From an uncultured Bacteroidales bacterium (GTDB lineage Bacteria; Bacteroidota; Bacteroidia; Bacteroidales; Muribaculaceae), in assembly GCA_902776955.1 (NCBI GenBank), contig CACYSG010000050.1:1-33458 (forward strand): 33,458 nucleotides of DNA, read 5' to 3'. The notes under the pieces are model-generated. The model ran no database searches. It was given only the letters and a program-made list of their open reading frames with translations, and was not told the DNA's origin. Shown here in pieces: positions 1 through 33,458 of the stretch. The first letter of the stretch is position 1; each line of letters starts with the position of its first letter. A program made the translations under genes and the position numbers.

Positions 1-1047
1 GTTGGTGTCCATGTATCGGCCATCGACATCGCTCATGGTGTTGGGCTGCAACAACACGTGGTAGAGTCCGGTGTAGAAAATCTGCTTTTGCTCATCTGTA
101 CCGTCAATATTGATGCATGACAGCTGCCGCTGCCACTCGTCATGGGCTTGACGTACATATTGGTCAAAATCCCAGCCCGGGGCTTCGGCGGCGAGGTTGC
201 GACGTGCACCGTCGATATCGACCGCCGAGAAGGCTACCTTGACCGTCAATCGGCTATCACCTGCAGTGTCAAACGACAGGGCGCAGCGCAGCGTGCGCCC
301 ATTGATTACCGTAGCATCGCCCACTGTGCGCGTGCCGTCCATGAGCAGGTGCCCAGTGATGGGACGGGAAAATTCGGCGCGGAAATACACCTTGCGCAGC
401 TTGGCCCAGCCGGTGATGACGCGGTAGCCTTCCACCGTGTGGTCATCGACAAGGCGGAGCTGGGCTTGGATGATGTCATAACTGCGGCGGCCGCTATAAT
501 AGGCTTGGCCGCGAAAGGTGGAGTGGTCGAGGTCAAGAATGATCTTTTGCGGCTTCCCTTGGGGGAAAGTATAGCGGTGAATGCCAGTACGGGTAGTGGC
601 GCTGAGCTCGGCTTTTACTCCGCTTTCCTGAAGTTCAACCCAATAGTATCCTGGACTTGCCGCTTCTCGCTCGTGTGAGAAAGTCTGCCCGAAGTTGCCT
701 GTCGCCAGATATTCAGGAGTCACATCCCAGGTCACAGGCATGAGCGAGACGTCAAACAGGTCTGTACAGCCCGTGCCGCTCAAGTGGGTGTGGGAGATGG
801 CGTAGATGCTGTCACGGTTGTAGTCATAGCCCGAGCAGGGATCCCAGGTCACCATTTGTTCGGTGTCGGGACTCAACTGCACCATTCCCTGTGGCATTGT
901 GGCTCCGGGGAACGTGCTGCCGCTCAAGGCGCCGGTGGCATCGGTCTGCGTGCCTATAAACGGATTGACATATTGGGTGTAATCGGTTGTGGTGGCTTGG
1001 AGCAGCAATGTGCTCCACAAGGCTAAGAGTAAGATAGTCTGTTTCAT
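1..1047 (-). CDS. GH92 family alpha-mannosidase, N-terminal part (runs off the left edge)
   Basis: Reading the minus strand from ATG at 1047 gives 349 uninterrupted codons to the window edge; the C-terminal catalytic part lies outside. Residues 1 to about 20 (MKQTILLLALWSTLLLQA) form a signal peptide without a lipobox cysteine. The mature protein starts with YTQYVNPFIGTQ, then STFPGATMPQGMVQLSPDT, SGYDYNRDSIYAISHTHLSGTGC and, at the edge, a GRYMD motif; this order is the N-terminal beta-sandwich signature of GH92. Family members are calcium-dependent exo-mannosidases that trim alpha-mannosides from N-glycans or yeast mannan, usually in the periplasm or at the surface. No SusC/SusD pair is visible on this side. 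It is divergent from hflX and has its own TAATTTTG -7 box. The family is secure; linkage specificity cannot be read from this part. Confidence 0.93.
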   Translation of the reverse strand, partial: MKQTILLLALWSTLLLQATTTDYTQYVNPFIGTQTDATGALSGSTFPGATMPQGMVQLSPDTEQMVTWDPCSGYDYNRDSIYAISHTHLSGTGCTDLFDVSLMPVTWDVTPEYLATGNFGQTFSHEREAASPGYYWVELQESGVKAELSATTRTGIHRYTFPQGKPQKIILDLDHSTFRGQAYYSGRRSYDIIQAQLRLVDDHTVEGYRVITGWAKLRKVYFRAEFSRPITGHLLMDGTRTVGDATVINGRTLRCALSFDTAGDSRLTVKVAFSAVDIDGARRNLAAEAPGWDFDQYVRQAHDEWQRQLSCINIDGTDEQKQIFYTGLYHVLLQPNTMSDVDGRYMDTN

Positions 1048-1087
1048 ATATCGATAGCGTAGCATTTGGGTTTTCACATTTTGGTTA

Positions 1088-1125
1088 CAAAATTAAAAAA
1101 AAACCGCATCTTTTTAGTAATTTTG
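1088..1125. promoter_or_regulatory. Divergent -7 boxes for the GH92 gene (-) and hflX (+)
   Basis: TAATTTTG lies on the minus strand at 1095-1088, 41 bases before the GH92 ATG, and again on the plus strand at 1118-1125, about 90 bases before the hflX ATG. Both match the Bacteroidota -7 consensus TAnnTTTG. No -33 TTTG at the usual 19-22 base spacing is obvious for hflX, so start sites are inferred from the -7 box only. Confidence 0.55.
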
Positions 1126-1216
1126 CACCAAAATTTGTGCAAGCCGAACACCATAAAGTTCACTTTAATGGTTGAGGCGCCGCCAAATTTATCTAAATAA
1201 TATAAAATGTGACTAT

Positions 1217-2461
1217 ATGGGACTCATTGACGATAGCAAACGCATTAATGATATAGACGTTAAAGAAGAACGTGCCATCCTTGTGGGACTGATCACGCCC
1301 CAACAGGGCGAGGCCAAGGCCCGCGAATATCTTGACGAACTCGAATTCCTCGCCGAGACTGCCGGCGCCATCACCGTTCGCACCTTCCTGCAGCGTTGTG
1401 ACGGCCCCAACAGCACCTCCTACGTGGGCAAGGGCAAACTCGAGGAAATCGTGGCCTATGTCGAGGAAAACGACATCAGCCTGGTGATTTTTGACGACGA
1501 CCTCACGCCCAAGCAAGTCGCCTTTATCGAGAAGGCCGTTCAGGTCAAGACGCTTGACCGTACGAGCCTCATCCTGGACATCTTTGCCAAGCGCGCCCAG
1601 ACCGCCAGCGCCAAGATGCAGGTCGAGCTGGCGCAGTACCAGTACCTGTTGCCGCGATTGACGGGTATGTGGACCCACTTGGAGCGCCAGCGAGGCGGTA
1701 TCGGTATGCGTGGTCCTGGTGAGACCCAGATCGAAACCGACCGCCGTATCGTCAAGACCAAAATCTCCCTGCTCAAGGAGAAACTGGCCCTGCTAGACAA
1801 ACAGAAGATTACCCAGCGCAAGAATCGCGGCAAGCTCACCCGCATCGCCCTCGTGGGCTATACCAACGTGGGCAAATCCACGCTGATGAACGTGCTGAGC
1901 AAGAGCGAGGTGTTTGCCGAGAACAAACTCTTTGCCACCCTCGACACCACGGTGCGCAAGGTAGTGATTTCCAATCTTCCCTTCTTGTTGACCGACACCG
2001 TCGGCTTTATCCGCAAGCTGCCCACCCACCTGGTGGAATCATTCAAGAGCACCCTCGACGAGGTGCGCGACAGCGACATCCTCGTGCACGTGGTCGACAT
2101 CTCCCATCCCCAGTTCGAGGAGCAGATCGAGGTGGTGAACCGTACTCTGCAGGAGGTGTGCGACGCCGGCGACAAGGAGATGATTATGGTCTTCAACAAG
2201 ATTGACCAATTCTCCTATGTTCCTAAGGACGAGGACGACCTCACACCGCGTCAGCGCGAGAACATCCCCCTCGAGGAACTGCAGGAGACTTGGATGTCAC
2301 GCATGGGCGAGAACTGCGTCTTCATCAGCGCCAAGAAGCAACAGAACATCGACGGCCTGAAGAAATTGCTCTACAACAAGGCCAAGGCAGTCCACACCGC
2401 CCGCTTCCCCTACAACGACTTCCTCTTCCAAACCTACGACGACCTCACCGTAGAGGAATAA
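1217..2461 (+). CDS. hflX: Ribosome-associated GTPase HflX
   Basis: 414 residues. HflX is a translational GTPase that binds the 50S E-site region and splits stalled or heat-damaged ribosomes. Residues 1-150 carry the HflX N-terminal domain (SYVGKGKLEEI near 68-78), residues 160-177 the family signature GGIGMRGPGETQIETDRR, then a basic coiled segment (180-207) and the G domain: G1 GYTNVGKST (214-222), G3 DTVG (260-263), G4 NKID (327-330), and SAKK as the G5-like motif. Length is normal. I chose ATG at 1217 because the in-frame TTG at 1172 adds 15 atypical residues, and MGLIDDSK followed by acidic residues is a usual beginning. It appears to stand alone after a divergent promoter. Identity is secure. 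Confidence 0.96.
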   Translation: MGLIDDSKRINDIDVKEERAILVGLITPQQGEAKAREYLDELEFLAETAGAITVRTFLQRCDGPNSTSYVGKGKLEEIVAYVEENDISLVIFDDDLTPKQVAFIEKAVQVKTLDRTSLILDIFAKRAQTASAKMQVELAQYQYLLPRLTGMWTHLERQRGGIGMRGPGETQIETDRRIVKTKISLLKEKLALLDKQKITQRKNRGKLTRIALVGYTNVGKSTLMNVLSKSEVFAENKLFATLDTTVRKVVISNLPFLLTDTVGFIRKLPTHLVESFKSTLDEVRDSDILVHVVDISHPQFEEQIEVVNRTLQEVCDAGDKEMIMVFNKIDQFSYVPKDEDDLTPRQRENIPLEELQETWMSRMGENCVFISAKKQQNIDGLKKLLYNKAKAVHTARFPYNDFLFQTYDDLTVEE

Positions 2462-2475
2462 CAGCCACCCTCGAT

Positions 2476-2499
2476 GCCAACAATTCCAAATTTGTTGGC
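2476..2499 (+). terminator. Hairpin after hflX
   Basis: Inverted repeat GCCAACAA (2476-2483) and TTGTTGGC (2492-2499), 15 bases after the hflX stop. There is no T-run behind it, so it may protect the 3' end rather than act as an intrinsic terminator. Confidence 0.4.
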
Positions 2500-2544
2500 T
2501 GCAAGTAGATACAGAATACTCAAGTAATTATTCAATAAACCTTT

Positions 2545-3084
2545 ATGGCTAACCCGACTACTAAACAAGAATTGATGGCATCCATTGCCGATGGATATGC
2601 CAAGTTGTGCGACCAGATGGCTAAGATGAGCGATGAAGAAAAGGCCGCATCGTTTGATTTCGCCGCCGACCCCAAGAAGTGCGGCGTGCGCTGGCAATAT
2701 GACCGTTGCCTGCGTGATTTGCTCATTCACTTGCACGAGTGGCAGGTGCTCATGCGCGAGTTTGTGCAGAACATCCGCGAGGGACATCCCAGGGATTATC
2801 TGCCCGATGAATACCGCCGCAACTACCACGAGATGGACAAGATGCTGGTCGAGAAGCACCAGGGCACCCCGCTGGAGGAGGCCGAGCGACTTCTGGGCCA
2901 GACGCAGGAAGAAATGCTGAGCCTCGCCGATAGCTTCTCTGAGGAAGAACTGTTCACCAAGGGCTACTACAAGAACACCTATACCACGACCATGGCGGCC
3001 TATTTCGTCAGCGTCACCACCAGCCCCTACGGCCAGGCGGTAAAACTCCTCAAGACCCACCTGAAGAACTGCCGCAAAAAATAA
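2545..3084 (+). CDS. ClbS/DfsB family four-helix protein (DUF1706)
   Basis: 179 residues, cytosolic, no signal peptide. The sequence matches the DUF1706/ClbS-DfsB fold: N-terminal TTKQELMASIADGYAKL helix, central W-Y-DRCLRDLLIHLHEWQ helix with the conserved LIHLHEW segment (about 63-70), and a C-terminal tail with TTSPYGQAVKLLKTHLKN. The family resembles DinB bundles. Its best-known member ClbS is a cyclopropane hydrolase that inactivates the genotoxin colibactin; most gut Bacteroidales homologues have no tested function, so a self-protection role is only a possibility. No colibactin-like cluster is nearby. It begins 83 bases after hflX and ends 23 bases before the next ATG, so it could share a transcript with either neighbour. 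Confidence 0.82.
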   Translation: MANPTTKQELMASIADGYAKLCDQMAKMSDEEKAASFDFAADPKKCGVRWQYDRCLRDLLIHLHEWQVLMREFVQNIREGHPRDYLPDEYRRNYHEMDKMLVEKHQGTPLEEAERLLGQTQEEMLSLADSFSEEELFTKGYYKNTYTTTMAAYFVSVTTSPYGQAVKLLKTHLKNCRKK

Positions 3085-3107
3085 TCAGTAATTTCTATAT
3101 TGGTTTC

Positions 3108-5168
3108 ATGAGAACGAGCTTGATCAATCTTTTTTTGAGATTAATCGTTTGCAGTGTATGCGTTACCGCGGTGATGGATGTGGCAGCAGCCGGTGTCGAT
3201 GCCATCGAAGCGCGTAACAAGGCCTGGCAATTCCTGAACAATCGTCAAGGAGCCAAGCTAATGGCATCATCGCAGCAGCTGAAGCAGGCACATGCCGAGA
3301 TGTCCAAGGCGGATACTCGTCTTGCCGATTTTTACATTTTCAATGCCGATGACGGCAGTGCGTTTGTGATTGTCGCAGGCGATGACCGTGCTGCTAACGT
3401 ACTGGCCTACGGTTCTCATGCTATCGACCCTGAGAATGTGCCCTGTAACATGCAGTGGATGCTGAAGCACTATAAGAAGCAGATGGACTTCTTGCGTTCC
3501 CATCCCAATGTGAGCCTGAATGCGGCGTCTAGTCAGAATTCAGTGGTGGTGTCGCCGCTCGTCTCCTGCACATGGAACCAGCGTTCACCTTTCTATAATC
3601 AGTGCCCGACCAGTGGCACGCAGCACTGCTTGACAGGATGCGTGGCCACGGCGATGGCCCAGGTGATGTATTACTGGAAATATCCTGCACAAGCTCCGGC
3701 CATGGACGGTTACACCTCAGAGGTGAATGGCATGACCGTCGGGGCTTTGTCCGGTGGCACGTTTGATTGGGACAACATGCTTGACGTGTATCCCACTAAC
3801 GCCACTGCCCAGCAGAAGGATGCCGTGGCGATGCTCATGCGCTATTGCGGGCAGGCCTGTCACATGGGCTATGGCACCAATGGTAGCGGCGCTTACAGCG
3901 ATGATGAATTAGAAGGCATGAAGACCTTTGGCTATAACGAGGCTGCAGTGCTGCTCGATCGTGACGACTATTCGGCCGACGAGTGGGCGGCGATGATCGA
4001 GGAACAACTTGCCGCCGGATGCCCAATTCTGTATGGTGGCGAGGATGCTGACAAGAATGCGGGCCATGCCTTTGTCGTGGATGGCTGCGGTGGCGGCATG
4101 TATCATATCAACTGGGGCTGGAGCGGCTCGGGCGATGGCTATTTCGTGCTCGACGCCTTCACCACAATGAATCTCGTGTATTCCAGCGGTCAACAGATGT
4201 TGTATCAGGTGTATCCGACGGGGTATTTGTATGACAAGCATGCTGCGGTATTGGAACAGGCTACCAGCGTCAACTCTACCTCGTTCACCGCATCGTGGAC
4301 CGATGCCACTCCCGACGATTGGGTGACCGATTACACGTTATATGTGCAGCCTTATGATCCTTCGGCCCATGAAGTGGTGCTCACAGAAACCTTTGCGGCG
4401 ATTGATGTCAATATTGATGCCACCACCGCTCTGGCAGCCAACAAAGTGGGCAATTATTGCGACAATCCCGGTTGGACTGGCAGTTTCGTCTATCTGGGTG
4501 CTGGCGGATGCTTTATCGTGGGCGGACAGAAGTATGTTGGCTCCCTGACCACGCCGGCGTTACATCCCGGCGACGATGGCAAGATCACCCTCAGGTTCAA
4601 CGCCCGCTATTTCGGTACCGACAACAGCGTGGCCCTCGTGACCTGCGGCGACACGCAGTTGAGCATTCCATTGACACGCATGGCGACAGAATATACCGTG
4701 GTGTTTGAGAATGTCGATGAGGGGGCAAAAGTGACCTTTGGCTGCACGGGCAGGGCCGCGCGGTTCTATCTTGACGATGTGGTGGTGACAACGGGTGATG
4801 ACCGTGATCCGGTTGATGCCGGAATTCTCGTTATACCGGGTATCACAGCCAGGAACCACACAGTGACGGGACTGGAGACAGGAATGACATATCGGTATCA
4901 GCTCGTTACCCGTTATGCCGACGGCGTGACCAAGAAATCCAATATGCAGCTGGTGACCTTGCTTGAACAGCAGGAGCCGACCCACATGCCTGGCGACGTG
5001 AACCACGATAATAGCGTGAACGTCAGTGATGTGACCTTGCTGATTGCTTACCTCTTGGGCAACACGGCTGATGTGTGCACTACATGCGCCAATGTCAATG
5101 GGGACAACGACATCAATGTGACCGACGCGACAAGCATCATATCGGCCATCTTAAACCAACCACAATAG
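3108..5168 (+). CDS. Secreted C10 (streptopain-like) cysteine protease with dockerin
   Basis: 686 residues. Signal peptide about 1-28; propeptide/inhibitory region about 30-135 with the C10 pro-domain pattern (FYIFNADDGSAFVIVAGDDR). The catalytic domain spans about 150-365: nucleophile Cys178 in LTGCVATAMAQVMYYWKYP, catalytic His320 in AGHAFVVDG, and INWGWSG (334-340), which supplies the oxyanion and tryptophan elements. After it come an FN3-like stretch (about 375-415) and a jelly-roll, cleaved-adhesin-like region (about 425-570). Residues 629-686 are a dockerin with two calcium loops, GDVNHDNSVNVSD and ANVNGDNDINVTD. All catalytic residues are present, so an active zymogen is expected outside the cytoplasm. 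Family relatives include SpeB, interpain A and periodontain. The substrate is unknown. It is one of three dockerin proteins in the window. Confidence 0.93.
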   Translation: MRTSLINLFLRLIVCSVCVTAVMDVAAAGVDAIEARNKAWQFLNNRQGAKLMASSQQLKQAHAEMSKADTRLADFYIFNADDGSAFVIVAGDDRAANVLAYGSHAIDPENVPCNMQWMLKHYKKQMDFLRSHPNVSLNAASSQNSVVVSPLVSCTWNQRSPFYNQCPTSGTQHCLTGCVATAMAQVMYYWKYPAQAPAMDGYTSEVNGMTVGALSGGTFDWDNMLDVYPTNATAQQKDAVAMLMRYCGQACHMGYGTNGSGAYSDDELEGMKTFGYNEAAVLLDRDDYSADEWAAMIEEQLAAGCPILYGGEDADKNAGHAFVVDGCGGGMYHINWGWSGSGDGYFVLDAFTTMNLVYSSGQQMLYQVYPTGYLYDKHAAVLEQATSVNSTSFTASWTDATPDDWVTDYTLYVQPYDPSAHEVVLTETFAAIDVNIDATTALAANKVGNYCDNPGWTGSFVYLGAGGCFIVGGQKYVGSLTTPALHPGDDGKITLRFNARYFGTDNSVALVTCGDTQLSIPLTRMATEYTVVFENVDEGAKVTFGCTGRAARFYLDDVVVTTGDDRDPVDAGILVIPGITARNHTVTGLETGMTYRYQLVTRYADGVTKKSNMQLVTLLEQQEPTHMPGDVNHDNSVNVSDVTLLIAYLLGNTADVCTTCANVNGDNDINVTDATSIISAILNQPQ

Positions 5169-5179
5169 TCTATTAAAAA

Positions 5180-5464
5180 TCAGGGATTGTAGTAGTCCTT
5201 GTTGTAGAAGTCGAGTAATTCCTGGATATGGCGGTAAGCCTCGGCGGCAGGACCGTCGGGGTCGAGTTCCATCGATTCGAGATAGCTGTTAAGCGCCATG
5301 CGCACGTTGCCCAGCTGGCGATAGGCGTTACCGCGCAGGTAGTAAGCCATAGCGAGCGTATCACTGCTTGCGGCCTTGTTATCGACAATCTCGTCCGCGG
5401 CATTGAGTGCCTCCTGGCCCTCGCTGAGCGAGAGCATGTCCTTTATTTCTTGTATGGTTTTCAT
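5180..5464 (-). CDS. Small TPR protein
   Basis: 94 residues starting MKTIQEIKDMLSLSEGQEAL. I chose ATG at 5464 because the alternative start eight codons upstream lies too close to the -7 box. One and a half TPR units are visible: TLAMAYYLRGNAYRQLGNVRMALNSYLESMELDPDGPAAEAY. There is no signal peptide, so it is cytosolic. TPR domains mediate protein-protein contacts; the partner is not evident. It converges on the C10 protease gene, with stop codons 12 bases apart, and diverges from hydE. Similar tiny TPR genes are common in Bacteroidales without an assigned role. Confidence 0.8.
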   Translation of the reverse strand: MKTIQEIKDMLSLSEGQEALNAADEIVDNKAASSDTLAMAYYLRGNAYRQLGNVRMALNSYLESMELDPDGPAAEAYRHIQELLDFYNKDYYNP

Positions 5465-5485
5465 CTTGTACTGAGTTTTGTGGGG

Positions 5486-5523
5486 CAAAATTACAAGTTC
5501 TTCGTGAATTATCCTTATCTTTG
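5486..5523. promoter_or_regulatory. Divergent -7 boxes for the small TPR gene (-) and hydE (+)
   Basis: TAATTTTG on the minus strand (5493-5486) is 21 bases before the TPR start. TATCTTTG on the plus strand (5516-5523) is 37 bases before the hydE ATG. Both fit TAnnTTTG. Confidence 0.6.
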
Positions 5524-5560
5524 CCCAAAATTATCTTGATTGGACGCGAGAGAAAACATA

Positions 5561-6556
5561 ATGAACCGTGATGCGGTGATTGAACTGCTGACGGCTGCAC
5601 CGGCCGACGAGCTCTATCGCCGGGCCGATCAAGTGCGCCACGATGCCGTGGGCGACGAGGTTCACCTGCGCGGTCTGATCGAGTTCTCCAACATCTGCCG
5701 CAACGACTGCATGTACTGTGGCATTCGCCGCAGCAACCGTAAGGTCCAGCGCTACCGCATGGATGATGACGAGCTGGTCGAGACCGCACGCCGCGCTGTC
5801 GAGATGGGTTTCCAAACCATCGTGCTGCAATCGGGCGAGGATATGCACTTCGACCAGTCCCGCATGTGCCGTATCGTCGAGCGCATCAAGGCTATGGATG
5901 TGGCTCTGACGCTCAGCATCGGTGAGCGGGAATACAGTGATTATAAGGCCTTTCGCGAGGCAGGAGCCGACCGCTACCTGTTGCGCATCGAGACTACCGA
6001 CCGTGACCTCTATCACCGCTTGAACCCCGGAATGAGTTGGGAACGGCGTCACGAGTGCCTGTTGATGATACGCGAGCTGGGCTACGAGCTGGGCTCCGGA
6101 ATCATGGTGGGACAACCCGGCCAGAGCGTCGCCTCTATTGCCGACGACCTGCTCTACCTCAAGGAAATAGGCATTGACATGGCGGGCATTGGCCCCTTTA
6201 TCCCGCACCCCGAGACACCGCTGGCAGGCGAGCAAGGCGGCACACTGGAACAGGCCCTGCGCACAATAGCCGTGATGCGCCTGCTCATGCCCGACATCAA
6301 TATCCCCGCTACCACAGCGATGGAGAGCCTGCATCCTCAAGGACGCCTCATGGCGCTCCAGGCGGGTGCCAACGTGGTAATGCCCAACGTCACCGAGGGC
6401 GAGTACCGCCGCCTGTATGAACTCTATCCGGGAAAAATCTGTGTCAACGATACCCCCATCCATTGCCGTACCTGTATTGGATTAAAAATCCAGAGCATCG
6501 GGCGAACCATCGGCCAGGGCAGGGGAGGACACATTTCACATGCCAAAAACATTTAA
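5561..6556 (+). CDS. hydE: [FeFe] hydrogenase H-cluster radical SAM maturase HydE
   Basis: 331 residues. HydE is a radical SAM enzyme needed, with HydF and HydG, to build the dithiomethylamine-bridged 2Fe subcluster of [FeFe] hydrogenase. The radical SAM cluster motif is Cys46-x3-Cys50-x2-Cys53 (ICRNDCMYCGIRR), the HydE/BioB form. The C-terminus has Cys294-x7-Cys302-x2-Cys305 (CVNDTPIHCRTC), matching the second, non-essential Fe-S site known from Thermotoga HydE. SGEDMHF and GSGIMVGQPGQ are typical of the family. ATG at 5561 is preferred over an in-frame TTG at 5540, which would place the start only 16 bases after the -7 box. hydF, hydG and the hydrogenase are not in the window. The next gene begins 22 bases downstream. 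Confidence 0.93.
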   Translation: MNRDAVIELLTAAPADELYRRADQVRHDAVGDEVHLRGLIEFSNICRNDCMYCGIRRSNRKVQRYRMDDDELVETARRAVEMGFQTIVLQSGEDMHFDQSRMCRIVERIKAMDVALTLSIGEREYSDYKAFREAGADRYLLRIETTDRDLYHRLNPGMSWERRHECLLMIRELGYELGSGIMVGQPGQSVASIADDLLYLKEIGIDMAGIGPFIPHPETPLAGEQGGTLEQALRTIAVMRLLMPDINIPATTAMESLHPQGRLMALQAGANVVMPNVTEGEYRRLYELYPGKICVNDTPIHCRTCIGLKIQSIGRTIGQGRGGHISHAKNI

Positions 6557-6578
6557 CAACAATAATAAAGACTACAAG

Positions 6579-6977
6579 ATGATGAACGAAGAAAAGAACA
6601 ACACCCAAGAACAACAACGTCTGGGACAACTCAAGAACCTCGTGATGCTCGCCTCGGCCGACGAGCGCTTCACCGACTCGGAGATGGCTGTACTGCTTGC
6701 TGTGGCTTCACGCGAGAACATCACCCCCGAGGAGTTCAACCGCGTGATGGAAGATCCCGACAGCGTCAATATCCAGCTGCCCGAGGACGAGGACACCAAG
6801 CTGGCCTATCTGCGTGATATGGTCGCCATGATGATGATTGACGGCGAACTCGACGAGCACGAATTGGCCATCTGCAAACTCTATGCGATGGCATTAGGAT
6901 ACAGGGGTATTATTGTTGACGGCATGATCGCCGGTGTCATCGAGAGCCTTGATGACGCCGCCCAGGAGCAAGACTGA
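6579..6977 (+). CDS. TerB-like (tellurite-resistance/DjlA-type) helical protein
   Basis: 132 residues from the tandem ATGs at 6579/6582. Residues about 18-110 form the all-helical TerB-like fold: LKNLVMLASADERFTDSEMAVLLAVA, then LRDMVAMMMIDGELDEHELAICKLYAMALGY. The two acidic turns (SADERFTDSE and MIDGELDEHE) are the usual TerB repeat positions that may bind metal. The tail is acidic and there is no signal peptide. It lies 22 bases after hydE and is probably co-transcribed. A link to hydrogenase maturation is conjecture; TerB-like domains occur in many unrelated contexts, and nothing here shows tellurite resistance. Confidence 0.75.
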   Translation: MMNEEKNNTQEQQRLGQLKNLVMLASADERFTDSEMAVLLAVASRENITPEEFNRVMEDPDSVNIQLPEDEDTKLAYLRDMVAMMMIDGELDEHELAICKLYAMALGYRGIIVDGMIAGVIESLDDAAQEQD

Positions 6978-7009
6978 GGCGATCTCCGTCTTAATAATCA
7001 TTCAACAGG

Positions 7010-7420
7010 ATGAAGAGATTTGTTCTATTATTCCTAGCGATTTCGTTGGCATTAATCCCATGTCTGGCTCAGGAAGAAACGGCCACCAATGTCGATGAAT
7101 TTGTTGAAGAGTTGAACGCGCTCTGCCCGATTTCCTATGACGAGGATTGGGGAGCCAACTCTTTCACAATGGTGGGCGACAGGTATGCCCTTGTCGATAT
7201 TAAGGTGCCAGACAACCTGCAGATGGTTCTCAACATGTTGACCGAAGACACCGATAAGGTCAGGAAGTTGTGGATTAATCAGCTGATCAGCTTTAATAGT
7301 CACTGGGAGCGTTTGTTTGCTATGATGGCCGATGCAGGCCGCCCCGTCGTCCTCAACCTGCGACCCGGCAAGGCCAAGTCGTCGTTCATCACCCTGCAAC
7401 CCTCTGACATGAGGAAATGA
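7010..7420 (+). CDS. Small secreted protein of unknown function
   Basis: 136 residues. A clear signal peptide (MKRFVLLFLAISLALIPCLAQ) is followed by a mature part of about 115 residues with one more cysteine (Cys39). LIPC does not make a good lipobox because of the proline at -1, so ordinary signal peptidase cleavage after the AQ is more likely. The mature part is mixed acidic and hydrophobic (VDEFVEELNALCPISYDEDWG, then KLWINQLISFNSHWERLFAMMADAGRPVVLNL). I do not recognise a named family. It follows the TerB-like gene by 32 bases and could be the last gene of the hydE transcript. Confidence 0.7.
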   Translation: MKRFVLLFLAISLALIPCLAQEETATNVDEFVEELNALCPISYDEDWGANSFTMVGDRYALVDIKVPDNLQMVLNMLTEDTDKVRKLWINQLISFNSHWERLFAMMADAGRPVVLNLRPGKAKSSFITLQPSDMRK

Positions 7421-7492
7421 TCATCTGCCATCCTCATTTGTGCCGGACAAGTGCAGTTTGTGCAGGCCTAGATCATTCTGTATAAAAAAGTT

Positions 7493-7508
7493 TGGCACGT
7501 TTTTTGCA
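7493..7508 (+). promoter_or_regulatory. Sigma-54 (RpoN) -24/-12 promoter
   Basis: TGGCACG (7493-7499), four bases, then TTGCA (7504-7508). The GG and GC doublets are separated by exactly 10 bases, the sigma-54 spacing, and every consensus base of TGGCACG-N4-TTGCW is present. Transcription would start near 7519, giving a leader of about 28 bases before the ATG at 7547. TTTGTGC occurs upstream at 7437-7443 and again at 7457-7463, a 20-base period; this may or may not be an activator site. Confidence 0.8.
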
Positions 7509-7546
7509 AAAGCATAATAGCATTAAACTCTAAAAATTGACAAAAA

Positions 7547-8197
7547 ATGAAGAAAATCGCATTTGTAGCACTCACCGCATCAGTTTTGGCGTTGTCCAGT
7601 TGCCAGTCCATGAACCAATTTTATGGTGTAGCAACAGGCGCGTCGATTGGCGGCTTGTTCGGTTCAGCTATCGGTGGTATCGCCGACGGACCGCGTGGTA
7701 GCGATCTGGGTACTGCCGTCGGCATGGCCGTCGGTGGCATCATCGGTGCAGCTGCCACTGCTCCCAAGACCGATAATGGAAACTACCGCTCGTCGGACTA
7801 CTACTATGAATACGGTGCAGACGATTATCGTCAAAACAATTACTATAGCCCATACGCTAACATCGAGATTGAGGAATTGCGCTTTGTTGACGAGAACAAT
7901 AACAGGGCCCTCGATGCCAACGAGCATGCTAAACTCGTGTTCATCATCCGCAACACCGGCCGCGACTATGTGTATGACATCGCTCCTGTGATTACCGTCT
8001 CGGGTACCAAGCAGATTTATCTCTCACCCACGGCCATCGTCAAGGAACTGGGGCCCGGGAAGGCTGTGCGCTACCAGAGCGAATTGATAGCCACCAAGAA
8101 GCTTGGTAACGGCACCGTGGATTTCTCTATCGGCTTGTCTGACGGGGATAATCTCTACACCCTACGCTCTTTCCAGCTGCGCACCAACCGACGCTGA
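7547..8197 (+). CDS. Glycine-zipper lipoprotein
   Basis: 216 residues. Signal peptide ending in lipobox LSSC with Cys19 as the lipidated residue. Residues about 30-75 are a glycine-zipper segment (GVATGASIGGLFGSAIGGIADGPRG, then LGTAVGMAVGGIIGAAATA), similar to the membrane-inserting segment of outer-membrane stress lipoproteins. A tyrosine/asparagine-rich linker (about 82-105) follows, then a beta-rich domain (about 105-216: IEIEELRFVDENNNRALDANEHAKLVFIIRNTGRDYVYDI) resembling CARDB-like immunoglobulin folds. It is probably anchored in the outer membrane. Its sigma-54 promoter sets it apart from all other genes here, and it has its own strong terminator, so it is monocistronic. Exact function unknown. 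Confidence 0.85.
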   Translation: MKKIAFVALTASVLALSSCQSMNQFYGVATGASIGGLFGSAIGGIADGPRGSDLGTAVGMAVGGIIGAAATAPKTDNGNYRSSDYYYEYGADDYRQNNYYSPYANIEIEELRFVDENNNRALDANEHAKLVFIIRNTGRDYVYDIAPVITVSGTKQIYLSPTAIVKELGPGKAVRYQSELIATKKLGNGTVDFSIGLSDGDNLYTLRSFQLRTNRR

Positions 8198-8228
8198 TAA
8201 TCAGATTACATCAACAACTTATAAGACT

Positions 8229-8268
8229 ACAAGGGACAACTTTCTGATGATTGTTGTCCCTTGTTGTT
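8229..8268 (+). terminator. Intrinsic terminator of the glycine-zipper lipoprotein gene
   Basis: Perfect 12-base inverted repeat ACAAGGGACAAC (8229-8240) and GTTGTCCCTTGT (8253-8264), followed by TGTTTTATT. Confidence 0.85.
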
Positions 8269-8473
8269 TTATTATGTTGTCTGTGAAGTCTAAAAAGAAA
8301 AAACCACCGATAATAATAGAATTGATGCTAAAATCTTGAATTTTCTATCGATTTATTTGAAAATGTCCTTAAAAAATAATAATATTGCACAATCTTGTTG
8401 TTTTATAGTATAAAACCCCTTATTACCGCTTAACGATAACCAAGTATTATTAACTTTATAAATTTCCATGCTT

Positions 8474-11400
8474 ATGAAAAAAAGACTATTAGTGATGTTT
8501 ATGGCACTGATGAGTGCCATGACCTTGTGGGCTGGTCAACTCATCATTGACGACTACCACATCATAGCGTCACCCTCGTCGCCTAATCCGGGCGAAACAG
8601 TCACGCTCACTGTGGATTTCTCTAATGAAATGTTAGTGATGAGGTTAAGTGATCTGTTGGTATATGAGGAAGTTGGCGGTAATCTCATAGAACCGCCACT
8701 CACCGTGACCCTTCTGCCTGGTACACCTGATCCTTTGGCCTTTCCTTATATAGGATATTACACTTTCACCATGCCCACCAGTGGCAACGATGTGCATGTG
8801 TTTTCGGTATTTGCTCATTCGCCAGTTCATTGCATGCAGTTGAACAACGGCAGTTGCCAAGTCTCGCTCGTCGAGGGTCAGCCTCTGCCCCCCGGCTCTG
8901 ACCCGCAAAATCCTCAAGTCGGTGATAATTTTGAAGTCACGCTTACGGCGACCCCAAACCCTGGCTTTGAGCTTGCCAGTTACTACGTTATCGCAGAAAG
9001 TGGTCAAGCTATGATTGTGGACGCTAACGGCGTTTTCTACAAGCCTGACGGCCCTGTGCAAGTGTATGCGAACTTCAAAACGCCTGGCACCCATTTTGTC
9101 AATATAGATCCGAATTACATACTTAACCCGAACTCAGATTTAGATGTGTTTGCCAATCCCGAGTATGCCAGTGATGGGACTCTTGTCAGGCTTGACGTTA
9201 ATCCCAAACCTTCGGATGTATGGGTAAGAAATATTTACTATAAATCATACCCTGACGGTAACAATATCTGGCAAGACGTGTTCGTTGAAGACGGCCAGCT
9301 CTGGTTTAAGATGCCCGACCCCGACGATGATGTGCTGGTAAATGTGATAACCGATTATTCGCCTACCGCGTCCGACCCCCACCAGATTTCTATAGCCTCG
9401 GGTATTACCGGTGGAAGCGTAGCAGTTTCTCAACCCCAGGCAGCGCGAGGCGAAATTATCAGGTTGGATCTTTACCCTGACCCGGGTTACATGTTAGACC
9501 AAGTGTTCGTGGACGACCTTTTCCCTGATAAAGGTGACAGAGTGGAGGTGCGCCCTAACGGTATCCAAGAATACTTGTTCACCATGCCTGGCGGTCATGA
9601 TGTGACCGTGTCGGCGACCTTTGTGCCGAACTCCACCTATATGGTTAATGTTGACATGGGCACTGTCGACGGCACCATTTATGCTAAGGCTGGCAGTGAG
9701 GGTGGCCCCAATGTCCCGTCTTTTACAACCGAAATGGGTCACGTTGTCAGGTTGTTTAACACCCCCAACCCGGGCTTTGAGCTTGACCAGTACTTCGTGA
9801 CCGACTTAAGCACCAACTCAGATGTGCCATTGCAGGGTGGGGGAAACAACCCAAGATTTATTATGCCCGCCAGTGACGTATTCGTTACGGCAGCTTTCAA
9901 GCCCAAGAGTTACAATATCTTGATTAATTTCACGCCAAATAATGGCGGCAATGTGACTGTTGCCAATCCTATCGATCCTAATGATTACATCATAGGCAAT
10001 CTGATCAAACTGGATATCCTGCCCAACCCGGGCTTCACCATTGGCACGATTACCGTGATCAGGGATGACGATATGACAAGTTTGGCGGTAAGTCCCGACT
10101 ATGAGTTCACCATGCCTCCCTGCAATGTGACCGTAACGGTGACCTTCACGGCCATCCCCTACACGCTGTATGTGGAAACGGCCGCTAACAACCCTCTCGG
10201 CACCATCACAAATGTGACAATCAGCAGTAATCCAGCGACGCCCACTCCGTATAATCAATATTATAATAAATATTATCCGGTCGATGTTACTGATGTTATC
10301 CAAGCGACCTGTGTTGTCAACAACCTGGGCGACGTTCTCAAAGAATATGTTTTGGATTACCATGATGAAAATATAGGAGGTGATAATCTTCAGACGATAA
10401 CGATACCAAACCCACCGGGTCCTTACAGTATGACTGCCACTCTCACTATTCCAACTTTTCCAGGCGACATGTGGCTGAGGGCGGTCTATGGCCCGTACGA
10501 CTTTAATGTCGTAGTGCGTTCGCCAGTTTACGGAGGTAGCGCCGATGCTTGGTTGAATAACACCACTTTGATCTTACCCCAACCGAGCACTACTCCGCCT
10601 CCTCACTACAATGATTTGATTGTCTTGAAGGACTATCCTGATCCCGGCTTTGAGTTGGACCGCTACGATATATATAATGCGAATAGTGGTACTCTTGTGA
10701 CTGGTCTTTTATTGAACACTCCTGATCTTGGCTACCACTTCTATATGCCGCTGTATGACGTGATCGTGGTTCCGGTCTTCAGGCTGAAAACCTTCTATGT
10801 GCGTTATGATGATCGCCCGATTAACGGTGGTGACTTGTACGTCTGGAACGATAGTGCAAATCCCGTCGTTGGCGGCCCCGGTCAATCCACTGTCATTCCG
10901 GCAACAATGGGCCAAACAATCAGGATGATCGCCCAGCCCGGCCAGCGTGGCATGTATTTTAATTATTTCTACTTGACAAAGGTCTCCGACGGCAGCTACA
11001 TGGGAGACATGCAATATAGCGGGAACTACCCTAATGCGTGGTACACTCCTAATCCGCTGAATATGGTGTCTAATAATCACACCGAAAATTGGTACGAACA
11101 AAGGATCTCCATGCCTCCGTTGAATGTGGATCTATGGGTGCGCTTCGCTGATGGTATTTACGATATCCAAAATCCCACTCCCTTCCCGATATTAACGTAT
11201 TCGGATGTGAATACACGGAGGGGCGTGATTATTCTGCACCAGCATCAATGGAAGAAGTCTTCTGTGCGTTCCGACACGGGCTGGGATGAGCCTGAGAATT
11301 ACGGCTGGGCGAGTGCGGTTCCCGGGCAGCCGGTATATTTCACTGTGGCTCCTGCTCCCGGCTACCAAATGAAGAAGAGTGATATCACCCTGCGTCTGTT

Positions 11401-11998
11401 GGATATGTCACAGGGTGGAGATGGCCAACTGTTTAGGGTTCTTAGTGGAAGTAACGGAGAAATCGACGGCCCCGACGAGGAGATTACCGGACCCACCGAT
11501 TTCAGCTTCATCTTTGATGTGCCCGATGGTGTGGATCCCAATTTTGTCAAGTTAGCTATCGATGCCGACTTTGGCAACGTCGAATACACCATCACCGTTG
11601 CCGATGGCATTGAGCACGGTACCGTCGAGGTTGTCGCCACAGCCAAGATGGACGAGACCGTGACGATTAACGTCACTCCCGAGCCTGGCTTCCGCCTCGC
11701 GAGCCTCACTGTTACCCCCGAGACGCCCGGCTTCTTCACGATTGAGCCCGAAAACGGCCAGTTCGTGATGCCCTCGTCCAATGTGATTGTTACGGCGACG
11801 TTTGAGGAGGCTGATTGCGTGGTTGGCGACGTGAACGGCGACAGCGTCATCAACATCAGTGATGTGACAATGTTAATCAATCTGGTATTGAATGGCACCC
11901 CGCTTGCTGCCGACCATCCAGCTGCCGACTATAACTGTGACGGAGAGGTGAACATCACCGACGTGACAGCTCTCATCAACTACGTGCTGAATAATTAA
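8474..11998 (+). CDS. Giant secreted repeat protein (InlB B-repeat-like) with dockerin
   Basis: 1174 residues from ATG 8474; an ATG two codons earlier (8468) is equally possible. Signal peptide MKKRLLVMFMALMSAMTLWAG. Most of the length is made of about ten divergent beta-rich units of 75-100 residues sharing a turn such as NPGFELDQYFV and a closing motif FxMPxxDVxVTATF; this is the pattern of bacterial/InlB B-type (Flg_new-like) repeats. Units are very unequal, so they are old rather than recent duplications. Residues 1118-1174 are a dockerin: GDVNGDSVINISD and YNCDGEVNITD. No enzyme motif is visible; an adhesin, spacer or surface-layer role is inference. It has a 270-base AT-rich leader region with only a poor -7 match (TAATATTG near 8384). 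Confidence 0.82.
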   Translation: MKKRLLVMFMALMSAMTLWAGQLIIDDYHIIASPSSPNPGETVTLTVDFSNEMLVMRLSDLLVYEEVGGNLIEPPLTVTLLPGTPDPLAFPYIGYYTFTMPTSGNDVHVFSVFAHSPVHCMQLNNGSCQVSLVEGQPLPPGSDPQNPQVGDNFEVTLTATPNPGFELASYYVIAESGQAMIVDANGVFYKPDGPVQVYANFKTPGTHFVNIDPNYILNPNSDLDVFANPEYASDGTLVRLDVNPKPSDVWVRNIYYKSYPDGNNIWQDVFVEDGQLWFKMPDPDDDVLVNVITDYSPTASDPHQISIASGITGGSVAVSQPQAARGEIIRLDLYPDPGYMLDQVFVDDLFPDKGDRVEVRPNGIQEYLFTMPGGHDVTVSATFVPNSTYMVNVDMGTVDGTIYAKAGSEGGPNVPSFTTEMGHVVRLFNTPNPGFELDQYFVTDLSTNSDVPLQGGGNNPRFIMPASDVFVTAAFKPKSYNILINFTPNNGGNVTVANPIDPNDYIIGNLIKLDILPNPGFTIGTITVIRDDDMTSLAVSPDYEFTMPPCNVTVTVTFTAIPYTLYVETAANNPLGTITNVTISSNPATPTPYNQYYNKYYPVDVTDVIQATCVVNNLGDVLKEYVLDYHDENIGGDNLQTITIPNPPGPYSMTATLTIPTFPGDMWLRAVYGPYDFNVVVRSPVYGGSADAWLNNTTLILPQPSTTPPPHYNDLIVLKDYPDPGFELDRYDIYNANSGTLVTGLLLNTPDLGYHFYMPLYDVIVVPVFRLKTFYVRYDDRPINGGDLYVWNDSANPVVGGPGQSTVIPATMGQTIRMIAQPGQRGMYFNYFYLTKVSDGSYMGDMQYSGNYPNAWYTPNPLNMVSNNHTENWYEQRISMPPLNVDLWVRFADGIYDIQNPTPFPILTYSDVNTRRGVIILHQHQWKKSSVRSDTGWDEPENYGWASAVPGQPVYFTVAPAPGYQMKKSDITLRLLDMSQGGDGQLFRVLSGSNGEIDGPDEEITGPTDFSFIFDVPDGVDPNFVKLAIDADFGNVEYTITVADGIEHGTVEVVATAKMDETVTINVTPEPGFRLASLTVTPETPGFFTIEPENGQFVMPSSNVIVTATFEEADCVVGDVNGDSVINISDVTMLINLVLNGTPLAADHPAADYNCDGEVNITDVTALINYVLNN

Positions 11999-12037
11999 GT
12001 GCAAGCGCTTCTTTAAACAATAACAGTTGATATGCAT

Positions 12038-12072
12038 CAGGCATTTGTCCTTTCGGGACGGATGCCTGATTG
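12038..12072. terminator. Bidirectional terminator between the repeat protein gene and murI
   Basis: ATCAGGCAT (12038-12046) pairs with ATGCCTGAT (12064-12072); GTCC and GGAC inside extend the stem around a TTTC loop. The flanking genes converge here. Confidence 0.7.
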
Positions 12073-12127
12073 CTTGTGTTCACAGCATGATGAATGAGGA
12101 GGGACTTGGGTTAAGACTCTTGAATGG

Positions 12128-12976
12128 TCAGAGGATGATGCGCTGGGCGTTGACGTCTTCGCCGGTGAACACGCTGGCCAGGGGCGAGAAGTGGTCGGGA
12201 TCTTCGGTCGTGAAGTAGCGGCAGGAACCGCCGCGGCTGCAATGACACTCAATCTCGGGATGGCGTTGCAGGTAGTCGGCCAGGCTGTCGGCTACGATGG
12301 GGCCTTGCTGCACGACGTTAACGGTCTTGGGCATGTATCGGTTAATCTTGTCGATGAGCAGGGGATAGTGGGTGCAGCCTAGGATGACGGTGTCGATGTC
12401 GGGACAGTCTTCCATGAGCAGGTCGATGTCCTTCTTGACAAAGTAGTCGGCTCCGTCGCCGTTGCTCTCGCGGTTCTCGACAAGGGGCACCCACATCGGG
12501 CAGGCGTGACCATGTACTTTGAAGTTGGGATACATTCCCTCAATCTCGATGTTGTAGCTACGGCTGGCAATGGTTCCAGGTGTGCCGAACACGCCGATGT
12601 GCCCTGTCTGCGTCAGTTCACCCACTTTCTCTACCGTGGGGCGCACGACGCCCAGCACGCGGCGATCGGGCGCGAGGGTGGGGAGGTCCTGTTGCTGGAT
12701 GGTGCGCAAGGCTTCGGCCGACGCGGTGTTGCAGGCCAGAATAATCAGGTGGCAGCCTTGTTGGAACAGGTGCTTGACAGCTTGAAGCGTGAACTCATAG
12801 ACCAGTTCGCGTGAGCGTGTTCCGTAGGGAGCACGGGCATTGTCGCCCACAAAGAGGTAGTCATATTGCGGCAGCACCCGTCTGATGTCGCGCAGGATGG
12901 TCAATCCGCCGAATCCCGAGTCAAACACTCCGATGGGCGCTTGTGCGTTGCTCTTATCTGCTATTGTTGTTGACAT
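12128..12976 (-). CDS. murI: Glutamate racemase
   Basis: 282 residues. MurI interconverts L- and D-glutamate by a two-base mechanism, supplying D-Glu for peptidoglycan. Motifs in order: GVFDSGFGG (16-24, with Asp19 and Ser20), FVGDNARAPYG (42-52), first catalytic cysteine Cys82 in ACNTASA, and second catalytic Cys201 with His203 in GCTHYPLL. Length is normal for Bacteroidales. It is cytosolic, transcribed divergently from folP, and followed by a shared terminator. Identity is secure. Confidence 0.97.
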   Translation of the reverse strand: MSTTIADKSNAQAPIGVFDSGFGGLTILRDIRRVLPQYDYLFVGDNARAPYGTRSRELVYEFTLQAVKHLFQQGCHLIILACNTASAEALRTIQQQDLPTLAPDRRVLGVVRPTVEKVGELTQTGHIGVFGTPGTIASRSYNIEIEGMYPNFKVHGHACPMWVPLVENRESNGDGADYFVKKDIDLLMEDCPDIDTVILGCTHYPLLIDKINRYMPKTVNVVQQGPIVADSLADYLQRHPEIECHCSRGGSCRYFTTEDPDHFSPLASVFTGEDVNAQRIIL

Positions 12977-12993
12977 ATCGGTATTATTTATTG

Positions 12994-13032
12994 CAAAGGT
13001 AAGTCATTTTCGCAAATTTATTTGTATATTTG
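12994..13032. promoter_or_regulatory. Divergent -7 boxes for murI (-) and folP (+)
   Basis: TACCTTTG on the minus strand (13001-12994) is 17 bases before the murI ATG. TATATTTG on the plus strand (13025-13032) is 14 bases before the folP ATG, so leaders are very short on both sides. Confidence 0.65.
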
Positions 13033-13046
13033 CCAATTAAAATGTG

Positions 13047-13925
13047 ATGAGCGTAATGATTCTACCGTTCAAGAAATACAGCTTGAATCTGCGCGGGCGT
13101 TTGGTGACCATCGAGCGCCCGTGGGTCATGGGCATTGTTAATGTCACTCCCGACTCTTTCTTCGGCGGCAGTCGTGTCACCGACGAGAAGGCTCTTGTCG
13201 AGCGCGTTACAGCGATGCTTGCCGAGGGCGCCGACGTCATCGATGTGGGCGCATGTTCCACGCGGCCCGGCAGCGAACAGGTGGATGAGCATGGCGAAAT
13301 GGAGCGCTTGAAGTGGGCCCTCGCGATTATTAGGCGGGTTGCTCCCGATGCGGTCATTTCGATTGATACCTATCGCGCTAGCGTAGCACGCCGTTGCGTG
13401 GAAGAGTGGGGCGCCGACATCATTAACGACATCTCGGGAGGCTCGATTGATAAGGACATGTTCGCCACGGTGGCAAGTCTGCGCGTTCCCTATGTGCTCA
13501 TGCACATGCGCGGCACGCCCGAGACGATGGCCTCGTTGACCGATTATGACGATGTCGCAGCCGATGTCCTCGAATGGCTGGCTCGCCGCATCGACGAATT
13601 GCGCCAGCTGGGAGTGGCCGACGTTATTGCCGATCCGGGCTTCGGCTTTGCCAAGACGATGGAACAGAACTACGAGTTGCTCGCTCGGCTGGATGCCTTC
13701 CATGCCCTTGATGCACCGCTGCTGGTCGGTGTGTCGCGCAAGCGTATGATTTACACCCCTCTGGGTTGCACCGCCGATGAAGCCCTCAACGGAACCACTG
13801 TCATCAACACCCTGGCTTTGCAGCAAGGGGCTCACATCCTACGCGTTCATGACGTGAAGGCGGCCGTCGAGGCGGTAAAGCTCACGACCGCATTACGCGA
13901 GGCTTCTATTCACTCGAATCAATAA
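13047..13925 (+). CDS. folP: Dihydropteroate synthase
   Basis: 292 residues from ATG 13047; GTG 13044 and ATG 13056 are alternatives that change only the first few residues. FolP condenses 6-hydroxymethyl-dihydropterin pyrophosphate with p-aminobenzoate, the sulfonamide-sensitive step of folate synthesis. Visible TIM-barrel motifs: VMGIVNVTPDSFFGGSR, VIDVGACSTRPGSE, DIINDISGGS, YVLMHMRGTPETM, VIADPGFGFAKTMEQNYELL and LLVGVSRKRMI. All substrate-binding segments are intact. cdaA follows 10 bases later, a folP-cdaA pair that recurs in Bacteroidota. Confidence 0.96.
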   Translation: MSVMILPFKKYSLNLRGRLVTIERPWVMGIVNVTPDSFFGGSRVTDEKALVERVTAMLAEGADVIDVGACSTRPGSEQVDEHGEMERLKWALAIIRRVAPDAVISIDTYRASVARRCVEEWGADIINDISGGSIDKDMFATVASLRVPYVLMHMRGTPETMASLTDYDDVAADVLEWLARRIDELRQLGVADVIADPGFGFAKTMEQNYELLARLDAFHALDAPLLVGVSRKRMIYTPLGCTADEALNGTTVINTLALQQGAHILRVHDVKAAVEAVKLTTALREASIHSNQ

Positions 13926-13935
13926 CAACACAATA

Positions 13936-14721
13936 ATGGCAACATCAATTTTTGCACTTTTCAGTATCAAGGACCTGCTCGACATCCTGCTGGTGGCGAC
14001 GCTGCTGTTCTACCTCTACCGCACGATGAAGGATTCGGGCTCGCTCGACATCTTTGTCGGCGTGATGGCGTTTGTCGTCGCATGGGTAGTGATGTACAAG
14101 ATGATGGACATGAGGCTTATCGGCACCATCATGGACAAGTTCATCGATATCGGTCTGTTTATCTTGGTCATCTTGTTCCAGGACGAGATCAAACGCTTCC
14201 TCACCGAGCTGGGTTCGCGGCGCGGCCTCAAACTCTTTGAGAAAATCTTCAAGAGCAAGACCGAGACCGAGGAAGAGAAGAAATGGATCATGCCTGTCGT
14301 GTATGCTTGCATGAATTTGTCCAAGACCAAGACCGGTGCTCTCATCGTTGTGCAGCAGGGCATGCCGCTCACCGATTATGAGCGCACGGGTGATATAATC
14401 AATGCCGATATCAATTCCCGACTGATTGAGAACATCTTCTTCAAGAACAGCCCCCTGCATGATGGTGCCTTGATAATCTCGGGCAAAAAAATCATGAGCG
14501 CCGGTTGCATCCTGCCTGTGTCACACGACACCAATATACCGCGATACCTGGGACTGCGACATCGCTCGGCTAAGGGTATCGCCCAAGCTACCGACGCCAT
14601 CGCCATCGTGGTGAGCGAGGAGACAGGACGCATTTCCTATGCCCACAAGGGCGAACTTCACCTCAACCTGTCCAACACCGACCTCGAGCATGCCCTCGCA
14701 GCCCTCGTCGAAAAAGACTAA
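13936..14721 (+). CDS. cdaA: Membrane diadenylate cyclase CdaA
   Basis: 261 residues. CdaA makes cyclic di-AMP from two ATP, a messenger for turgor, potassium and envelope homeostasis. Three N-terminal membrane helices (about 12-27, 36-54 and 66-82) precede the DisA_N cyclase domain (about 115-255). Signature residues: DGA at 176-178 in NSPLHDGALIISG, and RHRSA at 208-212 in YLGLRHRSAKG. Both are intact, so the enzyme should be active. It follows folP by 10 bases. Its last codons, AAA GAC TAA, are the first element of a heptamer repeat array that runs to the next start codon. Confidence 0.95.
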   Translation: MATSIFALFSIKDLLDILLVATLLFYLYRTMKDSGSLDIFVGVMAFVVAWVVMYKMMDMRLIGTIMDKFIDIGLFILVILFQDEIKRFLTELGSRRGLKLFEKIFKSKTETEEEKKWIMPVVYACMNLSKTKTGALIVVQQGMPLTDYERTGDIINADINSRLIENIFFKNSPLHDGALIISGKKIMSAGCILPVSHDTNIPRYLGLRHRSAKGIAQATDAIAIVVSEETGRISYAHKGELHLNLSNTDLEHALAALVEKD

Positions 14722-14769
14722 AAGTCTAAAGTCTAAAGTCTAAAATCTAAAGTCTAAAGTCTAAAGTCT
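14720..14769 (+). repeat. Heptamer tandem array (AAAGTCT)n between cdaA and the DUF3109 gene
   Basis: Seven consecutive units: one 8-base unit (AAAAGTCT, 14720-14727), then six heptamers AAAGTCT with one variant AAAATCT (14742-14748). The array starts inside the cdaA stop codon (14719-14721) and ends exactly at the next ATG (14770). It occupies the entire intergenic space. Confidence 0.95.
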
Positions 14770-15351
14770 ATGTTTGATATTGACGGAACTCTGGTGAGCC
14801 TCGACCTGGTTGAGCGATTCTTCTGCTGTGACCTGGATACCTGCTTGGGTGCATGTTGCATTGAGGGGGATTCGGGAGCACCCTTGACTCAGCAAGAATA
14901 TCAGCGCCTCAAAGAGATTCTGCCCGAGATTTGGGACGACCTCCTGCCGCGGGCACAAGAACAAATCAAGGAGCACGGCGTGGCCTACTTTGATGTGGAA
15001 GGCGAGCTGGTGACTCAACTTGTCGACGGGGCTAACTGTGTGTTCACGACCTATGAGAGAGGAGGCATGTGCCTGTGTGCCATCGAGAGGGCCTATCGCG
15101 AGGGACGCATCAAATGGCGCAAGCCCATTTCCTGTTATCTCTATCCCGTGCGCATCAAGAAGTACCCCGGATATGAAGCGGTGAATTACGACAGGTGGAA
15201 AATCTGCAAGTGTGCCGAGGTGCTGGGACGCCGCGAGAAAATCCGACTTTACCAATTCCTCAAGGATCCACTCATCGAACGCTTTGGGCAGCAATGGTAT
15301 GACACGCTAGTTGCCAACTGCGAACTGTATATCAAAGAGTACCTCGAATAA
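14770..15351 (+). CDS. DUF3109 family cysteine-rich protein
   Basis: 193 residues, cytosolic. The family signature is complete: IDGTLVSLDLVERFFCCDLDTCLGACCIEGDSGAPL near the N-terminus, GMCLCAIERAYREG in the middle (about 98-111) and KPISCYLYPVRIKKYP (about 117-133). The spaced cysteines suggest a bound metal or Fe-S cluster, as in the related YkgJ/zinc-chelating families; no activity has been shown to my knowledge. The start is fixed by the family, which begins with exactly this segment. The ATG directly abuts a heptamer array in place of a normal leader, so it probably depends on cdaA transcription. Confidence 0.88.
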   Translation: MFDIDGTLVSLDLVERFFCCDLDTCLGACCIEGDSGAPLTQQEYQRLKEILPEIWDDLLPRAQEQIKEHGVAYFDVEGELVTQLVDGANCVFTTYERGGMCLCAIERAYREGRIKWRKPISCYLYPVRIKKYPGYEAVNYDRWKICKCAEVLGRREKIRLYQFLKDPLIERFGQQWYDTLVANCELYIKEYLE

Positions 15352-15391
15352 AGCATAAATGTTGATGACTTGAATAGTAACGACATAAACG

Positions 15392-17131
15392 ATGAATAGC
15401 AAATTTATTTATTCTGTATTAATACTTGCGTTGATTTCCACTTTTAGTTTGAGCGCTCAAATGACGTTTGACGGTAAGCCGCCGGTATATGACAGCCTTA
15501 CCCGAACCTATATGTTGACTGTTCCCGAGGAAGTGTTTGATAATGGACCTCTTCAGATGTTTGTGGTCGTCGATGAGGGGGTAACCAATGTGAGCATTAA
15601 TGGTCAGCAGGTGACCGATGCCGATGTGGTTGATTTCCCGTCGATAAGCCGCGATGTGAAGTATTCGTTGACTTTCACCCGCGACGGTGTGACTACCCGT
15701 TCTTCTATTCATTTCACGTTCCTGCCCATACTGACGCTGTCGGGTAGCTTCGGCAACGACTATGTGCAGGGTCCCGTGCAACTCATCTTGCCTGAGTCCG
15801 AACAAGTTCAGTATTATCAAGCGCGCATTAAGTGGGCTGGCTCCTCGACTAATGGCACTTGGACCCACAAGCGCAACTACCATCTCAAGTTTGTTGATGA
15901 CGATGGCGAGAAGATGGAAGTCTCCTTCTTTGGCTTGAGGAGCGATAACCATTGGAGGCTCGATGCGGGAACGGTAGACATGATTCGTTTCCGCAACAAG
16001 GCCGCGCATGACTTGTGGGCCGATTTCGCGACCAAGCCCTATTATGCCGACAAGGAGCCCAAGGCTCGCTCCTATGTGCGCGGCACGCACATCGAGGTGT
16101 TCCTCAACGGTGAGTACAACGGTTTCTATAACATGACCGAATGCCTCGACCGCAAGCAGATGAAACTCAAGAAATATGAGGAACAGGAGGACAGCGTCAT
16201 CAATCACGGTTTCCTCTGGAAGGCCAAAGAAGCCACCCCGCAGACGCTATTCATGGCCAATACCCTTTGCGATGACACCCTTGACAACTGGGCGGGATTC
16301 GAACTTGAGTATCCTGACATTGAGGATGTCAATCCCACCGACTACAGCGTGCTTAGAAATGCAGTGCGCTTTGTGGCTAACAGTGACCAGGCGGCATTTA
16401 ATGCTCATGCGGGAGAATACTTCGACCTGCCCGTTCTGGTGGACTACTACGTGTTCATCAACACGCTTTTTGCCATTGATAATGTCTGCAAGAACATTTT
16501 GTGGGGTTGCTATGACTCGCAGGTGGACAAGAAACTCACCATTGGCGTTTGGGACCTGGATGTGACCGTGGGACAGCATTGGCGCGACCTGGACGGCTAC
16601 TATCATTCCGAAGCCGTACAGCCCGAGCAAGAAATGGACCAATCCCCGGCTTGCATGTTGCCCAATAACCTCTTGTTCAATTACTTGAGGGAGATGCCCG
16701 AGTTCAATATGTGGGTCGTCAACCGTTATTGGCAACTGCGCAATGGAATTCTGGACCCCGCTAACCTGGTCGACCGCTATGAGCAGATCTATAACCGCCT
16801 GGAGTGCTGTGGAGCACTCGATCGTGAGACCGTCAGATGGTCTGATACAGGTGATATCGCCCACCGTGACCTTGAGTTTGACGTGGAGTTTGAGTATTTG
16901 TCCGACTGGCTCAGGAAGCGCATCGCCTATATGGACGCTCATACCTTTGCCTGCCTTCGTGGGGATGTCAATGGCGATGACCGGCTGAATATTGTGGATT
17001 TGAACATTCTCATCGATGCATTGCTTCACAGCTATACTATCCAACGGATGGCCGAGGCCGATGTCAATGCCGACAACAAAGTCAATATCGACGACGTTGT
17101 CGAGCTCATCAACGTGATTTTGATGGATTGA
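15392..17131 (+). CDS. Secreted CotH-family protein with dockerin
   Basis: 579 residues. Signal peptide MNSKFIYSVLILALISTFSLSAQ, a small beta domain (about 25-110), then the CotH domain (about 120-505). CotH landmarks: IKWAGSSTNGTWTHKRNYHLKF, SDNHWRLDAGTVDMIRFRNKAAHDLW, EVFLNGEYNGFYNMTECLDRKQMKLKKY, and GVWDLDVTVGQ, which provides the metal-binding aspartates of this atypical kinase fold. Bacillus CotH phosphorylates spore coat proteins; gut Bacteroidales versions are exported and untested. Residues 524-579 are a dockerin, GDVNGDDRLNIVD and ADVNADNKVNIDD. It starts 40 bases after the DUF3109 gene. Whether it phosphorylates other secreted proteins, such as the dockerin neighbours, is speculation. 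Confidence 0.88.
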   Translation: MNSKFIYSVLILALISTFSLSAQMTFDGKPPVYDSLTRTYMLTVPEEVFDNGPLQMFVVVDEGVTNVSINGQQVTDADVVDFPSISRDVKYSLTFTRDGVTTRSSIHFTFLPILTLSGSFGNDYVQGPVQLILPESEQVQYYQARIKWAGSSTNGTWTHKRNYHLKFVDDDGEKMEVSFFGLRSDNHWRLDAGTVDMIRFRNKAAHDLWADFATKPYYADKEPKARSYVRGTHIEVFLNGEYNGFYNMTECLDRKQMKLKKYEEQEDSVINHGFLWKAKEATPQTLFMANTLCDDTLDNWAGFELEYPDIEDVNPTDYSVLRNAVRFVANSDQAAFNAHAGEYFDLPVLVDYYVFINTLFAIDNVCKNILWGCYDSQVDKKLTIGVWDLDVTVGQHWRDLDGYYHSEAVQPEQEMDQSPACMLPNNLLFNYLREMPEFNMWVVNRYWQLRNGILDPANLVDRYEQIYNRLECCGALDRETVRWSDTGDIAHRDLEFDVEFEYLSDWLRKRIAYMDAHTFACLRGDVNGDDRLNIVDLNILIDALLHSYTIQRMAEADVNADNKVNIDDVVELINVILMD

Positions 17132-17196
17132 GACATTAAAAGTCCTGCAAATCCACGCAATAGACCATGCCGAAAAACAAAAAAATCACTTTTTTT

Positions 17197-17227
17197 ATTG
17201 CCAGTTCGGGAAATTGTACTACCTTTG
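17197..17227 (+). promoter_or_regulatory. Promoter of rplS
   Basis: -33 element ATTG (17197-17200), 19 bases, then -7 box TACCTTTG (17220-17227). This fits the Bacteroidota vegetative promoter. The leader would be about 80 bases. Confidence 0.65.
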
Positions 17228-17311
17228 CCCCGCTTTTCGTAATCTCTGACAAGAAATAGTGTGGCTTGTGTATATTGCGAAGTGATTATTAACACATTAA
17301 ATGAAATAACA

Positions 17312-17724
17312 ATGGACTTGATTAAAGTTGCAGAACAAGCATTTGCTACAAACAAGCAGCACCCGCAGTTTTTCCCGGGTGACACAATCACGGTAGCATA
17401 CCGCATCAAGGAGGGTAACAAGGAGCGTATCCAATCACGGTAGCATACCGCATCAAGGAGGGTAACAAGGAGCGTATCCAGCAGTACCGTGGTGTGGTGA
17501 TTAAGATCGTCGGCGAGGGTGAGAAGAAGCGTTTCACCGTTCGCAAGATCAGTGACAACATCGGTGTTGAGCGTATTTTCCCGCTCGAGTCTCCGTTTAT
17601 CGACAGCATTACCATCAACAAGCATGGTAAGGTACGTCGCGCCAAGCTGTATTACCTGCGTGGTCTCACCGGTAAGAAGGCTCGCATCAAGGAGCGTCGC
17701 ATCATCAAGAAGGAAGAGGCCTAA
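17312..17724 (+). pseudogene. rplS: 50S ribosomal protein L19, frameshifted by an exact 47-bp tandem duplication
   Basis: From ATG 17312 the frame reads MDLIKVAEQAF, then [20 protein letters not shown], clearly L19, but stops at TAG 17441-17443 after 43 codons. The rest of L19 resumes in another frame from 17434 ([20 protein letters not shown]) to TAA 17722-17724, with the normal motifs [16 protein letters not shown] and [14 protein letters not shown]. Removing one copy of the 47-bp repeat at 17385-17480 restores a single 121-codon gene of normal length. L19 sits at the 30S-50S bridge and is essential or nearly so, so a fixed frameshift is implausible in a living cell; an assembly join error is the likelier cause. 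Promoter and terminator are intact. Confidence 0.93.
17385..17480 (+). repeat. 47-bp perfect tandem duplication inside rplS
   Basis: Copy 1 begins at 17385 and copy 2 at 17432, both with CAATCACGGTAGCATACCGC. Identity continues for 49 bases (17385-17433 equals 17432-17480). The period, 47, is not a multiple of three. Confidence 0.98.
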
Positions 17725-17767
17725 TCATCGGCTGACAATCCTTCAATCATCGATAAAATGTCATCAA

Positions 17768-17801
17768 GGCCCGAGGCACAACGTGCCCCGGCCCTTTTTT
17801 T
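17768..17801 (+). terminator. Intrinsic terminator of rplS
   Basis: GGCAC (17775-17779) pairs with GTGCC (17783-17787) around AAC, extended by GGCC (17768-17771) with GGCC (17790-17793), and followed by seven T (17795-17801). Confidence 0.9.
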
Positions 17802-17830
17802 ACAATTAGCCAGCTCGTGCCAGCCTCGGT

Positions 17831-17913
17831 CTTACCTCGTCGGACATTGTCGGACCTTGTCAGACATTGTCCGACTAAGTCAGACTAAGTCGGACCAGGT
17901 CTGACCAAGGTCC
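17831..17913. repeat. Left array of palindromic decamers (GTCNGAC + 3-base spacer)
   Basis: About eight units in strict 10-base register: core GTC-N-GAC, spacers ATT, CTT, ATT, TAA, TAA, CAG, CAA. The core is itself a palindrome with a variable centre. Spacers are T-rich in the first half and A-rich in the second, so the whole array is an imperfect large palindrome. It ends with CCGGCCAATTCT, 10 bases before the stop of the four-helix-bundle gene. Confidence 0.92.
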
Positions 17914-17923
17914 GGCCAATTCT

Positions 17924-18490
17924 CTACTGGTCTTTGTCTTTGGGGGGATGTTGGTCGCGGTATTTCAAGCGGGCGCGAGTCATTTGCTCGCGAACACCTC
18001 CTTGTTCCAGGAACTGTACTTGTTGCTTTTCGATGAGACGCTCCAGCATGTGGGTTGCTTGGTGAATCAGTGTGATGCACAAGTTAGCGAGTTCTTCATC
18101 GTTCAAGCGGCTCATTAACTTGTGGTATTCCTTTTCAAAGACTTCGCTTCTCACATATTCCCTCATCTTGATGTATCGTTGATGGTTAGCGTCCCAGCGT
18201 TGTAGAGAACGCACCCTCAAGTAATCTTCATAGTCAATCAGCAGTTCTTCAAGGCTAGCTTTAGCGACGTTGGTCAACTTGATTTCGGTCTCGCGAGATG
18301 TGGTGGCAGCCTTACTCCCTTCTGCGATATTTTGCTTACCGCTACGGGCCGCTTGTACCATTTGGTCAATAGTGCGGTCAGGTTTGGTGAGGTAGGAGTG
18401 AGTGAAATGGTAAGTCAAGTCATAGATGATCTCAGTGATTTTGTAAACCTTCAAATTTCGGTATCCTCCCAAGGGCTGCAAGAATCCCAT
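17924..18490 (-). CDS. Four-helix-bundle protein (23S rRNA intervening-sequence-protein family, long form)
   Basis: 188 residues. The first 120 or so match the S23/IVP-like four-helix-bundle family: YRNLKVYKITEIIYDLTYHFT, then DRTIDQMVQAARSGKQNIAEGSKAATTSRETEIKLTNVAKASLEELLIDYEDYLR. Residues about 125-175 form an extra helical suffix seen in a subset of the family, and the tail is charged. The family includes proteins encoded in 23S rRNA inserts, and the same fold is used by Avd of diversity-generating retroelements; most members have no known job. No reverse transcriptase or rRNA is near. The gene occupies nearly all of the space between two decamer arrays of the same orientation (17831-17913 and 18541-18623), which suggests array and gene travel or act together. 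Confidence 0.85.
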   Translation of the reverse strand: MGFLQPLGGYRNLKVYKITEIIYDLTYHFTHSYLTKPDRTIDQMVQAARSGKQNIAEGSKAATTSRETEIKLTNVAKASLEELLIDYEDYLRVRSLQRWDANHQRYIKMREYVRSEVFEKEYHKLMSRLNDEELANLCITLIHQATHMLERLIEKQQVQFLEQGGVREQMTRARLKYRDQHPPKDKDQ

Positions 18491-18540
18491 AACAATAGCT
18501 AATTAGTAAAATAAAAACAATTCTCTTTCTCTCACTCTCG

Positions 18541-18623
18541 CCAGACGCCGTCCGACATCGTCCGACTTTGTCCGACTTTGTCCGACCAAGTCTGACCAAG
18601 TCCGACTCAGTCCGACGAATTCT
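18541..18623. repeat. Right array of palindromic decamers (GTCNGAC + 3-base spacer)
   Basis: Eight units in 10-base register, spacers GCC, ATC, TTT, TTT, CAA, CAA, TCA, GAA, with cores mostly GTCCGAC. The T-rich to A-rich spacer switch repeats that of the left array. It ends CCGACGAATTCT, matching the CCGGCCAATTCT end of the left array, so the two arrays are direct repeats flanking the gene. Confidence 0.92.
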
Positions 18624-18681
18624 GCTGCAAAGATACGATAATATCTTTTTTAATGCAAATTCTTAAATTGTTGTAAGAATT

Positions 18682-18712
18682 GTTGCGGTTTCAGAAATAA
18701 TGTGTAACTTTG
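18682..18712 (+). promoter_or_regulatory. Promoter of the acidic repeat protein gene
   Basis: -33 element GTTG (18682-18685), 19 bases, then -7 box TAACTTTG (18705-18712). The leader to ATG 18777 is about 58 bases. Confidence 0.6.
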
Positions 18713-18776
18713 GGCGCAGAGAAAGCCGAATCGCTCGAAAGGAAGTAGGCACATAACCAGTTAATACAGGATATTT

Positions 18777-19409
18777 ATGGACGAGGAAATCAAGAATGTT
18801 GAGGAAACCGCAGCCGAGGAAGTGAAGAACGAAGGCACCAACATCTTTGACCAGGTGAAGGAAATGCTTGGCGATGCAGCTAACGACAGCGCTGGCCTAT
18901 TCGATAAACTCAAAGGTGTGTTTGAGGGCAAGGAAGGCGAGCCGGGCTTCTTTGACAAAGCCAAGGAGATGCTTGAGGGCAAAGAAGGCGAAGCAGGTGT
19001 GCTCGACCAACTCAAGGAGATGCTTGACAAGGGCACTACAGCCGCTGGCGAGATGAGCCAGGACTTCCTGGAGAAAGCCAAGGCGATGTTTGATACCAAG
19101 GAGGGCGAACCGAGCCTCCTGGACAAAGCAAAAGAGATGTTTGGTGAGGGCGCTACAGCGGCCAGCGAGATGATGGACAAGGCTAAAGACTTTGTCGAGC
19201 AGGGCACAGCTGCCGCCACCGAAGTAGCCCAGGATTTAAGCCAAAAAGCTAAGGAAGCCTTTGAACCCAAGGAGGGCGAGCCCAGCATAATGGATAAAGC
19301 CAAAGACGCGCTGGACGATGCCGGCAAAGCGGCCGAAGGCGTCATGGACAAGGTGGAGGACTTCCTGAAGAACGCATTCGGCGGACCTAAGGACGAAGGC
19401 CAAGCCTGA
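18777..19409 (+). CDS. Acidic amphipathic-helix repeat protein (LEA-like)
   Basis: 210 residues, no signal peptide, no cysteine, almost entirely built from D, E, K, A, G, M and F. Four segments begin with the same motif: KEGEPGFFDKAKEML, KEGEAGVLDQLKEML, KEGEPSLLDKAKEMF and KEGEPSIMDKAKDAL, separated by helical stretches rich in AxxMxDKAKDF and TAAxEx. The pattern resembles group 3 late-embryogenesis-abundant and related stress proteins: disordered when soluble, helical on drying or on membranes. That likeness is compositional, not proof of homology. It has its own promoter and a strong hairpin behind it, so it is monocistronic. A desiccation, osmotic or stationary-phase protectant is a fair guess. 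Confidence 0.75.
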   Translation: MDEEIKNVEETAAEEVKNEGTNIFDQVKEMLGDAANDSAGLFDKLKGVFEGKEGEPGFFDKAKEMLEGKEGEAGVLDQLKEMLDKGTTAAGEMSQDFLEKAKAMFDTKEGEPSLLDKAKEMFGEGATAASEMMDKAKDFVEQGTAAATEVAQDLSQKAKEAFEPKEGEPSIMDKAKDALDDAGKAAEGVMDKVEDFLKNAFGGPKDEGQA

Positions 19410-19426
19410 TCTTCCTTGCTGAAAAT

Positions 19427-19494
19427 AACCACGAATTACGCGAATTTTACGAAGCTGGCGGATGCCACTCGTTTGATTCGCGTAATTCGTGGTT
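19427..19494. terminator. Long perfect inverted repeat between convergent genes
   Basis: AACCACGAATTACGCGAAT (19427-19445) is the exact reverse complement of 19476-19494, with a 30-base loop. It is placed between two converging stops, so a bidirectional terminator is likely. The arms contain CGAATT twice, and the element may be a dispersed repeat. Confidence 0.8.
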
Positions 19495-19509
19495 TGTTGT
19501 TTTAAGCCC

Positions 19510-20385
19510 TTAGTCGAGGAAGCGCTTGTTGAGGTCGCCGTAGCACTCGATGCGCCTGTCGCGCAGGAATGGCCACCAGCGACGCACCTGCTCGCTGCGT
19601 TCCATGTCAACGTCGATGACCTGTAGATCTTCTTCATCGCAGGGAGCGCGATAGATGAGTTCACCCTGAGGTCCGGCGACAAAGCTGCTACCCCAGAACT
19701 GGATGCCGTTGGTCTGTCCTGACGGGTCGGGTTCATGTCCCACGCGGTTTACGGTGATGACGGGCAGCCCGTTGGCAACGGCATGGCCGCGTTGCACCGT
19801 AGTCCACGCCTCGCGTTGGCGTTCCTGCTCCTCGGGCGTGTCGCTGCTCTCATAGCCGATGGCGGTGGGGTAGATGAGCATTTCGGCACCGCTCATCGCC
19901 ATCAGGCGTGCGCCCTCGGGGTACCACTGGTCCCAGCAGACCATCACGCCCAACTTGCCGAGCGACGTCTGGATGGGAATGAATCCCTGGTCGCCTGGTG
20001 TGAAGTAGAATTTCTCGTAATAGGCCGGATCGTCGGGGATGTGCATCTTGCGGTACTGACCTGCCACGCTGCCGTCGGTGTCATAGACCACAGCCGTGTT
20101 GTGGTATAACCCTGTCGCGCGGCGCTCAAACAATGAGGTCACCAAGACGATACCGCACTCGCGGGCCACCGCAGCATATTCCCGTGTCACTTCACCGGGA
20201 ATCTCCACCGCCAGGTCAAAGTTGTCAACACTCTCCACCTGGCAAAAGTAGAGCGAGTCGTGCAATTCGGGCAGCACGACAAGTTGAGCGCCCCGGCCAG
20301 CGAGTTCTTTAATCTTATTGATGAGCGACTGCCGATTGGCCTTGACATCGCTACTATTCCTCTGTTGTATAATTCCTATCTTCAT
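19510..20385 (-). CDS. aguB: N-carbamoylputrescine amidohydrolase
   Basis: 291 residues. AguB hydrolyses N-carbamoylputrescine to putrescine, ammonia and CO2. It is a nitrilase-superfamily enzyme with the Glu-Lys-Cys triad at Glu40 (VVLPELHDS), Lys113 (YRKMHIPDDP) and Cys150 (GVMVCWDQWYPEGAR). The YFTPGDQGF and ATGLYHNTAVV segments are typical of this subgroup. ATG 20385 gives the standard MKIGIIQQ start; an upstream TTG is less likely. It lies directly downstream of aguA on the same strand, so the two form a putrescine operon. A heptamer array fills the gap between them and forms the aguB leader. Confidence 0.94.
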   Translation of the reverse strand: MKIGIIQQRNSSDVKANRQSLINKIKELAGRGAQLVVLPELHDSLYFCQVESVDNFDLAVEIPGEVTREYAAVARECGIVLVTSLFERRATGLYHNTAVVYDTDGSVAGQYRKMHIPDDPAYYEKFYFTPGDQGFIPIQTSLGKLGVMVCWDQWYPEGARLMAMSGAEMLIYPTAIGYESSDTPEEQERQREAWTTVQRGHAVANGLPVITVNRVGHEPDPSGQTNGIQFWGSSFVAGPQGELIYRAPCDEEDLQVIDVDMERSEQVRRWWPFLRDRRIECYGDLNKRFLD

Positions 20386-20398
20386 AATTGACAATTTA

Positions 20399-20492
20399 TT
20401 TAGCCTTTAGCCTCTAGCCTTTAGCTTTTAGCCCTAACCGCTAATGGCTAATGGCTAACGGCTCTCTATCCTTTAACCTTTAACCTTTAACC
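20399..20492 (-). repeat. Heptamer tandem arrays between aguA and aguB
   Basis: Plus-strand units: TTTAGCC with variants (20399-20433), CTAACCG/CTAATGG/CTAACGG (20434-20461), a 10-base interruption, then TTTAACC three times (20472-20492). In the direction of the genes these read GGTTAAA and GGCTAAA. The aguA stop TAA (20489-20487) lies within the first unit, and the array ends about 14 bases before the aguB ATG. Confidence 0.93.
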
Positions 20493-21521
20493 TTTTCTAT
20501 GTATCTGCATTGTGGCGCAGTGCAGCGAACCGTGCTGGCAGATGAGTGGACGGCAGTCAATCCCTACCACTTTACGGCCGGGAAATGCTTGGCCGATGAG
20601 CTGGCACGCCTTGATGTCCTTGTCGGGCTGACCGTAAAGGGGGACAAGCACCTGATGGTTTGTTATCAGGAAGTTGGCATAGGTGGCCGGCAGTCGTGAG
20701 ATCTCATCATAGCAGGCGTCAGGCAATGGCAGTTTGATTAACTGATAGTGGTTGCCATCGACATCGGTCATGTTCTTAAGTTCCTGCTCCATCTTCATCA
20801 ATGACTCGAAGTGTTCGTCCTCGGGGTCGTCACAACCGTTGTAGAGAATGATGCCGCCGGGGGCAAACCGCGCCAGTGTGTCGATGTGCCCGTCGGTGTC
20901 GTCACCAGCGAGAGCACCGTTTTCCAGCCACAGCATCTTGATGCAAACCAGTCGGTCGAGCAGCACCTGCTCGAGTTGTTCCCGCGAGAGGGCGTCGTTG
21001 CGGTTGGGGGCGGTAAGGCACGAGGTCGTGGTCATTACCGTGCCGCGTCCGTCGGTTTCAATGGAACCGCCCTCAAGCACCAGGTCCCGGCAGTTGAGCA
21101 ACGGCATGTTGAACAGACCTTTCTCGTGGAGCCGTGACGTGACCAGGTTGTCACAGTCGGCCGCAAATTTCATTCCCCAAGCGTTGAACGTGAAGTCGGT
21201 GAGGACCATGCGACCGTCCTTGTACACGGTGATGGGGCCATAGTCGCGCACCCAGGTGTCGTTAGTGGGCAACTCAACGATATTGATGCGTTCCCAGTCC
21301 ACATCCGTTCCCAGTGCGTCCCTCACTTCGTCGGCGTCAGGGGCGACAATGATAAGCCGCTCGTCGTCCATGAGGATAGCACGGGCTATCTCAACGTAAC
21401 AAGCCGTCACCTCGTCGAGCATATAAGCCCAGTCGGTGCCGGCGTGTGGCCATGCAATGAGAATGCCTTCCTGACAATCCCATTCGGCAGCAAAGCTGCG
21501 ATTTCTTGTTGATGAAAACAT
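20487..21521 (-). CDS. aguA: Agmatine deiminase
   Basis: 344 residues. AguA converts agmatine to N-carbamoylputrescine and ammonia. Features of the guanidino-group-modifying fold: WPHAGTDWAYMLDEV (24-38), NDTWVRDYGP (87-96), LEGGSIETDG (149-158), catalytic His212 in DTDGHIDTLARF and nucleophile Cys335 in GSLHCATMQ. All catalytic positions are present. ATG 21521 gives the normal length. The C-terminus HRKG ends in AAA GGT TAA, which is the first unit of the heptamer array behind it. Arginine decarboxylase, the source of agmatine, is not in the window. Localisation is cytosolic. Confidence 0.95.
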   Translation of the reverse strand: MFSSTRNRSFAAEWDCQEGILIAWPHAGTDWAYMLDEVTACYVEIARAILMDDERLIIVAPDADEVRDALGTDVDWERINIVELPTNDTWVRDYGPITVYKDGRMVLTDFTFNAWGMKFAADCDNLVTSRLHEKGLFNMPLLNCRDLVLEGGSIETDGRGTVMTTTSCLTAPNRNDALSREQLEQVLLDRLVCIKMLWLENGALAGDDTDGHIDTLARFAPGGIILYNGCDDPEDEHFESLMKMEQELKNMTDVDGNHYQLIKLPLPDACYDEISRLPATYANFLITNHQVLVPLYGQPDKDIKACQLIGQAFPGRKVVGIDCRPLICQHGSLHCATMQIHRKG

Positions 21522-21591
21522 CTATGCTGTTGTCGGTGTTGTGTATTTGATTCTTTACTGTTATTGTTTATTGTTAAACGGATGGAACGGC

Positions 21592-21831
21592 TCAAATATT
21601 GTTTCCGTATTCCTGGTAATTGTCCCAGATGGAGTCTTGTGACTCGATGATTTCGTTGATGAAGTCACGGTAACCGTCCTTTACACTGAAACCGTTTTCC
21701 TCACACCACACGATATAGTCCTTGTCGAACTCTTCATCTTCGCGTCTCATCCGTTCAAATTCATGATCAAGGTCGGACGTGTTGCTATAACGGTCCAGTA
21801 ATTCGCGCAGTATTTCAGAAATATCATTCAT
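21592..21831 (-). CDS. Small acidic protein of unknown function
   Basis: 79 residues starting MNDISEILRELLDRYSNTSDLDHEFERM, strongly acidic and predicted helical, with one cysteine and several tyrosines and tryptophans. I recognise no family. Support for a real gene is a strong Shine-Dalgarno, GGAGGAG, on the minus strand at 21844-21838, six bases before the ATG; this is very unusual here, where other genes lack one. It is followed 70 bases later by aguA on the same strand but is unlikely to belong to putrescine synthesis. It could be a recent arrival or a small regulator; confidence in function is nil. Confidence 0.65.
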   Translation of the reverse strand: MNDISEILRELLDRYSNTSDLDHEFERMRREDEEFDKDYIVWCEENGFSVKDGYRDFINEIIESQDSIWDNYQEYGNNI

Positions 21832-22036
21832 ATTCTTCTCCTCCAGTTATGTTTTTGTCAATAAAAAATGAGACATTAAAGGTTTATACTTGTTCTGATG
21901 GTTTTGGTGTTCAAAAATAATGCTTTTAATTGGAATAGCCTTATAAACTTTAGTTAAAAAATATGTAATCATTTAATAATGATGAATCATGGTGATGTGG
22001 ACAGGAGGGAGAGGCTATTTCTCCTGGTAAAATCGT

Positions 22037-24124
22037 TTATCGGGTCATGCGCTTGAGCACATTGTAACTGGGCAGGATGCCCAGCTCGCCAGCCTTGCTC
22101 AGGTCGGCAACGCCTAGCGTTTTGTTGCCCATGCGCAGGTACATAAGTCCCCTGTTGTAGTAGGCCTCACCCAGGTCGGGTTTCAACTCAATGGCGTGAG
22201 AGTAGCTGCTGATGGCGCTGGTGTAGTCGCCTTGCAACATGTACACGTTACCCTTGTTGAAGTGGGCATACACATTCTTGGGAGACAGTTTGATGGCTCG
22301 GTCCAGATCAGCCATCATCAGGTCGAGTGTGGTTACGTCCTGGCGTTGGCGCAACATCGCCTGGGAAAGGGCGTCGGGTGCATCGGCCAGCAGGCCGTGG
22401 GCATTGGCGTCTTGTGCCTGGGCCATACGGTATTGCATGTAGTGGGCATCGGCTCGCAACAGGTAGGCGAGCATGAACTGCGGACTCAGGGCAATAGTGG
22501 AATCGGCATCGGCGAGGGCGCCTTCGGGGTTCTTCACGGTGAGGTAATCCAGGCCGCGGGCAAAGTAGTCGATGCTGCGGGGTTTGCTTTGGGACAATAA
22601 GGAGTTGTAGTACTCGATGTCGGCAAAGCGCAACCTGATATCTTCCTCGTCGAGTTGAGGCTCGCCGTTGATCAGGGTCAACGTGCCGGGCAGCAACCGC
22701 GTGTCGTTGACGTCTCCGATTTCCCTGATGTAGTAGGTGTTGCCACTCAACCTGTTGTCGTGGGGATAATAGGATAGCGTGAACATGGGCATCGGCTCAA
22801 CCTCGATGTTGTCGTTCTGGACATGGCCTCGCTGGCGGTTGGCATATTCGGGCTTGACGGGATCGTTGTCCTGGACCGTGAGCAGCGTGTTGAAGCGGTT
22901 CATGATCTCCTCGGCGGTCTCGGGTTCCTCTTCGCCGTTGAGGGCGCGTTGTTCGGCTTTCTTGATAGCGGCGGTTGCCTCGATTTCGGCTGGGTTGAAG
23001 GTAGAAACGTGGGTTTTGTTGCGGCGGAAGATGGCCATTGCCTTCTCCATGTCGGCCTCGCTGCCCTTGTGGTCTCCCATCAGGCGCTTGGCCTCACCGC
23101 GAGCCATGTAGCCGGCTTCAAAATTGGGATATTTCTTCAGGATGGCAGTGAAGTCGTTGACGGCCTCACGGTACTGGCGGGTGCGCATGTGCAGCAAGGC
23201 GCGGTTATACAGCGCCATGAAGTTGGACGGATTGCTCTTGAGCACAAAACTGAAGTCAGCAATGGCTTTGTTGTTGTCACCGACCTCGGCACGTAGCAGG
23301 CCGCGGTTGAAGTGTGCCTCTTGACTGGAAGGGTCAAGGCTAATGGCGTAGTCATAGTCGGCCATCGCCCCGAAGTAGTCGTCGAGGTTGTATTTCATGT
23401 AGGCGCGGTTGATGAAGTAGCCTGCATATCGCGGCTCAAGCAAGATGGCGCTGTCCATGTCGGCAAGGGCGCTCTCAAAGTCGTGATTTGTGCGGGTAGC
23501 GATCTCGGCACGCATGACATAGGCGCTGGCGTTCTTTTTGCTCAGGGCGATGCCGTGGTTCAGGTTATCAAGGGCGGCGGCGGTATCCTGGCGCGCGAGG
23601 TTCATCTGAGCCAGACCGATGTAGGCCCGGTCGTTGCGGCGGTCCAGTTGCAGTAGTCGGTCAAACGATTTTTGCGCCTCGTCGTAATTCTTCAATGCGC
23701 TCTCACACACGGCACGGTTGATCAACAGGTTTTTGTCTTCGGGCATGAGCTGGAGTCCCGCATCATAGTCCTCGATGGCTCCCTGATAGTTGCCCAAATT
23801 CTGGCGGGAGACGCCGCGCACCTGATAGGCGTCGACGATGAACGGGTTACGCTCGATGGCCATCCCGGCATCCAGTTCTGCACCGCGGTAGTCCTCAAGG
23901 CTGATTTTGGCAACCGAACGGTAGAAGTAAGGCTCCGCCAGGAACGGCTTCGCCTTTATCGCCTGGTTAAAATACTGGATAGCAAGAATGTAATCCTCAA
24001 AGTATAACGCATTGCGGCCGATGTTGATCACCTGGTCGGTATTAATCTGTGCCTGGACACCTAATGCCGTCACGAGTGCCAGCAGCAGCGACAGTCGCCT
24101 GTATATGGTCTTGAGCGTTTTCAT
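22037..24124 (-). CDS. Exported TPR-repeat protein
   Basis: 695 residues. Signal peptide MKTLKTIYRRLSLLLALVTALGVQAQ, then a first block of about ten tetratricopeptide repeats (about 30-370; for example AYFINR-type helices YDYAISLDPSSQEAHFNRGLL), a non-repeat linker (about 375-505) and a second block of TPRs (about 510-680, for example GDYTSAISSYSHAIELKPDL). The linker holds a proline-rich stretch (VEPMPMFTLSYYP). No lipobox and no membrane helix beyond the signal. It is a periplasmic scaffold by inference; partners are unknown. It is transcribed alone, with a -7 box TACTTTTG on the minus strand. Confidence 0.88.
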   Translation of the reverse strand: MKTLKTIYRRLSLLLALVTALGVQAQINTDQVINIGRNALYFEDYILAIQYFNQAIKAKPFLAEPYFYRSVAKISLEDYRGAELDAGMAIERNPFIVDAYQVRGVSRQNLGNYQGAIEDYDAGLQLMPEDKNLLINRAVCESALKNYDEAQKSFDRLLQLDRRNDRAYIGLAQMNLARQDTAAALDNLNHGIALSKKNASAYVMRAEIATRTNHDFESALADMDSAILLEPRYAGYFINRAYMKYNLDDYFGAMADYDYAISLDPSSQEAHFNRGLLRAEVGDNNKAIADFSFVLKSNPSNFMALYNRALLHMRTRQYREAVNDFTAILKKYPNFEAGYMARGEAKRLMGDHKGSEADMEKAMAIFRRNKTHVSTFNPAEIEATAAIKKAEQRALNGEEEPETAEEIMNRFNTLLTVQDNDPVKPEYANRQRGHVQNDNIEVEPMPMFTLSYYPHDNRLSGNTYYIREIGDVNDTRLLPGTLTLINGEPQLDEEDIRLRFADIEYYNSLLSQSKPRSIDYFARGLDYLTVKNPEGALADADSTIALSPQFMLAYLLRADAHYMQYRMAQAQDANAHGLLADAPDALSQAMLRQRQDVTTLDLMMADLDRAIKLSPKNVYAHFNKGNVYMLQGDYTSAISSYSHAIELKPDLGEAYYNRGLMYLRMGNKTLGVADLSKAGELGILPSYNVLKRMTR

Positions 24125-24143
24125 GTTTACGCTAATCTAACGG

Positions 24144-24175
24144 CAAAAGTAGAAGAAAATTTCACAACGGGCAAA
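24144..24175 (-). promoter_or_regulatory. Promoter of the exported TPR gene
   Basis: On the minus strand, TTTG (24175-24172), 20 bases, then TACTTTTG (24151-24144). Both boxes match the Bacteroidota consensus; the ATG is 19 bases downstream. Confidence 0.7.
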
Positions 24176-24303
24176 TATGCTTACCGCGACAGGGTGATTT
24201 TTCACATTTTATCGCATTTTTTCTTAAAAACGGCTAAAGGATTTGGTGGGGTGGGAAAAAAGTGCGAATTTTGAAGTTTAAAAATAATCGAAGACAAAAC
24301 AGA

Positions 24304-25164
24304 ATGAGAAAATATATCATAATCGCCCTCTTGTTGGCTGTGGTCATGGCCCCAGCTTCGATGGATGCCCGCAAGAAGAAAGACAAGAAACTCGAGAAAC
24401 GCGGTGTCGTTACCGAGAAGGTCGTATCGGACGTTGAACAACCCATGCGCGAGATTGCCGTTACCAATCCGGCGCAGCAGCTTTACGGCGAATGGGATAT
24501 CGTGAACGTGCGCAAGAAGAGAGTATATACCCTAGAGCGCGCTTACCTGTATCTGGACTTTGCCGGCGGCAATAAGGTGTATGGTAACAACGGCTGCAAC
24601 ACCATCAACGGCACTTTCCAGTTGAGCGGTAACAATTTGAAGTTCGGGGAGTTCATCTCGAGCAAAGAGTCGTGCCACAACATTACCAACGAGAAGACCA
24701 TCATGCATGCGCTGGCCGATGTTAGGCAATTCACCCTCGAGACCCAATACAACGCTCAGTACCTCAACCTGATGAATTCCAAGGGGACCGTGCTGCTGGT
24801 CCTCAAGCGTCACAACCTTGACGCGATGAACGGTGCCTGGCTCGTCAAGGAAATCGACAGTGAGAATGTGACCGAGAAGAATATGCGTGTTGTCATCGAT
24901 GCCGTGATGCAGACCATCCACGGTGACACGGGCTGCAATATCATCAACGGTATCATCACCCTTGACCCGGCCAAGGATATGGCCATCCAGTTCGAGGATC
25001 TCCACTCGACGGAGCATAACTGTGATAGTATCGATGACGAGACGGCACTGCTGCTGGCCCTCGAGAGCACGGAATCCTGCAAGCGCATCAACCAGCAAGA
25101 GATGGCACTGCTTGACAACAAGGGCAACATCGTCATCGTGCTACAACGCATCACCCTGCGATAA
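24304..25164 (+). CDS. Exported protein with two META (HslJ-like) domains
   Basis: 286 residues from ATG 24304 (MRKYIIIALLLAVVMAPASMDA, a signal peptide). A very basic stretch (RKKKDKKLEKR) follows. Domain 1 (about 65-175): LYGEWDIVNVRKK, then VYGNNGCNTINGTFQL and FISSKESCHN, the META pattern including the paired cysteines. Domain 2 (about 178-286) repeats it with HGDTGCNIINGIITLD and STEHNCDSI. META proteins such as HslJ are periplasmic or lipoproteins linked to heat or novobiocin tolerance; the biochemical role is unknown. Domain 2 is less canonical, so the tandem is an old duplication. It converges on the next gene. Confidence 0.87.
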   Translation: MRKYIIIALLLAVVMAPASMDARKKKDKKLEKRGVVTEKVVSDVEQPMREIAVTNPAQQLYGEWDIVNVRKKRVYTLERAYLYLDFAGGNKVYGNNGCNTINGTFQLSGNNLKFGEFISSKESCHNITNEKTIMHALADVRQFTLETQYNAQYLNLMNSKGTVLLVLKRHNLDAMNGAWLVKEIDSENVTEKNMRVVIDAVMQTIHGDTGCNIINGIITLDPAKDMAIQFEDLHSTEHNCDSIDDETALLLALESTESCKRINQQEMALLDNKGNIVIVLQRITLR

Positions 25165-25186
25165 ATAATATTTCCCTGTAAAAAAA

Positions 25187-25219
25187 CTAGACTACCCGGC
25201 CCGCTGTCAGGTAGTCTAG
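25187..25219 (-). terminator. Terminator of the sorting-tail protein gene
   Basis: CTAGACTACC (25187-25196) and GGTAGTCTAG (25210-25219) are a perfect 10-base inverted repeat. On the minus strand the stem is followed by six T (25186-25181), so it serves the minus-strand gene; the plus side has no T-run. Confidence 0.85.
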
Positions 25220-25244
25220 AAAAATTCTCCTTATATATTATTAC

Positions 25245-27221
25245 TTACTTGTCGAGACGCTTGACCGCGCTGCGTGAACCGTCGTTGTGGGTGGTCACGA
25301 CGATGTTTACGCCGTTCTGCGGCTCATCGCTGACGATGCCCGACGGGTTGATGTATTTCACGTCAACAACCTGTTTCCCGACAATGGTCTCGCCGACCGA
25401 TGCGCAGGAAAGCACAACGAGGGGATGGATGGTGTAATTGGTGAAATAGTCCTCGTCGGTGGCGTGGATGCGCTGCATGGGGGATTTATTGGTGTTCTCC
25501 TCCCACGGCTCATCAAGGGTGAAGATGCTCAACAGACCGAAGTAGAAACCTTCTTTAGCGGCCATCTCGGCCTCCAGTTCAGGTACTAAATCATAAGTGA
25601 GTTTTACCTGTACGGTATCCTGTTCGCTGCACAGGTAAGGCACTCCGTCACGATAGAAGAAGTAACCGAAGACGCGGCCCATTTCATGGCCCAGTGCGGC
25701 CAAGTAGTCATCCCCCAGTTTATAGCTGAACAGGGTCAATGTGGGCAACTCCACATCGTCGGCAGCGGCGGGAACGCTATTGAGCACGAGGCGCGGATTG
25801 GTCAGGCGGTCGGCAAGAACGCCTTTGACGGTTCCGGGCTCGAGCACTTCCATGTCTGCCAGCGCGTTGAACATCTCCTCGTTGTCCGAGCAGTCAAGCG
25901 CGATCCAGTCAGGATACCAGTCCATCCATTCGGCATAGCCCCACTCGGCGTACAGGTCATAATATACCTGATCAACATTGTCGGTGACAAAGACCAGTTT
26001 TCCTGCGTCGCCATTGACGGCGGCAGCGACATAGAGCGTGTCGTTGAGTTTATACTGCGTGCCGTCCTCGCCGGCATACAGCACCCTCCACAACCGTGTG
26101 CCCGGGTCGCTGTAGATGGCAATGGGGAACAATTCCATCACACCGTTATAGATGGTCACCATGCCCTCGATGCCATAGACCTCGGTCGGGTCCACATCGG
26201 GATAGTCAATGCCGAATTTGTTGAAACCTGTCATGGTGGACTCGTAGGTAATGCCCTCGCTATCGGTTTCTACGCTCGAAATAGTAAAAGTGTTGTTATT
26301 CTCGATAGGACTCAGACGGACGTCCTCCAGATAGACCTTGTAATTTACCCATCCCTCGTCGGGGTCGGCGATTTCGCCCAGGTAACCCGTGCAATCAAAC
26401 GGGGAGTAGTAATCCTCGGGGAGAATGTTCACCGCATTGCCCATGTGGGCGGGATTACTGATTTCCACCAGGTCCCTATAGGTCGTTTTCTTGCCCGTCC
26501 AACCAGCGGGAATCACCGAGCCCATACGGTATTCCTTACCTGTCTCGCCGTAGATGAGACCAGCATAGGCATAACCCTCCTCGTCGAGCTGCATCACCCA
26601 CAGGTACTCGTTCCACTGGTAGTTGACATACACGTTGCTGGTGAATTGAAACTCGGTGCCGTCGGCCAGATCGGCCAGGTGGTTCAACGAGTCCAGCTTA
26701 AAGATGTTGGGGTCGATAGGATCATCGGGATCGTCGCCAGGGCCTTCGGTGCTGGTAGTCACTACGATAGTGGCCACCTGGGCGTTCTTGGAGCCCACAT
26801 GGGTCAAGGTCACCGACGACTCGCTACCGCTCCACGTGCCCACAAGGCCTGCCGTGGTGTAGTCGCCCACATCGGCGATCAGGTCAAAGTAGGCCTCGTT
26901 GGCCGCATTGACGGTAATGCCGGTGATACTGCCCTCGGCAACCGACAGGGTGACAGATCCGTCAACATAGATGCGCAAGGAGTAGCTTCCCTGCGAGTTC
27001 CAGATGCGGGTTTCGGTCGCGCCGTTGGTTGCCGACAGGGTCACGCCGTCGACGGTCACGGGACCTGCCTGGGTGAGGTTGGTTCCTGCGCTCTGTTGGG
27101 GTACGGCATAGCCCATGGCGGTAATGCCCTCGGCCGTTGAGAAATCAAACGTGACTACAGCGGCAGATAATGAAGAAAAGGCCAAAAAGGCCATCAAAAA
27201 AAGCAAGTAAAAACGGTTCAT
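25245..27221 (-). CDS. Secreted protein with short C-terminal sorting tail
   Basis: 658 residues from ATG 27221. Signal peptide MNRFYLLFLMAFLAFSSLSA. Residues about 23-155 form a beta domain repeating TFDFSTAEGITAMGYAVP and TLSATNGATETRIWNS, as found in several Prevotella surface proteins. A linker GPGDDPDDPIDPN follows, then a long beta-rich body without a recognised catalytic motif. The last 45 residues, VKYINPSGIVSDEPQNGVNI followed by VVTTHNDGSRSAVKRLDK, fit the short C-terminal domain common on secreted Bacteroidales proteins, so export to the surface is likely. This differs from the dockerin ends of the other three secreted proteins here. The function is unknown. Confidence 0.83.
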   Translation of the reverse strand: MNRFYLLFLMAFLAFSSLSAAVVTFDFSTAEGITAMGYAVPQQSAGTNLTQAGPVTVDGVTLSATNGATETRIWNSQGSYSLRIYVDGSVTLSVAEGSITGITVNAANEAYFDLIADVGDYTTAGLVGTWSGSESSVTLTHVGSKNAQVATIVVTTSTEGPGDDPDDPIDPNIFKLDSLNHLADLADGTEFQFTSNVYVNYQWNEYLWVMQLDEEGYAYAGLIYGETGKEYRMGSVIPAGWTGKKTTYRDLVEISNPAHMGNAVNILPEDYYSPFDCTGYLGEIADPDEGWVNYKVYLEDVRLSPIENNNTFTISSVETDSEGITYESTMTGFNKFGIDYPDVDPTEVYGIEGMVTIYNGVMELFPIAIYSDPGTRLWRVLYAGEDGTQYKLNDTLYVAAAVNGDAGKLVFVTDNVDQVYYDLYAEWGYAEWMDWYPDWIALDCSDNEEMFNALADMEVLEPGTVKGVLADRLTNPRLVLNSVPAAADDVELPTLTLFSYKLGDDYLAALGHEMGRVFGYFFYRDGVPYLCSEQDTVQVKLTYDLVPELEAEMAAKEGFYFGLLSIFTLDEPWEENTNKSPMQRIHATDEDYFTNYTIHPLVVLSCASVGETIVGKQVVDVKYINPSGIVSDEPQNGVNIVVTTHNDGSRSAVKRLDK

Positions 27222-27245
27222 TTGCACATTAATAATTTATGGGTG

Positions 27246-27253
27246 CAAAATTA
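27246..27253 (-). promoter_or_regulatory. -7 box of the sorting-tail protein gene
   Basis: TAATTTTG on the minus strand, 24 bases before the ATG at 27221. A GTTG (27279-27276) 22 bases upstream could be the -33 element; it overlaps the terminator of the DUF4153 gene. Confidence 0.55.
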
Positions 27254-27275
27254 CTACCAAGTAGGCTGATAAATG

Positions 27276-27332
27276 CAACGCTGGCCCGAAAAAAGTTATC
27301 AACAACCGTGATTTTTTTTCGTGCCAGCGTTG
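27276..27332 (-). terminator. Hairpin after the DUF4153 gene
   Basis: CAACGCTGGC (27276-27285) pairs with GCCAGCGTTG (27323-27332), and an A-run (27289-27294) faces a T-run (27312-27319), extending the stem. On the minus strand it lies 21 bases after the DUF4153 stop. Confidence 0.7.
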
Positions 27333-27353
27333 GTATACCTAAGGACCTTGGCG

Positions 27354-29054
27354 CTACTTGGTAAGCAGGAGCCCTCCGCAGTTCAAATAGTCGTCGCCAA
27401 GCGAGAATGAACTGAACACCAATGCCGCATCGCCGTTTTCGACAATAAGGGGTTTCACATTCTTTCCCTTGTTGTAATCGTAATCCCTGTCGATAAACTC
27501 GTTGACGTTGACTTCAAAGGCATGCTCCACGCTTTTCCCGTTCTGTTCAACGGTGACCACAAAGGTAACACGGTTTCCGTCAAGTTTACATTCGATCCAT
27601 TCATCGACATAGGTCATCGTGGCGTATCCTTGAGGGATAGCGACATGATTCATCAGGTCTTGATTGTTGTAATTCATGCTCTTTCTCGCCGGCTTGATCT
27701 CGCCGTCACGGGTCTCGTAATTACCGGTTTTGGCATCTTTGCCCAGCAAGTCACTGATGCTCTTGAAGCCGTAGTAGTCACGCAGATAGTCGAGTTTGGA
27801 ATCGACGGTGGCGGCCTTCTTGACTTCGGTGCCGTTGAGCCATTTCTTGTACTGCTCGCCGCCTAGGGGAAGTTGCTCGGGCTTGATGCCCGAAGCGAGC
27901 AGTGTGTTGCGGACTTCTTTCTTGAGTTGCTGGCGCGTGATGTTGGCAATCGACTGCGGCCCCACCGAAATGAGGAAGAGCACGACAGCAAACGAGGCGG
28001 GGACCCACCAGATGCGCTTGTTGCGACACAGTAGCAGGCCGATGCACACTACATAGCACCAGATGTTAAACACCAGCACATAGAGGCGGCTCACGGTAAT
28101 GCCATAGTCGCTCAGGCGGCGAGCGATGGCCACCGTCATCAAGGCCAGCAACGGCAACATCGCTAGCGGCAGCCAACGTGTCACCGCCTTAAAGAAGGAC
28201 TTGTTCGGCTCATGTTGAACGGGATAGGTGATAAACAGCAGGATGACCATGCCCAGCATGCTTGCCGACACCAGATAACTAACCCATCCCACGGGCAGTT
28301 GCCAGGAGATGGCGATCTTGGCGGCATAGACATAGAGCGTCACCATGTAGAGGAGCAGAAGCGGAATGAACAGGTATTGCGCCACGCCCTTGATGAAGCC
28401 CGAAAAACGGATGACTTGCCGGTCATGTTTATCCTCGCCCCGGGGAATCTGGCTCATGGCCAGCAATGGGGCGATGAATACCAAGCAGACCGCAGGGATG
28501 TCGGCATAAATCGCATTATTGACTCTCACGCCGAAGAGCCAATCCAATGACTGGACAAACAGGTCAAGACCGATGGTGAGCACACAACCCACGACAATGC
28601 CCGCCACGATAGCCGCCAGCGTGCACCACGCGAAGTTCCAGAAGGGCACGTCGTCGCCCTTGCGGTAGAAACATGCCAGGAAAACCGACAACGCCATCGT
28701 CGCTACGGTGGCTGCTACGGCTATGTTTTGCGGCAACGAGAACCGTTCAAACTGGGTCAAATATAGCGATATCCCCAGCCAGATGGCATGGGACACCACT
28801 TGGGTGACTATCGCTGCGATACGGTTCTTAAAATCCTCGGTGACCAACTGAATGGCAACGGCAAACAACGCTCCCGTCGCGGGGTAGAAGATATAGAAGA
28901 AGGTCCACTTATTATCGTGACCGATGTCGTGTGTCAGACAAATCAGGTAGGCCGTGAGAAAGGCCAGTAACAAAATGGCCAACGGAAAACGGCGCAGGCT
29001 GTGTCCAAACTGATGTAGCCAATCGGTAATGGAGAAATTCTTTAACAATCCCAT
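27354..29054 (-). CDS. DUF4153 polytopic membrane protein
   Basis: 566 residues. The first 385 or so hold about eleven hydrophobic helices (for example FPLAILLLAFLTAYLICL, YLFIPLLLLYMVTLYVYAA and LPLAMLPLLALMTVAIA). The remainder (about 390-566) is soluble, with repeated LDYLRDYYGFKSISDLLG-like and basic segments, and ends in beta-rich sequence. Layout and length match DUF4153 proteins of Bacteroidales, which have no known function. It stands alone; a hairpin follows it. Topology and any transported or sensed ligand are unknown. Confidence 0.88.
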   Translation of the reverse strand: MGLLKNFSITDWLHQFGHSLRRFPLAILLLAFLTAYLICLTHDIGHDNKWTFFYIFYPATGALFAVAIQLVTEDFKNRIAAIVTQVVSHAIWLGISLYLTQFERFSLPQNIAVAATVATMALSVFLACFYRKGDDVPFWNFAWCTLAAIVAGIVVGCVLTIGLDLFVQSLDWLFGVRVNNAIYADIPAVCLVFIAPLLAMSQIPRGEDKHDRQVIRFSGFIKGVAQYLFIPLLLLYMVTLYVYAAKIAISWQLPVGWVSYLVSASMLGMVILLFITYPVQHEPNKSFFKAVTRWLPLAMLPLLALMTVAIARRLSDYGITVSRLYVLVFNIWCYVVCIGLLLCRNKRIWWVPASFAVVLFLISVGPQSIANITRQQLKKEVRNTLLASGIKPEQLPLGGEQYKKWLNGTEVKKAATVDSKLDYLRDYYGFKSISDLLGKDAKTGNYETRDGEIKPARKSMNYNNQDLMNHVAIPQGYATMTYVDEWIECKLDGNRVTFVVTVEQNGKSVEHAFEVNVNEFIDRDYDYNKGKNVKPLIVENGDAALVFSSFSLGDDYLNCGGLLLTK

Positions 29055-29438
29055 AAGTCAAATTGTTTCTAATATATATCATTATTAACGGCTTTAAATG
29101 TAAATTATTGCTATTTATCCTTGATAAAGAGCATCTCTCAACATAAAAGATATTACAAATAAATTGCAAATTATTCATAACAATTCAGCTCTTTGACATC
29201 AAGCAACGTCATAAATAATTTTTTTACAATCACACAACTGGCAAAAAATGTCATACAAAATTAGAATTTTAAACGAATATCACCACCTCGCAAACAATCT
29301 TAAACAGCTATATAACAAACTATTATATTATAAGCACTGTGGCGCGACCGTTTGTGATAGGCTTATAACTGAATCATAACCGTAAAAGCAAAAATAGTTA
29401 AAATGTCAAAAAAATTACACACAATAAATAATTGTTAT
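29055..29438. other. AT-rich intergenic region without a gene
   Basis: About 380 bases, strongly AT-rich, between the DUF4153 start and rnpB. I see no tRNA, no ORF with a family pattern and no tandem repeat; short A and T runs are frequent. It must contain the DUF4153 promoter, but no clear -33/-7 pair is visible. Confidence 0.6.
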
Positions 29439-29446
29439 TATTTTTG
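29439..29446 (+). promoter_or_regulatory. -7 box of rnpB
   Basis: TATTTTTG matches TAnnTTTG and lies about 20 bases before the first paired base of rnpB. No TTTG -33 box is evident. Confidence 0.5.
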
Positions 29447-29466
29447 CATTCAAGTTTAAAGAAACA

Positions 29467-29838
29467 CAGTATGGCGGCTTGTCGCTCGTTAACATCTCAT
29501 GGTTGCGAGAGGAAAGTCCGGGCAACACAGAGCGTCACATTTCTTAACGGGAAGCTGCGGGTGACCGTAGGGTTAAAGTGACAGAAAATAACCGCCGTGT
29601 CCTCACGTGTGGGGATCGGTAAGGGTGAAAAGGTGGGGTAAGAGCCCACCGGGCGCTGTGGTGACATAGCGCGCCGCACCACCTGTGAGTTGCAAGTTCA
29701 TGTATACCGGCATCTAAGGGCTGCTCGTCCATTGCCGGGGGGTAGAACGCTATACCGGCGCAGCAATGCGCAGGACAGATAAATGACAGGCACCTGCCAC
29801 GGCAGGCACAAAACCCGGCTTATAGCCATACTGTTTTT
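29467..29838 (+). ncRNA. rnpB: RNase P RNA
   Basis: About 370 bases with the bacterial type A layout. P1 is formed by CAGTATGGC (29467-29475) and GCCATACTG (29825-29833), followed by a T-run. Conserved segments: GAGGAAAGTCCGGGC (near 29510), AGGGTGAAAAGGTG, GTAAGAGCCCACCG, GATAAATGAC (near 29778) and ACAAAACCCGGCTTATAG (near 29809), the universal 3' core. The RNA is the catalytic part of RNase P, which matures tRNA 5' ends. Exact ends are estimated from the P1 helix. Confidence 0.95.
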
Positions 29839-29905
29839 CTTTTTATGATCAGGTTTTTCAAATCACGTGAGTGAGTGGAGTTTCAAATGGGTTTAAACTA
29901 AATTT

Positions 29906-31231
29906 ATGGCAAGAAAAGAAGAATTAGTTCGCATGTGGGAGCGAACCCTGGACTACTTGTTTAATCAACGACCGGCTTTCGAGCGTGAGGGTGCTCGTGG
30001 ATATAAGCCGGGGCTGGATACCAGCCTAGCCCTCGATAAATTGTACAAGGAGCCACACCGCAGGTTCCGTATCATCCATATTGCGGGTACCAATGGCAAG
30101 GGATCAACGGCACACCTGTTGGCCTCCTGCCTGCAGAAGTGCGGCTACAAGGTCGGCCTGTTCACGTCGCCTCACCTTGTGGACTTCAGGGAGCGCATCC
30201 GCGTCAACGGCAGAATGGTGAGTCGCAGTTTCGTCATGCAGTGGGTCGCCGATTACCAGAAGCGCAGGATTGAGGGCATCGAGCCATCGTTCTTTGAGTT
30301 GGTGTCCACCATGGCATTCGACTACTTCGCTTGGCGCAACGTCAATGTCGCTGTTGTCGAGACAGGACTTGGTGGCAGGCTCGATAGCACCAATATCGTC
30401 ACTCCCGAACTAAGCATCATCACCAATGTGGGCCTTGAGCACCAGCAGTTCCTCGGCGATACGCTCGAGCAGATTGCCAGCGAGAAGGCTGGCATCATCA
30501 AGCATGGCAAGCCCGTCATTGTGGGTCGCGCCGATGGCATTGTCCGTGATGTGATCGAGGCTCAGGCCAAGCGCATGTATGCCGAGGTCAAGTTCGCTCA
30601 GGATCGTCCCGAGGTCAAGGAGGCCAAGCATGTCGATGGCATGCTGCGCTTGAACACCAAGAGTTATGGCACTATCAATTGTGAGCTCGTCGGCGACTAT
30701 CAGGTCGAGAACACTAATACCGTCCTTGTCGCCCTCAATCTGCTCAAGAGGATGAAGTACCGCATCAAGAATGATGCCGTCAAGGAGGGCTTTGCCCAAG
30801 TGGTAGAAACTACAGGTTTAATGGGCAGGTGGATGAAGTTAGACGAGAACCCGCTGCTCATTTGTGACTCGGCACATAACCCTGACGCCATCGGTTTGGT
30901 CATGCGTCAACTCGAGGAGGAGCGTCGCGGCAAACTGCACCTGATACTTGGTTTCATGGCCGATAAGGATGTATCCTCCATCCTCGACTTGCTCCCCGGC
31001 AACGCAACGCTCTACTTTACCCAGGCACCGACGCCACGCAGCATGTCTGCTCGTGACCTGAAAAAGGCGGCAGCCAAGCATGGACTGCTCGGCAACGCCT
31101 ACGACAATGTGGAGGAAGCGCTAGCAGCGGCACGTCAGGTAGCCGAGCCTCATGACCTTATCTATGTGGGTGGCAGTATGTATGTTCTGGCAGAACTCTT
31201 GACCATGCTTGGATATGGTGAAGATCAGTGA
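29906..31231 (+). CDS. folC: Bifunctional dihydrofolate/folylpolyglutamate synthase
   Basis: 441 residues. FolC joins glutamate to dihydropteroate and adds further glutamates to folates. Visible: TLDYLFNQRPAFEREGARGYKPGLD (14-38), P-loop GTNGKGST (61-68), TSPHLVDFRERIRVNG (85-100), the ligase motif VVETGLGGRLDSTN with the following TNVGLEHQQFLG, and CDSAHNPDAIG in the C-terminal domain. Length is normal. ATG 29906 is fixed by the family start. It lies 70 bases after rnpB and ends before a 13-base hairpin, so it is probably its own unit. Confidence 0.96.
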   Translation: MARKEELVRMWERTLDYLFNQRPAFEREGARGYKPGLDTSLALDKLYKEPHRRFRIIHIAGTNGKGSTAHLLASCLQKCGYKVGLFTSPHLVDFRERIRVNGRMVSRSFVMQWVADYQKRRIEGIEPSFFELVSTMAFDYFAWRNVNVAVVETGLGGRLDSTNIVTPELSIITNVGLEHQQFLGDTLEQIASEKAGIIKHGKPVIVGRADGIVRDVIEAQAKRMYAEVKFAQDRPEVKEAKHVDGMLRLNTKSYGTINCELVGDYQVENTNTVLVALNLLKRMKYRIKNDAVKEGFAQVVETTGLMGRWMKLDENPLLICDSAHNPDAIGLVMRQLEEERRGKLHLILGFMADKDVSSILDLLPGNATLYFTQAPTPRSMSARDLKKAAAKHGLLGNAYDNVEEALAAARQVAEPHDLIYVGGSMYVLAELLTMLGYGEDQ

Positions 31232-31274
31232 GGCCTATGTTCTATAGTTTCCTATAGACACATTATCTAATAAC

Positions 31275-31330
31275 ATTAGGGTGCATCTCGACCATTGATG
31301 CCATCATCATGGTCCCCGATGCACCCTAAT
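31275..31330 (+). terminator. Strong hairpin after folC
   Basis: Perfect 13-base inverted repeat ATTAGGGTGCATC (31275-31287) and GATGCACCCTAAT (31318-31330), with a second nested pair, GACCAT and ATGGTC, in the loop. No T-run follows. Confidence 0.65.
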
Positions 31331-31381
31331 TATATATGTACAATTATAGATGTACACCCCCATCCAATACCTTCCCAACCA

Positions 31382-31444
31382 TTATCTCTTATCTATTAAC
31401 TATTAACTCTTATCTCTTATCTATTATCTATTATCTCCTAACTC
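31382..31444 (+). repeat. Heptamer tandem array (TTATCTA/TTAACTC type) between folC and degP
   Basis: Nine heptamers in unbroken register: TTATCTC, TTATCTA, TTAACTA, TTAACTC, TTATCTC, TTATCTA, TTATCTA, TTATCTC, CTAACTC. They are degenerate at positions 4 and 7. The rest of the 31232-31675 gap holds the folC hairpin, AT-rich sequence and the degP promoter. Confidence 0.92.
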
Positions 31445-31566
31445 TCTCCCCCTTGTCACCTGACAGTGACAATGTGTCATTATTTGTTATAAAAGGGAGC
31501 TCCATTGTAAAACTAATTAAAAAGATGCATATTGGCTATTAATTAATTTTAAAATCCAGACAATAT

Positions 31567-31614
31567 ATTGGGCGTTTTTCGTTTATAAGTTGTACTTTTG
31601 GCACAGATATTGTA
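31567..31614 (+). promoter_or_regulatory. degP promoter region, with an overlapping sigma-54-like sequence
   Basis: Vegetative reading: ATTG (31567-31570), 22 bases, then TACTTTTG (31593-31600). Overlapping it, TGGCAC (31599-31604), five bases, TTGTA (31610-31614) has the sigma-54 spacing but GT instead of the key GC at -12. The vegetative reading is the safer one. The ATG is at 31676. Confidence 0.5.
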
Positions 31615-31675
31615 AAAGTTAATTTTAACAGTTGAAAAAATTAAAATCAATCATAATTTAACATTAAAGAGACAC

Positions 31676-33214
31676 ATGAAAAAGAATTTGAAATTAGCGG
31701 CAATGCTTGTGGTTGCTTCGATTCTGGGATCGGCAGCAACGATGATGGCAACAAGCGAGTTACAAAAGAAAGGTGTCATTACCGACACGTATGTGCTTAC
31801 CAAGGAATCTCCGGCAAATGATGGCAGTTTTGTTCCTACGGCTTCTTCCAGGCCTGTGGACTTCAGCCGCGACTTTACCGACGTGGCCGAGAACACCATC
31901 AACTGTGTTGTGAGCATCAAGAGCTACGCAACACCTCAACAGATGTATCAGGGCGACTTCTTCGACCCGTTTGAGTTCTTCTTTGGCCCTGGTTACGGCA
32001 ATGGTCAGCGTCAGCGCCAGCAGCAAAAACAGCAGAAGAGCGAGCCTCAGCCCCGTGGCATGGGTTCGGGCGTGATCATCAGCAGCGACGGTTACATTGT
32101 GACCAATAACCACGTCATTGAAGGCGCCGAGAAACTTGAGGTAACCCTCAACGACAACCGCACCTTTAACGCTACAGTGGTCGGCACCGACGAGAAAACC
32201 GATATCGCACTGATTAAAATCAATGCCAAGGATCTGCATGCCATCAACATCGGCAACAGCGATGCAGTCAAGGTGGGCCAGTGGTGCGTTGCAGTGGGCA
32301 ACCCCTTCGGTTTCAACTCGACCGTCACCGTGGGTATCATCAGCGCCAAGGCGCGCGGCATGAACACCAATGACAACGGTGGTGGCATCAAGGCGTTCAT
32401 CCAGCATGACGCAGCCGTCAACCCCGGCAACTCGGGTGGCGCCCTGGTTAACACCGCAGGCGAACTTATCGGTATCAACACGATGATTTATTCCCAGACC
32501 GGCAACTACAGCGGATGCTCGTTCGCAGTGCCCAGTAACACCGTCAAGAAAGTGATCACCGACATCAAGCAGTATGGCACAGTACAGCGCGCCGTGCTCG
32601 GCATTCAGTACAGCGAACTCACTGCCGAGAGGGCCAAGGAAGACAATATCACCGCAACCAACGAGGGTATCTATGTGGCCAAGGTTACCGACCGCGGCGC
32701 TGCCATGGAAGCCGGATTGCAGGAGGGTGACGTCATCATCAAGCTCAATGGCGCTCGTGTCAAGGACAGTGGTGAGCTGCAGGAAGAGATGAACAAGTTG
32801 CGTCCTGGCGACAAGGCCGAGGTCGAGTACTATCGCGACAACAAGCTCAGGCGCACCACCGTCACCTTCAAGAACGACCAGGGTAATACCAAGATGACCA
32901 AGCAGAGCGACGTCCTGTCACTGGGATGTGCATTCACCGAGCTCAGCAAGGAGGACAAGAAGGATCTCGCCATCTCCAAGGGTCTGAAGGTGGTCGGCGT
33001 CAAGGCCGGTAAGTTCAAGAATGCCGGCATCCGCGACGGCTTCATCATCACCGACATCAACAACATCCCCGTTGACTCGCGTGACGATGTGGAGAACATC
33101 TATAACCAGATCATGCGCAGCAGCGACAGCGATAAGGTGATGTTCATCACGGGATTCTATCCCACGGGCAAGAAGGTATACTACGCTGTTGACCTGAGCG
33201 ACGACGAGCAGTAA
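31676..33214 (+). CDS. degP: Periplasmic Do/HtrA serine protease
   Basis: 512 residues. Signal peptide or anchor about 1-26, a flexible glutamine-rich loop (QRQRQQQKQQK, 111-121), and a trypsin-like domain with triad His146 (TNNHVIEG), Asp176 (TDIALIKI) and Ser253 (NPGNSGGALVN). PDZ1 is about 295-390 (VLGIQYSELTAERAKE, then GAAMEAGLQEGDVIIKLNG) and PDZ2 about 405-505. HtrA-type proteases degrade or refold misfolded envelope proteins, and the window's many exported proteins would be possible clients. The gene is preceded by its own promoter and followed by an intrinsic terminator. Confidence 0.95.
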   Translation: MKKNLKLAAMLVVASILGSAATMMATSELQKKGVITDTYVLTKESPANDGSFVPTASSRPVDFSRDFTDVAENTINCVVSIKSYATPQQMYQGDFFDPFEFFFGPGYGNGQRQRQQQKQQKSEPQPRGMGSGVIISSDGYIVTNNHVIEGAEKLEVTLNDNRTFNATVVGTDEKTDIALIKINAKDLHAINIGNSDAVKVGQWCVAVGNPFGFNSTVTVGIISAKARGMNTNDNGGGIKAFIQHDAAVNPGNSGGALVNTAGELIGINTMIYSQTGNYSGCSFAVPSNTVKKVITDIKQYGTVQRAVLGIQYSELTAERAKEDNITATNEGIYVAKVTDRGAAMEAGLQEGDVIIKLNGARVKDSGELQEEMNKLRPGDKAEVEYYRDNKLRRTTVTFKNDQGNTKMTKQSDVLSLGCAFTELSKEDKKDLAISKGLKVVGVKAGKFKNAGIRDGFIITDINNIPVDSRDDVENIYNQIMRSSDSDKVMFITGFYPTGKKVYYAVDLSDDEQ

Positions 33215-33247
33215 GCATTCGATAGCAATCATTATACTTTAGCGTGC

Positions 33248-33287
33248 TGGTGGTGATGACAATGGCGTTTTCACCACCATCGTTTTT
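33248..33287 (+). terminator. Intrinsic terminator of degP
   Basis: TGGTGGTGA (33248-33256) pairs with TCACCACCA (33271-33279), and five T follow at 33283-33287. Confidence 0.85.
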
Positions 33288-33393
33288 CTTAATCATCCTC
33301 AAAATAGGGAGAATAGGGTAGTATGACATGTTTTTTCGCATTTTAACGGACACTATTGATTTTTGACCTATGGGTCATTTTGCAGGATAAGAC

Positions 33394-33431
33394 ATGCCTG
33401 TAGAGCCGATGAATACTGGCTTTACAGGCAT
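33394..33431. repeat. Inverted repeat near the right edge
   Basis: ATGCCTGTAGAGCC (33394-33407) pairs with GGCTTTACAGGCAT (33418-33431) with one G-U position and a 10-base loop. It could be a terminator for a gene coming from the right, since A/T-rich sequence lies on both sides. Confidence 0.55.
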
Positions 33432-33458
33432 TTCAAAAATTTCAGCCGAAATTCTGCT

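Follow-up and report, generated by a model that had tools for sequence, protein, structure and literature searches.

Short tandem repeats framing S23/IVP-type four-helix-bundle genes point to a candidate kind of mobile repeat element in Bacteroidota

A gene for an S23/IVP-type four-helix-bundle protein in an uncultured Bacteroidales bacterium (Muribaculaceae) is framed by two arrays of a short palindromic unit, GTCNGAC plus a three-base spacer, and many relatives of this gene are framed by arrays of units of their own. Across these loci we observe that arrays frame the gene, that its two flanks share one unit, that unit length follows the build of the protein, that unit classes fit the protein tree, that the insertion site is empty in relatives, that gene and arrays change jointly at another site, and that array copies exist away from any such gene. 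Taken together, the framed loci point to an unrecognized kind of mobile repeat element. The best explanation, which we hold to be rather probable on this sequence evidence, is that the gene and its arrays together make up a mobile cassette, the protein of which would recognize, and thereby spread with, its own unit.

The stretch of DNA analyzed, here called the window, comprises 33,458 nucleotides and is contig C50 of a draft genome of 3.23 Mb that is about 90% complete (G000). Its relevant features are the following:

17924..18490, minus strand: gene of 188 aa, with an S23/IVP-like four-helix bundle at aa 14-84 and a C-terminal TIGR04258 suffix at aa 131-178
17957..18100, minus strand: part of this gene coding for the suffix domain (TIGR04258; 82.3 bits, cut-off 40)
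17829..17916, no strand: downstream array, with seven exact GTCNGAC+3 units at 17839-17905, a degenerate GTCTTAC at 17829 and an out-of-register core-like stretch at the right end
18540..18616, no strand: upstream array, with a degenerate GCCAGAC at 18540 and seven exact GTCNGAC+3 units at 18550-18616
17784..18694, no strand: cassette stretch of 911 bp with the gene and both arrays, missing in relative G007, which has 155 bp between the same neighbors
17313..17724, plus strand: left neighbor rplS (ribosomal protein L19), which marks the insertion site and is disturbed by a 47-bp duplication in this assembly
18777..19409, plus strand: right neighbor gene, with a PF14013 match at its C-terminus; its leader lies close behind rplS in cassette-less relatives
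14721..14770, no strand: gene-less heptamer array AAAGTCT, the unit (as rotation and reverse complement) of a plain S23-type gene of the same genome (L001)
31382..31445, no strand: gene-less heptamer array TTATCTC, an exact match to the unit framing another plain S23-type gene of the same genome (L003)

Besides the heptamer arrays at 14721-14770 and 31377-31445, a further intergenic one was seen at 20399-20495. The duplication in rplS is in tandem (17385-17480) and its length is not a multiple of three; as rplS should be essential, a mistake in the assembly is the probable cause.

In the window, 14 pairs of neighboring GTCNGAC cores are found with up to two mismatches, 12 of them exact, whereas 100 dinucleotide shuffles gave 1.23 on average and never more than 5. 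The initial annotation, made from the window sequence, described about eight units per array; the 10-base register holds, and the count comes down to seven exact units and one degenerate unit, hence not quite eight. The reported distances from the gene are right, with arrays about 8-18 bp past the stop codon and about 50-60 bp ahead of the start. A described switch from T-rich to A-rich spacers is visible in both window arrays but weak across 22 GTCNGAC arrays from seven genomes (mean T minus A of +0.38 in the left halves and -0.20 in the right halves, 55 spacers each). The hexamer AATTCT does occur at the edges of both arrays in the window, as noted. The closest orthologous loci, L121 and L122, lack it where their arrays end, so that the boundary is not conserved.

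A structure model places the window protein in the S23/IVP fold, in line with the first assignment, and the family profiles are divided. The protein scores 29.3 bits with PF05635, under the gathering score of 33.8, and 29.2 bits with TIGR02436, over the cut-off of 24, and it passes TIGR04258 (four helix bundle suffix; 82.3 bits against 40); the sole other profile match is a weak one to NF008912. An AlphaFold2 model built on a 64-row alignment is all-helical (pLDDT 90.2, pTM 0.84). Foldseek places 2gsc_B and 2rld_E at the top of its matches, each with a probability of 1.00 and with E values of just 0.012 and 0.13, respectively. Both are structures of the S23 family (2GSC is Xcc0516, 2RLD is BT_0352) and are the closest solved folds to the model; a search of the PDB by sequence profile gave no match. 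A TIGR04258-like subfamily carries a C-terminal topoisomerase-type DNA-binding zinc ribbon (PF01396, over the Pfam cut-off in two of the three proteins scanned), which points to DNA as the probable target. Loci of this zinc-ribbon subfamily (L205-L217) were seen, as judged by eye, to adjoin 9-bp arrays with a TCGA core.

We then surveyed the flanks of genes with and without the suffix, referred to as suffix-type and plain. The suffix-type sample contains 150 usable loci of 154 (L004 was dropped for an in-frame stop, L041 for a broken frame, L033 and L180 as truncated). It draws on the genomes in which a search for TIGR04258 found the domain (see below) and on named genomes, from which the best 80 of at least 557 loci were taken, in Bacteroidota such as Muribaculaceae, Prevotella, Porphyromonas, Alloprevotella and Capnocytophaga. 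Some genomes are included twice from two collections (e.g. L014/L121), and such duplicates are handled by clustering at 90% identity. A separate set of 20 loci (L205-L224), not counted among the 150, was inspected by eye, and 18 of these are included in the protein tree. The plain PF05635 sample (n=88) consists of 72 loci from Bacteroidota (three from the window's genome and 69 picked among the matches listed, by score and convenience and not by their flanks) and 16 plasmid loci taken from 27 records (cyanobacteria, Gemmatirosa and Azospirillum).

In the window's genome, every one of the five TIGR04258 genes is flanked on one or both sides by an array of 9- or 10-bp units, and the unit differs from gene to gene; the domain is present in 51 of the 101 genomes searched, this one included. 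Under a strict threshold (99.9% of shuffles), a short-period array flanks at least one side of the gene at 117 of the 150 suffix loci, with a period of 9 or 10 in 116 of the 117, and 33 loci have none, counts that come from draft genomes and from a test that misses degenerate arrays and is blind to arrays lost at contig ends. After 90% clustering, 98 of 125 representatives carry an array (period 9 in 87, 10 in ten and 11 in one) and 27 none. When the 150-bp flanks are compared with themselves, mean similarity is highest at a shift of 9 (16.0 upstream and 15.8 downstream, against 3.7 in shuffled sequence); a shift of 10 gives a lesser peak, and harmonics appear at 18 and 20. Of 295 target flanks, 173 hold an array of period 9 or 10, whereas none of the 295 shuffled flanks does; among three-prime flanks of other long open frames in these loci, the figure is 18 of 336. 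Three loci (L076, L079 and L080) show 34-35-bp repeats straight after the stop codon; these repeats end in CGCTGA and look like tandem copies of the gene's 3' end.

Plain genes are framed by shorter units. The three plain PF05635 genes of the window's genome, which lack the suffix, have 7-bp arrays with a different unit each. In the whole plain sample, 59 of 88 loci carry an array, of period 7 in 46, 8 in 10, 9 in two and 10 in one, and 29 carry none; clustering at 90% leaves 56 of 80 representatives with an array (44, 9, 2 and 1 for periods 7, 8, 9 and 10) and 24 without. The control is weaker here, with arrays in 57 of 142 target flanks and 10 of 80 other flanks (p 1.5e-5). The period differs between the suffix-type and plain samples (Fisher p 1e-42). 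As judged from these loci, unit length tracks protein build, plain bundles having units of 7 and less often 8 bp, and proteins with the suffix having units of 9 bp, or 10 bp in the window. The same figures dispose of the earlier argument that a 10-base period places every core on one face of B-DNA, because the units of most suffix-type relatives are 9 bp and those of plain relatives 7 bp.

Not only the length but also the unit itself follows the protein. Between the two flanks of one suffix gene, the mean unit similarity is 0.56, compared to 0.059 between different loci (n=52; 0 of 2000 permutations), and for plain genes the corresponding values are 0.55 and 0.015 (n=35; 0 of 2000 permutations). 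When unit classes are placed on the protein tree (FastTree; 91 of 162 rows labeled and 71 unlabeled, with the labels CTATA and ATAAG partly one unit), 23 changes are required, against a mean of 64.4 for shuffled labels, none of 200 shuffles being as low. GTCNGAC or close forms also occur, at 9-bp spacing, beside relatives in Prevotella ihumii, Porphyromonas and Alloprevotella. This co-variation of unit and protein suggests that the window protein binds GTCNGAC; part of it may come from flanks inherited together with the gene.

Comparison of the locus between genomes shows both presence and absence of the cassette. Six relatives have no cassette between rplS and the gene at 18777, the gap measuring 155 bp in G007 (L316) against 911 bp in the window, about 110-165 bp in L320, L321, L322 and L328, and about 405 bp in L318. 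Among the 20 relatives read there, no GTCNGAC pair lies within 260 bp 3' of rplS. The near relatives L121 and L122 also have the cassette at this site, which suggests that it probably entered once in the clade they form with the window's genome. Two of these 20 (L325 and L331) have gene-less heptamer arrays just 3' of rplS, at the spot that the cassette occupies in the window, the array of L331 being an inverted pair; the spot may thus attract repeats as such.

At another site, gene and arrays differ jointly. The loci L007 and L021 have common flanks of 859 bp (87.8% identical) and 918 bp (84.3%), between which L007 has one gene with CCAATTAGT arrays, and L021 a 52%-identical gene in the opposite direction with CCTTAAAGA arrays. 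On one side, the common sequence of both loci runs almost up to the arrays, leaving a gap of about 15 bp at most; on the other, this is so in L007 alone, the array of L021 being preceded by an unrelated stretch of about 0.58 kb that appears to be non-coding. This is the one pair of loci in which different cassettes share both flanks. Among locus pairs that share a flank, unit labels differ in 26 of 126, of which at least one (CTATA/ATAAG) may be one unit. The ruvB site holds a CCTTA-class cassette in some genomes and a CTAGA-class cassette in others. Upstream of ruvB, a repeated landing place with various cassette classes was seen (L069, L070, L074, L006, L024, L030, L031, L034 and L046). Further afield, plain plasmid genes sit between genes within type I-D and III-B cas operons and among ribonucleotide reductase genes, one suffix gene stands between hsdS and an hsdR-like gene, and a plain Azospirillum gene (L265) forms an intervening sequence within a 23S rRNA gene, with inverted short end repeats visible by eye that fall under the strict threshold. 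That gene and arrays form one unit, as the initial annotation proposed, is supported by arrays at paralogues and orthologues alike, by the empty site in relatives and by the joint difference at one other site.

These locations bear on an account in which the arrays are operators: the protein would bind its own unit solely to control its own gene, perhaps its neighbors or the local shape of the DNA, the scattered arrays would be further regulatory sites, and nothing would spread them. Arrays do often lie directly before the start and after the stop, half-sites are kept while spacers drift, and the unit follows the protein, all of which favors operators. Yet an array past the stop codon is superfluous for this role, and the empty site in relatives, the joint change of gene and arrays at one site and the insertion-like places (the rRNA gene, the plasmid cas operons and the gap between hsdS and the hsdR-like gene) all speak against it. 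We consider operators an unlikely explanation.

The anatomy of the unit bears on recognition in DNA and on pairing in RNA. Over 145 GTCNGAC units, a set biased toward kept half-sites because it was chosen by exact cores, the middle base N carries 0.05 bit and the half-sites GTC and GAC are retained. Complementarity of the N bases across an array is 0.21, below the 0.37 expected, and each window array, folded alone, is matched or bettered in energy by 339 and 333, respectively, of 500 unit permutations. The idea that selection in the window arrays acts on a dyad or hairpin was accordingly discarded. A free middle base, the lack of pairing across the array and a fold no better than permuted together suit recognition of single palindromic units in DNA, which appears to fit better than one long hairpin.

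The same observations weigh on the view that the arrays act as RNA stems, as in intervening sequences of rRNA genes, where arrays would pair in the transcript and be cut by RNase III, so that insertion does little harm, and pairing would keep the repeats. Of the 36 plain loci with two-sided arrays, 32 have them inverted (same direction in two, unrelated in two), the plain gene in the Azospirillum 23S rRNA gene has its inverted end repeats, and the intervening sequence of Coxiella, with heptamers ahead of its S23 gene, is cut by RNase III according to the available part of its description (PMC4990558). Two-sided suffix arrays, however, mostly run in the same direction (35 of 62, with 12 inverted, 12 ambiguous and three unrelated), and neither the fold of each window array alone nor the N bases within an array favor pairing. 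As a general explanation, RNA stems seem improbable to us; given the inverted plain arrays and the rRNA case, such a role is possible for plain members.

Returning to the cassette reading, copies of the arrays away from the gene were counted in 61 genomes. Four-unit GTCNGAC arrays are present in six of the 61, and arrays away from the gene in four of five genomes with a gene of the clade (at least 66% identity) versus two of 56 without (p 1.4e-4); the window's genome has four such four-unit arrays away from the gene. Gene classes for the next two units were judged from the flanks of fetched loci, among the match places listed: CTCNGAG arrays occur in four of four genomes with the gene versus eight of 57 without (p 9.5e-4), and TCTAGA arrays in six of six versus 19 of 55 (p 0.003, the gene's own arrays included), the TCTAGA link being not significant within genus (p 0.15). 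For AACGGA, arrays away from the gene are found in one of five genomes with the gene and three of 56 without, which is not significant (p 0.30). The array-gene link is therefore clear for two of the four units examined, weak for one and absent for one. Arrays common across genomes without a link to the gene had been named as evidence against the initial proposal; the GTCNGAC arrays are linked (four of five versus two of 56), whereas other units abound in genomes in which no matching gene was seen. The window's genome itself has 63 TCTAGA and 38 AACGGA matches and five suffix genes, none in those classes, which shows that arrays can exist gene-free; they can persist without the gene, perhaps for long.

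Heptamer arrays were compared in the same way. Of 14 picked by hand from array listings, six are the exact unit of a plain gene of the window's genome and nine lie within one mismatch of one, compared to 6.3% for a random heptamer. The TAACTGA heptamer, described in the accessible portion of PMC4679880, behaves otherwise in viral contigs: 104 stretches have three units, none of them with an S23-type gene within 150 bp and one with such a gene anywhere, so that a link of this heptamer to S23-type genes was rejected there (0 of 104). The plain S23/IVP family as a whole gave one short match in the viral contigs. In one of them (L352, 2420-2930), TAACTGA arrays about 430 bp apart bracket another small open reading frame with no S23-type match, and arrays of the same spacing, as judged by spacing, are found in L354, L367, L381, L412 and L419.

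That the arrays are independent satellites or soft landing sites, into which genes merely insert, has in our estimate about as slim a chance as RNA stems: many genomes do have arrays and no matching gene, 7-bp arrays also adjoin other open frames (10 of 80 control flanks), and gene-less heptamer arrays occupy the rplS site in two relatives, but unit length follows protein build, the unit follows the protein clade, the 20 relatives read 3' of rplS have no GTCNGAC pair there, and arrays change together with the gene at one site.

We hypothesize the following mechanism for the mobile cassette. The family would consist of an S23/IVP-type bundle gene, in the window with a TIGR04258 suffix, framed by arrays of its own unit. 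The protein, which probably forms a ring as its solved relatives do, would read the DNA unit one repeat at a time, and this recognition would spread, lengthen or keep the arrays, with which the cassette would travel; gene-less arrays would be non-autonomous copies or left-overs. Because the protein has no known catalytic site, a host enzyme would have to cut and copy, be it from replication, from recombination or a reverse transcriptase. A wider proposal, which we put forward tentatively and rate below even, is that S23/IVP proteins are repeat-setting in general: each ring would read units of one set length, 7 bp where the bundle stands alone and 9-10 bp where the suffix is added, and would thereby make, spread or keep the arrays.

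If true, these loci would represent a new class of protein-paired satellite element. This would account for the origin of many unexplained tandem repeats with 7-, 9- or 10-bp units in Bacteroidota, in some cyanobacteria and perhaps in Xanthomonas, and would give a role to the protein encoded in a selfish rRNA-gene insert that has long been known. Intergenic heptamer tandem repeats of bacteria are described without an origin in the literature examined, as far as the available parts extend (PMC4692102, PMC4679880). The rule that ties unit length to build and unit to clade makes both the function of S23/IVP proteins and the origin of the heptamers directly testable by binding assays and strain comparisons.

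Among known systems, intervening sequences of rRNA genes with an S23/IVP gene (Leptospira, Coxiella, Alphaproteobacteria) share with the window the PF05635 fold and family and a gene framed by repeats. The window cassette differs in that it lies between rplS and a protein gene and not in rRNA, its unit is 10 and not 7 bp, it has the suffix domain and its arrays are not simply inverted. For Coxiella, the part of the source available reports variable heptamers ahead of the S23 gene, terms the insert a selfish element and the origin of such elements unclear, and calls S23/IVP a family without known function (PMC4990558); the crystal structure 2GSC dates from 2006. IVP genes have also been reported from cas loci (PMC3936711) and from rRNA inserts of CPR bacteria (PMC11270868), both according to partial texts. 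Heptamer repeats of Xanthomonas, Nostoc and Beggiatoaceae resemble the plain-type arrays, being 7-bp tandem units between genes. Xanthomonas has 70-75 inverted pairs per genome (PMC4692102), and in the accessible sections these heptamers (PMC4692102 for Xanthomonas and Nostoc, PMC4679880 for Beggiatoaceae) are described without a partner protein of the S23/IVP family.

PF05635 also resembles Avd of diversity-generating retroelements, with a structural match between 4DWL and 2GSC in the available part of the report (PMC10053308). The window locus is unlike such retroelements in that a profile search of six neighboring proteins found no reverse transcriptase. Porphyromonas gingivalis carries the BrickBuilt MITEs. 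They are mobile elements of a Bacteroidales species with minisatellite tandem repeats, and the accessible part of their description makes no link to a four-helix-bundle gene (PMC4596501). Our literature search found no paper that ties arrays of the present kind to the S23/IVP family, save for the heptamers ahead of the rRNA-insert gene of Coxiella, and none under TIGR04258 or its name.

RAYT proteins, the partners of REP and REPIN sequences, belong to the HUH class. REP elements are single hairpins, whereas the window-type cassettes have head-to-tail arrays, and RAYT is a tyrosine transposase (PMC3116915), whereas the protein here is a four-helix bundle without known catalytic residues. The likeness, on the available part of the REP/RAYT account, is that a gene lies near its own short repeats, that gene-less copies are scattered and that repeat type follows protein type (PMC3116915); a gene flanked by cognate repeats together with scattered copies is found here as well. 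If the S23/IVP protein does set its repeats, selfish repeat systems would have arrived at a second solution, unrelated to RAYT.
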